From contig NC_018027.1 of NCBI RefSeq assembly GCF_000266905.1, forward strand, positions 4,278,001-4,342,000: a stretch of 64,000 nucleotides of DNA, written 5' to 3'. The stretch comes from Mycolicibacterium chubuense NBB4. Its GTDB lineage: Bacteria; Actinomycetota; Actinomycetes; Mycobacteriales; Mycobacteriaceae. The translations under genes were made by a program, and so were the position numbers. Below are positions 1-64,000 of this stretch, piece after piece. Position 1 is the first letter of the stretch. The number at the start of each line of letters is the position of its first letter. The notes beneath the pieces are model-generated. The model ran no database searches, was not told where the DNA came from, and saw nothing but the letters and a program-made list of their open reading frames with translations.

Positions 1-111
1 AAGACTTGGACCGCCCGGACAGCAAAGCATGTCGCTAGCCATCGCAAACGACGCTACTCCGCGTCGCGCATCCGCGCCGCGCAGGCGCGCCGGACCGAAA
101 AGGCGTGTGCG

Positions 112-939
112 TTACGAGCTGATGAACTGCGCGAGACGCGGTTCGTCGGCGAGGCCCCACGCGTTGACGGAGTCGGAGACGACCCGGCGCCGCTTCTCCT
201 CGTCGAAGATGCCCACCTCGGCGACCACGGCGACTTTGTCGCCGTAGGCGTCGATGTCACCGCCGACCACTCCGAGCGCCTCCGCGCGCTTGGCGATCGC
301 GTCGATCGTCTCCTCGCGGGCGTAGCCGAGGCAGTACGCGACCAGGTTGGTGAAGAACTCGGTGTGACGCTCCTCGTCGCCGGCGATCTTGCCGACGAGC
401 GCGGCCAGCGCCGGCTCGGTGATCTGCGCGGCCAGGTTGCGGCAGAACACCGCGTGCGAGCGTTCCCACATCGCCATGAAGGCCAGCGTCTCGATCTGGC
501 TGTAGGTGTCGGCCCGGTAGCCCTTCATCACGTGGGCGACGCGCACGTCCTCGTTGGCCGTCGGGTCGACCTCACGGGTGACCACGAGGTAGTTGCGCAG
601 CGCGATGGCGTGCAGGTGCTCCTCGGCGGTCCAGCGGCCGAGCCAGCGGCCCCACTTGTCCTCGAGGATGAAGTGCTCGACGAACTCGCGGTGGTAACCG
701 GCGAGGTTGTCCTTGGTGATCAGCAGGATCTCGAGCGCGTCGGTGATCGGCTTGGGCAGGCTCACCTGCGACGGATCCCAGTCACGCCCGCCGAGGAAGG
801 CGAAGTTCTCGCCCTGGTCGAACGGCACGTAGTCATGCGCGAACCAGGCGTCCTCGGTGTCGAGGTGACGGCGCAGCTCTTTTTCCACGACGGGCTCGAG
901 TTCGAGCGTCAACGCATCAGCGACAGGTTTCTGTGCCAT
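112..939 (-). CDS. desA2: Acyl-ACP desaturase family protein (DesA2-like)
   Basis: This is a 275-aa soluble di-iron fatty-acid desaturase family protein, close to M. tuberculosis DesA2 (Rv1094) in length and position. The two helical di-iron ligand motifs are visible: EEHLH around residues 106-110 and DEERH around 188-192. The family introduces double bonds into acyl chains on acyl carrier protein, feeding mycolic and other long-chain fatty acids; activity of DesA2 itself is less certain. The start is the second ATG of the open frame because a TANNNT box lies 6 nt upstream (leaderless). It follows glyA on the same strand, with an inverted repeat between them. Confidence 0.9.
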   Translation of the reverse strand: MAQKPVADALTLELEPVVEKELRRHLDTEDAWFAHDYVPFDQGENFAFLGGRDWDPSQVSLPKPITDALEILLITKDNLAGYHREFVEHFILEDKWGRWLGRWTAEEHLHAIALRNYLVVTREVDPTANEDVRVAHVMKGYRADTYSQIETLAFMAMWERSHAVFCRNLAAQITEPALAALVGKIAGDEERHTEFFTNLVAYCLGYAREETIDAIAKRAEALGVVGGDIDAYGDKVAVVAEVGIFDEEKRRRVVSDSVNAWGLADEPRLAQFISS

Positions 940-945
940 GCGGTT

Positions 946-951
946 ACAGTA
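946..951 (-). promoter_or_regulatory. -10 box of a probable leaderless desA2 promoter
   Basis: On the minus strand this reads TACTGT (TANNNT). It lies 6 nt before the desA2 ATG, so the predicted transcript would start at or next to the start codon. Confidence 0.5.
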
Positions 952-993
952 ACCCAATTCTGTGGGAATCGTAAAACTCCCGCGCCGGTGTCG

Positions 994-1056
994 CGCCGAA
1001 CTCGCATTCCACGCGCGAAAACGCGAGAGAGGCCCGCGCGGAATGCAAGTTCGGCG
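994..1056. repeat. Intergenic inverted repeat, family B copy 1
   Basis: Two 17-nt arms (994-1010 and 1040-1056) pair with a single mismatch across a 29-nt spacer. It lies 6 nt past the glyA stop codon. A second copy with the same arms and spacer length sits at 5863-5925. The most likely role is transcription termination, although there is no U-tract. Confidence 0.75.
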
Positions 1057-1062
1057 GAAAGG

Positions 1063-2526
1063 CTAGAGCGTGAGGCCCGGGTACAGCGGGTTGGCGTCGA
1101 GCAGCTCGGCCGCGGCCGCACGGACCCGGTCGGCGGTGCCGTCGGCCATCGTGTACTTGGCCTTCGACGGCCCGTTCGGTCCCGCGGCCGGCTGCGTGTT
1201 CTGCAGCACCTCGACGACCAGTTCGGCGACGCGGTCGAAGTCGTCGGCGCCGAACCCACGGGTGGTCAGCGCGGGCGTGCCGAACCGGATGCCGCTGGTG
1301 TACCACGCGCCGTTGGGGTCGGCCGGGATCGCGTTGCGGTTGGTGACGATGCCGGAGTCCAGCAGCGCCGACTCGGCCTGCCGGCCCGTGAGGCCGAACG
1401 ACGTCACGTCCAGCAGCACCAGGTGGTTGTCGGTGCCGCCGGTGACCAGCCCGGCGTCGCGTTTGACGAACCCGTCGGCCAGCGATTGCGCGTTGTCCGC
1501 GACGGCCTGGGCGTAGGTCCGGAACTCCGGCCGGCGGGCCTCCGCCAGCGCGACGGCCTTGGCCGCCATCACGTGCGACAGCGGGCCGCCGAGCACCATC
1601 GGGCAGCCCTTGTCGACGGCCGGCGCGTACTCCTCGGTGGCCAGCACCAGCCCGCCGCGCGGACCGCGCAGCGACTTGTGGGTCGTGGTGGTGACGACGT
1701 GGGCGTGCGGGACCGGGTCCTCGTCACCGGTGAACACCTTACCCGCGACCAGACCGGCGAAGTGCGCCATGTCGACCATGAACGTGGCGCCGACCTCATC
1801 GGCGATCTCGCGCATCTTCGCGAAGTTCACCCGGCGCGGATAGGCCGAGTAGCCGGCCACCAGCACCAGCGGCTTGAACTCCCGCACCTGCGCGGCGACG
1901 GCGTCGTAGTCGATGAATCCCGTCTCGGGATTGGTGCCGTACTGGCGCTGGTGGAACATCTTGCCCGAGATGTTGGGCCGGAAGCCGTGCGTGAGGTGCC
2001 CGCCGGTGTCCAGCGACATCCCCATCAGCCGCTGATTGCCGAGCTTGTTGCGCAAGCCCTCCCAGTCCGCCTCGGACAGGTCGTTGATGTGCTTGGCGCC
2101 GAGCTCGGCGAGCCCCGGCGCTTCGATCCGCGTGGCCAGGATGGCCCAGTAGGCCACCAGGTTGGCGTCGATGCCGGAGTGCGGCTGGGCGTAGGCGTAG
2201 GGAGCGCCGAACAGTTCCCGGGCGTGCTCGGCGGCCAGCGCCTCGACGGTGTCGACGTTCTGGCAGGCCGCATAGAAGCGGTGTCCGACCGTGCCCTCGG
2301 CGTACTTGTCGGAGAACCACGTCCCCATCGTCAGCAGCACCGCGGGCGAGGCGTAGTTCTCGCTGGCGATCAACTTGAGTGAATTGCGTTGATCGTCAAG
2401 TTCTTTGCGGGTGGCCTCGGCGATGCGCGGCTCCACGCTCTCGATCACCCGCAGCGCGGCCCGGTAGGCCTCGCTCGCGGTGTCGGCGTATTCGGCTCCC
2501 TGACCGGCGGTGACGTCAGCAGTCAT
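1063..2526 (-). CDS. glyA: Serine hydroxymethyltransferase, long form
   Basis: This PLP enzyme interconverts serine and glycine while loading one-carbon units on tetrahydrofolate. The PLP lysine is K284 in the [10 protein letters not shown] stretch, and the [10 protein letters not shown] and GGHLTHG folate/PLP-site signatures are present. At 487 aa it is about 60 residues longer than the usual roughly 426-aa mycobacterial GlyA1. It has an N-terminal extension and an inserted segment around residues 128-165, and its core differs from GlyA1 as I remember it. It sits in the place GlyA1 holds in M. tuberculosis. A TANNNT box 7 nt upstream of the ATG suggests leaderless expression. Confidence 0.93.
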
Positions 2527-2533
2527 GCCGACG

Positions 2534-2539
2534 AGCCTA
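2534..2539 (-). promoter_or_regulatory. -10 box of a probable leaderless glyA promoter
   Basis: On the minus strand this reads TAGGCT, ending 7 nt before the glyA ATG at 2526. No Shine-Dalgarno sequence lies between it and the start. Confidence 0.5.
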
Positions 2540-2605
2540 ACCGGGCGACGATCAAGCGGCGACGGAGGAGCCGCGTTGAGCAGCGCGACAATCCGGCCCA
2601 GTCGT

Positions 2606-3835
2606 CTAGGCCGCCCGCAACGACGACGGGATCAGCGGTTCGTCGAGCAGCGTGCCGAAGCGTTCGGTCAGCGTCACGCCGTCGGGTCTGGCGTCCAGCC
2701 ACCCACGCAGCAGGCGGTATCCCTCGACGTAGGTGCTCGTGTAGGCGCGCCACAGCGGCGAGGACAGGAACCGCAGCATCTGCCGGGCCCGTTTGTCGTC
2801 GACCAGCAGCCAGCGCTCGAGGAAGTCCACGACGTCGTCGACGTCGCGGTGCTCGTCGTGCAGCATCAGCGCGGCATCCTGGCGGACATCAGCGAGCAGC
2901 AGCCCAGCGTCCGCCAGAATCTCGGCCCGCTCGCCGTCGAACCGCAGCCCGAGGTCGGCATAGATGTCGGCCGCCCAGCTCCCCCAGCCCTGGCCCTCCC
3001 CCGCCGCGCCGGGACCGACCGCGGCGTACAGCGCGAGGTCGGCCAGCCCCTCCGCCATCAGGCACTGCGGGGTGTTGACCAGGAACAGCGTCTGCTCCGC
3101 GTGGCCCTTGCCCTCGACGAGCCCGGCTTCTTTACGGCAGTGCTCGGTGTGGTGGCCGGGGTAGGACTCGTGGGCCACCAGCCGCGGCAGGTTCGACATC
3201 TGCTGCTTGAGGTCGGCGTTGACGGCGACGGTCGACCGGTAGTCGCCGAGGTAGTAGTTGAAGCCCGACCACGGCTTGTCGGTGACGACCTCATAGGTGA
3301 TCGTCTCGTTCGCCGGCAGCGGGAACGTCGCGCGCACCCGGTCGCGCAGCGCGCTGGAGAACGCGTGAATGGCTTCCTCGAGCCGGGCGGGCGGGATCTC
3401 CTCCGAGGCGCGATGGGTCTGCATGCGCTCGGCCAGCGAGCCGGTGCCACCGAGCGCGTCGTCGAGTCTGTCGTGCGCCTCCTGGTACCGCGCGGGGTCG
3501 CCCTTGGTGATACGGACGTCGAAGTACGCCTCGACCTCGTCGACGAAACCGACCTCTTCCCCGGCGAACTTGCGGCCCGCGCAGTCCAGCGCGCGCAGAT
3601 GCGCCCCGACGAACGCCGCCCGATCGTCGTCGAGCCCGCCGGGCAGCTCGGCCAGCAGCCGGCGCGCCTGGCGCGCCAACTCGGCGGGATCGGGCTGCGG
3701 CTCGGCCTCGACGGCGCGGCGCAGCGCGGGGTCCCCGGTGAACGAGTCGACGTAGCCCTGCTCGACGCGATCGAAGCGCAGTCCGAGCAACAGGTACTCG
3801 CGGATCAGGGCGGCCGAATTCATACCTACGTCCAT
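2606..3835 (-). CDS. DUF885-family putative metallopeptidase
   Basis: A 409-aa protein of the DUF885 family, whose members resemble zinc-dependent carboxypeptidases. The most telling motif is HESYPGHH at about residues 222-229, the pattern expected for a zinc-binding helix. No signal peptide or membrane segment is seen, so it is probably cytosolic. Substrate is unknown. The ATG at 3835 is preferred because TAGCTT on the minus strand lies 8 nt upstream; a second ATG at 3823 is possible. It is divergent from coaA with about 31 bp between starts. Confidence 0.8.
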
Positions 3836-3843
3836 ACCGCCCA

Positions 3844-3849
3844 AAGCTA
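3844..3849 (-). promoter_or_regulatory. -10 box of a probable leaderless promoter
   Basis: On the minus strand this reads TAGCTT and ends 8 nt before the ATG at 3835. It lies in the very short divergent gap with coaA. Confidence 0.4.
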
Positions 3850-3866
3850 GCTGCAAGACTGTGCCC

Positions 3867-4817
3867 ATGGCGCGGCTGAGCGAACCCAGCCCCTACGTGG
3901 AGTTCGACCGAACCCAATGGCGCGCTCTTCGCATGTCGACGCCGCTGAAGTTGACCGAGGACGAGCTGGTGAAACTTCGGGGGCTCGGCGAGAAGATCGA
4001 CCTGCTCGAAGTCGAGGAGGTGTATCTGCCGCTCGCGCGGCTGATCCATCTGCAGGTGGCGGCCCGCCAGGCGCTGTTCGCGACGACGGCCCACTTCCTG
4101 GCCGATTCGGATGGCGAGCCGCACCAGAACCCCGACCGCCCGGTGCCGTTCGTCATCGGCGTGGCGGGCAGCGTGGCCGTCGGCAAGTCCACCACCGCCC
4201 GCGTGCTGCAGGCCCTGCTGGCCCGCTGGGAGCACCACCCGCGCGTCGACCTCGTCACCACCGACGGCTTCCTCTACCCGAATGCCGAATTGGCTCGACG
4301 AAACCTCATGCACCGCAAAGGTTTTCCGGAAAGCTACGACCGCAGGGCGCTGATGCGGTTCGTCACCGCGGTGAAGTCGGGCTCGGACGCGGCCTGCGCG
4401 CCGGTGTACTCGCACCTGCTCTACGACATCGTCCGGGGCGAGAAGCAAATCATCAGGCATCCGGACATCCTCATCCTCGAGGGCCTCAACGTGCTGCAGA
4501 CCGGTCCGGCGTTGATGGTGTCCGACCTGTTCGACTTCTCGGTCTATGTCGATGCCCGCATCGAGGACATCGAGGAGTGGTACATCTCCCGGTTCCTGTC
4601 GATGCGGGCGGGCGCGTTCGCCGATCCGGCCTCACACTTCCATCACTACTCCACGCTGACCGACGAGCAGGCGGTGTTCGCCGCCCGCGACATCTGGCAT
4701 TCGATCAACCGGCCCAACCTGATCGAGAACATCCTGCCGACCCGGCCGCGGGCCACGCTGGTGCTGCGCAAGGACGCCGACCACTCCATCAACCGGCTGC
4801 GGCTGCGCAAGCTGTAG
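3867..4817 (+). CDS. coaA: Pantothenate kinase (type I)
   Basis: CoaA phosphorylates pantothenate with ATP, the first step of coenzyme A synthesis. The 316-aa protein matches mycobacterial CoaA nearly end to end, including the opening [11 protein letters not shown] and the closing RLRLRKL. The P-loop [11 protein letters not shown] is at about residues 98-108 and the DGFLYPN segment follows it. An in-frame ATG at 3861 would add two residues; the start used here aligns with the M. tuberculosis protein. It is divergent from the DUF885 gene, the same layout as Rv1092c. Confidence 0.96.
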
Positions 4818-4840
4818 CCGCAGGCCGGTCGACGGGGTGG

Positions 4841-5254
4841 CTAACTCCGGCCGATGCGGCGTACGCCCTGATACTGCAGCTCGGCCATCACCAACGTGTA
4901 GACCCCGGTGCCGAGCACCAGGACCACACCCGTGGTGGTCAGCGGCCACACGCCGGCGACCACCACGACCACGCTGGCGACGCTGAAGAGCAGGTTGCCG
5001 ACGGCGATGACCAGACCCGGGGTGCGGACCGCCGGGCGTGACGCGAAGGCCAGTACGGCGAGGGCGAAGACGACGAACAGCGCGCCGACGGTGTACTCCA
5101 GGGCCGCTGTGGTGCCCGAGAGCTCGGCCACCTTCGGGCCGAAGATCAGCATGACGACGCCGGCCAGCCCGCTGATCACGGCGTCGGCGCGCATCGCGAA
5201 ACGCAACAGTGAGTCGGTCGACTCGTTCAGTCGGGTGGAGATCGCTGCGGTCAT
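4841..5254 (-). CDS. Small four-helix membrane protein (paralogue of the 5364-5780 gene)
   Basis: A 137-aa hydrophobic protein with four predicted membrane helices at roughly residues 26-46, 54-72, 79-101 and 106-126, ending in QYQGVRRIGRS. It is clearly related to the gene just upstream: both open with MTA, share an LRADA motif near helix 1 and end with LQYxGVRR, so the pair is a tandem duplication. A good ribosome site (AAAGGA) precedes the ATG. I do not recognise a function. Confidence 0.8.
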   Translation of the reverse strand: MTAAISTRLNESTDSLLRFAMRADAVISGLAGVVMLIFGPKVAELSGTTAALEYTVGALFVVFALAVLAFASRPAVRTPGLVIAVGNLLFSVASVVVVVAGVWPLTTTGVVLVLGTGVYTLVMAELQYQGVRRIGRS

Positions 5255-5297
5255 CTCGTGTTCCTTTCGTGGGTGTTTACTACCGGATCGACCGGTG

Positions 5298-5348
5298 CCG
5301 GAGCCGGCCCCGAGACCTCCGGGCTCACGCCCGCGGTGCCGGCTCCGG
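5298..5348 (-). terminator. Hairpin after the 5364-5780 membrane gene
   Basis: Two perfect 11-nt arms (5298-5308 and 5338-5348) flank a 29-nt loop just past the stop of the upstream gene. There is no U-tract, as is common for mycobacterial terminators. Confidence 0.45.
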
Positions 5349-5363
5349 ACCAGTCATGAAGGG

Positions 5364-5780
5364 TCACGCCAGACGGCGCACCCCGAGGTACTGCAGGGCG
5401 GCGAGGACCACCGTGACGACGGTGAACCCGACGGCGGCGGCTTCACCCCACCGCGTCAGCGGCAGCCATCCGGCCGCCAGCATGACCGCGACCGTGGCGA
5501 CGAACGCGATGTTGCCGGCGAGGACGGCGAGGCCGACGCCGCGGATGCTGGGCACCCGGGCCGCGCTGTAGACCAGCACGCCGTAGGCGACCAGGGCCGC
5601 GCCGGCGATCCAGTTCGCGGTGGCCGTCAGTCCGGAGAGCCGCGCGAGAGGATCGGCGGCCATCGCGACGAACAGTCCGAGTCCCGCGCACAGAGTGGCG
5701 TCGGCGCGCAGTGCCAGGCGGAGAAGCTGCGCCTCCGACGGGGTGACCGGCGGGGCGTGGCGAGTGGTGATGGCGGTCAT
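5364..5780 (-). CDS. Small four-helix membrane protein (paralogue of the 4841-5254 gene)
   Basis: A 138-aa protein with four hydrophobic helices ending in LQYLGVRRLA. An upstream in-frame start at 5819 exists, but the ATG at 5780 aligns with its paralogue's MTA start and is preferred. The two genes lie head to tail on the minus strand. No catalytic or binding motif is visible and no function is assigned. Confidence 0.78.
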   Translation of the reverse strand: MTAITTRHAPPVTPSEAQLLRLALRADATLCAGLGLFVAMAADPLARLSGLTATANWIAGAALVAYGVLVYSAARVPSIRGVGLAVLAGNIAFVATVAVMLAAGWLPLTRWGEAAAVGFTVVTVVLAALQYLGVRRLA

Positions 5781-5862
5781 GACACCGAGGGTCGTCACCG
5801 GCTGCTGCCACCTCGACACCGGACGCTGCCAACCACTGCCAACCGCAGGTCAGCGCCCCCTG

Positions 5863-5925
5863 CGCCGAACTTGCATTCCAGCAGCGAAAGTTCGAGTGCA
5901 GCCCTGCCGGAATGCAATTTCGGCG
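5863..5925. repeat. Intergenic inverted repeat, family B copy 2
   Basis: Arms of 17 nt (5863-5879 and 5909-5925) pair with one mismatch across 29 nt, the same architecture as copy 1 at 994-1056. The right arm ends 1 nt from the stop codon of the 449-aa membrane gene. Inside the spacer, GCAG and CTGC can extend the stem. Confidence 0.75.
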
Positions 5926-5926
5926 A

Positions 5927-7276
5927 TCAGCGGGCGGTGACCAGGTCGCTCCGCAGGTCGGTGGCGATGACGCGTGCCGCCGCGTTCTGCCAGTTGTGCA
6001 GCGAGCGCTGCGGAACCTCGGTGACGAACCACTGCCATGCCTGCCGCGCGAGCGGATCCAGCCCCGCGGCGGTCGCGTTCTGCGCATAGGCGCGCACGCC
6101 GGCGACGTACGGGAAGTAGAGCGAGTTGTAGTGGCGCCACTGCTCGGTGATCCCGAAGTCGGCGCCGTCGCGCGGTTTGAGCGCGGCGATCCGTTCGGCC
6201 AGCAGCGCCTTCAGCTCGTTGGCGCGTTCCAGCGGCGTGTCGGCGGCGCCGCGCCGTGCGAGCCGTTCGTCGATCGCGGGCAGGGCGGTCAAGGGGCTGG
6301 CGACGAGTTTGGACAGATCGCCGTAGTGGCCCAGTGCGCGGCGGGTGACGCGGACGAACGTCTCCTCGTCCATGCCCTCCAGCGGATGCCCCGACCGCAG
6401 CGGCAGCGCGGCCTCGGTGCTGCGCAGCGCGGCGCGGTCGGCCCGTAGGTCCGGCGACTGGGCGAACGCCAGCTTGTCGAGCAGGCTCGCCAGCGGATCG
6501 GCCAGCACGTTGATCGCGATGGCGATCGCGAGGCTGGTGAACAGCAGCACCGCCAGCGTGGTGCTCGGCCCCGCGACGGCCAGACCGATGAGCACCTGGC
6601 CGCCGAACAGCACGGCGACCAGCGTGGTCGCCACCACCGAGCGCAGCATGTCCCTGCGCACCGCGTGGCCCTCGTCGAACGCGTCGACGATTGCGACGGC
6701 GACGCCGAGCATCGCCACGTCGAATCCGGTCGACGCCAGCGCCAGCCAACTGGGCACGAGGCCGAGCGGGATGACCAGGATCGCGTTGCCGAGCGCGAAG
6801 AACAGCGTCGCGACGACGATGAAGCCGACGACCGGTCCGGGCTGCGAGCGCCGGACCACCGCGTAGATCATCGCGCCCAGCGACGAGACCGACACCGCCG
6901 CGAACAGCACCCAGTGCCCCAGCCGCAGCGGCCCCTCGACGTCGCCCGCCATCGCCGCACCGGTGAACGCGACGACCGCGACGACCGCCACGAGGGCCGC
7001 CTCCCCGGCGCGGCTGCGCCAGGTGTCCCGCGGCTGCGACAGTTCCAGCAGCACCGCGAACCACGCGATGCCCGGGACGGCGACCAGGTAGATCTCGACG
7101 CGGCCCAGATGCTCGGACGCGCCGACCAGCCGGACGGCGTCGAGGGCGACGACGGCGGCGAAGGTCGTCAGCCCGATGGCGGAAAGCACGAGCACGAGTT
7201 TGCGTGGGTCCCGGGCCAGCAGATACAGCCCCAGCCACCAGCTCAATGCGAACACGACTGCGGACGGGGCGATCAC
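5927..7276 (-). CDS. Multi-pass membrane protein of unknown function
   Basis: A 449-aa protein. Residues 1-260 contain about eight hydrophobic helices; residues 270-449 form a soluble, probably cytoplasmic, helical domain with WRHYNSLYFPYV near residue 388. It starts 2 nt after the stop of the prenyl diphosphate synthase gene, so the two are probably one operon and this may be a partner in prenyl-lipid handling; that is inference. The layout loosely recalls sensor proteins with a membrane input domain, but no kinase motif is present. Confidence 0.75.
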   Translation of the reverse strand: MIAPSAVVFALSWWLGLYLLARDPRKLVLVLSAIGLTTFAAVVALDAVRLVGASEHLGRVEIYLVAVPGIAWFAVLLELSQPRDTWRSRAGEAALVAVVAVVAFTGAAMAGDVEGPLRLGHWVLFAAVSVSSLGAMIYAVVRRSQPGPVVGFIVVATLFFALGNAILVIPLGLVPSWLALASTGFDVAMLGVAVAIVDAFDEGHAVRRDMLRSVVATTLVAVLFGGQVLIGLAVAGPSTTLAVLLFTSLAIAIAINVLADPLASLLDKLAFAQSPDLRADRAALRSTEAALPLRSGHPLEGMDEETFVRVTRRALGHYGDLSKLVASPLTALPAIDERLARRGAADTPLERANELKALLAERIAALKPRDGADFGITEQWRHYNSLYFPYVAGVRAYAQNATAAGLDPLARQAWQWFVTEVPQRSLHNWQNAAARVIATDLRSDLVTAR

Positions 7277-7278
7277 GG

Positions 7279-8070
7279 CTACCGCCCGTAGCGTCGGTGC
7301 CTGGCGCTGTAGTCGCGCAGCGCGCGAAGGAAGTCAACCCGGCGGAACTCCGGCCAGTACGCCTCGGTGAACCACATCTCCGAGTACGCGCTCTGCCACA
7401 GCAGGAAGCCCGAGAGCCGCTGTTCGCCGGAGGTGCGGATCACCAGGTCGGGGTCGGGTTGTCCCGAGGTGTACAGGTTCTCCGAGATCGCCTCGGCGGT
7501 GACCGCTTCGATCAGCTGTTCGCCCGTCGCGCCGTTGGCCAGCTCCTTGCTCAGCAGTGCGCGGACCGCGTCGACGATCTCCTGCCGGCCGCCGTAACCG
7601 ACGGCGACGTTGACGTGAAACGTTCCACCGTTTCCGTCGGTGGACTGCACGGCGTCGCGCAGCCGGCGCGCCGGCTCCTCGCCGATGAGCTCGAGATCGC
7701 CGACGGTGCGCACGCTCCATTGGTTGGCCGGCGCGCAGATCTCCTCGACGACATCGGTGATGATCTCGATCAGCGACGACAGTTCCTCGGGGTCGCGCTG
7801 CAGGTTCTCGGTGGACAGCAGATAAACCGTGGCCATCTCGATGCCCGCTTCGGCACACCAGCGCAGCATCTCGGCGATCTTGCGGGCGCCCGCGCGATAC
7901 CCGTAGGCGACATCGTCGTGACCCAGTTCCCGGGCCCAGCGCCGATTGCCGTCGCACAGCACCGCGATGTGGCGCGGGAGTTCGTTTCGTTGCCGGGAGA
8001 GACCCTGACGCAGCCGCATCTCGTAGAGCCGGTACGCCGGCTCCTTGAGCCGCCGCGGAATGAGGTCCAC
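7279..8070 (-). CDS. Short-chain Z-isoprenyl diphosphate synthase (Rv1086-type)
   Basis: A cis-prenyltransferase of the UppS family, 263 aa. It is nearly colinear with M. tuberculosis Rv1086, which makes omega,E,Z-farnesyl diphosphate, the precursor for decaprenyl phosphate. The catalytic CDGNRRWAR, the STENL and the [15 protein letters not shown] signatures are all visible. The open frame extends to 8226, but homology begins at the GTG at 8070 ([11 protein letters not shown]), which is taken as the start. It is divergent from the PAQR gene. Confidence 0.92.
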
Positions 8071-8125
8071 GATGGTCCAGACTACTGTGGCCGGTGAACA
8101 GTCCACGCCAGTCAGCGGAGGTGAA

Positions 8126-8857
8126 ATGCCGACTTCTCTCGAGCCGTGGTACACCGCCGACGCGCCAAGGGAACCCGAAGATCTGCCAGAGGCCGTCGCC
8201 GAGGGCGTCGCCCAAATCCTGGGCAAGCCGCGGCTGCGGGGCTGGATTCACGTCTATTCCGCTGTCGTCGCGGTGATCTGCGGCGCCACACTGGTGGCGG
8301 TGTCGTGGTCGGTGGAGTCGACGCGGGCAGGGATCGCGACACTGATCTACACCCTGACGATCGTGGCGATGTTCACAGTCAGCGGGACCTATCACCGGGT
8401 GAACTGGACGTCGGCCAGGGCGCGCAAGTGGATGAAGCGCGCCGACCACTCGATGATCTTCGTCTTCATCGCGGGCAGCTACACCCCGTTCGCGATGCTC
8501 GCGCTCCCCGAGCGCAGCGGCGAGGTGCTGCTGTGGATCGTGTGGAGCGGTGCCCTGGCCGGGGTGTTGCTCAAGCTGTTCTGGCCGTCGGCGCCGCGGT
8601 GGGTCGGCACGCCGCTGTACATCCTGTTGGGGTGGGTCGCGGCGTGGTTCATCGGGCCGATCATGCAGGGGGCGGGCATCGCGGCGGTGGTGCTGTTGAT
8701 CGTCGGCGGCGCGCTCTACAGCATCGGCGGCGTGCTCTATGCGCTGAAGTGGCCCAACCCGTGGCCGACGACCTTCGGCCACCACGAGTTCTTCCACGCG
8801 TGCACGGCCGTCGCGGCGATCTGCCACTACATCGCGATGTGGTTCGCCGTCTTCTGA
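8126..8857 (+). CDS. Hemolysin III / PAQR-family membrane protein
   Basis: A 243-aa protein with about seven membrane helices, matching Rv1085c in size and place. The family's conserved histidines are visible in GTYHRVNW and in [17 protein letters not shown] near the C-terminus; a metal-dependent hydrolase activity is suspected for this fold. The ATG at 8126 has a strong GGAGGTG immediately upstream; longer frames starting at 8045 or 8072 lack one and would run into the divergent prenyltransferase start. Confidence 0.88.
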
Positions 8858-8879
8858 GTGACCACCTTCCGGCCGACCG

Positions 8880-9022
8880 TGCGTGTCTGAGGCAGACACC
8901 CCGGGCAATCAAGCGACGTTGCGCACGCTCGCGACGACCAGACCGCTGGCGCGCTGCCGCACTCCCGGCATGAGCGTGCGCGAACTCCGCATCTAGCCCG
9001 GCGTGTCGGCCGCAGACACGCC
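8880..9022. repeat. Long imperfect inverted repeat in a convergent intergenic gap
   Basis: Two 51-nt arms (8880-8930 and 8972-9022) align as inverted copies without gaps and match at 37 of 51 positions, separated by 41 nt. Each arm also folds on itself: 8883-8899 has a 7-bp stem and 9000-9022 an 8-bp stem. It fills the gap between two convergent genes, so bidirectional termination is the simplest role. Confidence 0.6.
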
Positions 9023-9045
9023 CGCTCGCGGGGAAGGCGGTGCGG

Positions 9046-9417
9046 TCAGAGCGGGGTGATGTTCTGCGGTCCCCAGTAGGCCTTCATCGACGTGATCTTG
9101 CCGTCCTCGCCGAACGTCATCACCTCGATGGGCTCGATCCGCATCGCCCCGCCGACGGTGATCGCGAAGACGAACGCCGCCTCGTGCCCACCCGCCCGGA
9201 ACGTCAGAAGCTCGGTCTTGATGTCCGTGTCGCCGTCCATGCCCTTGTAGAACCCGGCGATGGCCTGCCGACCGATGTGGACCTCGCCGCCGCCGACCGG
9301 ATCCTCCAGCGTGGCGTCCTCGGCGTAGAGCGCAGCCACGTCGTCCGCGCTGCCGTTGGCCACGGTGTCGAGGTACCGCTGGACGAAACCTTGCAAGACG
9401 TCGGGCTCGAAGCTCAT
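9046..9417 (-). CDS. SnoaL-like / steroid delta-isomerase family protein
   Basis: A 123-aa NTF2-fold protein of the ketosteroid-isomerase type. The opening YLDTVANGSADDVAALYAEDATLEDP is typical, with the acid pocket provided by the D in EDP. Members act as isomerases or small-molecule hydrolases; the substrate is not evident. A TANNNT box 7 nt before the ATG suggests leaderless expression. It lies downstream of the DUF255 gene on the same strand. Confidence 0.82.
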   Translation of the reverse strand: MSFEPDVLQGFVQRYLDTVANGSADDVAALYAEDATLEDPVGGGEVHIGRQAIAGFYKGMDGDTDIKTELLTFRAGGHEAAFVFAITVGGAMRIEPIEVMTFGEDGKITSMKAYWGPQNITPL

Positions 9418-9424
9418 GTGCGGC

Positions 9425-9430
9425 ACGCTA
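9425..9430 (-). promoter_or_regulatory. -10 box of a probable leaderless promoter
   Basis: On the minus strand this reads TAGCGT and ends 7 nt before the ATG at 9417. It overlaps the stop region of the upstream DUF255 gene. Confidence 0.45.
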
Positions 9431-11425
9431 CACGGACGGCCCCAGTGCGGCAGCGAGATCCTCGACGCTGGTGACGGGCAGGTCGCAGGTTCGGCCACGG
9501 CACACGTACGCCGCGTCCCGGCCGTCGACACGGGGCCGGTCGAGGAGGAACTCCGCCGAATCGGCGGGTCCGCCGACGACGATCGCGCCGCCGGGCGCCA
9601 GCGCGCGGGCGGCAGCCAGCAACTCCGAATCCGGGGCTTCACACGCGACGGCGATCTGGATCGGGCCGCGCACCGCCGACTCGGCGACCGCCAGCCAGTG
9701 CCCGGCCGAGCGCGGCGCCCGCGTCAGCAGCACCGCTGCGCTGGACAGCGTCGACTCGGCAGCCGCCGCATAGCGTCGCGCCCGCTCCCCGGACGCCAGG
9801 TGCGCGGCCAGTTGAAGCGCCTCGGCCATCAGCGACGCGCCCGACGGCGTGGCGCCGTCGAGCGGATCGGCCGGCCGCAGCATCAGCTGCTCGGCATCGT
9901 CGGCCACGTCGAACCAGCGGCCCGGCTGGTCGGGATCGGCGAAGTGGTCGAGCGCCACATCCAGCAGAGCGGTGGCGGCATCGAGCCAGGCCCGCTCTCC
10001 GGTGGCTTGGTGCAGCGTCAGCAGCCCGGTCGCCAGCGCGGCGTGGTCCTCCAGAATCGCCGCGCTCTCGCCCACCACGCCTCCGAGGCTGGCTCGCCTC
10101 AACCGCCCGTCGACGACGTGGAGGCTGGTGATGGCGCGCGCGCATTCGATTGCGGCGCTGAGCAATTCGGGCTGCCCGAGGGCGAAGGCGGCTTCGGCCA
10201 GCGCGGTGATCGCCAGGCCGTTCCATGCGGTGACGACCTTGTCGTCGCGGCCGGGCTGCGGACGCGTCTGACGTGCGGCGCGCAGCACCGTACGCACCGC
10301 GTCGAACCGGGCCGTGTCGTCCGGGTCGGCACGCAGCTGCAGCACCGAGGTGCCACCTTCGAACGTGCCGGTGTCGGTGACATCGAAAAGCTCTGCAGCC
10401 CAGCGCCCGTCGCCCTCGCCGAGCACCTCCCGCAGCTGCCCGGGCGTCCAGACGTAGGTCAGCCCTTCCCGGCCGGCGGCGTCGGCGTCCAGCGACGAGA
10501 CCAGCATCGCGTCGCGGCGCAGCTCTTCGAGCAGGAAGTGGGCCGTCTCACCGGCGACCCTGCGGGCCAGCGGGTCTGCGGTGCGGCGCGCCCAGTGCGC
10601 GTAGACCCGCAGCAACAGGGCGTTGTCGTACAGCATCTTCTCGAAGTGCGGCACCACCCACGCCGAGTCGACGCTGTAGCGGGCGAACCCGCCCGCCAGC
10701 TGGTCGTAGAGGCCACCACGGGCCATCGCGTCGCAGGCCCGCGTCACCGTCGCCAATGGCGTCGGCGTCCCGGTGCGTTCGTGATTGCGCAGCAGCGCCT
10801 CGAGCAGGGCCGACGGCGGAAACTTCGGCGCCCGGCCGAAGCCGCCGTTAGCCCGGTCCTCGTCGGCCAGCAGCGCAGCCACCGCGTTGTCGCAGGTCTC
10901 GGCCTGTACGGCAGGGCCACCGCGCGGCAGGCCGGTGGACATCGACCGCAACTCGCCGGCGATCCGCTCGCCGGCCTGCTCGACGTCGGCGCGGCGCGTC
11001 CGCCACGTCTCCGACACCGCGGCCAGCAGCTGCAGGAACTGCGGCTTCGGGTAGTAGGTGCCGCAGAAGAACGGCCTGCCGTCGGGGGTGAGAAAGCAGG
11101 TCATCGGCCAGCCGCCCTGCCCGGTGAGCGCCACGGTCGCGTTCATGTAGACCGCGTCGATGTCCGGGCGCTCTTCACGGTCGACCTTGATGCAGACGAA
11201 GTCCGCGTTCATCGCCGCCGCGACCTCGCCGTCGGCGAAGGATTCGTGGGCCATGACGTGACACCAGTGGCAGGCCGCGTAGCCGACCGACAACAGGATG
11301 GGCACGTCACGCTCGGCCGCCATGGCCAGCGCGTCGGGACCCCACTGCTGCCAGTGCACCGGGTTGTCGGCGTGCTGGCGCAGGTAGGGGCTGGTCGCCG
11401 AGGCGAGGGTGTTAGTCGGGCTCAC
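9428..11425 (-). CDS. Thioredoxin-domain (DUF255/YyaL) protein
   Basis: A 665-aa protein like Rv1084. The N-terminal 160 residues are the DUF255 thioredoxin-like domain, with the redox motif CHWCH after SVGYAA; the rest is an (alpha/alpha) barrel resembling N-acylglucosamine epimerases. The precise role is unknown. The GTG at 11425 gives the conserved start [22 protein letters not shown] and overlaps the preceding small membrane gene by 14 nt, so translation is probably coupled. Confidence 0.88.
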   Translation of the reverse strand: MSPTNTLASATSPYLRQHADNPVHWQQWGPDALAMAAERDVPILLSVGYAACHWCHVMAHESFADGEVAAAMNADFVCIKVDREERPDIDAVYMNATVALTGQGGWPMTCFLTPDGRPFFCGTYYPKPQFLQLLAAVSETWRTRRADVEQAGERIAGELRSMSTGLPRGGPAVQAETCDNAVAALLADEDRANGGFGRAPKFPPSALLEALLRNHERTGTPTPLATVTRACDAMARGGLYDQLAGGFARYSVDSAWVVPHFEKMLYDNALLLRVYAHWARRTADPLARRVAGETAHFLLEELRRDAMLVSSLDADAAGREGLTYVWTPGQLREVLGEGDGRWAAELFDVTDTGTFEGGTSVLQLRADPDDTARFDAVRTVLRAARQTRPQPGRDDKVVTAWNGLAITALAEAAFALGQPELLSAAIECARAITSLHVVDGRLRRASLGGVVGESAAILEDHAALATGLLTLHQATGERAWLDAATALLDVALDHFADPDQPGRWFDVADDAEQLMLRPADPLDGATPSGASLMAEALQLAAHLASGERARRYAAAAESTLSSAAVLLTRAPRSAGHWLAVAESAVRGPIQIAVACEAPDSELLAAARALAPGGAIVVGGPADSAEFLLDRPRVDGRDAAYVCRGRTCDLPVTSVEDLAAALGPSV

Positions 11426-11705
11426 GTTTCGGGCCGGTGGCCGGGTTGTCGGTCGACAGGTCCGGGTCGGCGTCGGGCGCGCCGGCACCCGCGGTCTGCC
11501 CCGGTCCGGGAGCTTCGCGGTCGAACGACTTCGGCAGCCGGCGCAGGTGCCGGTTCATCGACCACACCAGGCCGAACACCGCGATGAGCAACAGCACGAT
11601 GACGATCAGCCCGAAGGGGCTGGCCTTGCCGAAGTCCGGCCCGGTGTTCTGGGGGCCGTTCTCGGCGAGCACTCGCGTCATCATCGTCGCCACGGCCGGA
11701 TTCAT
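11412..11705 (-). CDS. Small single-pass membrane protein (Rv1083-like)
   Basis: A 97-aa protein with one hydrophobic helix at about residues 32-48 and a Pro/Asp-rich C-terminal tail. It is placed exactly between mca and the DUF255 gene, as Rv1083 is in M. tuberculosis. Its ATG overlaps the mca stop as ATGA, and its own stop overlaps the next start, so the three genes form a tight operon. Function unknown. Confidence 0.85.
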
Positions 11706-12574
11706 GTCAGGTCCTCGATTCCGACGAACAGGTCGGTCTCCGGCAGCGAAACCGGCACGCGCGACCGCGCCAACTCGAATTCCTCTGTGGGCCAGAGTCG
11801 TTGCTGCCAGTCCATGGGCGTGGTGAAGAAGAAGCTGTTCGGGTCGATCTGGGTGGCGTGCGCCAGCAGCGCCTCGTCGCGCTGGGGGAAGTACTTCGCG
11901 CACTCGATCCGGGTGGTCACCCGCTTGGCCAGCAGGTCTTCGCCGGCGTCCCACTTCTCGAGCCACTTGGCGAACGGCCCCTCCTGGCCGTGCTTGGCGA
12001 ACTCGTCCTGCAGCACCTGCATCCGCTGCCGCAGGAAACCGTGGTTGTAGTACAGCTTGTGCGTGCTCCACGGCTCCCCCGCCTCGGGATAGAGCCGGTA
12101 GTCGGCGGCGGCTTCGTACGCCGCGACCGACACCTGGTGGCAGCGGATGTGGTCGGGGTGCGGATAGCCGCCGTTCTCGTCATAGGTCGTCATGACGTGC
12201 GGCTTGAAGTCGCGGACGACGCGGACGAGCGCCTCCACCGGCCGCTCGAGCGGCTCGAGGGCTAAACACCCCTCGGGCAGCGGAGGTAGCGGATCGCCCT
12301 CGGGCAGCCCGGAGTCGACAAACCCCAGCCAGTGGTGCTCGACACCGAGGATCTGCGCCGCCCGGGCCATCTCGTCGCGGCGGATCTCCGACATCCGGCC
12401 GTGCACTTCGGGCAGATCCATCGCCGGGTTCAGGATGTCGCCGCGCTCACCGCCGGTGAGGGTCACGACGAGCACGCGCACGCCCTCGTCGACGTAGCGC
12501 GCCATGGTGGCGGCGCCCTTGCTGGACTCGTCGTCCGGGTGCGCGTGCACGGCCATCAACCGCAGTTCGCTCAA
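11702..12574 (-). CDS. mca: Mycothiol S-conjugate amidase
   Basis: Mca cleaves mycothiol S-conjugates of electrophiles, releasing a mercapturic acid for export and GlcN-Ins for mycothiol recycling. The 290-aa protein matches M. tuberculosis Mca throughout. Zinc-binding AHPDDE is near residues 12-17 and the HPDH motif near 140-145. The start is a TTG at 12574, which aligns with the known [14 protein letters not shown] start and has a GAGGGAAC upstream; the ATG six codons later is the alternative. Confidence 0.93.
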
Positions 12575-12703
12575 CCTGTTCCCTCTTAGCTGCTCACCTG
12601 CATGGACACTCGCGTTGAACTTCACGCCACAGTGCAACCACACTGACTACCCCTATAGTTCCAGTCCTAGTACACCTATCCGAACGACGGGCATGCAAAA
12701 CCG

Positions 12704-13126
12704 ATGATCGAGCGTCCCGCCGCCCGCTACGGGCGGCAGCGGCTGAGCCGGCGCAGCCGCCGCTGGCTGGTCATCGCGCTGACCGCGCTGGTGCTGATCA
12801 TCGGGGTGGCGATCGCTGCGGTCGCCTTCACCCGGTTCAACAGCAGCGACGTCAAGGGCGAGCTGGCCGGCTACCGCGTCGTCGACGCCCAGACCGTCGA
12901 GGTGACGGTCAGCGTCACCCGGGACGACCCATCGCGGCCGGTGGCCTGCATCGTGCGCGCCCGCTCGTACGACGGCGACGAGACCGGCAGGCGGGAACTG
13001 CTGGTGACGCCGTCGACGGACAAGACGGTGCAGGTCAAGACGCTGGTCAAGACGAGTAAGCCGGCCGTCGTCGGCGACGTGTACGGCTGCGGCAGCGACG
13101 TGCCGTCCTACCTGGTCGGCAGCTGA
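12704..13126 (+). CDS. DUF4307 membrane-anchored protein (Rv1081c-like)
   Basis: A 140-aa protein with a basic N-terminus, one membrane helix at about residues 22-43 and an extracytoplasmic domain ending in GCGSDVPSYLVGS. It matches Rv1081c by size and by its position between mca (divergent) and greA. Two cysteines in the outer domain could form a disulfide. No catalytic motif is seen. Confidence 0.82.
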   Translation: MIERPAARYGRQRLSRRSRRWLVIALTALVLIIGVAIAAVAFTRFNSSDVKGELAGYRVVDAQTVEVTVSVTRDDPSRPVACIVRARSYDGDETGRRELLVTPSTDKTVQVKTLVKTSKPAVVGDVYGCGSDVPSYLVGS

Positions 13127-13356
13127 CCCGACGGCCGTCAACCAACTCCAAACAGCAAAATCATGAAAACCGCGTATCCCCGCGGTGCTACCATGGACCG
13201 ATACACGGTTCCTGCTGGGGCCGTGTATTGCTGCATTTCGGGGGCTCAGAATCGGATGCCCGTGAACGCGGCGATACACGCACGACAGCTCCCGGCGCCG
13301 TGCACGAACTTTTCACGCGACAAGCGCGGAACCAACGATGACAGGAGCGCGACGAC

Positions 13357-13851
13357 ATGACTGACACCCAGGTCACCTGGCTGACCGAAGAAGCGTACGA
13401 CCGGCTCAAGGCTGAGCTCGACCAGCTGATCGCGAACCGACCCGTCATCGCCGCTGAGATCAACGATCGCCGCGAAGAGGGCGACCTGCGCGAGAACGGT
13501 GGCTATCACGCAGCCCGCGAAGAGCAGGGCCAGCAGGAGGCCCGCATCCGCCAGCTGCAGGAACTGCTCAACAACGCCAAGGTGGGCGAGGCGCCCAAGC
13601 AGTCGGGTGTGGCGCTGCCCGGCTCGGTCGTCAAGGTCTATTACGACGACGACGAGAAGGACACCGAGACGTTCCTGATCGCGACCCGCCAGGAAGGCAT
13701 CACCGACGGCAAGCTCGAGGTGTACTCCCCGAAGTCGCCTCTCGGCGAGGCTTTGATCGACGCCAAGGTCGGTGAGACGCGGACCTACACGGTGCCCAAC
13801 GGCAACACCGTCAAGGTGACCCTGGTCAGCGCCGAGCCCTATCACGGCTGA
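13357..13851 (+). CDS. greA: Transcription elongation factor GreA
   Basis: GreA rescues backtracked RNA polymerase by stimulating transcript cleavage in the secondary channel. The 164-aa protein has the N-terminal coiled coil with the tip [17 protein letters not shown] (acidic D and E residues of the catalytic tip) and the C-terminal FKBP-like domain with SPLGEALI. An AGGAG lies about 12 nt before the ATG. It is monocistronic, with a terminator-like hairpin 8 nt after the stop. Confidence 0.96.
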
Positions 13852-13858
13852 CCGGGTC

Positions 13859-13890
13859 GCCGCGCGGCCGGACCGCGCCTTCCGCGCGGC
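13859..13890 (+). terminator. Hairpin after greA
   Basis: Nine-nt arms (13859-13867 and 13882-13890) form a perfect GC-rich stem with a 14-nt loop starting 8 nt after the greA stop. There is no U-tract. Confidence 0.55.
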
Positions 13891-13909
13891 ACGGCCCACC
13901 TTCCCGCCC

Positions 13910-14587
13910 ATGACGCAGATCGCCGAAGACCTGCTTCTGCTCCTGCTGGACAACGCGTCCGCGCAGCCCGCACTCGACAGCCCGCGCCGCGATCGTGCGC
14001 TCGCGGCCGCCGTGCTGCTCGATCTGGCCCATCAGTGCCGGATCCACCCCGCGGTGTCCGGCGAGCCGGCCGCGGGCCGGCTGGTGGCGCTCGACGTTGC
14101 GGGCGCAGCGGAGCCCCCGCATCCCGTTGCCGTGCCGGCGTTGCGGCTGTTGCAGACCAGGCCACTTCGTCCCGCCACGGCGATCAAGAAGCTGGGCAGG
14201 CATACCGAGGGCCGCCTGCTCCAGCATTTGGAGCAGCGCGGCCAGATCCGTCGAGTGATGTTCTCCCCCAAGCTCTTTCACCGCAGTTACAGGTTCCCGC
14301 TGACCGATCGGGACCGGGTGGGGTCGGCGCGCGCGGCTCTGCTGAACGCACTGTTCGACTGCAGGCCGCCCACCGCGTCGACCGCGGGGATCGTCACCGT
14401 CCTGCACGCCGTCGACGGTCTCGGCGCGCTGCTCAGCCTCAACGATCGCGGCTGGCGCTGGGTGCACGCCAGGGCAGGTGAGATCGCCAGCGGCAGCTGG
14501 GTCGATGAATCACCGACGGGACTGCCGGAGGTCAACCTCGCGGTCACCGCGTCGGCAGTGCGGCAGGCATTGGCCCAGATGGCCTGA
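13910..14587 (+). CDS. GPP34 (GOLPH3-like) family protein
   Basis: A 225-aa protein of the GPP34 family, the bacterial relatives of the eukaryotic PI4P-binding Golgi protein GOLPH3. It opens with IAEDLLLLLLDN, the usual family start, and has the PLxxATAIKKLG and SLNDRGWRW-type segments. Membrane association is likely by analogy, but the bacterial role is unknown. It is convergent with metB with only 5 nt between stops. Confidence 0.82.
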   Translation: MTQIAEDLLLLLLDNASAQPALDSPRRDRALAAAVLLDLAHQCRIHPAVSGEPAAGRLVALDVAGAAEPPHPVAVPALRLLQTRPLRPATAIKKLGRHTEGRLLQHLEQRGQIRRVMFSPKLFHRSYRFPLTDRDRVGSARAALLNALFDCRPPTASTAGIVTVLHAVDGLGALLSLNDRGWRWVHARAGEIASGSWVDESPTGLPEVNLAVTASAVRQALAQMA

Positions 14588-14592
14588 GCCCG

Positions 14593-15774
14593 TCAGGCCA
14601 GTGAGCTGAGCGCCTGCTCCACGTCGCCGAGCAGGTCGGCGGCGTCCTCGATGCCCACCGACAGCCGCACCAGATCGTCGGGCACCTCCAGCTGCGAACC
14701 CGCCGTCGAGGCATGGGTCATCGCGCCGGGGTACTCGATCAGCGACTCCACGCCCCCGAGCGACTCCGCGAGGATGAAGATCTCGGTCCGGGCGCAGAAG
14801 TCGCGCGCCGCCTGCGGTCCACCGCGCAGCCGGACCGACACCATGCCGCCGAAACGGCTCATCTGTCTGGCGGCGACGTCATGCTGCGGATGCGTGGGCA
14901 GGCCGGGGTACAGCACGGTGCCGACCGCGGGGTGGCTGTCGAGGAACTCGGCGATCAACGCGGCGTTCTCGCTGTGGCGCTGCATCCGCAGAGGCAGCGT
15001 CTTGAGGCCGCGGATGGTCAGGTAGGCGTCGAAGGGTCCGGGCACCGCGCCCGCACCGTTCTGCAGGAACCCGAACGCATCGTCGAGGGCCTCGTCGTTG
15101 GTCAGCAGTGCACCGCCGACCACGTCGGAGTGCCCACCGATGTACTTCGTCGTCGAATGCAGCACGATGTCCGCGCCGAGGGTCAGTGGCTGCTGCAGCG
15201 CCGGTGAGGCGAAGGTGTTGTCCACCAACACCTTCACCTTCTTCTCCGCCGCCAGGCTCGCGATCGCGCCGACGTCGGCGATCGTCAGCAGCGGGTTGGT
15301 CGGCGTCTCGACCCAGATCAGCTTCGTGCGGTCGGTGACAGCCGAGCGCACGGCGTCGACGTCGGACAGCGCGACGGCGGTGTAGTCGACGCCCCAGCGC
15401 GTGAACACCTTGTCGATCAACCGGAAGGTGCCGCCGTAAGCGTCGTCGGGGATCACCACGTGATCGCCCGGGCGCAGCAGCGCGCGCAGGGCACAGTCCG
15501 ACGCGGCCATCCCGGAGCTGAACGCCCGCGCGTACGACGCGACTTCGACGGCGGCCAGTGCGGCCTCCAGCGCCGAACGGGTCGGGTTGCCGGTGCGCGA
15601 GTATTCGTATCCGCCGCGCAGGCCGCCGACGCCGTCCTGCGCGAACGTCGAACTGGCGTAGATGGGCGGGTTGACGACGCCGGTGGCCGGATCAGGCCGG
15701 TAACCTGCGTGGATCGCCTTGGTGGCAATACCAAAGGCCCGGTAGTGGTCGGCCGCCGATCGCTGCTCGCTCAT
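14593..15774 (-). CDS. metB: Cystathionine gamma-synthase
   Basis: This PLP enzyme condenses an activated homoserine with cysteine to give cystathionine, the route to methionine. The 393-aa protein has the PLP lysine K210 in LHSTTKYIGG, plus SRTGNPTR and SSGMAA signatures of the Cys/Met metabolism family. The ATG at 15774 is chosen over an in-frame upstream start because it matches the family length and has a TANNNT box 8 nt upstream. With cbs nearby it covers both directions of transsulfuration. Confidence 0.93.
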   Translation of the reverse strand: MSEQRSAADHYRAFGIATKAIHAGYRPDPATGVVNPPIYASSTFAQDGVGGLRGGYEYSRTGNPTRSALEAALAAVEVASYARAFSSGMAASDCALRALLRPGDHVVIPDDAYGGTFRLIDKVFTRWGVDYTAVALSDVDAVRSAVTDRTKLIWVETPTNPLLTIADVGAIASLAAEKKVKVLVDNTFASPALQQPLTLGADIVLHSTTKYIGGHSDVVGGALLTNDEALDDAFGFLQNGAGAVPGPFDAYLTIRGLKTLPLRMQRHSENAALIAEFLDSHPAVGTVLYPGLPTHPQHDVAARQMSRFGGMVSVRLRGGPQAARDFCARTEIFILAESLGGVESLIEYPGAMTHASTAGSQLEVPDDLVRLSVGIEDAADLLGDVEQALSSLA

Positions 15775-15782
15775 GGTGGCCC

Positions 15783-15788
15783 AGGGTA
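15783..15788 (-). promoter_or_regulatory. -10 box of a probable leaderless metB promoter
   Basis: On the minus strand this reads TACCCT and ends 8 nt before the metB ATG. It sits in the 32-bp divergent gap with the acyl-CoA dehydrogenase gene. Confidence 0.4.
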
Positions 15789-15806
15789 GCGGTGTAGAAC
15801 TTACCC

Positions 15807-16994
15807 ATGTCCACCGCTGGGGCCACGACGATCGAAAGCCTGCTCGACCTCGACTCACTGCTGAGCGAGGAGGACAGGGACCTGCGCACGATGGTGCGCC
15901 AGTTCGGTGAGCAGCGCCTGCGTCCGCACATCGCCGAGTGGTACGAGGCCGGGGAGGTTCCGGTGCGCGAACTCGCGCCCGAGATCGGCAAGCTCGGCCT
16001 GCTCGGCATGCACCTGACCGGATACGGCTGCAGCGGATCCAGTGCGACGGCCTACGGCCTGGTGTGCCAGGAGCTGGAGGCGGTCGACAGCGGGCTGCGC
16101 AGCCTGGTCTCGGTGCAGGGGTCGCTGGCGATGTTCGCTATCCACCGGTGGGGCAGCGAGGAGCAGCGCGAGCAGTGGCTGCCCGGCATGGCCGCCGGCG
16201 AGCTGATCGGCTGCTTCGGGCTCACCGAGCCCGACTTCGGGTCCAACCCCGGCGGCATGCGCACCACCGCACGCCGCGACGGTTCGGACTGGATCCTCAA
16301 CGGCTCGAAGATGTGGATCACCAACGCCTCGGTCGCCGACGTCGCGATCGTGTGGGCGCGCTCCCAGGACGACGATCGTCGCGTCGTGGGTTTTGCGGTG
16401 CCGACCTCCACGCCGGGTTTCAGCGCCCGGGAGATGACGCACAAGCTGTCGCTGCGGGCTTCGGTCACCTCCGAGTTCAGCCTCGACGACGTCCGTGTGC
16501 CCGACGACGCCCGGCTGCCGGAGGCCCAGGGGCTGTCGGGCCCCTTGAGCTGCCTGTCGGAGGCGCGCTTCGGGATCGTGTTCGGCGCTGTGGGGGCCGC
16601 CCGCGATTGTCTGGAGGCGACCCTGGACTACGTCGGCAGCCGCCAGGTCTTCGATAAGCCGCTGGCCGGATACCAGCTGACGCAGGCCAAGATCGCCGAC
16701 ATGGCCGTGGAGTTGGCCAAGGCGCAGCTGCTCGCACTGCATCTGGGCCGCCTCAAGGACGAGGGCCGCATCCGACCCGAACAGGTCAGCGTCGGCAAAC
16801 TGAACAACGTGCGGGAAGCTATCACGATCGCCCGGCAGTGCCGGACACTGCTGGGCGCCAACGGAATCACGCTGGAGTACCCGGTGATGCGGCACGCGGG
16901 GAACCTGGAATCGGTGCTCACCTACGAGGGCACCTCCGAGGTGCACCAGCTGGTCATCGGAGAGGCGCTGACCGGTGTCAGCGCCTTCCGCTAG
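15807..16994 (+). CDS. Acyl-CoA dehydrogenase of the glutaryl-CoA dehydrogenase group
   Basis: A 395-aa FAD flavoenzyme. The C-terminal TYEGTSEVHQLVIGEALTG matches the glutaryl-CoA dehydrogenase subgroup, where the Glu in YEGT is the catalytic base. The FAD/substrate segments GCFGLTEPDFGSNPGGM and WITNAS are present. It resembles mycobacterial FadE7 in length. Substrate could be glutaryl-CoA from lysine or tryptophan breakdown, but a short-chain acyl-CoA cannot be excluded. It ends just before a strong bidirectional hairpin. Confidence 0.88.
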   Translation: MSTAGATTIESLLDLDSLLSEEDRDLRTMVRQFGEQRLRPHIAEWYEAGEVPVRELAPEIGKLGLLGMHLTGYGCSGSSATAYGLVCQELEAVDSGLRSLVSVQGSLAMFAIHRWGSEEQREQWLPGMAAGELIGCFGLTEPDFGSNPGGMRTTARRDGSDWILNGSKMWITNASVADVAIVWARSQDDDRRVVGFAVPTSTPGFSAREMTHKLSLRASVTSEFSLDDVRVPDDARLPEAQGLSGPLSCLSEARFGIVFGAVGAARDCLEATLDYVGSRQVFDKPLAGYQLTQAKIADMAVELAKAQLLALHLGRLKDEGRIRPEQVSVGKLNNVREAITIARQCRTLLGANGITLEYPVMRHAGNLESVLTYEGTSEVHQLVIGEALTGVSAFR

Positions 16995-17006
16995 CCCCCG
17001 CGAACG

Positions 17007-17064
17007 CCGAAAGTACGGTTTCTGACCGGATTTCGCCATTCGGCGTCAGAAACCGTACTTTCGG
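17007..17064. repeat. Convergent-gap inverted repeat, family A copy 1
   Basis: A perfect 20-bp stem (17007-17026 with 17045-17064) encloses an 18-nt loop. It lies between the stops of the acyl-CoA dehydrogenase gene and pra. A second copy sharing the arm core CGGTTTCTGACCG and the 18-nt loop is at 35773-35828. A bidirectional terminator is likely. Confidence 0.8.
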
Positions 17065-17074
17065 GTGTCGTGGC

Positions 17075-17782
17075 TCAGTAGTGCTGCGGCCCCGCTCCGG
17101 GCATGGATCCTTGCGGAGTGATCGGCACACAGACCGTGGTCATGATCTTGTCGGCGATCGTCTGGCGCTTCCTGTCCCACAACGGGAACAGATAGCCGAT
17201 GTAGCAGATGATGGCGTCGACGATGTGGGCGATCTGCCGCACCACCGACAACCCGAATCCGATCGGCTGCCAGGTCTTCTCGCTGACGACCTTGAACTTC
17301 ATCACCGACTTGCCGATGCTCGAGCCCGTCGTGCCCTGGCGGTAGCCGTAGTTCCAGACAACGTAGGCCAGCGAGAGCACGGAACCGAGGAATGTGACGA
17401 TGGAGCCGACGACGGAGTAGCTCGACGTGCAGGAGAGCCCGCCGTTGTAGTCGACGCAGTTGTTGTCGCCAGTGAGGATCGCGATGCCTTGCGCGATGCC
17501 GACGATGATGAACACCGGGATGTTGTCGATGAACCAGGCCAGCACCCGGGTGAACCAGGGTGTGTAGGCCTCTTTCGGCAGCACCGGCGCAGGCGCGTTC
17601 GGGTAGCCACCGCCCTGCGGCGGCGGGAATGCGCCGGGCGGTGGGTAATTGCCATGCGGCGGAGGCGGATAGCCGCCCGGGGGCGGCGGCGGGGCGTAGC
17701 CGCCCTGCGGGGTCGGCTGGCTGCCTGGCGGAGGAGGCGGGTAGCCACCGGCCGGCGGGTAGCCCCCTGGATTGTCGGTCAT
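17075..17782 (-). CDS. pra: Proline-rich RDD-family membrane protein (Pra)
   Basis: A 235-aa protein related to the mycobacterial proline-rich antigen Pra (Rv1078). The first 85 residues are a low-complexity Pro/Gly/Tyr-rich region of GGYPPPP-type repeats; the rest is an RDD domain with RVLAWFIDNIP, a cysteine pair between helices and RQGTTGSSIGKSVMKFKVV. The ATG at 17782 has a GGAG site and overlaps the preceding paralogue's stop as ATGA. Role unknown; the extracytoplasmic cysteines and the repeats suggest envelope location. Confidence 0.85.
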   Translation of the reverse strand: MTDNPGGYPPAGGYPPPPPGSQPTPQGGYAPPPPPGGYPPPPHGNYPPPGAFPPPQGGGYPNAPAPVLPKEAYTPWFTRVLAWFIDNIPVFIIVGIAQGIAILTGDNNCVDYNGGLSCTSSYSVVGSIVTFLGSVLSLAYVVWNYGYRQGTTGSSIGKSVMKFKVVSEKTWQPIGFGLSVVRQIAHIVDAIICYIGYLFPLWDRKRQTIADKIMTTVCVPITPQGSMPGAGPQHY

Positions 17783-18429
17783 CGGATCTCCTGTTTCGTC
17801 GTGTTGTGTACCGGTACGCAGACCGTGATCATGATCTTGTCGGCGATCGTCTGCCGTTTGGCGTCCCACAGCGGGAACAGATAGCCGATGTAGCAGATCG
17901 CACCGTCGATGATGTGTGCGATCTGACGAAGTACGGACAGCCCGAAACCGATTGGCTGCCAGGTTTTCTCACTGACCACCTGGAACTTCATGATCGATTT
18001 GCCGATGCTCGAACCGGTGGTGCCCTGCCGGTACCCCAGGTTCCAGACGACGTAGGCCACGATCAGCGCACCGGCCAGGACCATCGCCGACTGGCCGGTG
18101 GTCGACGTGGTCGACGAGCAGAAGCCGCCCATGCCGTAGTCGGAAGTGTCAGTGACACAGTCGGTTTCCTGCGTCCCCAGCACGATGCCCCAGGCGATGC
18201 CCTCCACGATCGCCACCGGGATGTAGTCGATGATCCACGCCAGCACTCGGGTCAGCCACGGGGTGTAGGACTCTTTCGGCAGCGGCGCAACGGGTCCCGG
18301 CGCCGGCGGGTAGTCGAATGCCGACTGAGCCCGCGGGAATCCGCCGGCGGCCGACGGCGGAGGCGGATACCCCCCGGGGGGCGGTGGTGGAGGCGGAGAG
18401 TTGCCGGTCGGTGGCGGATGATCGGCCAT
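17779..18429 (-). CDS. Proline-rich RDD-family membrane protein, tandem paralogue of Pra
   Basis: A 216-aa protein with the same layout as Pra: a shorter Pro-rich N-terminus (about 50 residues) and an RDD domain with RVLAWIIDYIP and the same TTGSSIGKS and KTWQPIGFGLSV segments. It overlaps pra by 4 nt (ATGA), so the pair is co-translated. M. tuberculosis has one Pra here as far as I recall, so this looks like a lineage-specific tandem duplication. Confidence 0.85.
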   Translation of the reverse strand: MADHPPPTGNSPPPPPPPGGYPPPPSAAGGFPRAQSAFDYPPAPGPVAPLPKESYTPWLTRVLAWIIDYIPVAIVEGIAWGIVLGTQETDCVTDTSDYGMGGFCSSTTSTTGQSAMVLAGALIVAYVVWNLGYRQGTTGSSIGKSIMKFQVVSEKTWQPIGFGLSVLRQIAHIIDGAICYIGYLFPLWDAKRQTIADKIMITVCVPVHNTTKQEIR

Positions 18430-18568
18430 AGGCGCCTTCCAGTCAGTTTCTCAGCTGGGAACAGCGAGCTCACAATACCTGAGAATTACCTTCGAGCAGT
18501 GTTTTCGCGCGCGAATCAGCCGCGGCCGCGTGAGCGTCCGCGGGGTTTGCCAGTTCTGCGCTGAGCCG

Positions 18569-19963
18569 TCAGCGCCGGCCGCTGCCCTCCGACAGATACC
18601 CCAGCAGGTCGTGGCGGGTGAGCACGCCGACGGGCTTGCCTTCCTCGACCACCATCACCGCGTCGCACTCACGAAGCGTCTTCGCCGCGGTGCTGACCAG
18701 TTCGCCCGCTCCGATCAACGGCAGCGCCGGGCTCATGTGCTGCGACACGGCGTCGGCGAGCTTGGCCCGGCCCTCGAAGACCGCTGAGAGAAGCTCGCGT
18801 TCGGACACACTGCCGGCCACCTCACCGGCCATCACCGGCGGTTCGGCGCCGACGACCGGCATCTGGGACACCCCGTACTCGCGCAGGATGCCGATGGCGT
18901 CACGCACCGTCTCCGACGGATGCGTGTGGACCAGGTCGGGCAGCTCGCCCGACTTGCCGCGCAGCACGTCGCCGACCGTGTGCTCCTCGACGGACCCGTC
19001 GAGACGGCTCCGCAGGAAGCCGTACGACGACATCCACCCGTCGTTGAAAATCTTTGAGAGATAACCGCGCCCACCGTCGGGCAGGAGCACGACGACGAGG
19101 GCGTCGGGCCCTTCACGCTCGGCGACCTGGATCGCCGCGTAGGCCGCCATCCCGCAGGAACCGCCGACGAGCAGCGCCTCCTCCCTGGCCAATCGCCGCG
19201 TCATGTCGAACGAATCGGCGTCGGAGACCGCGATGATCTCGTCGGGCACCGACGGGTCGTAGGCCGACGGCCAGAAGTCCTCACCCACTCCCTCGACGAG
19301 ATAGGGGCGCCCGGTGCCGCCGGAGTACACCGAGCCTTCCGGGTCGACCCCCACGACCTTGACCCGGCCGCCCGACACCTCCTTGAGGTAGCGGCCCGCG
19401 CCGGTGATGGTGCCGCCGGTACCGACGCCGGCGACGAAGTGGGTGACCTTGCCGTCGGTGTCGGCCCAGATCTCCGGCCCGGTGGTCTCGTAGTGACTCT
19501 CGGGACCCATCGGATTGGAGTACTGGTCGGGCTTCCAGGCGCCGTCGATCTCGCCGACGAGCCGGTTCGACACGCTGTAATAGCTGTCCGGGTCGTCGGG
19601 CGCCACGGCGGTCGGGCACACCACGACGTCGGCGCCGTAGGCGCGCAGCACGTTCTGCTTGTCCTCGCTGACCTTGTCCGGGCACACGAAGATGCACTTG
19701 TAACCGCGCTGCTGGGCGACGAGCGCCAGGCCGACACCGGTGTTGCCGGAGGTCGGTTCGACGATGGTGCCGCCCGGCTTCAACTCACCGCTGGCTTCGG
19801 CGGCGTCGATCATCTTGACGGCGATGCGGTCCTTGGAGCTGCCGCCGGGGTTGAGGTACTCCACCTTCGCCGCGACCATGCCCGCCCCCGGAGGGACCAC
19901 AGAATTCAGCTGTACCAGGGGGGTATTGCCGATGAGCTCACTGATGTGCCGGGCGATCCGCAT
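18569..19963 (-). CDS. cbs: Cystathionine beta-synthase
   Basis: Cbs makes cystathionine from homocysteine and serine, the first step of reverse transsulfuration to cysteine. The 464-aa protein (Rv1077-like) has the PLP lysine K44 in GGSSKDRIA, the TSGNTG phosphate loop near 69-74 and a C-terminal pair of CBS domains (about 335-460), which usually bind adenosyl ligands. It stands downstream of lipU on the same strand with 29 nt between them. Confidence 0.93.
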   Translation of the reverse strand: MRIARHISELIGNTPLVQLNSVVPPGAGMVAAKVEYLNPGGSSKDRIAVKMIDAAEASGELKPGGTIVEPTSGNTGVGLALVAQQRGYKCIFVCPDKVSEDKQNVLRAYGADVVVCPTAVAPDDPDSYYSVSNRLVGEIDGAWKPDQYSNPMGPESHYETTGPEIWADTDGKVTHFVAGVGTGGTITGAGRYLKEVSGGRVKVVGVDPEGSVYSGGTGRPYLVEGVGEDFWPSAYDPSVPDEIIAVSDADSFDMTRRLAREEALLVGGSCGMAAYAAIQVAEREGPDALVVVLLPDGGRGYLSKIFNDGWMSSYGFLRSRLDGSVEEHTVGDVLRGKSGELPDLVHTHPSETVRDAIGILREYGVSQMPVVGAEPPVMAGEVAGSVSERELLSAVFEGRAKLADAVSQHMSPALPLIGAGELVSTAAKTLRECDAVMVVEEGKPVGVLTRHDLLGYLSEGSGRR

Positions 19964-19992
19964 GGGTCCATCGTGTCAGGCCCGGCGAGCGG

Positions 19993-21063
19993 CTACCAGG
20001 TGGCCTCTCGGATGTACTCGCCGATCTGCTTGATCGAGCGGCTGGCCTCCGGCACCGCGGGTGCCCCGAGCTGGAAGACGTGCATCTGACCGGGCCAGAT
20101 GCGGACCTCGACGGGGACACCCGCCGCGGCGAGCAGCCGTGCCGCCTTCCGCGCGTCGCTGAGCAGAACCTCCGAGCCCGACACGTGGATGAGCGTCCGC
20201 GGCAGGCCGGGCTCGATGTGGTCGAGGGGCTCGTACACCTCCTCCGGCACACCGTCGACCACGTGCTTGGCGGCGGCCGCCTCGATCAGCTCGACCAGAG
20301 CGTGAAACGCCTTGGGCGGGAACATCGCATCGGTGCGGGCGTTCGGATGGTCGGCGCGCGTCTCGTTGTCGATCTCGAACAGCGGCGACATCGTCACGAC
20401 CGCCGCGGGCGTCTCGCCCACGAACCCGTTGGTGCCCTCGGCCTGGAGCCGCTCGGCCAGCGCCAGCGCCAGGTAGCCGCCGGCGGAGTCACCCGCGAGC
20501 ACGATCTGGTCGGGTTCGTAGCCGGTGTCCCGCAGCCACTTGTAGGCGTCGTAACAGTCGTCGAGCGCCGTGCCGACGGAGTGCTTCGGAATCATCCGGT
20601 AGTTGACCACCAGGACGGGCGCATCGGCGCACTTGGACAATGCCGTCACCAGTCGGCCGTGCGTGTTGACGCCGCAGGTGAGGAATGCGCCGCCGTGCAG
20701 GTAGAGGACGACGGTGCGTCGGCCGTCGGCGGGCAGCACGCCCGCGGCGCGGACCAGTTGAGCGTTGCAGTGCGGCAAACCGATGGTGGCCCGCACGGTG
20801 CCCGGAGCGGGCCGCAGGATCCGGGCCGCGAAGTCGACGATGCCCCAGGGCCAGGGCAGGTTGGGAGCGTAGCTACCAACGGTCAGAGTGGGCTTGACGG
20901 TGAGCATGGCGGCCAGTCCCATGAGGCGGCCCGCAATGCTCGGACCGTCTTCGACGACCTCGACGGGCGCACCGTCGCTGACCGGGAACCGCCGGACTTT
21001 ATGCGCTCGACCTGGACGGATGCCCAGGGCTGCTGGACCGGGGACCTTGCTCGGTGCCGTCAT
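19993..21063 (-). CDS. lipU: HSL-family esterase/lipase LipU
   Basis: A 356-aa alpha/beta hydrolase of the hormone-sensitive-lipase group. The oxyanion motif HGGAF is at residues 123-127 and the nucleophile Ser193 sits in GDSAGG; the catalytic His is in the MHVFQL segment near the C-terminus. It acts on short or medium acyl esters by family. The ATG at 21063 has AGGAAG upstream; a GTG at 21072 is the alternative. Its promoter region contains several dyads suggesting a repressor. Confidence 0.88.
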   Translation of the reverse strand: MTAPSKVPGPAALGIRPGRAHKVRRFPVSDGAPVEVVEDGPSIAGRLMGLAAMLTVKPTLTVGSYAPNLPWPWGIVDFAARILRPAPGTVRATIGLPHCNAQLVRAAGVLPADGRRTVVLYLHGGAFLTCGVNTHGRLVTALSKCADAPVLVVNYRMIPKHSVGTALDDCYDAYKWLRDTGYEPDQIVLAGDSAGGYLALALAERLQAEGTNGFVGETPAAVVTMSPLFEIDNETRADHPNARTDAMFPPKAFHALVELIEAAAAKHVVDGVPEEVYEPLDHIEPGLPRTLIHVSGSEVLLSDARKAARLLAAAGVPVEVRIWPGQMHVFQLGAPAVPEASRSIKQIGEYIREATW

Positions 21064-21098
21064 CGCCACCACTTCCTACGCCGTCGTAGAGCCGGGAT

Positions 21099-21177
21099 AA
21101 GCCAAGTTACTCAGACAACCTCGTAACTTAGCCTGACACGTGTAACCACTATCACAATGGACTAAACAAATTTGTCC
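21099..21177. promoter_or_regulatory. lipU/SGNH divergent control region with three dyads
   Basis: Three dyads stand close together: AAGTTAC/GTAACTT (21104-21110 and 21123-21129), the palindrome ACACGTGT (21136-21143) and GGAC...GTCC (21159-21177). The arrangement would suit a TetR-type or similar dimeric regulator acting on lipU. No regulator gene is adjacent. Confidence 0.35.
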
Positions 21178-21243
21178 ATGCAGTTGATACCGCACTGTGA
21201 TCCCGTATCTGAGTTACCACGCGGTCATCCGGTAGAACCCGCT

Positions 21244-21249
21244 CTAAAC
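21244..21249 (+). promoter_or_regulatory. -10 box of a probable leaderless promoter
   Basis: TAAACT ends 7 nt before the GTG at 21257. No ribosome binding site is present between them. Confidence 0.5.
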
Positions 21250-21256
21250 TTGCAGC

Positions 21257-22243
21257 GTGGGCATCTCCCGGCATGCTCCTCGCGTGCGCACACCGCGTCG
21301 GTCGACCCTCGCGCTGGCGGCCGCGGCGACGCTTGCGTCGACGGGCTCGGCCTACGTCGGTGCCCGCAACCTGCTGAGCGGTCAGGCCGACCAGGCTCGC
21401 CAGATCATCCCGAAGTCCTGGGACATCCCGCCCCGCGCCGACGGCGTGTACACCCCGGGCGGCGGCCCCGTCGAGCGCTGGTTCCGGGGCGTGCCCTTCG
21501 ATCTGCACTTGATGGTCTTCGGCGACTCCACGGCGACCGGATACGGCTGCACGACCGCCGACGAAGTACCGGGGGTTTTGCTGGCCAGAGGACTTGCCGA
21601 TCGATCCGGTAAGCGGATCCGGCTCAGCACCAAGGCCATCGTCGGCGCCACGTCGCGGGGCCTGTCCGGGCAGATCGACGCGATGTTCGTCGCCGGCCCC
21701 CCACCGGACGCCGCGGCGATCCTGATCGGGGCCAACGACATCACCAAGCCGAACGGCATCGGTCCGTCGGCCCGCCGGCTGGGGCGGGCGGTGAGGCGCC
21801 TGCGCGACAGCGGGGCCGTGGTCGTCGTCGGTACGTGTCCGGACTTCGGTGTCATCAAAGCGATTCCGCAGCCGCTGCGGTGGGTGGCGCGCAGCCGCGG
21901 GCTCCGGCTGGCACGGGCCCAGGCGGTGGCGGTGCGAGCCGCAGGCGGAGTCCCGGTGCCCTTCTCCGATCTGCTCGCCCCGCACTTCTACAAAGCACCG
22001 GAAGTCCTGTTCTCCCCCGACATGTTCCATCCGTCGGCCGCCGGCTACGAGCTGGCGGCCAAACAGCTCCTCCCCGCGTTGTGTAATTCGTTGGGAGAGT
22101 TCATCCCTGGCTTGCCCGAGGATGAGGCTCTGGAATCCAGGTCGGCCGACGGCGCTTCGCTGCTGTCCCGGGTCGGCGGACTGAGCCGGTTCTGGCGGCG
22201 CTCGACTGGGGTCCCCGCCCCGATCGTCGTGCCCGCGGGATAG
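21257..22243 (+). CDS. SGNH/GDSL-family secreted hydrolase (Rv1075c-like)
   Basis: A 328-aa GDSL esterase like Rv1075c. The N-terminus carries a basic stretch and a hydrophobic helix (about residues 16-35), so it is probably exported or membrane-anchored. Catalytic blocks are GDS at 89-91 (Ser91), GAND at 158-161 and D255/H258 in the FSPDMFHP motif. Likely a carboxylesterase acting in the envelope. It starts with GTG directly after a TANNNT box. Confidence 0.87.
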   Translation: MGISRHAPRVRTPRRSTLALAAAATLASTGSAYVGARNLLSGQADQARQIIPKSWDIPPRADGVYTPGGGPVERWFRGVPFDLHLMVFGDSTATGYGCTTADEVPGVLLARGLADRSGKRIRLSTKAIVGATSRGLSGQIDAMFVAGPPPDAAAILIGANDITKPNGIGPSARRLGRAVRRLRDSGAVVVVGTCPDFGVIKAIPQPLRWVARSRGLRLARAQAVAVRAAGGVPVPFSDLLAPHFYKAPEVLFSPDMFHPSAAGYELAAKQLLPALCNSLGEFIPGLPEDEALESRSADGASLLSRVGGLSRFWRRSTGVPAPIVVPAG

Positions 22244-22284
22244 GTTCATCCCTAGTTTTGCCCGCTCGATTCCAAGGAGCCGTC

Positions 22285-23502
22285 ATGCCCGAAGCCGTCA
22301 TCGTCGCCACCGCCCGCTCGCCGATCGGCCGGGCCAACAAGGGCTCGTTGGTCTCCATGCGGCCCGACGACCTCGCCGCACAGATGGTCAAAGCTGCGCT
22401 GGAGAAGGTGCCTTCGCTGGATCCGCGCGACATCGACGACTTGATGATGGGCTGCGGGCAGCCCGGCGGCGAGGCGGGCTTCAACATCGGTCGCGCCGTG
22501 GCGGTGCAGCTGGGCTACGACTTCCTGCCCGGGACGACGGTGAACCGGTACTGCTCGTCGTCGCTGCAGACCACCCGGATGGCCTTCCACGCGATCAAGG
22601 CGGGCGAAGGCGATGCGTTCATCTCCGCGGGCGTGGAGACGGTCTCGCGGTTCGGCAAGGGCACTGCCGACGGGTGGCCGGACTCGAAGAACCCGCTCTA
22701 TGCCGATGCCATGGCGCGCACCGAGCAGGCCGCCGCCGGTGCCACCGAGTGGCACGACCCGCGCGAGGACGGCGCGCTGCCCGACGTGTACATCGCGATG
22801 GGCCAGACCGCCGAGAACGTCGCGGCGTTCACCGGCATCAGCCGCGAGGACCAGGACCACTGGGGGGTGCGCTCGCAGAACCGCGCCGAGGAGGCGATCA
22901 AGAGCGGCTTCTTCGAGCGCGAGATCAGCCCGGTGACGCTGCCGGACGGCACGACCGTCTCCACCGATGACGGCCCCCGGGCCGGCACCACCTACGAGAA
23001 GATCAGCCAGCTCAAGCCGGTGTTCCGGCCCAACGGCACGATCACCGCGGGCAACGCCTGCCCGCTCAACGACGGCGCCGCCGCGGTGGTGATCATGAGC
23101 GACACGAAGGCCAAGGAACTCGGCCTGACCCCGCTGGCGCGCATCGTGTCGACCGGAGTCTCGGGTCTGTCGCCGGAGATCATGGGCCTCGGGCCGATCG
23201 AAGCCGTGAAGAAGGCGCTGGCGAACGCGAAGATGTCGATCGGCGACATCGACCTCTACGAGATCAACGAGGCCTTCGCCGTGCAGGTGCTGGGCTCGGC
23301 CCGCGAGCTGGGCATGGACGAGGAAAAACTGAACGTGTCCGGCGGCGCCATCGCGCTGGGCCACCCCTTCGGCATGACGGGCGCGCGGATCACCGCCACG
23401 CTGCTGAACAACCTGGCCACTCGCGACAAGACGTTCGGCATCGAGACCATGTGCGTCGGCGGCGGGCAGGGCATGGCGATGGTCGTGGAGCGGCTTTCCT
23501 AG
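22285..23502 (+). CDS. fadA3: Acetyl-CoA acetyltransferase (beta-oxidation thiolase FadA3)
   Basis: A 405-aa thiolase that releases acetyl-CoA from 3-ketoacyl-CoA, matching FadA3 (Rv1074c) in length. Catalytic Cys90 is in NRYCSSSLQ; the C-terminal GHPFGMTGAR histidine and CVGGGQGMA cysteine complete the active site. AAGGAG precedes the ATG at 22285. It is followed by a palindromic element at 23514-23573 that also forms the 3' end of the next gene. Confidence 0.94.
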   Translation: MPEAVIVATARSPIGRANKGSLVSMRPDDLAAQMVKAALEKVPSLDPRDIDDLMMGCGQPGGEAGFNIGRAVAVQLGYDFLPGTTVNRYCSSSLQTTRMAFHAIKAGEGDAFISAGVETVSRFGKGTADGWPDSKNPLYADAMARTEQAAAGATEWHDPREDGALPDVYIAMGQTAENVAAFTGISREDQDHWGVRSQNRAEEAIKSGFFEREISPVTLPDGTTVSTDDGPRAGTTYEKISQLKPVFRPNGTITAGNACPLNDGAAAVVIMSDTKAKELGLTPLARIVSTGVSGLSPEIMGLGPIEAVKKALANAKMSIGDIDLYEINEAFAVQVLGSARELGMDEEKLNVSGGAIALGHPFGMTGARITATLLNNLATRDKTFGIETMCVGGGQGMAMVVERLS

Positions 23503-23513
23503 CTCGCCGGTGA

Positions 23514-23573
23514 CGCTGGTGTGCGCCCAGATCGCGCTGTCAGCCGATTCTGCGATCTGACCGCACACCAGCG
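23514..23573. repeat. Palindromic element, family C copy 1
   Basis: Arms of 22 nt (23514-23535 and 23552-23573) pair with two mismatches around a 16-nt centre. It overlaps the last codons of the DUF559 gene. An almost identical element in the same orientation lies at 24495-24554, on the other side of that gene. Confidence 0.8.
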
Positions 23574-24427
23574 GCCCACGCCCGGGCGACCCGGTCGAGA
23601 ATCTCGGCGGGGCGGTGTCCCGCGACGACCCTGACGCGCCGCCACCGGCGCCGCTCGATGAATTCCGCACGGATGATGTCGTTGCCGAACGCGGCGCGCT
23701 CGCGATGATGGTCACCGTCGTATTCGACCGCCACCATCGCGCCCTCCCAGCCCATGTCGAGGTAGTAGCGCGGCCGGCCGTAGTCGTCGACGACCGGAAT
23801 CTGCGTGCGCGGCCGCGGATAGCCATTCCGGATGAGGAGCAGCCGCAACCAGGTCTCGCGCGGCGACTCCGCTCCACGGTCGTGCAGCTCGAGCGCGGCG
23901 CGCAGCCGGGGGACGCCCGGGGAACCCGCGTGCCGCGTTGCCAGGCGGAGGACGGAGTCGGCACCGAACCGGGTCGCGTTCCCGAGCGCATCGAGACGCG
24001 CCACGCCCTTGTCGCCCCGAGTCAGCCGCCCGATGTCGAAGGCCGTGCGCTCGGGCGTGGTGACGGGCAAGCCTGCGACGCGGACGACTTCGTCTTCGCA
24101 CAGGGCGTCCCGTCGTGTGACGATTCCCGCCGGCGGGCGGGCGTTCGACCAGACCATCTCGATCGGCTCGTCGTCGGGGATCCAGCGCGCGCCGTGCACG
24201 CTGGCCGCGGCCGCTCCGGCGATCACGCCTCTCCGTCGGGACCACAGCCAGGCACCCACGGCGCGCTGCAGCAGCGAGGGCTCCACCCCGGCCGGCACAT
24301 AGACGTCGGGGAAGATCGCGCAGAACCGGGCACGCAGGTGATGCTTCTTCAGCCGGCCGCTCGCCACGGCCTCGCTTCCGAGGAACGGCCACGCCGGCAG
24401 CGGACTGCTGGGCACGCAGGAGGGCAC
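23540..24427 (-). CDS. DUF559-type endonuclease-like protein (Rv1073-like)
   Basis: A protein of about 295 aa. The N-terminal half resembles the AbiEi-like/winged-helix proteins common in mycobacteria (WPFLGSEAVASGRLKK, GVIAGAAAASVHGA), and the C-terminal 100 residues look like the DUF559/Vsr nuclease fold, with YLDMGWEG followed by VAVEYDGDHH and a basic end. Position between fadA3 and the Bax-inhibitor gene matches Rv1073. The start is uncertain: GTG at 24427 has GAAGG upstream, with GTG 24415 and TTG 24487 as alternatives. The gene is bracketed by two family C palindromes. Confidence 0.72.
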   Translation of the reverse strand: MPSCVPSSPLPAWPFLGSEAVASGRLKKHHLRARFCAIFPDVYVPAGVEPSLLQRAVGAWLWSRRRGVIAGAAAASVHGARWIPDDEPIEMVWSNARPPAGIVTRRDALCEDEVVRVAGLPVTTPERTAFDIGRLTRGDKGVARLDALGNATRFGADSVLRLATRHAGSPGVPRLRAALELHDRGAESPRETWLRLLLIRNGYPRPRTQIPVVDDYGRPRYYLDMGWEGAMVAVEYDGDHHRERAAFGNDIIRAEFIERRRWRRVRVVAGHRPAEILDRVARAWAAGVRSDRRIG

Positions 24428-24494
24428 CCAGCGACCTTCGCACGACCGCACCGGGGCGCCCACCGCCAATTCGGCGCCTGGGGACAAGGCAACC

Positions 24495-24554
24495 CGCTGG
24501 TGTGCGTCCAGATCGCGTCATCAGCCGATGCTGCGATCTGACTGCAAACCAGAA
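24495..24554. repeat. Palindromic element, family C copy 2
   Basis: Arms of 22 nt (24495-24516 and 24533-24554) with a 16-nt centre. The left arm differs from copy 1 at one base; the right arm has diverged slightly more. It lies upstream of the DUF559 gene. Confidence 0.8.
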
Positions 24555-24558
24555 CGAG

Positions 24559-24594
24559 AGAAGGGGCGTCCACCGCGTTGTGGACGCCCCTTCT
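24559..24594 (-). terminator. Intrinsic-type terminator of the Bax-inhibitor gene
   Basis: A 15-bp near-perfect stem (24559-24573 with 24580-24594) and 6-nt loop lies 11 nt past the stop codon at 24605. On the minus strand it is followed by a pyrimidine run with several T residues. This is the best canonical terminator in the window. Confidence 0.75.
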
Positions 24595-24604
24595 TCGCGG
24601 AGCG

Positions 24605-25444
24605 CTAGTTGTCGTTGAAGTAGCTCAACAGGCGCAGGATCTCGATGTAGAGCCAGACCAGGGTGACGGTCAGGCCCAGGGCGATACCCCATGCGGCCTT
24701 CTCCGGCGCGCCGGCGCGGATCATCTGGTCGGCGGCGTCGAAGTCGATCAGGAAGCTGAACGCCGCCAGCGCGATGCAGAGCAGCGAGAAGCCGATGGCC
24801 AGCGGACCGCCGTTGGTCAGCGGTGCGTTGCCGGTGAAGATCGCGAACAGGATGTTCACCAGCGCCAGCGCCAGCACACCGAACAGGCCGGCGACGATCA
24901 TCCGGGTGAACTTCGGTGTGACGCGGATGGCGCCGGTCTTGTAGACGACGAGCATGCCGAAGAACACGCCGAGCGTGCCGACGACCGCCTGGAAGATCAT
25001 GGCCGGTCCGCCGTTGGACACCAGATTGGCGAACATGTACGACGCCGCGCCCAGGAAGAGTCCCTCGAAGGCGGCGTAGCTGACGACGATCGCCGGGTTG
25101 TCCTGCTTACGGCCGAAGGTCGCGACCAGCACGAGCACCAGACCGCCGATGCCGCCGATCATGAACATCGGGAACATCAGCGCGGGGCTGGCCTGCGTCA
25201 GAAAGTACGAAACCGCCGCGACAGCGGTCACCACCGCCAGCGTGATGCCGGTCTTGGTGACGACGTCGTCGATGGTGAGTGGCCGGGACACCCCCGTCTG
25301 CCGCTGCTGCGGGTACTGGGTGGCGTAGGGGTCGGCGTGTACCGCTTGAGCACCGTAGCCGGCGGCTCCGGTACCGAATTGCGCGTATCCGCCCTGCTGC
25401 CCCTTGGGCAGTGTGCGAAATACCGGGTTGCTGCTTTCGCGCAC
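24605..25444 (-). CDS. Bax inhibitor-1 / YccA-family membrane protein (Rv1072-like)
   Basis: A 279-aa protein with a soluble N-terminus of about 60 residues rich in Gln, Gly and Tyr, then about seven membrane helices of the BI-1/TMBIM fold. The C-terminal membrane acidic pair (IDFDAADQ) resembles the di-aspartyl sensor of this family, which forms pH-gated calcium leaks in some members. The GTG at 25444 has GGAAGGA upstream and gives the length of Rv1072. It ends at a strong terminator. Confidence 0.87.
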   Translation of the reverse strand: MRESSNPVFRTLPKGQQGGYAQFGTGAAGYGAQAVHADPYATQYPQQRQTGVSRPLTIDDVVTKTGITLAVVTAVAAVSYFLTQASPALMFPMFMIGGIGGLVLVLVATFGRKQDNPAIVVSYAAFEGLFLGAASYMFANLVSNGGPAMIFQAVVGTLGVFFGMLVVYKTGAIRVTPKFTRMIVAGLFGVLALALVNILFAIFTGNAPLTNGGPLAIGFSLLCIALAAFSFLIDFDAADQMIRAGAPEKAAWGIALGLTVTLVWLYIEILRLLSYFNDN

Positions 25445-25593
25445 CGTCGGTTCCTTCCTGTGCTTTCGAGTTCGACCTATGACGAACACACCCTCAACGA
25501 TCGAGGTCGCCTGCCGGTTCCCGGCGCAGCGAAAACCTCCCAGGCACTTCACAGGAAACCTTACCCGGGGCACCCGCACCGCGGGAGACGATC

Positions 25594-25599
25594 TAGATT
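25594..25599 (+). promoter_or_regulatory. -10 box of a probable leaderless echA9 promoter
   Basis: TAGATT ends 7 nt before the GTG at 25607. Confidence 0.5.
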
Positions 25600-25606
25600 G
25601 CATTCC

Positions 25607-26653
25607 GTGGACGAAAACGAGGATGTCCTAGTAAACGTGAGCGGCGGCATCGGTTACCTGACGCTGAACCGGCCCAAGGCGATCAACTCGCTGACCCACC
25701 ACATGGTCGGCGCGCTCGAGAAGGCGCTGACCGCCTGGGAGAAGGACGACGCCGTCAGCGCGGTCGTCGTCTCCGGCGCCGGGGACCGGGGGTTGTGCGC
25801 GGGCGGCGACGTCGTCGCCATCTACCACAGCGCGAAAGCCGGCGGAGCGGAAGCGCGGCAGTTCTGGCACGACGAATACCTGCTCAACGCCTACATCGGC
25901 CGCTACCCCAAGCCGTACGTCGCGGTGATGAACGGGATCACGATGGGCGGTGGCGTCGGCATCAGCGCGCACGGCAGCGTGCGGGTGGTGACCGAGACGA
26001 CCAAGATGGCGATGCCCGAGGTCGGCATCGGCTTCATCCCCGACGTCGGGGGCACGTTCATCCTGTCGCGGGCACCGGGCCTGCTGGGCCTGCACGCGGC
26101 GCTGACGGGTGCTCCGTTCTCCGGCGCGGACGCCATCGCGATGGGCTTCGCCGACCACTTCGTTCCGCACGACAGCCTCGCGGCCTTCACCGAGACGATC
26201 GAGACCCACGGGGTCGAGGCCGCACTGGCCGCGCACGCCCAGGAGCCACCGCCCAGCAACCTCCTGCAGCAGCGGGAGTGGATCGACCGGTGCTACGCCG
26301 GGGAGACGGTCGCCGACATCGTCGCGGCGCTGCGGGAGCATGGCACCGGCACCGCCGCCGCCGAGGCAGCCGACCTGATCGCCTCGCGCTCCCCCATCGC
26401 ATTGTCGGTGACCCTCGCGGCCGTCCGCAGAGCCGTGTCGCTGCAGTCGTTGGAAGACGTTCTGCGCCAGGAGTTCCGTACTTCCTGCGCGTCGTTGCGC
26501 TCACATGATCTGATCGAGGGCATCCGCGCCCAGCTCATCGACAAGGACCGCAACCCCATGTGGTCACCGTCCTCGATGGACGCGGTGACGGCCGCCGACG
26601 TCGACGCCTACTTCGCCCCAGCCGATCCCGACCTGGAATTCGACCAGCACTGA
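25607..26653 (+). CDS. echA9: 3-hydroxyisobutyryl-CoA hydrolase-type crotonase EchA9
   Basis: A 348-aa crotonase-fold protein like Rv1071c. The oxyanion motifs GLCAGGDV and [13 protein letters not shown] are visible and the length and C-terminal region fit 3-hydroxyisobutyryl-CoA hydrolases of valine catabolism rather than hydratases of about 260 aa. GTG at 25607 is chosen for the family start and the adjacent -10 box. echA8 follows after 13 nt, so they are co-transcribed. Confidence 0.9.
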
Positions 26654-26666
26654 CCGAGGAGTTGCC

Positions 26667-27443
26667 ATGACGAGCTACGAGACGATCCTGGTCGCGCGGG
26701 AGGACCGCGTCGCCACCATCACGCTGAACCGCCCGAAGGCGCTCAACGCGCTCAACAGCCAGGTGATGGCCGAAGTGACCACGGCCGCAGCCGAACTCGA
26801 TGCCGACCCGGGCGTCGGTGCGATCGTCGTCACCGGTAACGAGAAGGCGTTCGCGGCCGGGGCCGACATCAAGGAGATGGCGAGCCTGTCGTTCGCCGAC
26901 GTCTTCGCCGCCGACTTCTTCGCCGCGTGGGGCAAGTTCGCCGCGGTCCGCACGCCCACCATCGCGGCGGTCGCCGGATACGCGCTGGGCGGCGGCTGCG
27001 AACTCGCGATGATGTGCGACATCCTGATCGCCGCCGACACCGCGAAATTCGGTCAGCCGGAGATCAAGCTGGGCGTGCTGCCGGGAATGGGCGGTTCGCA
27101 GCGGCTGACCCGCGCCATCGGCAAGGCCAAGGCGATGGACCTGATCCTGACCGGCCGCAACATGGGCGCCGAGGAGGCCGAACGCGCCGGGCTGGTGTCG
27201 CGCGTGGTGCCGGCCGACACACTTCTCGACGAAGCACGCGACGTCGCGCGGACCATCGCCGGCATGTCGCTGTCCGCGTCGCGGATGGCCAAGGAGGCCG
27301 TCAACCGCGCGTTCGAGACCACCCTGGCCGAAGGGCTGCTCTACGAGCGCAGACTGTTCCACTCGGCGTTCGCGACCGACGACCAGACCGAGGGCATGAA
27401 CGCTTTCACCGAGAAGCGGTCCCCCAACTTCACACACCGCTAA
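26667..27443 (+). CDS. echA8: Enoyl-CoA hydratase EchA8
   Basis: A 258-aa crotonase that hydrates trans-2-enoyl-CoA in beta-oxidation. [10 protein letters not shown] and [12 protein letters not shown] form the oxyanion hole and the two catalytic glutamates are in GGGCE and in QPEIKLG. A GAGG site precedes the ATG. Its stop codon TAA forms the first bases of the next gene's predicted -10 box. Confidence 0.95.
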
Positions 27444-27446
27444 AGT
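27441..27446 (+). promoter_or_regulatory. -10 box of a probable leaderless promoter, overlapping the echA8 stop codon
   Basis: TAAAGT ends 6 nt before the GTG at 27453; its first three bases are the echA8 stop. Confidence 0.45.
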
Positions 27447-27452
27447 GCGTTC

Positions 27453-29180
27453 GTGACCGATACCGGCGAAGCCCCTGCCGTGGCGCCCGACGAGGCGCCC
27501 CCGCAGCAGGAGACGCCGGCGCCGGACACCCGGCCGAAGAGGAAAGCCTGGTGGGTCCGGCACTACACCTTCACCGGAACCGCTGTGGGCCTGATCTTCC
27601 TGTGGTTCTCGCTGACTCCGTCGCTGCTGCCGCGCGGTCCACTGTTCCAGGGCCTCGTGAGCGGCGGTGCCGGCGCCTTCGGATACGGCATCGGGGTGTT
27701 CGCGGTCTGGCTGGTGCGCTACATGCGCTCGAAGGACTCCAGTCCGCCCGCGCCGCGCTGGGCGTGGCTGATCCTCGTGGTCATCGGAGTCATCGGGATG
27801 GTCGGCATGATCATCTGGTTCCACCACTGGCAGGACCGCGTCCGCGACCTGATGGGCGTGCCCCGGCTGGGCTTCTGGGACCACCCGCTGGCGGCGGTGC
27901 TGTCGATCGTGACGCTCTTCGTGCTCGTCGAGATCGGTCAGCTGATCGGCAGACTGGTGCGGTTCCTCAAGCACCAGCTGGAACGCGTTGCGCCGCCGCG
28001 TGTTTCCGGCGTCGTCGTCGTCGTGCTGCTGCTCGCGCTGACGATCGCGCTGCTCAACGGTGTCGTCGTGCGGTTCGCGATGCACACCATCAACACCACG
28101 TTCGCCGCCGCCAACGACGAGACGGACCCCGAGAACGCGGCACCGGATTCGCCCCTGCGCTCGGGCGGGCCCAGATCACTGGTGAGCTGGGAATCGCTGG
28201 GACACCAGGGCCGCGTCTTCGTCTCCGGTGGCCCGTCGGTCGAGCAGCTCACCGCATTCAACGGCCAGCCGGCGACGGAGCCGATCCGCGCCTACGCCGG
28301 GCTGAATTCCGCCGACGGCATCAAGGCGACGGCTGCCCTGGCTGCACTGGAGTTGCAGCGCACCGGCGGATTGGACCGCGCGGTGGTGGCGGTCGCCACG
28401 ACGACCGGGACCGGATGGATCAACGAGGCCGAGGCCTCGGCGCTGGAGTACATGTACAACGGCAACACAGCGATCGTGTCGATGCAGTACTCCTTCCTCC
28501 CCTCGTGGCTGTCGTTCCTCGTCGACAAGGAGAACGCCCGCCAGGCGGGTCAGGCACTCTTCGAGGCGGTCGACGAACTGGTCCGCAAGATGCCCGAGAA
28601 CAAGCGTCCCAAGCTCGTGGTGTTCGGCGAGAGCCTCGGCTCGTTCGGCGGCGAGGCGCCGTTCCTGGCGCTGAACAACCTGATCGCGCGCACCGACGGC
28701 GCGCTGTTCAGCGGGCCGACGTTCAACAACACGATCTGGAACGAGCTGACCCGCAACCGCGACCCCGGCTCACCCGAGTGGCTGCCGATCTACGACGACG
28801 GCTACAACGCCAGATTCGTCGCCCGGCCCTCCAACCTGCAACGCCCGCCGGCCCCGTGGGGTAAACCCCGTGTGGTCTACCTGCAGCACGCGTCGGATCC
28901 GATCGCGTGGTGGAGTCCCGATCTGCTGTTCGCCAAACCCGACTGGCTGAGCGAGAAGCGGGGCTACGACGTCTCGCCCGACATGGAATGGATCCCGATC
29001 GTCACGTTCCTGCAAGTGTCGGCCGACATGGCGGTCGCCGTCGACGTCCCCGACGGGCACGGCCATGTGTACGTCAAGAACGTCGCCGACGCCTGGGCGG
29101 AGATCATGTCACCACCGGGGTGGACCCAGGAGAAGACGGAGCGGCTGCGCCCGCTGCTGCACAGCGACGAGTCGGCTTAG
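27453..29180 (+). CDS. Membrane alpha/beta hydrolase (Rv1069c-like)
   Basis: A 575-aa protein. Residues 1-30 are acidic and Pro-rich, 38-205 contain four or five membrane helices, and the C-terminal part is an alpha/beta-hydrolase domain with the nucleophile Ser394 in GESLGS. The closest remembered relative is Rv1069c. Substrate is unknown; a cell-envelope lipid or ester is plausible given the membrane anchor. It is directly downstream of echA8. Confidence 0.85.
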   Translation: MTDTGEAPAVAPDEAPPQQETPAPDTRPKRKAWWVRHYTFTGTAVGLIFLWFSLTPSLLPRGPLFQGLVSGGAGAFGYGIGVFAVWLVRYMRSKDSSPPAPRWAWLILVVIGVIGMVGMIIWFHHWQDRVRDLMGVPRLGFWDHPLAAVLSIVTLFVLVEIGQLIGRLVRFLKHQLERVAPPRVSGVVVVVLLLALTIALLNGVVVRFAMHTINTTFAAANDETDPENAAPDSPLRSGGPRSLVSWESLGHQGRVFVSGGPSVEQLTAFNGQPATEPIRAYAGLNSADGIKATAALAALELQRTGGLDRAVVAVATTTGTGWINEAEASALEYMYNGNTAIVSMQYSFLPSWLSFLVDKENARQAGQALFEAVDELVRKMPENKRPKLVVFGESLGSFGGEAPFLALNNLIARTDGALFSGPTFNNTIWNELTRNRDPGSPEWLPIYDDGYNARFVARPSNLQRPPAPWGKPRVVYLQHASDPIAWWSPDLLFAKPDWLSEKRGYDVSPDMEWIPIVTFLQVSADMAVAVDVPDGHGHVYVKNVADAWAEIMSPPGWTQEKTERLRPLLHSDESA

Positions 29181-29193
29181 CCGACGAATCGCC

Positions 29194-29565
29194 TCAGTAG
29201 ACGAGCACGCCTTTGAGGGCGTGGTAGCCGCCGACCACGTCGGTGGCGCGGTGCAGTCCGAGGTCCTGCAGCGCCGCGGCGGCCAGACTCGAGGTGTAGC
29301 CCTCCGAGCACAGCACCACCCACTCGACGTCGTCGTCGACGGCCTGCGGGACGCGCACCTCGCTGGTCGGATCGCACCGCCACTCGAGCACGTTGCGCTC
29401 GATGATCAGCGCGGTGGGCACCTCACCCTCGATGGCCCGCTGCGCGGCCGGGCGGATGTCGACGAGTACCGCGCCCCGTCTGATCGCCGCGGGCACATCC
29501 TCCGCGGACAGCCGGGCGAGCCGGGTGCGGGCGTTCTCCAGCACGACGTCGATTCGGCTGCCCAT
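29194..29565 (-). CDS. Rhodanese-like domain protein
   Basis: A 123-aa single rhodanese domain (Rv1066-like). VLVDIRPAAQ is the usual CH2-type start and the active-site loop is LCSEGYTSS with the catalytic Cys. It may transfer sulfane sulfur. It follows the thiol-dioxygenase-like gene immediately (TAAATG), suggesting joint handling of cysteine sulfur. Confidence 0.88.
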   Translation of the reverse strand: MGSRIDVVLENARTRLARLSAEDVPAAIRRGAVLVDIRPAAQRAIEGEVPTALIIERNVLEWRCDPTSEVRVPQAVDDDVEWVVLCSEGYTSSLAAAALQDLGLHRATDVVGGYHALKGVLVY

Positions 29566-30090
29566 TTATTTCCCCTCCGGTTGGTCGGTCAGTTCGGTCC
29601 GTTTGCGCCGCAGCGTGTTTCGCTCCGTGACGTCGTAGTACGACATCGCGGTCAGCGGTGGTGAGTACGCGTGCACACTCAGCGTCGGGGTCGAGGCCAT
29701 CGCCCCGTCGCGCACCGTCACGGACTCCCGCGCCCACACGACGTCGTGCACCCACCCGAGGGGGAACGCCGCCTGATCGCCGGAATTCAGCAGGCGTCGA
29801 CGCAATGCTCTTCCGTCCCAACGGGTTTCGCACAACGCGCCCGACACCACGGTCAGTGCGCCGAGTGACCCGCCATGGTCGTGCAGCTCGGTGGAGCGGT
29901 CCGGCACCCAGCTGATCAGCCACACGTCGAGCTCGTCGGTGCCGTGCAGACGGGTGAACCAGCGTTCCGCGGCCGGCGGGCCGGCGGTGGGCAGCAGGTG
30001 GTCGTGCCGACCGCCGAGGACATCGTCGGCGAAGCGGTCGGTCACGTGTAAGAGGTCGGCAGGGCGCAGCCGGGTAGGCGCGAGAACCAT
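29566..30090 (-). CDS. Cysteine dioxygenase-family cupin protein
   Basis: A 174-aa cupin. The iron-site motif is visible as ELHDHGGSLGALTVVSG, with further His in GWVHDV and LSVHAYSPPL, matching cysteine/thiol dioxygenases. It would oxidise cysteine or a related thiol to a sulfinate. The rhodanese gene downstream starts directly after its stop, so they form an operon. Confidence 0.85.
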   Translation of the reverse strand: MVLAPTRLRPADLLHVTDRFADDVLGGRHDHLLPTAGPPAAERWFTRLHGTDELDVWLISWVPDRSTELHDHGGSLGALTVVSGALCETRWDGRALRRRLLNSGDQAAFPLGWVHDVVWARESVTVRDGAMASTPTLSVHAYSPPLTAMSYYDVTERNTLRRKRTELTDQPEGK

Positions 30091-30191
30091 GGAGGACTCC
30101 GGAGTCGGACGAACGGGGGCGAGAGGTCGGCCGTCAGGCCTGACAACACCTCAGCAACCGGGTCGCGTCCATCACGGAGGCGAGTGTTGCA

Positions 30192-30197
30192 TAGATT
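30192..30197 (+). promoter_or_regulatory. -10 box of a probable leaderless lpqV promoter
   Basis: TAGATT ends 6 nt before the ATG at 30204. Confidence 0.5.
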
Positions 30198-30203
30198 GGC
30201 GGC

Positions 30204-30644
30204 ATGCGCAGGTACCCACTTCGCGCCGCCGGCGCCGCCGCAGCAGGTCTGGTGGTCCTGTCCGGGTGTTCGTCGAACACCGGACCGGCGCCGTCGACGA
30301 CGTCCGCCGCACCGACGACATCGTCGGCACAAGCCGCCGCTCCGACCCCGCCGTTGCTGCCCGGCGGGGTCGAGGTCTCTCCCGGCGGCGTCACCACAGC
30401 GGTCGGCGCACCCGCGGAGTCCACCGAGGACGGCTACTTCCGGGCCTGCCAAGCTGCGAGAACGTGGATCCAGCAGCAAGGCGGTGATCCGAAGAGCCAG
30501 ATCGAGCCGTTCCTGAAGATGGTGCAGACGGGTGGACCGGTGGGCCCGGCGACGTTCGACAAGCCCTGGGCGCAGTTGTCGCAGGGACAGCAGTCGGCGG
30601 TGATCGTCGCCGTCCAGGCGGCCGCCGACGACCTGTGCGGGTGA
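30204..30644 (+). CDS. lpqV: Lipoprotein LpqV
   Basis: A 146-aa exported lipoprotein. The signal peptide ends in the lipobox LSGC with Cys22, followed by a Ser/Thr/Pro-rich linker (to about residue 60) and a small domain with two cysteines (C82 and C145) that could pair. It corresponds to Rv1064c by position. Function unknown. Confidence 0.85.
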   Translation: MRRYPLRAAGAAAAGLVVLSGCSSNTGPAPSTTSAAPTTSSAQAAAPTPPLLPGGVEVSPGGVTTAVGAPAESTEDGYFRACQAARTWIQQQGGDPKSQIEPFLKMVQTGGPVGPATFDKPWAQLSQGQQSAVIVAVQAAADDLCG

Positions 30645-30742
30645 GCCCGCGCCCGACTTCGAATCACGGGTGCAGATAAGTCGCGCGCCGCGATCCTGGA
30701 TTGCCGGTCCCGGCCCGACACCGGCGCGCGAGAATGGGCTCC

Positions 30743-31708
30743 ATGCGAGTCGCTTTGGCTCTGGGCAGCGGCGGGGCCCGCGGTTACGCGCACATCGGCG
30801 TGATCAACGAGTTGCGGGAGCGGGGCCACGAGATCGTCGGCATCGCCGGGTCGTCGATGGGCGCCCTCGTGGGAGGCCTCGAAGCGGCCGGCAAGCTGGA
30901 CGAATACGCGTTGTGGGCAAGCTCTTTGACCCAGCGCGCGGTGCTGCGGCTGCTCGACCCGTCCATCACCTCCGCCGGGGTGTTGCGCGCCGAGAAGATC
31001 CTCGACGCGGTCCGCGAGATCCTCGGCGAGGTCACCATCGAGGAGCTGCCGATTCCGTACACATCCGTGGCCACGGACCTGATCACCGGGAAATCGGTGT
31101 GGATGCAGCGCGGACCGGTCGACGACGCCATCCGGGCCTCGATCGCGATTCCGGGGCTGATCACCCCGCATCTGCTCGACGGGCGGCTGCTCGCCGACGG
31201 CGGCATCCTCGACCCGATCCCGATGGCGCCGATCGCCGCAGCCGTCGCCGACGTCACGATCGCGGTCAGCCTCGGCGGAGACGACCCGGAGGCGCACCGC
31301 GCCGGCTCGGCGGACGCGCGGCCGACCGCGGACTGGCTGAACCGGATGTGGCGCAGCACGGCGTCGCTGCTGGACACCAAGGCCGCACGCTCACTGCTCG
31401 ACACCCCGACCGGGCGCGCCGTGATGGGCCGGTTCGTGGCCGGTGACGACGAACCCGTCGAGGAGATGACCGCGCCTGCGGCGCCCAAGCTGGGCAGCTT
31501 CGAGGTGATGAACCGCGTCATCGACATCGCCCAGGGCGCGCTGGCCCGGCACCACCTGGCGGCCTATCCGCCCGACCTGCTGATCGAGGTGCCGCGCACG
31601 GTGTGCCGCAGCCTCGACTTCCACCGCGCCAACGAGGTCATCGACATCGGTCAGGAGCTCGCCAGCACGGGCCTCGACACACTCGAGAACAGGCTCTCAG
31701 AGCACTAG
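30743..31708 (+). CDS. Patatin-like phospholipase family protein (RssA-type)
   Basis: A 321-aa protein with the patatin blocks GSGGARG (oxyanion), GSSMG (nucleophile Ser) and DGG (catalytic Asp). No signal peptide; the catalytic domain begins at residue 1, so the ATG at 30743 is used rather than an upstream start at 30701. It corresponds to Rv1063c. It converges with and overlaps by 12 nt a second patatin-like gene on the other strand. Confidence 0.88.
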   Translation: MRVALALGSGGARGYAHIGVINELRERGHEIVGIAGSSMGALVGGLEAAGKLDEYALWASSLTQRAVLRLLDPSITSAGVLRAEKILDAVREILGEVTIEELPIPYTSVATDLITGKSVWMQRGPVDDAIRASIAIPGLITPHLLDGRLLADGGILDPIPMAPIAAAVADVTIAVSLGGDDPEAHRAGSADARPTADWLNRMWRSTASLLDTKAARSLLDTPTGRAVMGRFVAGDDEPVEEMTAPAAPKLGSFEVMNRVIDIAQGALARHHLAAYPPDLLIEVPRTVCRSLDFHRANEVIDIGQELASTGLDTLENRLSEH

Positions 31709-32569
31709 GTCCAGGAACTCGGCGACCCGACGCGCTTCCCGTCGGCCCTGGGCGCGGCCCGCGCGCGCAGACGGCTCACGGCACGCCGGGTCCAGCGGGT
31801 TGGGTCCGAAGGCGGCGATCGATTCGGGGTCGGCGAACACCGCCAGGGTGGCGCCCGGGAACGCATCGATCTCCGCGGCGGCCGGCGTACTCCACGGCGA
31901 CGGGCTGTCGGATGCCGAGGGCACGAAGGCGACCGCCGCGCCGCAGTCGTGCACTGCCGACATGTTCACCGTGCTGCCGACACCGCCGTCCATGAAGCGG
32001 CGCGCACCGATGGTGACCGGCGGCCACACTCCGGGCACCGCACAGCTCGCGGCGACCGCGTCGACCAGACCGACACCAGATGCGTTGTCGAACACCACGA
32101 GTTCACCTGTGGCGGTGTCGATTGCGGTGATACGCAGGCTTCGCTGCGGCCACTGGTGGGAGGGCAGCCGGTGCTCGATCACCTCGCGGCGCACCGATTC
32201 GGGCACCGTGTCGGTGCTCGTGGCGACGGCGCCGATCTTCTGCAGCTTCTGCTCTTTGGTCGCACCGGGCGTGAGCATGGCGGACAGGAACAGTTCGGTG
32301 ATCGCGTCGACCGACACACCGGGGTGGATCTCGTAGGAGCCGTACCGGGACGAGAGTTGCCGGTCGAACAAGTCCTCCAGCGACACGCCACTGCCGAGCT
32401 GAGCGGCGACCGCCGAGCCTGCCGATGTTCCCAGCAGCACGTCGGCCTCGAGCAGCGCCCGGCCGGCCTCCGGCTCCTCGTCGCAAACCCCGAGCAGGAC
32501 ACCGGTTTCCCAGGCGATCCCGGCCAGCCCGCCGCCGGCGAGCACCAGTGCCCTTTGGTCGCCGGTCAC
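31697..32569 (-). CDS. Patatin-like phospholipase family protein
   Basis: A 290-aa patatin-fold protein (Rv1062-like) with GGGLAGIAWETGVLLG, the nucleophile in GTSAGS and the Asp in DGGVGS. It starts with GTG overlapping the stop of the dienelactone hydrolase gene (GTGA). The two facing patatin genes are only distantly alike, so they are not a recent duplication. Confidence 0.86.
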   Translation of the reverse strand: MTGDQRALVLAGGGLAGIAWETGVLLGVCDEEPEAGRALLEADVLLGTSAGSAVAAQLGSGVSLEDLFDRQLSSRYGSYEIHPGVSVDAITELFLSAMLTPGATKEQKLQKIGAVATSTDTVPESVRREVIEHRLPSHQWPQRSLRITAIDTATGELVVFDNASGVGLVDAVAASCAVPGVWPPVTIGARRFMDGGVGSTVNMSAVHDCGAAVAFVPSASDSPSPWSTPAAAEIDAFPGATLAVFADPESIAAFGPNPLDPACREPSARAGRAQGRREARRVAEFLDLVL

Positions 32570-33300
32570 CGCCCGGCCACCAGGTGGGTGCCGAAGAAGT
32601 CGAACACCCGCCGATAGGCGTCGTCGGTGGCGTCGGCGTCGTAGCCGAAGCCGGCGATGCGCAGGACGGGTTGGCCGGAGTGCTCGTTGGCGAACGAGTG
32701 TCCGGCGCCCGGATATACCTTCACGTCATTCGGAGTCCCGTTGTCGTCCAGAGACTTTCGCAGTCGCGGACCGTTCCCGAGGTTCAGCGGATCCTTTCGT
32801 CCGTAGCTGGCCACCACGGGGCAGGAACCGTCACAGAGGAAGCCGTAGTCACGCATCAGTGACGGATAGAACGGTGCGGAGGCGTCAAAGCCCATGGTGC
32901 CCATGACAAGAGCGAAGCCGCCGCCCATACAGAAGCCGGCGATGCCGACCTTGCCGGTGCAGTCGGACCTGTCGGCGAGCACGGAGCGCGCAGCCGTCAG
33001 GTCGTCGACCGCCTGGCCCGAGCGCTGCGCCATCGATCGCATCACCGAGCGCACGCACCGCACATAGCCGCGCGAGAAGAGGTCGGGCGCGATGGCCAGG
33101 TAGCCGTTGTCGGCGAAACGGCGGGTGTTGCGCCGGATGTCGTCGCTCAGGCCGAACGCGTCGTGCACGACCACCACGCCGGGCCACGGCCCGGCGCCGG
33201 CAGGGACGGCCAGCGCCGCCCTGATCGGGCCGGTGGGTGTGGCGACGTCGACGTCGACCGGGGTCGGGCGCGACTGGTCCATCGGATGAGCTCGGGCCAT
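32566..33300 (-). CDS. Dienelactone hydrolase family protein
   Basis: A 244-aa alpha/beta hydrolase with the Cys-Asp-His triad of dienelactone hydrolases: Cys in GFCMGGG, Asp in YGRKDPL and His in GAGHSFAN. Physiological substrate is unknown. ATG at 33300 is used; an internal ATG at 33282 is possible and neither has a clear ribosome site. It is translationally coupled to the patatin gene and 17 nt from the reductase gene upstream. Confidence 0.84.
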   Translation of the reverse strand: MARAHPMDQSRPTPVDVDVATPTGPIRAALAVPAGAGPWPGVVVVHDAFGLSDDIRRNTRRFADNGYLAIAPDLFSRGYVRCVRSVMRSMAQRSGQAVDDLTAARSVLADRSDCTGKVGIAGFCMGGGFALVMGTMGFDASAPFYPSLMRDYGFLCDGSCPVVASYGRKDPLNLGNGPRLRKSLDDNGTPNDVKVYPGAGHSFANEHSGQPVLRIAGFGYDADATDDAYRRVFDFFGTHLVAGR

Positions 33301-33317
33301 ACCGCGATGCTGCCACG

Positions 33318-34388
33318 TCAGCCGTCGGCGCCGACACCCCGGCTCTTGTCCGGCGCGGCCTTGCCGCTGATCAGCGGAAGATCGAGGTATGTCGCGATGC
33401 CGGGCGCCGCGGCGCACACGGCGGGTACGGAGTTCACGCAGTGGGCTGCCGTGCCCACCACGCCGTACTCGGGTCCCTGGCCGCCGACTTCGGATTGGAA
33501 TCCCTTCACCGACACCGTGAAGTCGGGATGGCCGCGCACCTCCATCTCGTAGCGCTGCCCGTCGGGCCCGAACGACCATGCCGGGTCGAGGTTCTCCTCG
33601 CCCATCAGCCAGTTCACGGTGACACGGACGACGGGCTCGCCGTCGACGAGTGCCTCCCATCCGAACTTGCGGGCCGCCACCTGTCCGGGCTCGATGGGAC
33701 CCATCGGCGAGTCGATCGGTGCGGTCGCGACCGCGATCTCCTGCGACGCGCGCACCTTCGGGTCGGCCGCGAATCCCAGCTGGTCGACGCACATCCGCAC
33801 CGCCTGAATGAAGCCGGCGTCGAGCAACTTCTGCATCGGCCCCGTCAGCGCCTTGTCCGGCGTCTCACCGAACCCCATCACGTGCCTCAGGACGTCGGGC
33901 GCCTCATAGGTGCGCAGATCCGAGTACTCCTCCGCCCGGACGAAAGTGACTCCCGTCGACATCGCCGACAGCATCAGCGGGAACTTCTCGCTGATCCCCC
34001 CGGGCGCGATGCCCGTTCCGTGCAGTGTGGCGTTGCCTTCGAGCGCCGCGGCGCGCAGCGGGGCGCCGCTGCGCTCGCTCGGATAGAGCCAGCCGACCGG
34101 TGTCACGACGTTCTTGCCGGACCGCAGCAGCGCGGCGACTTCGTCGGAGTCGCCCATCAGCGGGGTGTAGATGACGGCGTCGGCCTGCAGCGCGAGGATC
34201 TCGTCGACGCTGGATGTGGCGGTGATGCCCAGGGGGCCGGTGCCGGCGATCTCCCCCGCGTCGCGACCGGCTTTGGCCGCCGAATGCACCCAGCAGCCGG
34301 CGAGCTCGAGCTCAGGGTGTTCGAGCACGCCCCGAATCGCGGCCACACCCACTCCGCCGGTCGCCCACTGCACGACCCGCAACGCCAT
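33318..34388 (-). CDS. DapB-fold NAD(P)H-dependent oxidoreductase-like protein (Rv1059-like)
   Basis: A 356-aa protein with an N-terminal Rossmann fold ([19 protein letters not shown]) like dihydrodipicolinate reductase and the 2,4-diaminopentanoate dehydrogenase group. [14 protein letters not shown] near residue 124 is characteristic of this subfamily. The substrate is unknown. A strong AGGAGG precedes the ATG. A KstR-like box sits 20 nt upstream of its start, shared with the divergent thiolase, which suggests a lipid or steroid context. Confidence 0.8.
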
Positions 34389-34407
34389 GTCGCCTCCTCT
34401 GCAGAAC

Positions 34408-34421
34408 TAGAACACGTTCTA
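34408..34421. promoter_or_regulatory. KstR-like 14-bp palindrome
   Basis: TAGAACACGTTCTA fits the KstR operator pattern TNNAACNNGTTNNA at every defined base. It lies between the divergent reductase-like gene (start 34388) and the thiolase gene (start 34544). Confidence 0.6.
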
Positions 34422-34543
34422 CCTCCCAGGTCTACACCAGGACCGGCTCGGGCCGGGAGGCTTTATGCGTTCTCGTCACCGCCGGTGATGGGCGCGCTAC
34501 CTTGCTCAGCAGGGCAACGCAACGGTGCGAAGGGATGACAGAG

Positions 34544-35764
34544 ATGAAGCGAGTGTTCGTCGTCGGCGTCGGGATGACGAAGTTCGAGAAGCCGGGCGGA
34601 CGCGCAGCTTGCGGAGCGGACCATGAGAACCGCCGGGAGGGTTGGGACTACCCGCAGATGGCCAAGGAGTCCGGCACGAAGGCGCTCGAGGATGCCGGCG
34701 TCGACTACTCGGAGATCGAGCAGGGCTTCGTCGGTTACGTCGCAGGCGACTCGACCTGCGGACAGCGCGCTCTCTACGAACTCGGGATGACGGGCATCCC
34801 GATCGTCAACGTCAACAACAACTGTTCGACCGGTTCGACCGCGCTGTACCTGGGCGCCCAGGCCATCCGCGGCGGGCTGGCCGACTGCGTGCTGGCGCTG
34901 GGCTTCGAGAAGATGCAGCCGGGCTCGCTCGGCGGCGGTGCCGACGACCGTGAGTCGCCGATGAAGCGGCACATCCTGGCGCTCAACGAGATCGACGCGA
35001 TGCAGTTCCCGGTGGCGCCGTGGATGTTCGGCGCTGCGGGCCGCGAGCACATGCGCAAGTACGGCACCACCGCGGAGCATTTCGCGAAGATCGGCTACAA
35101 GAACCACAAGCATTCGGTCAACAACCCGTACGCCCAGTTCCAGGACGAGTACAGCCTCGACGACATCCTGGCCGCGAAGATGATCTCCGACCCGCTGACC
35201 AAGCTGCAGTGCTCGCCGACGTCCGACGGGTCGGCGGCCGTGGTGCTCGCCGGCGAGGACTACGTCAGCCGTCATGACCTGGCCGGCCAGGCCGTCGAGA
35301 TCGTCGGACAGGCCATGACGACCGACTTCGCGTCGACCTTCGACGGCAGCGCCGCCAACATCATCGGCCATGACATGAATGTCAAAGCGGCACAGCAGGT
35401 TTACCAGCAGTCCGGGCTGGGTCCCGACGACTTCCAGGTGATCGAGTTGCACGACTGCTTCTCGGCCAACGAGCTGCTGCTCTACGAGGCCCTCGGGCTG
35501 TGCGGCGCGGGTGAGGCGCCCAAGCTGATCGACGACGACGACACCACCTACGGCGGGCGCTGGGTGGTCAACCCGTCCGGCGGCCTGATCTCCAAGGGCC
35601 ATCCGCTCGGCGCGACCGGCCTGGCACAGTGCAGCGAGCTGACGTGGCAGCTGCGCGGCACGGCGGACAAGCGGCAGGTCGAGGGCGTCACCGCGGCACT
35701 GCAGCACAACATCGGCCTGGGCGGCGCTGCAGTCGTCACCGCCTACCAGCGCGCCGAACGCTAG
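34544..35764 (+). CDS. Lipid-transfer / SCP-x-type thiolase
   Basis: A 406-aa thiolase-fold protein of the lipid-transfer (SCP-x) group. Cys94 in NNNCSTGST, the histidine in HDCFSANE and the GHPLGATG histidine make up the active site. Such proteins cleave branched or steroid side-chain 3-ketoacyl-CoAs. The ATG at 34544 has GAAGGGA 8 nt upstream; an in-frame ATG at 34535 is the alternative. A KstR-like box lies upstream. Confidence 0.88.
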
Positions 35765-35772
35765 ACGCGCAC

Positions 35773-35828
35773 CGAGCGCACGGTTTCTGACCGATCCCGC
35801 GGGATTTACGTCAGAAACCGTGCGCTCG
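35773..35828. repeat. Convergent-gap inverted repeat, family A copy 2
   Basis: A perfect 19-bp stem (35773-35791 with 35810-35828) with an 18-nt loop, in the gap between the thiolase and dctA stops. The arm core and loop length match copy 1 at 17007-17064, while the outer four arm bases differ with compensating changes. Confidence 0.8.
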
Positions 35829-35845
35829 AATGCTTCTCGCGGGCC

Positions 35846-37240
35846 CTACACCGGCGCGGGGATCCTCTCGGGCGCCGGCTCCTGGGCGCGCGAGCCGTCC
35901 TCGTCGTCCAGCATGGTCAGCTCGTCGAACGGATCATCGCCCGCCAGGACGGCGTGGACCTTGACCTTGTCGATCGTGTGGGTCCACGACCCGACCAGCA
36001 GCGTGGCGACCGCGTTACCCGAGAAGTTCGTCAGGGCCCGGGCCTCGGACATGAACCGGTCGATGCCGACGATCAACCCGACGCCGTCGAGCAGTTCCGG
36101 ACGGTGCGCCTGCAGGCCGCCGGCCAGGGTGGCCAGCCCGGCACCGGTTACCCCGGCGGCGCCCTTGGAGGCGACGATCATGAACACCAGCAACCCGATC
36201 TGCTCCCCCAGCGACAGCGGGTCGCCGAGCGCGCCGGCGATGAACAGCGACGCCATGGTCAGGTAGATCGCGGTGCCGTCCAGGTTGAAGGAGTAGCCGG
36301 TCGGCACGACCACACCGACGGTGGAGCGGTCGACACCGAGGTGCTCCATCTTCGCGATCAACCGCGGCAGCGCGGACTCCGACGACGAGGTCGACACGAT
36401 GAGCAGATACTCGCGGGCGAGGTAGCGCACCAACTTGAAGATCGACACGCCCGACACCAGCCGCAGCATCGCGCCCAGCACACCGAACACGAAGATCGTG
36501 CACGTCAGGTAGAAGCCCAGCATCAGCGTCAGCAGTTGGCCGACCGCCGCCCAGCCGGTCTGGCCGACGACATTGGCGATGGCACCGAAGGCGCCGATCG
36601 GAGCCAGCCACAGGATCATGGCCAGCACCTTGAACACCAGCTTCTGCAGGTGCTCGACACCACGCAGGATCGGCTCCCCCCGCGAACCGAGGCCCTGCAC
36701 CGCGAAACCGACCAGCAGCGCCACGAACAACGCCTGCAGCACACTGCCTTCGGTCAGCGAGGAGAACAGCGACGTCGGGATGATGCCCTGCACGAAGTCG
36801 AGCAGACCACCGGCTTCATGCGCCTTGTCGGCGAGTTCGGCGCCCTTGCCCGCGGCGCTCGCCGACAGGTGCAGGCCCGACCCGGGGTGCAGGAGGTTGC
36901 CGACCACCAGGCCGATCGCCAGGGCGAACGTCGACATCGCCAGGAAATAGACGAAGGCCAGGCCGCCGACCTTGCCGACGGTGGCGGCCCTGCGTACCGA
37001 TCCGATGCCCAGCACGATCGTGCAGAAGATCACCGGCGCGATCATCATCTTGATCAGTGCGACGAACATCGTGCCGAGGACGCCGACGGACTTGCCCACC
37101 TCGGGCGCGAGAATCCCGACGCCGACGCCGGCGACGACCGCGACGATCACGGCGAGGTAGAGCCAGTGGGTGCGGTCGCGCCTCTTGGGCGCCCCGGGCG
37201 GTGTCGGCTCGCCGGCCGGCCGGTCCATCGTGGTCGTCAT
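35846..37240 (-). CDS. dctA: C4-dicarboxylate/H+ or Na+ symporter DctA
   Basis: A 464-aa dicarboxylate/amino acid:cation symporter family transporter. The serine-rich re-entrant hairpin STSSSESALP, the NLDGTAIY unwound segment and SWTHTIDK near the end mark it as DctA. It imports succinate, fumarate or malate. A GAGG site precedes the ATG at 37240. It is divergent from a CitA/DcuS-type two-component system that very likely controls it. Confidence 0.92.
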   Translation of the reverse strand: MTTTMDRPAGEPTPPGAPKRRDRTHWLYLAVIVAVVAGVGVGILAPEVGKSVGVLGTMFVALIKMMIAPVIFCTIVLGIGSVRRAATVGKVGGLAFVYFLAMSTFALAIGLVVGNLLHPGSGLHLSASAAGKGAELADKAHEAGGLLDFVQGIIPTSLFSSLTEGSVLQALFVALLVGFAVQGLGSRGEPILRGVEHLQKLVFKVLAMILWLAPIGAFGAIANVVGQTGWAAVGQLLTLMLGFYLTCTIFVFGVLGAMLRLVSGVSIFKLVRYLAREYLLIVSTSSSESALPRLIAKMEHLGVDRSTVGVVVPTGYSFNLDGTAIYLTMASLFIAGALGDPLSLGEQIGLLVFMIVASKGAAGVTGAGLATLAGGLQAHRPELLDGVGLIVGIDRFMSEARALTNFSGNAVATLLVGSWTHTIDKVKVHAVLAGDDPFDELTMLDDEDGSRAQEPAPERIPAPV

Positions 37241-37329
37241 GGCCCTGTCCTCCAGATTCGGAAGTGATGTGGTGGTCTGAGAAGATCGTGGGCGAGGACG
37301 TGAGCCCGGTCACGTTTTAGTGCATTGTG

Positions 37330-37387
37330 TTCAACCGACGACGTGTTCAACCGACGACGTGTTCAACCGACGACGTGTTCGACCGAG
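37330..37387. repeat. 16-bp tandem repeats in the dctA/kinase control region
   Basis: Three perfect copies of TTCAACCGACGACGTG (37330-37345, 37346-37361, 37362-37377) are followed by a degenerate partial copy (37378-37387). They end about 16 nt before the kinase ATG. They could be direct-repeat binding sites for the response regulator or a slippage-derived repeat. Confidence 0.85.
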
Positions 37388-37403
37388 AGGTGCTGGGCGA
37401 CAG

Positions 37404-38981
37404 ATGGCGCGCATCCGCGCGGCGTGGCCGCGGTCGCTGGCCGGCCAGGCGATCGTGCTGCAGATCCTGGTGATCGCCGTCGTCGTGGCGGCCGGCAGCG
37501 CGCTGGCCCTGCTCGACGCCCGCCGCGACGGCGACTCCGCGGCCAGACAGCAGGTGCTGGGCATAGCGACCTCACTGGCCGATGCGCCGTCGACCGCCCA
37601 GGCGATCGAGGCGGGCCGCGCGACCGAGATCCTGCAGCCGGTCACCGAGGCGGTGCGAACCCACACCGGCATCGCGTTCATCACGATCATGGCTCCGGAC
37701 CGGACGCGGTTCACCCACACCGACCCGAGTCAGATCGGCGGGGCCTACATCGGGACCATCGGACCGGCCCTGCGCGGAGAGACGTTCACCGAGTCCTACA
37801 CCGGCACACTGGGCCCGTCGGTCCGCGCGGTGGCTCCGGTGCGCGACTCGTCAGGCCGGATCGTCGGGTTGGTGGCCGCGGGCATCCTGCAGAAGAGCCT
37901 GGCCGACCGCTGGCGCGCGCAGTGGCCGATCATCGCCGCGGTAGGCGTTGGCGCCCTGGCGATCTCACTCATCGGGGTCTGGGGCATCCGGCGCCGGCTG
38001 CTGCGCCAGACCCGCGGCCTGCGCCCAGAGGAACTGCGGGTGATGTACGACCACCATGATGCGATCCTGCACTCGGTCTCCGAGGGGCTCATCGTCCTCG
38101 AGGACGCAGGGGTGGCGCTGGTCAACGACGAGGCACGCCGGCTGCTGTCGTTGCCCGCGGGCCCCGTCGAGCGGGCGGATCTCCCGGAGTTCCTGCGCGA
38201 ACACGACCCGGGTGTGCGAGACGAGATCCACGTCACCGACGACCGCGTGCTCGTCGTCAGCCGCTCGAAGGTCGGCCACCCCGGCGGCAGGGCCACAGAC
38301 GGGTCCGAAGTCGTGACGATCCGCGATCGCACCGAACTGCAAGGCGCTCTCGGCGAACTGAACTCGCTCAAAGTGCTCACCGACTCGCTTCGCTCCCAGG
38401 CGCACGAGGCCGCCAACACGCTGCACACGATCGTGACGATGGTGGAGATGGGCCGCGCCGACGACGCCGTCACCTTCGCCACCGCGGAACTCGAACTGAG
38501 CCAGCACCTCGTCGACCGGTTGTCGGCCGCGGTGAGTGAGCCCGCGCTGGTGGCGCTGCTGCTGGGCAAGTCCGCCCAGGCCGGCGAACGAGGCATCGAG
38601 TTGACGATCACCGAGGACACCGCGCTGCCGGCCGACACCGACGAACTGCTGTTGAGCGGGCAGGAGATGGTGACCGTCCTGGGCAACCTCATCGACAACG
38701 CGATGGATGCCTGCGACCGCTCGGATCCGTGGGTCGAGGTGACGGTCAATCAGGACGACGAGCGACTGCTGATCCGGGTCGCCGACAGCGGAGAAGGCAT
38801 GGACGCCAAGCTGTTCGAGAAGGCGATGCGCAGAGGTTATTCGACGAAGCGGGGCACCGGTGCCGATCAGCACGGGCTCGGGCTGGCGTTGGTCGCTCAG
38901 GTGGTCAACCGCCACCACGGATCGCTGCGCGCCGACGTGACCTACGGTTCGGTGGTGACGGTGACGGTGACAGCGCGGTGA
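37404..38981 (+). CDS. CitA/DcuS-type sensor histidine kinase
   Basis: A 525-aa membrane kinase. Helices at about 15-38 and 173-195 flank an extracytoplasmic PAS-like sensor with HTDPSQIG and GPSVRAVAPV, the citrate/dicarboxylate-binding pattern. A cytoplasmic PAS follows, then the phospho-acceptor His334 in SQAHEAANTLH and an ATPase with NLIDNAMDAC, DSGEGM and GLGLAL. The ATG at 37404 has GAGAGG upstream. It overlaps the regulator by 4 nt and faces dctA, so it probably senses C4-dicarboxylates. Confidence 0.9.
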   Translation: MARIRAAWPRSLAGQAIVLQILVIAVVVAAGSALALLDARRDGDSAARQQVLGIATSLADAPSTAQAIEAGRATEILQPVTEAVRTHTGIAFITIMAPDRTRFTHTDPSQIGGAYIGTIGPALRGETFTESYTGTLGPSVRAVAPVRDSSGRIVGLVAAGILQKSLADRWRAQWPIIAAVGVGALAISLIGVWGIRRRLLRQTRGLRPEELRVMYDHHDAILHSVSEGLIVLEDAGVALVNDEARRLLSLPAGPVERADLPEFLREHDPGVRDEIHVTDDRVLVVSRSKVGHPGGRATDGSEVVTIRDRTELQGALGELNSLKVLTDSLRSQAHEAANTLHTIVTMVEMGRADDAVTFATAELELSQHLVDRLSAAVSEPALVALLLGKSAQAGERGIELTITEDTALPADTDELLLSGQEMVTVLGNLIDNAMDACDRSDPWVEVTVNQDDERLLIRVADSGEGMDAKLFEKAMRRGYSTKRGTGADQHGLGLALVAQVVNRHHGSLRADVTYGSVVTVTVTAR

Positions 38982-39670
38982 TCACGGTGCTGATCGTCGA
39001 GGACGAGCCACTGATCGCCGAGGCGCATCAGACGTATCTGGCTCGCCTGCAAGGCTTTTCGGTTGCCGCGGTGGTCCACAGCGCACGCGACGCCATGCGG
39101 GCGGCGTCGGAGGCCGCCGCCTCGGACACGCCGATCGACCTCGTATTGCTCGACATCGGGCTTCCGGACGCCAACGGCATCGCGCTGGCGTCGGCCCTGT
39201 CGGGATTGCGGCCGGCGCCCGACATCATCACGATCACCTCCGAGCGCGACCTCGAGATGGTGCGCGCGGCCATCGGGCACGGCGCGCTGGCCTATCTGCT
39301 CAAGCCGTTCACGTTCGCCGCTTTCCGGGACCGGCTCGAGCGCTACCAGCGCTACCGGGAAGCGTTGCCGGCCGGGACCGACGCGGCCAGCCAGGCAGAG
39401 GTCGACCGTGCGCTCGCCGAATTGCGCGTCGGACCGAATCGGGCCGCCGCGCCCAAGGGTGCGGCGCCGGCCACCAATGATGAGATAGCCCGCGTTGTCC
39501 GGGATTCCGGTGACGACGGCGTCACCGCCGACGAGGTCGCCAAGCAGGTCGGCGTCTCCCGGGTCACGGCATGGCGCTACCTCGAGCGGCTCGCGGACGA
39601 GGGCACGGTGGGGCGCCACACCGATTACGGCAAGGCCGGCCGTCCCAAGACCCGCTACCAGTGGCGCTGA
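38978..39670 (+). CDS. CitB/DcuR-type response regulator
   Basis: A 230-aa regulator. The receiver domain has the acidic VEDE patch, phosphorylated Asp59 in LVLLDIGLPD and the LKPF lysine. The C-terminal part carries a helix-turn-helix (GVTADEVAKQVGVSRVTAWRYLERL) and ends in a short basic tail. GTG at 38978 overlaps the kinase stop as GTGA. The tandem repeats upstream of the kinase are candidate binding sites. Confidence 0.9.
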   Translation: MITVLIVEDEPLIAEAHQTYLARLQGFSVAAVVHSARDAMRAASEAAASDTPIDLVLLDIGLPDANGIALASALSGLRPAPDIITITSERDLEMVRAAIGHGALAYLLKPFTFAAFRDRLERYQRYREALPAGTDAASQAEVDRALAELRVGPNRAAAPKGAAPATNDEIARVVRDSGDDGVTADEVAKQVGVSRVTAWRYLERLADEGTVGRHTDYGKAGRPKTRYQWR

Positions 39671-39676
39671 GCCGGG

Positions 39677-40735
39677 TCAGACAGCGACCGGCTGCCGGTC
39701 TCGCGGCACGCTCAGCGCGATGGGATCAGTCGTCAGGAACTGGGAGTAGACCTTCTCGATCGTCGATTCGACGGCGTGCACGTCGACTGCACCGGAGTAA
39801 TCGGCGACGAACAGCCGCGAGCCGTTCGTCGCCACACATGACGGGCGCGCATCGGCGGGCAGCGACTCGATGACCTCGAGGGTCAACGTGCACACCACCG
39901 CGACGCGGTCGTAGTCGACGACGTAGGCGCGGGCTTCGTCGGGGCTGACGGCCAGCTGGGTGGGTGCGCCGCCCAGTGTGAGGGTGTCGGTCACCGCGCC
40001 TGTCGCCAGGTCGATGGCGGCCACTGCGCCACCCACGGCGCGGTCGGAGGTCAGCGCGTAGACGGCGTCACCGGCATACGCGATGTCGCGGATCGGCGAG
40101 CCGACCGGGATGACGCGCTTCACGCGGGTGGTTTCCGCGTCGACGACGACGAGCTGGCTGCCGATGTCATCGGTGACCGCGACGTAGAGCCGCTTACCGC
40201 TGGGGTCGACGCGCACGGCGTCGATGTTGGCCGCCGGGGCCGAGCCGACCGCGATCGTGCCGATGCGCTCAGCCGTGGTGTCGATGACCGTCAGATCGAC
40301 GCGGTCACCTTCGCTTCGCCCGGCGTACACGCGCTTGCCGTCGGGGCTGACGGCAAGCGCCGTCACGCCGGAGGACAGCGTGTACGTCGCGACGATGCGC
40401 CGGCTCTCGAGGTCGATCGCCGACACGGCGTCGCGCCCCACCGAAGCGGTCGCGACGTAGGCACGGTCGTCCGTGACAGCGACTGCGACCGGTTCGCCGT
40501 CGAGCGCGACCGTGTCGATGAGCGCCTGCGTCTCGTTCGTCAGGATGGACACGCTGTCGTCCAGCGGGTTCGCGACGACCACGGCGGCGCGGCCGACAGC
40601 GATGTCGCCGACCGGGCCGCGGCCGACGATGAGCCGACGCTGCGACGCCGTGTTTCCCTCGGAGACTGCAACCCGAGCATCGTGGATCACAGAAGAATCG
40701 TTCTTCCCATTACGCACCACCTGCCGCATGGGCAT
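39677..40735 (-). CDS. YncE-like beta-propeller protein
   Basis: A 352-aa protein made of repeated blades of the form AVSPDGKRVYAG...VIDT, i.e. a seven-bladed YVTN/YncE propeller. No signal peptide is visible, which is unusual since many such proteins are exported. The start is uncertain: the ATG at 40735 has GAGG 6 nt upstream and is preferred over in-frame starts at 40792 and 40759. Function unknown; it follows the response regulator convergently with 6 nt between stops. Confidence 0.75.
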   Translation of the reverse strand: MPMRQVVRNGKNDSSVIHDARVAVSEGNTASQRRLIVGRGPVGDIAVGRAAVVVANPLDDSVSILTNETQALIDTVALDGEPVAVAVTDDRAYVATASVGRDAVSAIDLESRRIVATYTLSSGVTALAVSPDGKRVYAGRSEGDRVDLTVIDTTAERIGTIAVGSAPAANIDAVRVDPSGKRLYVAVTDDIGSQLVVVDAETTRVKRVIPVGSPIRDIAYAGDAVYALTSDRAVGGAVAAIDLATGAVTDTLTLGGAPTQLAVSPDEARAYVVDYDRVAVVCTLTLEVIESLPADARPSCVATNGSRLFVADYSGAVDVHAVESTIEKVYSQFLTTDPIALSVPRDRQPVAV

Positions 40736-41218
40736 CAAAGACCTCAAAAAGTTTGCCATCTCTCGAAACACCTCCGCCTGGATGGTGTGCATCCGGCACT
40801 CGATTGTCGTCTCGGCACCCGTCTGGGCGCGGTCTGTGCCGAGTGTAGCGACGCAAAATCGCCGTTATTGACGGCAAAAATCGGTGACCGCCGATTTCCG
40901 CTCGTGCCTCTTAGCACTCGCTTAAGAAACCTCTTGTTATCCGGCCGTTATCTTTCATCGGCAATTCGGAAACGCCTCGTGTACAGCACGTAAACCATTA
41001 ATGGCAATGACGTGGAGGCGGTGTGACAAAAACCTCTCGATAAGTGTTTCTTAGCATTGGCCGTCGAAGTGAGTCAGATATCACAGCGGGACACGCCAGC
41101 AAAACACGGGTCCCCGCAGACCGGCACCGTCCGTCACGAATGGACCGAATCGTCCGTCGGGAGCAGGGGGACGGATCAGTTCGCTGCAGCATCGACGTGC
41201 GAGCTCTGCGGGGTTGCG
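40736..41218. other. 483-bp intergenic region without a recognised gene
   Basis: This is lower in GC than the surroundings. It has small dyads such as GCCGT/ACGGC and AATCGG/CCGATT near 40857-40900 and several TTA-rich tracts. A possible short frame near 41000 (17 codons) is not supported. I see no RNA gene or clear promoter beyond the leader of the propeller gene. Confidence 0.6.
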
Positions 41219-41629
41219 TCAGGCGGGCTCGGCACCGCGCAGTGTCGGGATACCGGTGGCGAGCGGAATCAACCCTTCGGGGTCGCAGAGTTCCAGCACC
41301 CGCGACACCGCCTTGCTGCCGACCACGCACCAGGTGACATCCTCGCGGCTGAGGTGGGCGCTGAGCGCGTACAGCGCGGACAGGCCGTCGAAGGCCATGA
41401 AATTCACGTCGGTGAGATCCAGGACCACACTGGCGCTGACGCCGGCCGCCTCCCGGACGGCGTGCGCGAAGTGCTTGGCATTCGCTGCGTCCACCTCGCC
41501 GCTGACCGAGACCGTGACTTCCTTGTCCGCGCCGCGGCCCTGGGTGCGGCACACAACAGTCAGCGCTGTCGACGCGACGGAGAAGCGTCGACAGTCAGCC
41601 GACCTGCTGCGGATGGACGTAACGGTCAT
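41219..41629 (-). CDS. STAS-domain protein, anti-anti-sigma-like without the phospho-serine
   Basis: A 136-aa protein whose residues about 22-125 form a STAS domain (VTVSVSGEVDAANA, LDLTDVNFMAFDGLSAL). In antagonists such as SpoIIAA a Ser follows the conserved DF; here the aligned position is Phe80 with Asp81 next to it, so it may be locked in one state. It lies 17 nt downstream of a CsbD-like gene on the same strand, probably in one operon, in a cluster with another STAS protein and a SpoIIE phosphatase. Confidence 0.8.
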   Translation of the reverse strand: MTVTSIRSRSADCRRFSVASTALTVVCRTQGRGADKEVTVSVSGEVDAANAKHFAHAVREAAGVSASVVLDLTDVNFMAFDGLSALYALSAHLSREDVTWCVVGSKAVSRVLELCDPEGLIPLATGIPTLRGAEPA

Positions 41630-41646
41630 CTCACGAGTTCACTGCG

Positions 41647-41886
41647 CTATGCCTGCTCGGCCTTCTGTCGCTCTTCGTTGGTCTTGGCTGCCGCGCGGGC
41701 GCTCTCGGCCTCGGCCTCCTTCTGGGCGGCTTCACGCTGAGCATCGGCTTTGTCCTGCTGAGCCTCGCCCTCACGCTGCAGGTCGTCACGACCCGTCACC
41801 ACGCCGACCACCTCTTTGGCCTTGCCCTTGACGCCCTCGACGGCGCCCTTGACTGCTTCTTCCGGCCCCGAGTTGTTGTCACCCAC
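41647..41886 (-). CDS. CsbD-like stress-response protein
   Basis: A 79-aa hydrophilic protein with the CsbD-type repeat KGAVEGVKGKAKEVVGVVTG followed by a highly charged helical tail rich in Ala, Glu, Gln and Lys. CsbD proteins are classic members of the general stress regulon of SigB in Bacillus. GTG at 41886 has AAAGGAG upstream. A SigF-type promoter candidate lies about 90 nt upstream. Confidence 0.78.
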   Translation of the reverse strand: MGDNNSGPEEAVKGAVEGVKGKAKEVVGVVTGRDDLQREGEAQQDKADAQREAAQKEAEAESARAAAKTNEERQKAEQA

Positions 41887-41972
41887 GAGAAACGCTCCTT
41901 TGCGCAGTGTTCCTGCCCGGGGACGGCCACGCCGATACCGGGGAGCGGCTGCGCCGCTCAGCGAAGCCCTGG

Positions 41973-41997
41973 TTCCCATTGTTCGTGAAAAGAAAAC
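41973..41997 (-). promoter_or_regulatory. SigF-like promoter candidate for csbD-STAS operon
   Basis: On the minus strand GTTT (41994-41997) is followed after 16 nt by GGGAA (41973-41977). The mycobacterial SigF pattern is GTTT, 15-17 nt, GGGTA, so there is one mismatch. Confidence 0.4.
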
Positions 41998-42040
41998 ATT
42001 CCTTTTTTCAGGAACGCCGCCGGGTCGCTGAACGCGCAGC

Positions 42041-42424
42041 TCAGTCGGCGGAATCGGTGGCGAAATTGGTCAACGCCACGTCGAGGGTGGAGAACAGCTC
42101 GACGAAGTCGGAGACGCCGGTGATCTTGAGAGGACGGCTGGTGGCCGGTCCGTCGGCGACGACGGCAAACCTGGTTCCGTCCCCGATGTGCTTTCTGGTG
42201 GTCATCAGGACCTGCATGCCCGCCGAGCCGAGGAAATCGACGTCCGTCATGTCGATGATGAGACCGGCGGGCCGCCGCGCCGCCGCGTCGCTGATGAGAT
42301 CCTGCAGCTGTGGAGCCGTCAGCATGTCGATGGCACCGACGGCGGCGACGACCACGACGCCGTCCACATGGCGTTCGTTGAATTGCTGCACGTGCTGGGC
42401 CTCGTCTCGTATGGGCGCCCGCAT
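42041..42424 (-). CDS. STAS-domain anti-sigma factor antagonist
   Basis: A 127-aa STAS protein. The phosphorylatable Ser67 is preserved in VDFLGSAGMQVL. Such antagonists, when dephosphorylated, bind an anti-sigma kinase and release a sigma factor. The ATG at 42424 is chosen over an upstream in-frame start because the domain begins there. It is divergent from a SpoIIE-type phosphatase that could dephosphorylate it; the shared promoter region has matching inverted -10 regions. Confidence 0.85.
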   Translation of the reverse strand: MRAPIRDEAQHVQQFNERHVDGVVVVAAVGAIDMLTAPQLQDLISDAAARRPAGLIIDMTDVDFLGSAGMQVLMTTRKHIGDGTRFAVVADGPATSRPLKITGVSDFVELFSTLDVALTNFATDSAD

Positions 42425-42486
42425 CGGGGTCGCTGATGATCTCGGGAGGCTGCAGTCTGAACCCGGAAAGTCGTCAAGAGCGGACA

Positions 42487-42582
42487 ATCTCCAACAGATT
42501 AACGAAGTGCCCGACCCGGCGTGCACGGTCACCGCGCGAAGCGGTCACCCGGCCGCCACGGGCGAGCGTTAACGTTGGAGAT
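42487..42582. promoter_or_regulatory. Mirror-image divergent promoters of STAS and phosphatase genes
   Basis: The sequence CGTTAA-(1 or 3 nt)-GTTGGAGAT occurs on the plus strand at 42567-42582 and on the minus strand at 42487-42504. Each copy contains a TANNNT box (TAACGT and TAATCT) pointing to its own gene. Confidence 0.5.
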
Positions 42583-42610
42583 CAGAAGTGGAAACCCTGT
42601 ACTGCCCGCC

Positions 42611-43867
42611 GTGAGGCGGATCGGAGGTACTGCAGTTCGCACGCGCACGCAACTGGCTGAGGAGATCGAGATCGGCCTCGCCGGCTCGCTGAACCCGCGC
42701 CGTACGGCGATGCGTCTTCTCTCGCTGCTGCGGCCGGAATTCGCCGACTGGGCATCGCTGGTCCTCCCCGACTCGACGACCGATGGCCTGCGCCTTCACG
42801 GTGGCGACGCCGTCGGTTTCACCGCGATCGTCGCGCGGTCGCCGCGCACCGACACGCGGTTGGAGCGTCTGCTGCGCACCGGCAACACCGATCTGATCCC
42901 GCTCGGCGAGAAGACCGCCGCAGCGCTGGCGGAGATGGTCCCCCTCGGCCGGCTCCGCGACGAAGTCGCGGTGATGGGTGACGGGCAGCTGCTCGCCGTG
43001 GGCCTGAACGCGCGGGGCGCCACGCTGGGCGCACTGATGCTCGCGCGGCGTAGCGGCTTCGACTCCGACGACGTCGCGTTCGCCGCCCGCATCGGCCTGC
43101 GCGCGGCGATGGCGCTGGACTCGGCCCGGCTCTACGAGGAACGGACGCAGATCGCGGCGGTGCTCAGCGGCGCGCTGCGGCCGCCGTCCCTGCCGGAGGT
43201 CGAGAACCTGCGGCTCGCTGCGCGGTATCGACCGGCCGCGGAGCACCTCGACATCGGCGGCGACTTCTACGACATCATCGGCTCCGGCAGCGACTGGCTA
43301 CTCGCCCTCGGTGATGTGTCGGGAAAGGGAGTGAAGGCCGCCGCCGTGACGGGCCGGACCCGCCAGAGCGTCCGGACCGCCGCACACTTCGACCGCCATC
43401 CCGCTGCCGTGTTGCGGGCACTCAACGGCGCGCTCTACGGCCTGGCGGCCGACCAGTTCGTAACGGTCCTCTGCGCGCACGTCCGGGTGGCGGCCGATGG
43501 CGGTCACGCCGACGTCGAGCTCGCGACGGCCGGACATCAGGGGCCGATCGTCATCCGCGCCGACGGCCGCGTCGAACAACTCGAGATGTACGGCACTGCG
43601 TGCGGGATGCTGTCCGACGTCGAGTACCACGCGGTGCGCCTGCGGCTGCACCGCAACGACACGATGCTGATGTTCACCGACGGGGTGGAGGAAGCCCGCG
43701 GACCCGACGGGCTGTTGGGCGTCGAACGCCTCGTCGCCCTCCTGCCCGCCTATGCCGGTGCCGCGGCCGACGTCGTCTGCGAAGCCGTCGAGCAGTACGT
43801 CATCGAGCACGTCGACGGCGGCCCGCACGACGACATCGCACTGCTGGCGGTCTCATGCGGTCGCTGA
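42611..43867 (+). CDS. GAF-like plus SpoIIE-type PP2C serine phosphatase
   Basis: A 418-aa protein. An N-terminal GAF-like sensor region (about 15-175) precedes a SpoIIE-type PP2C domain with metal-binding GGDFYD (216-221), GDVSGKG (234-240), TDGVEEAR and HDDIALL. It would dephosphorylate a STAS antagonist and thereby free a sigma factor. The start is uncertain: GTG at 42611 is used; TTG at 42575 is an alternative. The downstream cobalamin-binding gene overlaps it by 13 nt. Confidence 0.83.
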   Translation: MRRIGGTAVRTRTQLAEEIEIGLAGSLNPRRTAMRLLSLLRPEFADWASLVLPDSTTDGLRLHGGDAVGFTAIVARSPRTDTRLERLLRTGNTDLIPLGEKTAAALAEMVPLGRLRDEVAVMGDGQLLAVGLNARGATLGALMLARRSGFDSDDVAFAARIGLRAAMALDSARLYEERTQIAAVLSGALRPPSLPEVENLRLAARYRPAAEHLDIGGDFYDIIGSGSDWLLALGDVSGKGVKAAAVTGRTRQSVRTAAHFDRHPAAVLRALNGALYGLAADQFVTVLCAHVRVAADGGHADVELATAGHQGPIVIRADGRVEQLEMYGTACGMLSDVEYHAVRLRLHRNDTMLMFTDGVEEARGPDGLLGVERLVALLPAYAGAAADVVCEAVEQYVIEHVDGGPHDDIALLAVSCGR

Positions 43868-44868
43868 ACCCGACGCGCCCCGGCCCGGAGGCGTTTCGGG
43901 CGTACGACAGCGCGGTGGCCCGCGATGACGCCGGCGCGGCCACGGCGCTGGTGGAGCGGTTGCTCGACGACGGCGTCGACGCCGTCTCGATACTCACCGA
44001 CGTGATCGCCGCCGCCCAGCGGGACAACGGCACCCGGTGGCAGCGGGGCGAGTGGACGGTGGCGCGAGAGCACGCCGCCACCGCGATCGCCGTCTCCGCC
44101 ACGAAGGCGGTGACGCGGTACGTGCGCCGCACTCCCCCGACCCGGGGGCGGGTGCTCGTCGCCTGCGCCGAACGCGAATGGCACGCCCTGCCCGCGATGA
44201 TCATCGACTGCGCGCTGCGCACCGACGGGTGGGACAGCATCCTGATGGGCGCGGCGACCTCGCCGGTGCGGCTGAACCAGTACCTGCAGGACTACGGACC
44301 CGAAGCGGTCGCGGTGAGCTGTTCGGTCCTGGGTTCGCTGGCCGCCACCCGCCGGTTCATCGAGGCCAGCACGGCCGCCGGGGTGCCGATCGTCGTCGGC
44401 GGACCCGCCTTCGGGGCCGATGACGTGCGGGCCAAAGCGCTGGGTGCGACCGGCTGGGCCGCCGACGCCGACGGGGCGGTCACCGCGATCGCACGCCTGC
44501 CCGCTGTGGTGCCACCCGCGACACCGCTGCCGGCGGCCGCCGCGGCAGAGCAGGGCGACCTCGAACACGATCACCGCCGTATCGTCGCCGCGCTGCGCTC
44601 CAGCTGGTCGGTCACCTCCGGATCCGCGCCCCCACCGGACATCGCCGACGACGTGTTCAACCAACTGCTGCATGCCATTTCGGCGGTGCTGCTGACCGGC
44701 GACAGCCGACCGGTCCCCGAGACAGCCGCCTGGATCGCCGACCTGATGATCACCAGGGGAAGGACCATCGCGGTGGTCCACGAGTTGGCCGATCGCGCCG
44801 CCGCCGCGCTCAGCGACCATCCGCTGGCGCGCGACATCGTGGAAACCCACTTCGCCGACGGCCTCTGA
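43855..44868 (+). CDS. Cobalamin-binding regulator with CarH-type light-sensing signature
   Basis: A 337-aa protein. Residues 12-95 form a helical cap with W62, E72 and H73 spaced as the Wx9EH motif of B12 photoreceptors. Residues 98-215 are a Rossmann B12-binding domain with E108-W-H110 (lower-ligand His), SVL at 157-159 and GG at 182-183. Residues 230-337 are an extra helical domain I do not recognise. There is no MerR helix-turn-helix, unlike CarH or LitR. Its ATG lies inside the end of the phosphatase gene, so the two are co-translated and probably act together. Confidence 0.82.
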   Translation: MRSLNPTRPGPEAFRAYDSAVARDDAGAATALVERLLDDGVDAVSILTDVIAAAQRDNGTRWQRGEWTVAREHAATAIAVSATKAVTRYVRRTPPTRGRVLVACAEREWHALPAMIIDCALRTDGWDSILMGAATSPVRLNQYLQDYGPEAVAVSCSVLGSLAATRRFIEASTAAGVPIVVGGPAFGADDVRAKALGATGWAADADGAVTAIARLPAVVPPATPLPAAAAAEQGDLEHDHRRIVAALRSSWSVTSGSAPPPDIADDVFNQLLHAISAVLLTGDSRPVPETAAWIADLMITRGRTIAVVHELADRAAAALSDHPLARDIVETHFADGL

Positions 44869-44994
44869 CGCGATTGATCGTCCTTCGAGGAATCGCTTCG
44901 GCACCTCCCGGCGTTGAACGAGTTGGTTCGCAGGCTCGTTGTCACTGCAGTGGCCTCCCCGCCATGTGGGCCACCGATGCAGGGAGTGATCGTC

Positions 44995-45315
44995 ATGAAC
45001 AAGTTCATCGCCGCCGGTCTGCTGCCCGTGGCGGCGCTGCTGGCACTTTCCGCCACGGCGCAGGCGGAGCCGTCGCCATCCGGGTCGTCGCAGGGCCCGT
45101 CGGCCACCGAGACCATCAACCAACTCAAATCTCAGGGCCTCGATGTGCGGGTCAACCGGATCGGCAGCGGCCCGATGGACAAGTGCACCGTCGCCAACAT
45201 CAGTCGCGCGGTGACACAGCCGCCCATCATCCCGGCCTTCGACTGGCACGACGTGAACGTGTTCACCCGCTACCCGCAGCCCGTGGTCACCGTCACGCTG
45301 AACTGCTCCAGGTGA
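44995..45315 (+). CDS. Small secreted protein
   Basis: A 106-aa protein with a Sec signal peptide ending ALSATAQA, then a mature domain of about 80 residues with two cysteines (in DKCTVAN and at the end, NCSR) likely to form a disulfide. AGGGAG stands 8 nt before the ATG at 44995. No catalytic motif is visible. Similar small exported proteins are common in mycobacteria. Confidence 0.8.
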   Translation: MNKFIAAGLLPVAALLALSATAQAEPSPSGSSQGPSATETINQLKSQGLDVRVNRIGSGPMDKCTVANISRAVTQPPIIPAFDWHDVNVFTRYPQPVVTVTLNCSR

Positions 45316-45459
45316 GCGACCGCCGGGCGGTGTGAGCAGGCCGCGCTGCGCGCTCAATGCCTTTGTGAGCGGACCGGTTTCGAATCGTGACCGGATGCAA
45401 AGGTCGCACCTACGTCGAGCACAGCCCGGACAGAACCGGCGCCCCTAACGTCGACGCTC

Positions 45460-45478
45460 GTGTGGCGAGAGGCCACAC
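45460..45478 (+). other. 5'-leader hairpin before the small secreted protein gene
   Basis: GTGTGGC (45460-45466) pairs with GCCACAC (45472-45478) around a 5-nt loop, ending 27 nt before the ATG. A TAACGT box is at 45446-45451. Confidence 0.4.
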
Positions 45479-45505
45479 ACCTGTGACGACGAATGGAGCG
45501 ACATC

Positions 45506-45796
45506 ATGAAGTTCACCCGCACGCTGGGCGCCTCGGTGATTGCCGGAGGCATTGCACTCGCGGGTCTTTCCGCCGGCCTGGGCACCGCGAACGCCCAGCC
45601 CGGTCCGCACTGCGGGCAGCCGAACACGCCTGCCTGCCAGCCTGCTCCACGGTCCGACTGGCAGCACCGTGACATCGACCAGGGCCGTCGCGACCATCAG
45701 CCGTTCATGTACAACGGCCAGCAGGTCCACCCGCTGCCCGCCGGCAATGGCGACGGGTGGGGCTTCTGGTTCCTCGGCCGGTGGATCCGCCTCTAG
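45506..45796 (+). CDS. Small secreted Pro/Gln-rich protein
   Basis: A 96-aa protein with a Sec signal peptide ending GLGTANA, followed by a 66-residue mature part starting QPGPHCGQ, with two cysteines (CGQPNTPAC) and a Trp-rich C-terminus (GWGFWFLGRWIRL). GGAG lies 7 nt before the ATG. The IS110 element is inserted right at its stop codon, but the reading frame appears intact. Confidence 0.78.
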   Translation: MKFTRTLGASVIAGGIALAGLSAGLGTANAQPGPHCGQPNTPACQPAPRSDWQHRDIDQGRRDHQPFMYNGQQVHPLPAGNGDGWGFWFLGRWIRL

Positions 45797-47172
45797 ATAC
45801 CCCAGGTGCGTAGTAGATCAAGCGGCTGCGGTTTGTCGGTGCGCCCAGGCCTTGTGTTCCTCGTAGCGTGTGTGGTGGCGGAGGCAGCCGTGGAGGACGC
45901 CGACGAGCCGGTTCCCGAGTGCGCGTAGCGCTTGATGGTGGGTGTCGCCGGCTGCGCGGTGCTCGTCGTAGTAGGTCCGCGCACCGGGGCTTCGAAGCAG
46001 CGCGCAGAATGCCCATTGATCAATGGCGTCGTAGAGGCGTTTGTTGCGGACGTGGCGGGCCAGCACGGCACGTTTTCGACCCGACGCGATGGTCAACGGT
46101 GATGTTCCGGCGTAGTTCTTGCGACACTTGGCCGTGGTGAACCGGTTCGGGTCGTCCCCGAACTCACCGAGCACCCGGGCGCCGAGCACGACACCAAGTC
46201 CTGGCAGGGAGCGGTAGATGTCGGCGTCCGGGTGTGTCTCAAAATGGTCGGCCAGCGCGGTTTCCAGGTCGGCGATCTGGGTGTTCAACGCCGCGATGAC
46301 ATGCACCGCCGCGGTTGTGGTGGCCCCAAACGCAGCCGCGACCGCGGGGGGTGCGGTGAGGTGCTTGCGCCGCAACACGGCTTGGATCTCGGCGGCGCGT
46401 GCCTCGATGTTGCGTTGCCGCCCAGCGGCTTTGAGTGCCGATCCGATCTTGGCCAGGCTCAGTTGGGCACCTTGTTCAGGTGTCGGTGCACGTCCCAGGA
46501 TGGCCAGTGCGTCGCCGTCGGTGAGCGCATCGAAGGCCTCTAATGCGGCGGGGTAGTACTCCCGCAGCGCGCTGCGCAGCATGTTGGCATGCCGGGTGCG
46601 CGCCCAGATCAAACTCTGATGCGAGCGGGCCAGCACCTTGATCGCCTCAGCATCGGGGCTGTCGCCGGCGATCTGACGGTGGTTGTGCCGGTCGGTGCGG
46701 ACCAGATCGGCCAAGAGCTTGGCATCAGCGGCATCGGACTTCGCCCCCGCCACGTGATGTCGATCACGGTAGCGAGCGGCTGCCATCGGGTTGATCGCCC
46801 ACACCTGATAGCCGGCCGCGGCCAACGCTGAGACCCACAGGCCGCGATCGGTTTCGATGCCGACCAGCACCTGGTCGGGTTGGTCGGCGTGGACGGCGAT
46901 CAGCTCGTGCAGGGCCCGGATACCGGAGAGGCCCTCGGGTAATCGCCGCGCCGCCAGCCGTTGGCCAGCCTCGTCCATCAGATACACGTCGTGATGGTCT
47001 TCGGCCCAGTCGTCGCCGACGAAGATCATCAGTGCCCACCTCCCTGCAGTCGTCGTTGACTCACATCAAGCCCGAGGGCACCCCGCGGCGACCTAATGGA
47101 TCAGTGCTCGCGTCGGCACGACACCCCATCAGCGCTATAAGCGACCTCACCGAACCGGCCGGGGCACGATCT
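45795..47172 (-). mobile_element. IS110-family insertion sequence (approximate ends)
   Basis: The element contains an intact IS110 transposase with a short downstream flank and about 140 nt of noncoding sequence upstream. Both proposed junctions lie in a TCTAGA sequence (45792-45797 and 47170-47175), consistent with recombination at a CT core, and the outward ends share AGAT followed by CCCC. The ends are inferred, not proven. Confidence 0.55.
45818..47029 (-). CDS. IS110-family transposase
   Basis: A 403-aa DEDD-type recombinase. The RuvC-like catalytic residues fit D6, E59, D99 and D102 (VGDDW, VGIET, KSDAADA), and the C-terminal Tnp20 domain has [17 protein letters not shown] and [10 protein letters not shown] with the conserved Ser. 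No frameshift is seen, so it may be active. AGGGAGG precedes the ATG. The family uses a structured bridge RNA from its noncoding end to choose target and donor sites. Confidence 0.93.
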
Positions 47173-47406
47173 AGAGCTAGGAGTCGAACGGCACTCCAGG
47201 CGCACACAGTGCTCACCGACCAGCGGCTCGATGATCAGCGTCGCCGCACCGGATCGCAATCCATTCAAGGCTCGCCGATCAACTCCCATTAGGCGTTCTC
47301 CCGGCGGTGTGGACGGGCGTGGGACCGCGTTCGTCCACACCGCCGCCCAAACTCCTCGCGCGCGCCTCACGCAAAAGTCTCGACCATCACTTTAGCCTTG
47401 GTGGCC
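47030..47406. other. Noncoding region upstream of the IS110 transposase
   Basis: The first 140 nt belong to the proposed IS left end and may encode a bridge RNA. Beyond 47172 is chromosomal sequence with a GGAGT/ACTCC dyad near 47180-47198 and a strong hairpin at 47302-47345. No gene was found. Confidence 0.5.
47302..47345. terminator. 14-bp hairpin between IS element and Cys-rich gene
   Basis: Perfect 14-nt arms (47302-47315 and 47332-47345) enclose a 16-nt loop. It resembles the other terminator-like hairpins in this window and may have ended the small secreted protein transcript before the IS inserted. Confidence 0.5.
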
Positions 47407-47655
47407 GTGACCACACTGCTCGAGCCGTCGTTGGCGGAACTGGACTTCGAGCCCGACATCCTGTGCACCTGCCGCAGATTCTGCGGCCCTCTCGCGCATC
47501 CGGCGCAGTGGTGGGTCACGCTGTCGTGCGGATGTCCCTACCCGATGTGCCAGCGCGCGCTGCGCATCGCCAACGTGCGCCTCAAAGTCCGGCCGTTGAC
47601 GTGCCGGCATTGCGAGACCGACCAGATAGCCATCCGGTCCGTCGTGCGCATCTAG
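47407..47655 (+). CDS. Small cysteine-rich putative zinc-binding protein
   Basis: An 82-aa protein with eight cysteines arranged CxCxxxC (20,22,26), CxCx4C (41,43,48) and CxxC (66,69), consistent with one or two zinc sites. GTG at 47407 follows a TAGCCT box by 8 nt; GTG 47401 or TTG 47398 are alternatives. It ends overlapping the convergent UPF0016 gene by 4 nt. Function unknown. Confidence 0.65.
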   Translation: MTTLLEPSLAELDFEPDILCTCRRFCGPLAHPAQWWVTLSCGCPYPMCQRALRIANVRLKVRPLTCRHCETDQIAIRSVVRI

Positions 47656-48416
47656 CGGCCCGCGTCGGTCGGACGCGCCGAGTCTTCTTCGCGCGCAGGG
47701 CTTTTCATTTCCAGCACCTCGGCCTCCGGCGCCTCGTCGGACCTCATCACCGCCGGACGCATCCGCTCGGGCAGCATGCGCAGGATCACTGCGATCAGCC
47801 CCACGATCGCGAAGGCAGCGGCGCCGAGGACCACAGCGGGCGCGCCGGGGAACACGTTCTCCAGCAACAGATACGCACCGAACAGCAGGAACAGCGCCGC
47901 CGCCGCGAGCTGGATGAACCGCTCCGGCAGATGCTTGCCCGCCACCGCACCGACGATGATCGCGAGGCCGTCAGCGGCGACCATGCCCAGCGTCGAGCCG
48001 ATCCAGACACCCAGCCAGTTGTGATCGGCGGCGAGCGTGATCGTGGCGAGCATCGTCTTGTCGCCGAGCTCGGCCAGGATGAACGCCGATGTCACGACGA
48101 AGAACGCGGGCGCGGTCGCCTTGTCCGCCCGGGAGGCCTCCTCGTCGGACAGCGAGTCGCCCCGCAGGGTCCACAACCCGAAGAAGACGAACATCGCGCC
48201 GGCCAACACCCCGAGCAGGTGGGTGGGCAGCGCGGCGCCGAGGTAATGACCGATGGCCACGGACAACACATGCACCGCCGTGGTGGCCGCGGCGATGGCG
48301 GTCAGCACCACCCACCACCGGTAGCGCAGCGCGAACATCATGGCGACGAGCTGGGTCTTGTCGCCGAGCTCGGCGACGAAGATGACGGCGAAGCTCAACA
48401 GCAGTGCGGCTGACAC
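47652..48416 (-). CDS. UPF0016/GDT1-family membrane protein, probable Mn2+ exporter
   Basis: A 254-aa protein with six or seven helices and the two family signatures AELGDKTQ (about 14-21) and AELGDKTM (about 108-115), which form the cation site. Bacterial members export Mn2+. GTG at 48416 has GAGGAG upstream. A yybP-ykoY manganese riboswitch lies in its leader, which strongly supports the manganese role. Confidence 0.9.
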   Translation of the reverse strand: MSAALLLSFAVIFVAELGDKTQLVAMMFALRYRWWVVLTAIAAATTAVHVLSVAIGHYLGAALPTHLLGVLAGAMFVFFGLWTLRGDSLSDEEASRADKATAPAFFVVTSAFILAELGDKTMLATITLAADHNWLGVWIGSTLGMVAADGLAIIVGAVAGKHLPERFIQLAAAALFLLFGAYLLLENVFPGAPAVVLGAAAFAIVGLIAVILRMLPERMRPAVMRSDEAPEAEVLEMKSPAREEDSARPTDAGR

Positions 48417-48494
48417 CCACAACTCCTCGGTCCTGTGATCGCCGCTCGGAGTCCGGGAACACGCCTCCGGCCGGCAACCAAATCGGTTGGTACA

Positions 48495-48606
48495 GCCGAA
48501 GGTCTCGCCCACCGGCACAGCGCCGGTCCGGATGACCGGGCTCCTGCGGTTTCCCGCCGGCAGCCAGCATGTCGACCATCCGATTGGGGGGCTACTCCCC
48601 TTCGTT
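48495..48606 (-). ncRNA. yybP-ykoY manganese riboswitch
   Basis: On the minus strand the leader has the hallmark GGGGAGTAGC (48591-48600) and GGGCGAGACC, closed by a P1 stem of CGAAGG (48599-48604) with CCTTCG (48497-48502), and an internal CCGGC/GCCGG stem. This class binds Mn2+ and turns on exporter genes. The expression platform is in the 78 nt before the GTG. Confidence 0.85.
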
Positions 48607-48844
48607 GCAGTCAGGTTACCCATACCTTCATCGAGAGCGCAACCCGGCCGAATCGAAAATGGCTCTGCGGCAATAAGTTTGACTGTGCTGCCAATCGATT
48701 TCGGGAGCCCTCACAATATGATGGCGGAGCCGGAACTCGAGCTTCCGGGCGGCGACTGCACTGTCCTCACCTCCGGCGGGTTTCACCGATCGCGATTGTG
48801 GAGAACCTCGTGCTGACCACATCGACGAGCTTGGAGGTGCCGCC

Positions 48845-49000
48845 GTGGAACGGAACAACAACCCGCCGCCCACGCCCGAAGACGCCACGAAGGCGACCGA
48901 GGAACAGCGCGAGTTGCAGGACAAGCTCGAGCACCAGAACGAGGACCCCGAGGCTCCGGCGGCCACCCAGTCCTACCGCCAGATTCCCGACGAGTCCTGA
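48845..49000 (+). CDS. 51-aa charged small protein
   Basis: A short frame starting with GTG 6 nt after a perfect GGAGGT. The product begins VERNNNPPPTPEDATKATE and ends YRQIPDES; it is hydrophilic, acidic and probably disordered with one helix (EEQRELQDKLEHQN). No function is known. The strong ribosome site, codon use like neighbouring genes and lack of a competing gene support it. Confidence 0.65.
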   Translation: MERNNNPPPTPEDATKATEEQRELQDKLEHQNEDPEAPAATQSYRQIPDES

Positions 49001-49098
49001 GTCGGACACCCGGCGGGAGTGGATTTCGCGCAAAGACGAGACCCCGGCCGACGACCGGCGTAGCGTGACGCCTCAGCAAACGCTCGGGAGGGGGTCTG

Positions 49099-49398
49099 AT
49101 GCGCGCCACGATCATCATGACGGCCGTCCTCGCCGGGTCGGTCCTCGCCACTGTGTGGGCGGCTCCGGCCTTCGCCGACGACACCGACGACGTGTTCATC
49201 GACGCGCTCGACTCAGAAGGCATCCCGTTCTCGACCACGGAAAACGCCATCACCCTTGCCGACGCGGTGTGCGATTACGTGGCCGCCGGACAAGCCCGCG
49301 ACCAAGTCGCCGTGGAGATCATGGGGCCGGCCAACTGGACGGCCGAGCAGAGCGGGTTGTTCGTCGGCGCAGCAACCCGGTCGTACTGCCCGTCCTAG
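49099..49398 (+). CDS. DUF732-family secreted protein
   Basis: A 99-aa protein with a Sec signal peptide ending AAPAFA and a mature helical DUF732 domain (FIDALDSEGIPFSTTENAITLADAVCDYVAAG) with two cysteines (residues 58 and 97) likely to pair. GGGAGG precedes the ATG. DUF732 proteins are frequent exported proteins of mycobacteria with unknown role. Confidence 0.88.
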   Translation: MRATIIMTAVLAGSVLATVWAAPAFADDTDDVFIDALDSEGIPFSTTENAITLADAVCDYVAAGQARDQVAVEIMGPANWTAEQSGLFVGAATRSYCPS

Positions 49399-49405
49399 GA
49401 CGCCG

Positions 49406-50749
49406 TCAGAGCCCCTTGGGGACGTCACCGCCGGTGGCCGCCGACGCCGTGAGCAGCCGGTCGCGGAGGCTGTCGTAGATCGGCGGCGAACCCGTGAGGA
49501 ATGCGGCGAGGACCGCCGCGGCGGTGGCCGCGAGCATCGGCACCGCCACCGAAGTGGTGGCGGTCATCTCGATGACGATGGTCATCCCGGTCAGCGGGGC
49601 GCGCACCGTCGCACCGAAGAACGCGGCCATGCCGACGACGGCCATCGGCACCGCCAGGTCGGCGACATCGCCCTGCCACGCGGCGTCGAAGCCCCCGGCG
49701 AACAGGACTCCCCACAGCGCGCCCACGGCCAGCAGCGGCGCGAACAGTCCTCCCGGCACCGCCGCGGAGTACGAAAGCGGACCCGACACGAACCGCAGCG
49801 CGAGATAGCCGACGACCACCGGGAGGACGACGCTGTGTCCGCCGATGAGCATCTGGGTCAGGGTGTCGCCGTCACCGACAGTCAGCGGATCGACGTAGAG
49901 GGCCAATCCGACGATGCCGCCGATGACGGCCGCTTTCGTCACCGTCGACACCCGGGGCAGCGCGGCGACGTGATCGAGGAACCAGAGCACGACCCGGTTG
50001 TAGAAGGCGCCCAGAAGCCCTGTCAGAAGGCCGAAGACGACGAAGAGCGGAAGCCACGCGAGATCGGGAGCCGCGACGGGTTCGACGGCGAAGGCGGCAT
50101 GGTTGCCGAGGATGAGCCGGGAACAGCCGACGGCGGCGGCGGAGGCGAACAGGGTCGCCAGAACGGTCTGCAATCGGAAGGAGCGCGTCACCTCCTCTGC
50201 GGTGAACAGCGTGCCCGCGAGCGGCGCATTGAAGGCGACGGCCAGACCCGCCCCGCCCAGCGCGCTCTGCATCATCCTGACGTCCGTGTCGGGCAGCCGG
50301 GCGCGTCGCGCAGCCTCGGCACCCACGGCGGCGCCCATGTGCACCGTCGGCCCTTCGCGGCCGAGCACGAGCCCCGAGCCGATCGCCAGGACGCCACCGA
50401 CGAACTTGGCGACCAGCAGGCGAAGCAGCGGCGGCTCGGCGATCCCCCGGAACACGGCCTCGACATGCTGGATTCCGCTGCCGGCGGCCAGCGGCTCCCA
50501 CCGCACGATCAGCGCGGCGAGCATCGCGGCGGCCGCCGCAGCGGCGATCGGGATCAGCCACCCCGGCCCCGGCAATCGATGTGCCCACTCGGCGATGTCG
50601 ACGCGCAGAGCCTCGGCCTGTTGCAGGCACCACCGGAACGCACCGCCGACGAACCCGATCACCGCGCCCGCGAACACCGCGGTCAAACAGACGAGAACCG
50701 TTCCGCGCACGGCTGCCGCCGAGTCGTCGGAACCAGGAAATGCCGTCAT
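49406..50749 (-). CDS. CLC-family chloride channel/antiporter
   Basis: A 447-aa multi-pass protein with the CLC selectivity motifs GSGIQH, GREGPTVHMG (gating Glu) and GGLFAPLLAVG. An Glu pair in LFTAEEV aligns with the internal proton glutamate of H+/Cl- exchangers, so an antiporter rather than channel is favoured. The ATG at 50749 starts the hydrophobic core; an upstream in-frame start is less likely. It converges with the DUF732 gene. Confidence 0.88.
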   Translation of the reverse strand: MTAFPGSDDSAAAVRGTVLVCLTAVFAGAVIGFVGGAFRWCLQQAEALRVDIAEWAHRLPGPGWLIPIAAAAAAAMLAALIVRWEPLAAGSGIQHVEAVFRGIAEPPLLRLLVAKFVGGVLAIGSGLVLGREGPTVHMGAAVGAEAARRARLPDTDVRMMQSALGGAGLAVAFNAPLAGTLFTAEEVTRSFRLQTVLATLFASAAAVGCSRLILGNHAAFAVEPVAAPDLAWLPLFVVFGLLTGLLGAFYNRVVLWFLDHVAALPRVSTVTKAAVIGGIVGLALYVDPLTVGDGDTLTQMLIGGHSVVLPVVVGYLALRFVSGPLSYSAAVPGGLFAPLLAVGALWGVLFAGGFDAAWQGDVADLAVPMAVVGMAAFFGATVRAPLTGMTIVIEMTATTSVAVPMLAATAAAVLAAFLTGSPPIYDSLRDRLLTASAATGGDVPKGL

Positions 50750-50872
50750 CGCTCCCCGCGAATCATGAGCCGTATCGCGACGTCGCTGTCCGGCCGGGCC
50801 TACAGTTTCGCAGATCGGCATCGTGTGGTGCAGCCTCGGCAGCTGCGCCGGTCAGATGGGAGCGTCGTACCC

Positions 50873-51649
50873 GTGAGCAACCCTTCTTCTGGACCCGCGC
50901 CCGACTACCCGCAGGCGGCAGCGGCACGGGGCCGCGTCGAGCCCGCCCCGCGGCGAGTTCGGGGCTTCCTCGACGGAGACCTGGTCTTCGACACCACATC
51001 GGCACGCTACGTCTGGGAGATTCCGTATTACCCGCAGTACTACATCCCGCTGCGCGACGTTGGCGAAGGACTCCTTCGCGACGAGAACCACCCTCAGCGC
51101 GTGCAATTCGGCGCGTCGCGCAGGTTCGCGGTGGTCGCGGGCTCTCGAGCGATCGAGGGGGCGGCGCGGGTCTTCGACGACGGCGTGGCAGCGGGATTGG
51201 TCCGGTTCGAGTGGGACGCGCTCACCTGGTTCGAAGAGGATGAGCCGATCTACGGTCATCCGCGCAACCCGTACGCCCGCGTGGACGCGCTGCGCTCGCA
51301 TCGACATGTCACCGTTGCGCTCGACGGCGTCATGCTCGCCGACACCCGAAGTCCCGTACTGCTTTTCGAGACCGGACTGCCCACTCGGTACTACATCGAC
51401 CGCACCGACGTCGCGTTCCTCCATCTCGAGCCGTCCGCGACCCGGACGCTGTGCCCCTACAAGGGCGTCACCTCGGCCTACTGGTCGGTGCGAGGTGCCC
51501 GCGGCGTGCAGGCCGACCTGGCGTGGACATACAACACACCTCTGCCGGCCGTCGCGCCGATCGCGAACATGGTCGCCTTCTACAACGAGAAGGTCGACAT
51601 CACCGTCGACGGCATCGAACTCGACCGTCCGCGAACCCATTTCAGCTGA
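50873..51649 (+). CDS. DUF427 domain protein
   Basis: A 258-aa protein with two DUF427-type modules (about 20-115 and 130-235); the second ends TRTLCPYKGVTSAYWSV...VAPIANMVAFYNEKVDITVDG. The GTG at 50873 begins the family region. The fold binds small ligands in distant relatives, but function is unknown. It has GGGAG about 12 nt upstream. Confidence 0.8.
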   Translation: MSNPSSGPAPDYPQAAAARGRVEPAPRRVRGFLDGDLVFDTTSARYVWEIPYYPQYYIPLRDVGEGLLRDENHPQRVQFGASRRFAVVAGSRAIEGAARVFDDGVAAGLVRFEWDALTWFEEDEPIYGHPRNPYARVDALRSHRHVTVALDGVMLADTRSPVLLFETGLPTRYYIDRTDVAFLHLEPSATRTLCPYKGVTSAYWSVRGARGVQADLAWTYNTPLPAVAPIANMVAFYNEKVDITVDGIELDRPRTHFS

Positions 51650-51828
51650 CTGATCCGACCTCACCGGTCCGTTGACACACCGGGGCCGAAGGTCGCCCGT
51701 CCGAAGTCCCTTCGGCCCTATTACAGCCGAGCGACGCCGCAGATCATCAACTTCGTCGGTGGAGGGGTCGCCGGGGCGTGTCCCCGGCGTCCGACGCAAT
51801 GGCGTTGGACGGATCCGGAAGGGCGCAG

Positions 51829-53370
51829 ATGCGACTCGTGCTCAAGACGGCCGTCCTCCTGTTCACGGCGCTCAGCGCCGCGGCCGCACTCATCGCGACG
51901 CCGGTGGTCACACTGGCCGTGACCCTCGCGGCGACCGCTCTGATCATGGGCGGCACCTCGCACCCGTTGAGCGTCCCGGAGGACACACCCGAGTTCATCG
52001 CGGGCTACGTGCACAACGCGGCCGGTGACTACATCGCACCGAGCGGGCTGTGCGGTGCCGGCTGTCCGCTGGTGGCCGTCCACACCCCGGAGGAAATCAA
52101 GTTCGTCACCGGCTGGAAAGACATGACCTTCGACCAGTCGGTGGCGCTCGGCCGGCAGAACCTCAACGACTGCGTACAGGGCCGACCGTGCACGGTGACG
52201 CTGGCGCCGTACACCCAGACCGGGCCGCCGCGCACGGTGAGCGACAGCGCGTATGTCGTGTACTCCTACTCGGAGAGTTCGACCGTCGCCACCGACGAGA
52301 AGCGATACCTGATCGCCCATCCCGCCCCCGCTGACGTGAGCTTCCTGATGTTGGCCAACCCGAACCGCCCGAACGGGGGCATTCTCGAACGCTTCGCCGG
52401 CGTCCACATCCCGATCCTGGGGGTGACGTTCAACGGGGCGACACCCACCGACTCCCCGCGCTCGGCGCCGCTGACCACCGTCGACATCGCCCGCCAGTAC
52501 GACGGCTGGGCCGACTTCCCGACCAATCCGCTGAACCTGCTGTCGGACCTGAACGCACTCGTGGGCACCGTTCTGGTGCACGGTAACTATTTCGGCGTGG
52601 GTACTCCCGAACTTCAGGGCCAGTATCAGGACACCACGTACTACCTCGTTCCGACACCGGTCGTTCCGCTGCTGATGCCGTTGACGTGGATTCCACTGGG
52701 CGGACGGGCGCTTGCCATCGCGTTGGATCCGGCGCTGCGCGTCCTGGTCGAGACCGGCTATGACCGCACCACGAATCCCGGGGCACCGACTCCGGCCCGC
52801 TACTTCTACGTGCCGAACCTGGTACACGCCGCCGTCGACTTCGCCGTGGCCGTCCCGACCGGATGGGACAACGCGATCAGCTACCTGACCCACAACCCCA
52901 CGCTCCGGCCTTTCCACACCAAGGTCCCCGACAGTCCCTACGGAGTCGGTGGACCGCCGGTCTACACGAACGCCGTCGACCCCTACGGTGATCCCACGCC
53001 CTATGCCGCCACGCCGTCGACGGCAGAGGCGGCACCGGCGGCTGTCCTCCAGCGCCGGGGTCGCGAGCACATGCCCCAGACCGCGCCGGATTCCCCGAAC
53101 GACGCTGCACTGCAGGATGTTCCGGACGTCCGACCGGAGGACGGGACCGTGCCGCCGGAAGGCACTGCCGAGGCGCCGGTCACCACTGCGGCGGACCCCT
53201 CACCTGAGCTGATCGACCGCGGCATAGACGTCGGCGGCGCCGATGACGGTAAGGATTCCCAGGGCCAGCGCCCCGCGCCGGCGGTTCGCACCGGACCCCG
53301 CCAAACCTTTCACCAGCAGCGCCACATCCAGCACGTCGCCCACCGTGCGCGTCCACACCAGCCGCGGTGA
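51829..53370 (+). CDS. PE-PPE-domain (PF08237-type) serine hydrolase
   Basis: A 513-aa protein without a PE or PPE N-terminus. Helices at about 6-40 act as signal/anchor, then an alpha/beta-hydrolase PE-PPE domain (about 45-320) with the putative nucleophile Ser148 in YSYSESS. The C-terminal 150 residues are disordered and Pro/Asp-rich. GGAAGGG precedes the ATG. The last 57 codons (from about 53200) lie over the antisense gene 53200-53571 and look like its shadow. Confidence 0.82.
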   Translation: MRLVLKTAVLLFTALSAAAALIATPVVTLAVTLAATALIMGGTSHPLSVPEDTPEFIAGYVHNAAGDYIAPSGLCGAGCPLVAVHTPEEIKFVTGWKDMTFDQSVALGRQNLNDCVQGRPCTVTLAPYTQTGPPRTVSDSAYVVYSYSESSTVATDEKRYLIAHPAPADVSFLMLANPNRPNGGILERFAGVHIPILGVTFNGATPTDSPRSAPLTTVDIARQYDGWADFPTNPLNLLSDLNALVGTVLVHGNYFGVGTPELQGQYQDTTYYLVPTPVVPLLMPLTWIPLGGRALAIALDPALRVLVETGYDRTTNPGAPTPARYFYVPNLVHAAVDFAVAVPTGWDNAISYLTHNPTLRPFHTKVPDSPYGVGGPPVYTNAVDPYGDPTPYAATPSTAEAAPAAVLQRRGREHMPQTAPDSPNDAALQDVPDVRPEDGTVPPEGTAEAPVTTAADPSPELIDRGIDVGGADDGKDSQGQRPAPAVRTGPRQTFHQQRHIQHVAHRARPHQPR

Positions 53371-53571
53371 GCCCATGAGGACCGCCGCCCCGTGTCCGCA
53401 CTCCCGGGCGCCCAGGGCGCGGATGACCCGCCGGGTGCGCGGCGAGGGCCGGACTCCGGCGACGCGCGCGACGCCGTCCGGGGCGATCAGTTCAGACGCG
53501 CCGAGCCCGACGCTGGCGATGCCCAGTGTGCGAGCGAGTGATGTGTGGTGCTGGGACGGTGTCGACGTCAT
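53200..53571 (-). CDS. Small membrane-associated protein of unknown family
   Basis: A 123-aa protein with hydrophobic segments GIASVGLGASELIAP and LALGILTVIGAADVYAAVD, resembling the membrane region of some mycobacterial cyclase/dehydrase-like proteins. The ATG at 53571 has GGAG upstream. It overlaps the 3' end of the PE-PPE gene by 171 nt in antisense. Confidence 0.65.
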   Translation of the reverse strand: MTSTPSQHHTSLARTLGIASVGLGASELIAPDGVARVAGVRPSPRTRRVIRALGARECGHGAAVLMGSPRLVWTRTVGDVLDVALLVKGLAGSGANRRRGALALGILTVIGAADVYAAVDQLR

Positions 53572-53759
53572 CGTGGGGTGTCTCCTTTGGCAGGGCCTCG
53601 ACCAACTCGCGCACAGGCCACCTACCCGGTATGCCGGCATCGAACCCTGTGCCGGCGAAGGACCTCGGTCGCCATTTGCAGGGGAGAAAGTCCTTCGTCG
53701 GCTGCGGACCGGTGTGACAGGGCCGCTGTACCGCTTACCGTGGTGTAGAGGAGCACACG

Positions 53760-55118
53760 ATGAACGAATTCATGCGCAGCACTGACGCATTCACCTGGTC
53801 CATGGAAAGCGATCCGCGTCTGAGATCGACTGTGGTGACCGTGATCCTGCTGGACCACTCACCGAACTGGGACGAGGTCCGCGATCGGATAGAGCGGCTC
53901 ACTCGCAGCTTCCCGATGTTCCGGCAGAGGGTCGTGCCATCGCCGTTGCAGGCCCCACCACGGTGGGAGGATTGCACCGATTTCGATCTCGACTTCCACA
54001 TGCGCCGGTTGGCGGTGCCTGAAGGAGGCTCGTTCGACGACGTTCTCGAACTGGCCCGGCTGGCGCAGATGGAGGATTTCGACCGGGCCCGGCCGCTGTG
54101 GAAGATCACGCTGATCGAGGGGCTGCCCGACGGTCAGGCCGCCGTGCTGTGCACCTTCCACCACGCCCTGTCCGACGGTGTCGGCGGAGTGCAGATCGCG
54201 ATGGCGCTCTTCGGCCTCAGCGAGTTCCCGAGCACGGAGATCACCGAGCCGGAGGTGTCGCCGCAGCCGCTGCTCGGCGACTACCGCGACGCCGCCCGCT
54301 ACGGCGCCGGCCTGATGGAAGAGGCCGCGACCGGAGTGCTGTCGACCATCCCCCGGTTGCTTCTCGACGGCGCCCGCAACCCGGTGCGGACGCTGAGTTC
54401 GGCGGCCGAGATGGCCACCTCCGTGTATCGCACCGTGCGCCCGGTCAACAAGACAGGGTCGCCGCTGATGAAGAAGCGGACGCTGATCCGTCGGCTCGAT
54501 GTGCTCGACGTCCCGATGCCGCAACTGCGCGAAGCCGCGCATCGCAGCGGGGGCGCCCTCAACGACGCGTTCGTCGCCGGCGTGGCCGGGGGTCTGCGTC
54601 TGTACCACGAGAAGCACGACATCGGCGTCGGAGACCTGCACCTGACGATGCCGGTCAGCCTGCGCGCCAAGGACGATGCCGTCGGAGGCAACCGGATCAC
54701 CCTGATGCGGTTCGACATTCCGGTGGGGGTCGCCGACCCCGCGCAGCGCATCCGGCAGATCCACGAATGCACCGAACGGGTCCGGCACGAGAAGTCGTTG
54801 CCCTACACGCAACTGATCGCCGGATTCCTCAACCGCGTGCCGCGCTGGTATATCGGTTCGATCCTGCGGCATGTCGATTTCCTGGCCAGCGATGTGCCCG
54901 GAATTCCGGTGCCCGTCTCCCTCTGCGGCGCAAAGGTGCTGACTCAGTACGCGTTCGGGCCGACTATCGGCTCGGCGGTGAACGTCACGCTGCTGACCTA
55001 CGTCGACACCTGCGCGCTCGGCATCGACGTGGACACGGGTGCGATCCCGGACGCCGAACTGTTCAGCGAGTGCCTGAAGGCGGGCTTCGACGAGGTGCTG
55101 GCGCTCGCGGCGGAGTGA
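53760..55118 (+). CDS. Wax ester synthase/diacylglycerol acyltransferase family protein
   Basis: A 452-aa WS/DGAT enzyme. The acyltransferase motif HHALSDG is at residues 134-140, and the PLW and NALND-like segments (GGALNDAFVAGVAGGLR) are present. It would esterify acyl-CoA to diacylglycerol or an alcohol to make storage triacylglycerol or wax esters. GAGGAG stands 8 nt before the ATG. Confidence 0.92.
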   Translation: MNEFMRSTDAFTWSMESDPRLRSTVVTVILLDHSPNWDEVRDRIERLTRSFPMFRQRVVPSPLQAPPRWEDCTDFDLDFHMRRLAVPEGGSFDDVLELARLAQMEDFDRARPLWKITLIEGLPDGQAAVLCTFHHALSDGVGGVQIAMALFGLSEFPSTEITEPEVSPQPLLGDYRDAARYGAGLMEEAATGVLSTIPRLLLDGARNPVRTLSSAAEMATSVYRTVRPVNKTGSPLMKKRTLIRRLDVLDVPMPQLREAAHRSGGALNDAFVAGVAGGLRLYHEKHDIGVGDLHLTMPVSLRAKDDAVGGNRITLMRFDIPVGVADPAQRIRQIHECTERVRHEKSLPYTQLIAGFLNRVPRWYIGSILRHVDFLASDVPGIPVPVSLCGAKVLTQYAFGPTIGSAVNVTLLTYVDTCALGIDVDTGAIPDAELFSECLKAGFDEVLALAAE

Positions 55119-55169
55119 ACGTACGTCAAGTGACCGGCGTGCCCGGCGATCCCGAAGCCGGTGCGCCGC

Positions 55170-56924
55170 TCAGAGGTCGATGACGACGTCGTCGGCAGGC
55201 GTGGTGATGCACAGCAGGACATTCCCGTCGGCCGGCGGCTCCAGCGGCTCGGCGGTGTAACGGACCTGTCCGGAGACAAGGGCTGTTTCGCAGGTGTGGC
55301 ACACGCCCGTGCGGCACGACCACCGGGTCGGCACGTCGCAGGCTTCGGCGAAGTCGAGGAGGCTGGTGTCGCTCGGTCGCCACGGCGCAGTGAGCCCGCT
55401 GCGCGCGAACTGGACGCTCGGTCCCGTTCCGGGAAGCCCTTCCGGAGGGTGCGGAGGTCGTGAGCCGACAGCGATGACGCCGGGTGTGATCGCCGTGCGG
55501 GCGCCGAACCTCTCGGTGTGCACGCGCTCCGGCGGGAACCCGCACACCACGAGGCCGGCGGTGACATTGTCCATGAACGACTGTGGCCCGCAGACGAAGA
55601 CGTGCGCCGCGACCGGCAGACCGAGCCTTTGCAGCGCCTCGGCGGAGAGCCGCCCCGCATGGTCATAGTCGACGCCCAGCCGGTCACCGGCGGCAGGGCT
55701 GCTGTAGAAGATGTCGGATCGGCTGTGCGGCAATTGGTTCAACACGCGTCGCGCCTCGCGGGCGAAGGCGTGCTGAGACCCGTCACGGGCACCGTGGACC
55801 CACCAGACGAGCCGAGCGGGTGTATCGGCCACTGCGTAGAGCATGGACAACACCGGTGTCGCGCCCACTCCCGCCGATATCAGGATCACCGGGGACGGCC
55901 CGTCGTCGAGGACGAAGGTTCCCCGCGGGGCCGCCACGTCGACGAGAACACCGACAGCCACGCAATCGTGGAAGTAGCCGCTGACCGTCCCCGAGGGCTC
56001 CCGCTTCACGCCGATCCGGTACTCCCCTGCCCCGGGCTGGTTGGACAGGGAGTAGTTGCGGACCAGTGACCGACCGCCCCGCTCGACGCGGACGACGATC
56101 GATTGCCCGGCAGACCATTTCGGAAGCGGGGTGCCTTCGGGGTCGCGAAGCAGTACGGAGCGCACGTCCCGGCTCTCGTCCTGGACGGCAGCCACCTCGA
56201 GCTGCCGGAAGCCGCGCCAGGCGGCGGGAGGCGCAGGTGCACCGGTGAGCCCGCTGTTGCCGGACGCGCCCGGTCGGGCCGTGTCCTGCTCGAGCAGGCT
56301 CTGCAGCGCTGCCTTCCACCCCGGGCTCAACGCCGGGATGCGCAGTGCCCGCGCCAGCGCGTCGCGGGGGTGGCCCGGCAGGTAGAGCAGCGCATCGACC
56401 TCGGCGACGGTGACGCGTTCCGGGCCGCTGCCGATCTTGGCGATGCCGGCGCCGGCCTCCACCTGTCCCTCGGCCAGCACCCGGCAGTAGAACCCGGGCC
56501 GCTGATGGGCGACGAGCAGGGCCGCCATGCGCGGCTCACCGAGGCGCATCCCGACGCGGTAGCAGGTGACCCGCGGCTGCGTCACCTCGAGAACCACCTC
56601 GCCGATGCGGTACCGATCGCCAATGCACACCTCGTCGTCCGGCAGCCCGTCGACGGTCAGGTTCTCCCCGAACGCTCCCGGCGCCAAGTCCTCCCGGCCG
56701 AGTGTGGACGCCCAATACCGGTACGACGCAAGCTGATACACCAGTACGGCGCGGTTTTCGCCACCGTGGCCGCCCAGATCGCCTTGGCCGTCGCCGTCGA
56801 CGTTGAGCCGGCGGATCCAGCGCGGTCCCGCCACCGGGGACTTCCACGCGCCGGTGCGCACGGTGCGCCCGTTCCACGCCACGTCCCGGGGCATTCCGAC
56901 GTTGACCGACACCAGCGTGGCCAT
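55170..56924 (-). CDS. MOSC / ferredoxin-reductase / [2Fe-2S] fusion protein
   Basis: A 584-aa fusion. Residues 1-215 are a MOSC domain with its conserved Cys121 (TQPRVTCYRVG), 235-475 an FAD/NAD(P)H reductase (RNYSLS at 289-294, ISAGVGATPVLS near 350) and 500-584 a plant-type [2Fe-2S] ferredoxin with C537, C542, C545 and C572. The fusion suggests electron delivery to a molybdenum cofactor-bound site or detoxification of N-hydroxy or sulfur compounds. AGGAG precedes the ATG at 56924. Confidence 0.88.
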   Translation of the reverse strand: MATLVSVNVGMPRDVAWNGRTVRTGAWKSPVAGPRWIRRLNVDGDGQGDLGGHGGENRAVLVYQLASYRYWASTLGREDLAPGAFGENLTVDGLPDDEVCIGDRYRIGEVVLEVTQPRVTCYRVGMRLGEPRMAALLVAHQRPGFYCRVLAEGQVEAGAGIAKIGSGPERVTVAEVDALLYLPGHPRDALARALRIPALSPGWKAALQSLLEQDTARPGASGNSGLTGAPAPPAAWRGFRQLEVAAVQDESRDVRSVLLRDPEGTPLPKWSAGQSIVVRVERGGRSLVRNYSLSNQPGAGEYRIGVKREPSGTVSGYFHDCVAVGVLVDVAAPRGTFVLDDGPSPVILISAGVGATPVLSMLYAVADTPARLVWWVHGARDGSQHAFAREARRVLNQLPHSRSDIFYSSPAAGDRLGVDYDHAGRLSAEALQRLGLPVAAHVFVCGPQSFMDNVTAGLVVCGFPPERVHTERFGARTAITPGVIAVGSRPPHPPEGLPGTGPSVQFARSGLTAPWRPSDTSLLDFAEACDVPTRWSCRTGVCHTCETALVSGQVRYTAEPLEPPADGNVLLCITTPADDVVIDL

Positions 56925-56956
56925 CTGCCGTCTCCTGTCCGAGCGCCGCACCGGCG

Positions 56957-57418
56957 TCAGTGCAGCGGGATGTCGTGACCGCGCTCGTCGTCGGGCCGCG
57001 GGCCGAAATATCGCCGTTCGGACTCGTCGATGGCGACGTCGTTGATGCTGGCTTCCCGCCGGCGCATCAGTCCGTGGTCGTCGAACTCCCACAGTTCATT
57101 GCCGTAGCTGCGCCACCATCGGCCGGTGGAGTCGCGGCATTCGTACTGGAACCGCACCGCGATCCGGTTGCCATGAAAGTCCCACAGACTTTTTCGCAGC
57201 GCGTAGTCGAGTTCGCGTTGCCATTTGGCGGTGAGGAAGTCGACGATCTGATCGCGGCCGGTGAGGAACTGGTCACGGTTGCGCCACACGCTGTCGGTTG
57301 TGTACGCGAGACTCACGCGGTGCGGGTCACGAGTGTTCCACGCGTCTTCGGCCGCTTGCACTTTCTGCCGTGCGGTCTGCGCATCGAAGGGCGGAAACGG
57401 TGGGCGTACGTCAGTCAC
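56957..57418 (-). CDS. DUF1348 / NTF2-fold protein
   Basis: A 153-aa protein of the nuclear transport factor 2 superfamily, DUF1348 group. [26 protein letters not shown] and ending [19 protein letters not shown] are typical of the family. Function unknown. It starts with GTG and is 32 nt upstream of the MOSC fusion gene, on the same strand. Confidence 0.85.
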
Positions 57419-57486
57419 GCCAACCGCCAGTCACGGATCTGCCGCTGAACCACTCGGTGATTATGGCCCGCCGAGCCACGAACCGC

Positions 57487-58371
57487 TTACCCGCCGGGCT
57501 GAGGTCCGGGCGGCGGGCCGAGCGGCGGCGACGTCGTGGTGGTCACGACCGAGGTCGTGGGCGTCACCGGTGTCGTCGTCACGGTGGTCGTGGGACTGCT
57601 CGTCGCGGGCGCCGGGGAGGTCGCCGTCGGACTGGTGGTGGCGGGTGCACCCGGAGCAGCGGTCGTCTCGGTGACGGTCGACGTGCTGGTCGCGACGGAC
57701 GTCGACGTACCGGCAGCGCTCGCCGGCGCGAGGACCGCACACGCGACGCGGGCGCCCGCATCACCGGTGGCGAGGGTCTCCGCGTCCGGGCCCGGCACAC
57801 CGTCATGCGTGTAGCGCTGGGGGATGTTGGCGAAGTTGTCCGGGCCTGCGTGGATGATCAGGGCGCTGCCCTCGGGGCCTTTGAGATCGTCGGCCTTGAA
57901 CGCGTCGGTGGTCGCCACGACCTTGCCCGACCCGTCGGCGCGGACGAACAGCGGTGTCAGGTCACCGCTGGCCGGATGCTCGGTGCGGCCGCCGACCTGC
58001 AGATGTCCGCCTGCGGATTCGAAGTTGCCGGGAGGGCCGCCTGTCGGGGCGACGGAGTTGGCCTCGCACTTGCCGATGGAGTGGATGTGCATCCCGTGGC
58101 TGCCCGGAGAGAGAATTCCTCCCGCAACCGTCTCCACGGTGACCGTCGCGTAGCCGCCCGTGAAGTCGATCGTCGCGTTGGCCACCGGCTTGCCGTCGGG
58201 CGTCTTCAGCTCGGCCTTCATGGTCTGAGCACCTGCCGCCGCCGACGTCGTCGTCGCGGAGGTGGTGGAACTGCTCGTCTGTTCGCTGCTGTTCTGACTC
58301 GAGTTACAGCCGGCTACCACGACCACAGGGGCCGAAAGCAGCGCGGCGGCTGCCGTTGCGCGCTTCCACAT
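57487..58371 (-). CDS. sodC: Cu/Zn superoxide dismutase, lipoprotein with long Thr/Pro tail
   Basis: A 294-aa exported SodC. The lipobox VAGC gives lipid-modified Cys22, followed by a Ser/Thr linker. Copper/zinc ligands are visible in HGMHIH (His95 and His97), His123 in AGGH and His132/Asp137, and the disulfide Cys102-Cys211 is preserved. The C-terminal 79 residues (216-294) are an unusual Thr/Ser/Pro-rich extension, ending in [13 protein letters not shown], beyond the length of M. tuberculosis SodC. It would destroy superoxide at the envelope. Confidence 0.9.
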
Positions 58372-58456
58372 CGACGCCGAGTACCCCGAATCGCTGATAT
58401 GAACCACTCGAGCCGGACTTTTTTGTTTCGACGTGATGCGGCAACCGGCAAAGCGA

Positions 58457-59227
58457 TCACAGCACCTTGGACAAGAAGTCCTGCAGTCGCGGATGCTTGG
58501 GATGGTCGAACACCTCGGCCGGGATGTCGTCCTCGACGATGTTGCCGTCGGCCATGAAGATCACTCGCGAGGCCACTTCGCGAGCGAATCCCATCTCGTG
58601 GGTGACCACCACCATCGTCATCCCCTCTGCGGCCAGCGTGCGCAGCACCTCGAGGACGTCTCCGACCATCTCGGGGTCCAGCGCGCTGGTGGCCTCGTCG
58701 AACAGCATGATCGACGGGTTCATCGCCAGCGCTCGGGCGATCGCCACGCGTTGTTTCTGCCCGCCCGACAGGTTCGCGGGTTTGACGTGGGCCTTCTCGG
58801 CCAACCCGACCTGACCGAGCAGCTCCATCGCCCGCTTCTCTGCCTCCGCCTTGCCCATCTTCTTGGTCAGCAGCGGCGCCAGCGTCACGTTCTGCAGCGC
58901 CGTCATGTGCGGGAACAGGTTGAAGTGCTGGAACACCATGCCGATGTGCTGGCGCACCTTGTCGAGATCGACCTTCTTGTCCGTCAGATCGAACTCGTCG
59001 ATGGTGACCTTGCCTCCGGTGATGTCCTCGAGCTTGTTGAGGCAGCGCAGGAATGTCGACTTGCCGGACCCGGACGGGCCGATGACGCAGACGACCTCGC
59101 CCTCCTTGACCGTCGTGGTGATCCCGTCGAGCACCACCAGGTCACCGAACGACTTCTTGAGTCCTTCGATGCGGATCTTGACGGCGCCCTTGCGTTCCGT
59201 CGCGGTTTCGGATACCAGCTGGTTCAT
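58457..59227 (-). CDS. Polar amino-acid ABC transporter ATPase
   Basis: A 256-aa ABC ATPase of the GlnQ type. Walker [10 protein letters not shown] is at residues 50-58, the signature LSGGQKQR and the Walker [11 protein letters not shown] follow. It energises the fused binding protein-permease encoded just upstream (12 nt). Substrate is probably glutamine, glutamate or another polar amino acid. Confidence 0.93.
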
Positions 59228-59239
59228 TTCACGGTGCCC

Positions 59240-60727
59240 CTATTTGACTAGCCGGCGTTCGAGCCGATCCGAGAGTTTCGTCAGCGCCATGATGACGATG
59301 AAGTAGATGATGCCGATGATCAACCACATGTTGAACGACTGGAAATTGCGGGCGATGATGATCCGGCCGGTCTGGGTCAACTCGGCGATGCCGATGACCG
59401 ACAGGATCGAGGTGTCCTTCAGGGTGATGACGAATTGGTTGATGTAGGACGGGATCATCGTCCGGATCGCCTGCGGCAGGATCACCCGGCGCATCGTCGG
59501 CAGATAACCGATCCCCAGGCTGCGCGCGGCTTCCATCTGCCCCTTGTCGACGGATTGGATTCCGCCACGGACGATTTCGGTCATATAGGCCCCGGCGTTC
59601 AACGACAGTGTGATGATGCCCGCGGTCAGCGCCGACATCTGGAAGCCCAGCGCCGAGGGAATGCCGAAGTAGATGAAGAACGCCTGCACCAGCAGCGGTG
59701 TGCCGCGGAAGATGTCGACATAGGTGGTGCCGACGGCGCGCAACCAGACGGCCCGTGACACCCGGAACAGCCCGAAGATGGTGCCCAGCACCAGGGCGAT
59801 CGCGATGGAGACGACCGTCAGGATGACGGTCATCTTGAGGCCTTCCATCAGGATCGGGAAGGTGCTCTTGAGCAATCCGAAGAACGAGTTGTCGGCGGTC
59901 GACGCGCCCTTGCCCAGATAGGTGTCCAGGATCTCGTCATAGCGGCCGGACTGCTTGAGATGTTTCAGTCCGGCGTTGAACTTCTGCAGCAGTTCGGCGT
60001 TACGGCCCTTGTTGACGGCGAACCCGTAGCTGGCGCCCGCCTCCTTCTTGGTGACCGTCTTGAAGCCGTTGCCCTGGGCGATGCCGTACTGCAGCACGGG
60101 ATAGTCCTCGAAGACGGCCTGCGAATTCCCGGTTCGCACCTCGTCGAACATCGACGCACTGTCGGCGAAGTAGACGGTGCTGAAGCCGTACTTGTCCTTG
60201 ATCGACTCGGCGAACGCGGCGCCCTCGGTCCCGTTCTTGACCGCGACGCGCTTGCCGCGCAGGTCCGCGTAGGACTTGATGTCTTCGTTGGTGTCCAGCA
60301 CCGCCATCTGAACGCCCGACTCGAAGTAGGGATCCGAGAAGTCGAACACCTTCTTGCGCTCGTCGGTGATCGACATCCCCGCGATGACGCCGTCGACCTG
60401 GTTGGCCTGCACCGCCTGCAGGGCGGCGTCGAAGCCCAGCGGCCTGATGTCGACCGTGAAGCCCTGATCCTTGGCGATGTCTCTGATGAGGTCCATGTCG
60501 ATACCGACGAAATTGCCGTTCTTGTCCTGGAATTCGAACGGCGCGAACGTGGTGTCGGTGGCGATGACGTAGTTCTGCCCCTGCGCCTTGGCATTCGGAG
60601 CCGCGGCGACTCCGGCGCCGAACCCCACGACGAGCAGCGCTCCCATCAGGAAGACGAGCCGGCGGCCGACTCGCGCTCGCCATCCCGCTGCCTTCGGGTC
60701 GGCGAGTACCGACGAACCGGCGTGCAT
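59240..60727 (-). CDS. Fused amino-acid binding protein and ABC permease
   Basis: A 495-aa protein joining a solute-binding domain (about 50-270, with TDTTFAPFEFQDKNGNFVGIDMDL) to an HisM/GlnP-type permease (about 285-490). The N-terminal hydrophobic segment (21-45) exports the binding domain. The EAARSLGIGY loop contacts the ATPase. Fusing the receptor to the permease keeps one binding domain per channel. It forms an operon with the ATPase. Confidence 0.92.
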   Translation of the reverse strand: MHAGSSVLADPKAAGWRARVGRRLVFLMGALLVVGFGAGVAAAPNAKAQGQNYVIATDTTFAPFEFQDKNGNFVGIDMDLIRDIAKDQGFTVDIRPLGFDAALQAVQANQVDGVIAGMSITDERKKVFDFSDPYFESGVQMAVLDTNEDIKSYADLRGKRVAVKNGTEGAAFAESIKDKYGFSTVYFADSASMFDEVRTGNSQAVFEDYPVLQYGIAQGNGFKTVTKKEAGASYGFAVNKGRNAELLQKFNAGLKHLKQSGRYDEILDTYLGKGASTADNSFFGLLKSTFPILMEGLKMTVILTVVSIAIALVLGTIFGLFRVSRAVWLRAVGTTYVDIFRGTPLLVQAFFIYFGIPSALGFQMSALTAGIITLSLNAGAYMTEIVRGGIQSVDKGQMEAARSLGIGYLPTMRRVILPQAIRTMIPSYINQFVITLKDTSILSVIGIAELTQTGRIIIARNFQSFNMWLIIGIIYFIVIMALTKLSDRLERRLVK

Positions 60728-60809
60728 GCTGGCCTCCCGTCTGATCGTGATCGGAAAGCCTCACGCTAGACCCCGGGAAGCCTCGCCATGCCCGGTTACC
60801 GGTGATCGT

Positions 60810-60826
60810 GTCGGCCTACGGCCGAC
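60810..60826 (-). terminator. Short hairpin after the nitroreductase gene
   Basis: A perfect 7-bp stem GTCGGCC/GGCCGAC with a 3-nt loop lies 22 nt past the stop codon of the 60848-61270 gene. Confidence 0.4.
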
Positions 60827-60847
60827 CAATCGAGGGTGACAGGTGAG

Positions 60848-61270
60848 TCACTCGACCACGAACACCGGGATCAGCCGGTCGGTCTTGGTCTGGTACTCCG
60901 CGTAGGGCGGGTACGCCTCGACCGCCAGTGCCCACCAGTGTTCGCGCTCCTCGCCCTCGAGTTCACGCGCGGTCAGGGTCGCCACCTTGTCACCGTCCTG
61001 GACCGTCACCGTCGGGTTGGCCTTGACGTTGTGGTACCAGAGCGGATGCCGCGGGTCGCCGCCCTTGGAGGCCACCATGGCGTACTTGCCGTTCTCCTCG
61101 ACGCGCATCAGCGGTACGTAGCGCTTCTGACCGGACTTCGCGCCGGTGGTGGTGAAGAGGACGATCGGGCGGTCGAAGATCTCGACCCCGTCGGTGGTGC
61201 CCTGCTCCAGAATGCGTTCGGTCTGCTCGCGTACCCAGTCGGTGGGGCTCAGCTGTGGTTGATCAGTCAC
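60848..61270 (-). CDS. Deazaflavin (F420)-dependent nitroreductase family protein
   Basis: A 140-aa protein of the Ddn/DUF385 split-barrel family. GAKSGQKRYVPLM, the SKGGDPRHPLWYHNVKANP and the closing RLIPVFVVE are diagnostic. Members use reduced F420 to reduce quinones or nitroimidazoles. GTG at 61270 is used; the open frame extends further but without a ribosome site. Confidence 0.88.
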   Translation of the reverse strand: MTDQPQLSPTDWVREQTERILEQGTTDGVEIFDRPIVLFTTTGAKSGQKRYVPLMRVEENGKYAMVASKGGDPRHPLWYHNVKANPTVTVQDGDKVATLTARELEGEEREHWWALAVEAYPPYAEYQTKTDRLIPVFVVE

Positions 61271-61355
61271 GCCTGACCCAACGTCTGTCGAGGCGGCATG
61301 ATTCCTGCCCCCGGACCTCATGGCCGCCGAGGATCTGACGGCTGTGCGCTCTGCA

Positions 61356-61380
61356 GTGTGACCGCCGTCACATCCGGGTA
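61356..61380 (+). promoter_or_regulatory. SigF-like promoter candidate for the permease-Usp operon
   Basis: GTGT (61356-61359) is followed after 16 nt by GGGTA (61376-61380), one mismatch from the SigF pattern GTTT-N15-17-GGGTA. It lies about 40 nt before the ATG. Confidence 0.35.
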
Positions 61381-61420
61381 CCATACGTTGGTTCAGTTCC
61401 ACTCGGCGTCGGAGGTCTCC

Positions 61421-63247
61421 ATGAGCGCGACACCCACTTTGAAGAAGGCACTCAGCCAGCGCCAGCTGACGATGATCGCCATCGGCGGTGTCATCGGCGC
61501 CGGCCTGTTCGTCGGGTCCGGCGTCGTCATCGGCGCTACGGGTCCCGGCGCCTTCCTGACGTACGGCATGGCCGGCGTCCTGATCATCATGGTGATGCGA
61601 ATGCTCGCCGAGATGGCCGTGGCGAACCCGTCCACCGGATCGTTCGCGGACTACTCACGCAACGCACTGGGTCACTGGGCCGGCTTCTCCGTCGGGTGGT
61701 TGTACTGGTACTTCTGGGTCATCGTGGTCGGCTTCGAGGCGATCGCCGGCGCGAAGATCATCCAGTACTGGATCGACGTACCACTGTGGCTGTCCGCGCT
61801 GGTCTTCATGGTCCTGATGACGTCGACCAACCTGTTCTCCGTGTCGTCCTACGGGGAGTTCGAATTCTGGTTCGCCGGCATCAAGGTGGCGGCGATCATC
61901 GCGTTCATCGCGCTGGGTGGGGCCTACGTCTTCGGTCTGTGGCCCGGGAAGTCGACGGACTTCTCGAACCTGACCAGTCACGGCGGCTTCATGCCCCTGG
62001 GTTTCGGCGCGATCACCGTCGGCATCGTGACCGTCATCTTCTCCATGGTCGGCGCCGAGATCGCGACGATCGCGGCCGCGGAGTCCGCCGATCCGGAACG
62101 GGCGGTGGCGAAAGCCGCCAACTCGGTGATCCTGCGCATCCTGATCTTCTATGTGGGGGCGGTCCTGCTGCTGGTGACCATCCTGCCGTGGAACGACAAG
62201 GGCGTGGCCGCCTCACCTTTCGTCGCCGCGTTCACCAAGATGGGGATCCCGTACGCGGACCACGTGATGAACGTCGTGGTGTTGACGGCGGTGCTGAGCT
62301 GTCTCAACTCCGGCATGTACACCGCCTCGCGGATGCTCTTCGTGCTCGCCGCCCGGCGGGAAGCCCCGCCCGCACTGGTCAAGGTGACCCGCCGCGGTGT
62401 GCCGACGAACGCCATCCTCGCCTCGTCGGTCGTCGGGTTCCTGTGCGTGATCGCCGCGGCGGTGTCGCCGGACACCATCTTCGCGTTCCTGCTCAACTCG
62501 AGCGGTGCCATCATCCTGTTCGTCTACCTGCTGATCGCGATCTCGCAGATAGTGCTGCGCTATCGCACCCCGGACTCCGAACTCCGGGTGAAGATGTGGC
62601 TGTTCCCAGTGCTTTCCGCGCTCACCGCGCTGGCGATCGTGGCGATCCTGGTGCAGATGTACCTCGACACGTCGCTACGGTCCCAGCTGGTGCTGAGCCT
62701 GTTGTCGTGGGCAGTCGTGATCGTGCTCTTCGTCATCAACAAGTGGTTCGTGAAGCGACGCTCGGCAGAGCCCGCGGAGGTCTCCCCCACCGGCACACCG
62801 CACCGAGTGCTGGTGCTGGCCAATCAGACCGTCGACTCACGCGAGCTCCTCGACGAGTTGCGTCGTATCGGCGCCGGCCGCGAGGCTCAGTACATGGTCG
62901 TGGTGCCGGCCAGCCCGGTCGACACGGGTGCCGCCGAGACGCACGGACCGCGTGATGTCACCGAAGCCACGCAAGAGGCCGCGACAGCCAGACTCGACAC
63001 CACACTGGCCGCGCTGCGCCACGAGAACCTGGACGCGCAAGGCGAATTGGGCGACTACCGGCCGCTGCGCGCTCTGGACCACGCCGTCGCCAAGTTCAGT
63101 CCCGACCAGATCGTGATCGCGACGCTGCCGGCCGAGTTCTCGGTGTGGCACCGCTTCGACGTGGTCGACCGCGCCCGTGCCCAGTTCAACGTCCCCGTGA
63201 CTCACGTGGTCGCGCAGTCGGCCGTGCGGAACGAGGTCCCGCGATGA
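61421..63247 (+). CDS. APC-family amino-acid permease with fused Usp-like tail
   Basis: A 608-aa protein. Residues 15-440 hold 12 helices of the amino acid-polyamine-organocation family (IGGVIGAGLFVGSG), closest to GABA/aromatic amino-acid permeases. Residues 460-608 are a soluble Usp-like domain (HRVLVLANQTVDS, DQIVIATLP). GGAGG lies 5 nt before the ATG at 61421. The stop overlaps the next universal stress gene as ATGA. Confidence 0.88.
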   Translation: MSATPTLKKALSQRQLTMIAIGGVIGAGLFVGSGVVIGATGPGAFLTYGMAGVLIIMVMRMLAEMAVANPSTGSFADYSRNALGHWAGFSVGWLYWYFWVIVVGFEAIAGAKIIQYWIDVPLWLSALVFMVLMTSTNLFSVSSYGEFEFWFAGIKVAAIIAFIALGGAYVFGLWPGKSTDFSNLTSHGGFMPLGFGAITVGIVTVIFSMVGAEIATIAAAESADPERAVAKAANSVILRILIFYVGAVLLLVTILPWNDKGVAASPFVAAFTKMGIPYADHVMNVVVLTAVLSCLNSGMYTASRMLFVLAARREAPPALVKVTRRGVPTNAILASSVVGFLCVIAAAVSPDTIFAFLLNSSGAIILFVYLLIAISQIVLRYRTPDSELRVKMWLFPVLSALTALAIVAILVQMYLDTSLRSQLVLSLLSWAVVIVLFVINKWFVKRRSAEPAEVSPTGTPHRVLVLANQTVDSRELLDELRRIGAGREAQYMVVVPASPVDTGAAETHGPRDVTEATQEAATARLDTTLAALRHENLDAQGELGDYRPLRALDHAVAKFSPDQIVIATLPAEFSVWHRFDVVDRARAQFNVPVTHVVAQSAVRNEVPR

Positions 63248-64000
63248 CGATTCTCGCGGGATTCAGCGCGAGCGGTCACGGGCCTGCGCCGCTGCATCTG
63301 GCGTCCCAGATCTCCCGGTGCACCGGCGAGAAGATCGTCGCCGCGGCGATCATCGAACGCCACTGGCCGAAGGCCGATCCCGTTGAAGACGAGTACCTCA
63401 ATTTCGTTGGCACTCAGGCGAAGAGGTCTCTCAAGCAGATGGTCGACCAACTTCCCGAGGGCTTGGATGTGTGGGAGGTCGTCCACCAGGCCGCCTCCGT
63501 CCCTGAAGGGCTGACCGAACTCGCCACCGAGGTGAACGCGGACATCGTCGTGGTGGGCTCCTCGTCGTCAGGGCTGCTCGGCAGAATCGCCCTGGGTAGC
63601 GTCACCGATCGCCTCGTCCACACCGCGGCGATCCCGGTGGCGATCGCGCCGCGCGGGTATCCGGCGCAGCGAGGAAAGATCGAGCGGTTGACGGTGGCCT
63701 ACGGTGGGCAGGCCGACCAGGTCGGATTGGTGGCCACGTGCGCGGAACTGGCCGAGCGGTGGTCGGCGCGGCTACGCATCGCGTCGTTCACCGTCCGCCC
63801 CGTGACCATGTTCAGCGGCACCGTCGAACCCGCTGCCGAGAACCTCGTGATCAAGCAGTGGGCCCAGCGGACCCGGGAGGGGATCGCCGCCCAACTCGAG
63901 AAGGTCCGTGCGGGTGTCGGCACGCTCAACGCCGATGTGGTGATCGGTGCAGGCCCGACGTGGCGGGACGCGGTGGACGGCCTCGACTGGGAGGCCGGCG
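63244..64000 (+). CDS. Tandem universal stress protein (partial, runs off the window)
   Basis: The first 252 codons of a Usp protein. One complete Usp domain (1-135) has the ATP-binding pattern GSSSSGLLGRIALGSVTDRLV; a second domain begins near residue 143. It is translationally coupled to the permease whose own tail is Usp-like, so the pair may tie amino-acid uptake to energy or stress state. The 3' end is beyond position 64000. Confidence 0.85.
   Translation, partial: MTILAGFSASGHGPAPLHLASQISRCTGEKIVAAAIIERHWPKADPVEDEYLNFVGTQAKRSLKQMVDQLPEGLDVWEVVHQAASVPEGLTELATEVNADIVVVGSSSSGLLGRIALGSVTDRLVHTAAIPVAIAPRGYPAQRGKIERLTVAYGGQADQVGLVATCAELAERWSARLRIASFTVRPVTMFSGTVEPAAENLVIKQWAQRTREGIAAQLEKVRAGVGTLNADVVIGAGPTWRDAVDGLDWEAG

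Follow-up and report, generated by a model that had tools for sequence, protein, structure and literature searches.

In the stretch of DNA analysed here (the window, 64,000 nucleotides within the 6.34-Mb genome of an environmental-type mycobacterium, G000:C3), the gene of a putative B12-dependent photoreceptor starts inside the gene of a SpoIIE-type phosphatase, and the question is what such a receptor would sense and through which partner it would act. A sequence-only reading of the locus had described the protein, here named PCob1, as of the B12 photoreceptor type, possibly a light- or adenosylcobalamin-gated switch acting by protein contact, with a C-terminal helical domain of unrecognised type. 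The features of the locus are compiled in Table 1.

Translation of the gene yields 337 aa plus stop with no internal stop codons, and the motifs are directly visible in it: W62, E72 and H73 stand in the W-x9-EH spacing at the positions that had been named, the Rossmann motifs of the B12 domain are present as reported (E108-W109-H110 for E-x-H, S157-x-L159 and G182-G183), and the ATG indeed lies within the phosphatase ORF. Pfam assigns B12-binding_2 (2e-10) and B12-binding (3e-15), and the absence of a MerR-type DNA-binding domain, pointed out before, holds in the Pfam and NCBIfam scans, the N-terminus being occupied by the B12 helical bundle. The C-terminal helical part has no Pfam match and was in this respect rightly called unrecognised, but a fold search with the structure model (pLDDT 93.4) recognises it as a photoglobin. 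In detail, the model matches the photocobilins 8j2x, 8j2y and 8j2w over its whole length (residues 7-337), and a second fold search returned, beyond these three photocobilin entries, matches chiefly to the B12 part. The features by which photocobilins were recognised here, a B12 domain with W-x9/10-EH and E/D-x-H and a globin-like domain joined to it, are both found in PCob1. Judged by sequence and predicted fold, PCob1 is a photocobilin, a member of a described family but of a divergent class (class I in the following), and its helical domain corresponds to the globin (photoglobin) domain of that family. Photocobilins were defined by Zhang et al. 2024 (PMC10979010), and photoglobins are part of a wider clade of bilin-binding globins (PMC10151467). 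The idea of a B12 photoreceptor that acts by contact on the co-encoded phosphatase is supported by homology, by the conservation of the gene pair and by what has been published on relatives, whereas the novelty implied by it gives way to membership in a described family.

Among the matches listed, the nearest named relatives of PCob1 belong to Mycobacterium and Mycolicibacterium. In an alignment of the window protein with 64 of the 119 other homologues listed (A1, from the best 120 of 301), W62, E72, H73 and H110 are unchanged in all 65 rows, an invariance which, as far as the aligned proteins can tell, far exceeds chance.

Table 1. Features of the PCob1 locus and of the second photocobilin module in the same genome.
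Feature	Position	Strand	Evidence or remark
DcuS/DcuR-like sensor kinase and response regulator pair	37320-39670	+	below equivalog cut-offs
Second STAS gene	41219-41629	-	acceptor place Phe (FMAFDG)
Microaggregate-binding protein 1 (CsbD-like), between both STAS genes	41647-41979	-	NCBIfam MBP-1, 9e-34
STAS_A, divergent	42041..42532	-	PF01740 2e-17; TIGR00377 over cut-off
SpoIIE-type PP2C phosphatase (SpoIIE1), weak GAF-like N-terminal part	42521..43867	+	PF07228 1.3e-39; GAF 7.6e-4, below cut-off
Overlap of SpoIIE1 and PCob1 genes, 13 nt	43855..43867	+	ORF coordinates; from ATG of PCob1 to end of SpoIIE1 ORF
PCob1, class I photocobilin (337 aa)	43855..44868	+	translation; sequence and predicted-fold match to photocobilins
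B12 domain, helix-bundle half, residues 19-82	43909..44100	+	PF02607 2.1e-10
W62; E72; H73	44038-44040; 44068-44070; 44071-44073	+	inside helix-bundle half
B12 domain, Rossmann half, residues 98-208	44146..44478	+	PF02310 2.7e-15
R107; H110 (presumed cobalt ligand)	44173-44175; 44182-44184	+	inside Rossmann half
Photoglobin (bilin-binding-type globin) domain, residues 227-336	44533..44862	+	predicted fold
D266; W293	44650-44652; 44731-44733	+	inside photoglobin domain
IS110-family transposase, ~950 bases downstream of photocobilin	45818-47029	-	NCBIfam over cut-off
Second module SpoIIE2-PCob2-STAS2	L087 3939-5365		both junctions 4-nt overlaps

The overlap with the phosphatase gene is observed directly, as are the conservation of the gene pair and that of the phosphatase aspartates. 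In alignments of SpoIIE1 orthologues homology sets in near codon 38-48, which makes GTG 42611 or 42635 the probable true start of SpoIIE1. A start codon that gives an overlap of exactly 13 nt with the SpoIIE ORF, stop codon included, is found in 18 of 28 loci, the window locus among them; the overlap is therefore more than a choice of start, and it suggests translational coupling of SpoIIE1 and PCob1. A SpoIIE orthologue lies directly upstream in all class I loci of named genomes (27/27; mycobacteria, Actinokineospora and Umezawaea), and the wider surroundings vary among the six loci compared, except for L006, which resembles L015. The partner phosphatase carries a SpoIIE domain, and the aspartates in its GGD, GDV, TDG and HDD motifs, which we take to be the metal-site residues, are invariant in 36 class I SpoIIE rows, with the window counted twice. 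A scan of 42400-45100, which excludes mycobacterial promoter types, returned no sigma-70 promoter and no terminator.

A sample of 394 Actinomycetes genomes contained 66 photocobilin-positive genomes at a threshold of E 1e-15, with 75 photocobilin ORFs at 72 loci, the split gene of L120 being represented by two ORFs. A same-strand SpoIIE ORF is located directly upstream of 60 of these 75 ORFs (54 of the 66 genomes), with a STAS gene following closely downstream in 25 of the 60, and in the family of the window genome the upstream SpoIIE is present for 15 of 15 photocobilin ORFs. Since many actinobacterial relatives keep both genes together, the sensor probably acts on the phosphatase. The pairing does not extend to all photocobilins, as 15 of the 75 ORFs have no upstream SpoIIE (two of them, at L079 and L081, are second copies that immediately follow a linked one) and none was found near photocobilins of other classes of the phylum (0 of 19 loci, stretches of ~1.5 kb on each side). 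In the window's own genome both photocobilin genes lie behind a SpoIIE gene, of which only six were found genome-wide; the probability of both pairings arising by chance is near 1e-6, given these six and an estimated number of ~6100 genes. The second of these photocobilins, PCob2, is SasPcob-like, so both photocobilin classes run in one genome. Concerning gene structure, L079 and L081 have tandem photocobilin genes behind one SpoIIE, and in L120 (G656) a class II photocobilin is broken into two frames downstream of a SpoIIE2-like ORF that is itself intact, through either decay or a sequencing error. At L051, L055 and L057, from other classes of the phylum, the domain order is reversed, with the photoglobin part before the B12 part.

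Residue and tree analyses were based on 67 of the 75 Actinomycetes photocobilin ORFs, with a length of at least 250 aa. In a maximum-likelihood tree, rooted for drawing only and containing the window protein twice (P0001 and L001), this protein falls into a 16-row group separated by a 100/99 branch from rows including SasPcob and AbPcob. SasPcob of Saccharothrix syringae (PDB 8J2W/8J2X; PMC10979010), on the opposite side of this branch, shows ~34% identity to PCob1, and in an ungapped alignment its Gly105, Pro134, His137 and Asp270 correspond to Arg107, Ser136, Arg139 and Val267. Arg at the Gly105 position (motif REWH) is shared by 11 SpoIIE-linked proteins among the 67; in the alignment used, Pro134 is changed to S or N in 8 of the 11, His137 to R in 9 and Asp270 is replaced in all 11, and the other 45 SpoIIE-linked proteins keep Pro134 in 45, His137 in 43 and Asp270 in 44 cases. 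REWH is likewise present in the second of the tandem genes at L079 and L081, which group with the other class. Within A1 (from the best 120 of 301), R107 is found in 64 of 65 rows with K in the remaining one, R139 (SasPcob His137) and W293 (SasPcob Trp296) in all 65 and the GxxxP proline in 2, and position 266 is acidic throughout (62 D, 3 E) and followed by V, A, L or T at 267. Opposite Asp270, which in SasPcob contacts biliverdin as do Trp296 and His137, MAFFT and one profile alignment place Val267, and a full-length profile alignment D266; AbPcob, a characterised photocobilin, has His at this position (PMC10979010). The light signature given for SignatureFinder consists of GxxW, EH, GxxH and GxxxP (PMC11796333) and is a mining signature, no definition of photocobilins; PCob1 has GxxW and EH, with RxxH in place of GxxH and Ser136 in place of the GxxxP proline. 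Counted against a light reading of class I are the absent GxxH glycine, the mostly absent GxxxP proline and, in the ungapped alignment, the absent biliverdin-anchoring Asp. These alignments set class I apart from characterised photocobilins at a number of chromophore-pocket positions. Judged by best bit score, the phosphatase paired with a class I photocobilin is SpoIIE1-like in 11 of 11 rows, and that paired with class II is SpoIIE2-like, except for five deep lineages nearer to SpoIIE1 and one extra SpoIIE ORF (the 62 rows in total include one additional SpoIIE ORF each from L096 and L098); in the family of the window genome no swap between photocobilin and SpoIIE classes was seen.

STAS_A, in which homology begins near codon 36-49, has Ser at the usual phospho-acceptor place (FLGSAGM) and may be the substrate of the SpoIIE1 phosphatase. 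It stays a candidate only, because no STAS gene is present in the fetched stretch at 11 of 27 class I loci, with one nearby at the other 16. The second STAS protein looks non-phosphorylatable, since its acceptor place is F or V in all eight copies compared (window and seven loci). The idea of PCob1 as mobile cargo was dropped: viral contigs gave 25 pattern matches, none of which encodes a relative, and the plasmid collection gave six records (five Streptomyces, one Nonomuraea) with partial matches only (45-47% of the query, <60% identity).

Among 8000 candidates scored, 19 matched as long proteins that include a photocobilin. P0122 (908 aa, one sequence) contains SpoIIE and both B12 domains in a single chain, which could have originated from a lost stop codon, and P0134 (487 aa, three member sequences) combines a photocobilin with a STAS domain; both belong to the SasPcob-like class. 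In P0136 a photocobilin is fused to GGDEF. A class I SpoIIE fusion was not found among 7999 candidates sharing most words that were scored, neither of the two matches being such a fusion. In the model of P0122 the parts are well folded, the linker is disordered and the domain arrangement is without confidence (pTM 0.54), so it is uninformative on a contact between SpoIIE and photocobilin. The STAS acceptor place of P0134 is Ala (CDAMG), and that of STAS2 from the window's genome is Ser. Another apparent fusion, P0128, was discarded, as it has no Pfam match before residue 594 and looks like a wrong-frame translation upstream of a photocobilin.

Taken together, we propose, with a probability of roughly 0.68, that a class I photocobilin responds to AdoCbl photolysis by acting through contact on the SpoIIE of its operon, and thereby on STAS dephosphorylation in a partner-switching pathway. 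In the dark, PCob1 would bind adenosylcobalamin and form a dimer, with H110 below the cobalt and W62, E72 and H73 around the adenosyl group. Light would split the Co-C bond, the adenosyl group would be lost and the dimer would open, and the changed surface of PCob1 would make contact with the SpoIIE phosphatase from the same operon. With the phosphatase altered, a STAS protein would be dephosphorylated differently, and this would affect a partner-switching (sigma factor or stress) pathway. Cobalamin binding, photolysis and the oligomer change are expected for PCob1 by analogy with characterised relatives. In photocobilins, AdoCbl is photoconverted upon excitation of either biliverdin or AdoCbl itself, SasPcob is monomeric in its light form, a fused diguanylate cyclase turns over >10-fold faster in the light than in the AdoCbl dark form, and separate photocobilins mixed with an isolated cyclase alter that cyclase (PMC10979010). 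SpoIIE and STAS as targets are suggested by gene linkage and by the two natural fusions of the other class.

Several other explanations have to be weighed against this proposal. PCob1 might sense the adenosylcobalamin level or the redox state of cobalamin instead of light, with AdoCbl binding alone gating SpoIIE. Class I does lie off the published light signature, the G of GxxH being R in 64 and the P of GxxxP kept in 2 of the 65 rows of A1 (from the best 120 of 301; PMC11796333), but the adenosyl-contacting W, E and H are invariant in the same rows and two photocobilins of the same architecture are light-switched (PMC10979010), and we hold such a sensor to be unlikely. The joint change of four pocket positions relative to SasPcob could further mean that light sensing has been lost in class I, whose B12 and globin parts would now provide SpoIIE with a scaffold or a sensor of another ligand; this is very improbable in view of the four core cobalamin/adenosyl positions kept in 65 of 65 rows (A1, from the best 120 of 301).

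If SpoIIE were merely co-expressed, the real target could be a different protein, such as a STAS protein or some kinase elsewhere, which would fit the existence of a photocobilin-STAS fusion, of GGDEF fusions and of photocobilins without SpoIIE neighbours. Such a target seems doubtful, as the constant neighbour is SpoIIE, at 27 of 27 class I loci against only 16 of 27 with STAS nearby, and one SpoIIE-photocobilin fusion is known. That PCob1 is the corrinoid protein in a methyltransferase system of the MtaC/MtbC type is hardly credible: weak NCBIfam matches to MtaC (8e-7) and MtgC (2e-5) are far below the cut-offs, and many homologues bear the jgi name 'methanogenic corrinoid protein MtbC1', but PCob1 matches photocobilins over its whole length, and every class I locus compared has a phosphatase as neighbour. 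Light-dependent contact with the operon phosphatase is the reading that we prefer.

With regard to cofactor supply, the window's genome has a CobO-type adenosyltransferase gene, and no PF01126 heme oxygenase was found in it. Of the 11 sampled photocobilin genomes that belong to the genus, 10 likewise have no PF01126, and the remaining one, G377, has a weak match. The domain occurs in 36 of 66 photocobilin genomes versus 123 of 328 others (Fisher p 0.013), and within the genus in 1 of 11 versus 7 of 15 (p 0.084); these figures give no simple rule, and heme oxygenase was rejected as a proxy for bilin use. Furthermore, the genome encodes a relative of MhuD (2.5e-55 to Rv3592), the product of which is mycobilin (PMC6018153), as well as a close relative of the heme-binding MSMEG_6519, with HugZ similarity below the cut-off. 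A bilin source is therefore possible, and its absence is not claimed. It is conceivable, though we regard it as improbable, that class I is a bilin-switched branch, in which mycobilin or another bilin would occupy the remodelled pocket beside AdoCbl and which, with SpoIIE, would provide light input to partner-switching sigma-factor control in mycobacteria without canonical heme oxygenase (10 of 11 sampled photocobilin genomes).

The photocobilin family is already known, and a possible SpoIIE/STAS link has been named for Saccharothrix: one sentence of the 2024 paper states that SasPcob potentially interacts with STAS, SpoIIE and PP2C-like proteins, and the function of standalone photocobilins is called less clear there (PMC10979010). 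New here are the wide occurrence of the SpoIIE linkage and the class I pocket changes; within the literature collection searched, no other published SpoIIE-photocobilin or mycobacterial photocobilin system was found. The linkage provides a specific partner candidate, the upstream SpoIIE, for most standalone photocobilins found in Actinomycetes. If true, the proposal would connect partner-switching control, in mycobacteria as in other actinobacteria, with light sensing through B12, and would raise the question which bilin serves where no canonical heme oxygenase is encoded.

In comparison with known systems, the output of AbDPcob from Acidimicrobiaceae (PDB 8J2Y) is a fused diguanylate cyclase, whereas PCob1 stands beside a separate SpoIIE phosphatase. 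CarH and LitR have the B12 light-sensing module, the W-x9-EH motif and the axial His in common with PCob1, but they carry a MerR DNA-binding domain where PCob1 has none and has a globin domain instead; the match of PCob1 to the NCBIfam CarH model reaches 44.6 bits at a cut-off of 400. AerR and the SCHIC domain of AppA are not known to have a globin domain, and their partner is a repressor. The partner gene of PCob1 is of the same kind as SpoIIE/RsbU-type phosphatases with STAS partners. In these phosphatases the input is fused or RsbT-like, and here it would be a separate photocobilin.
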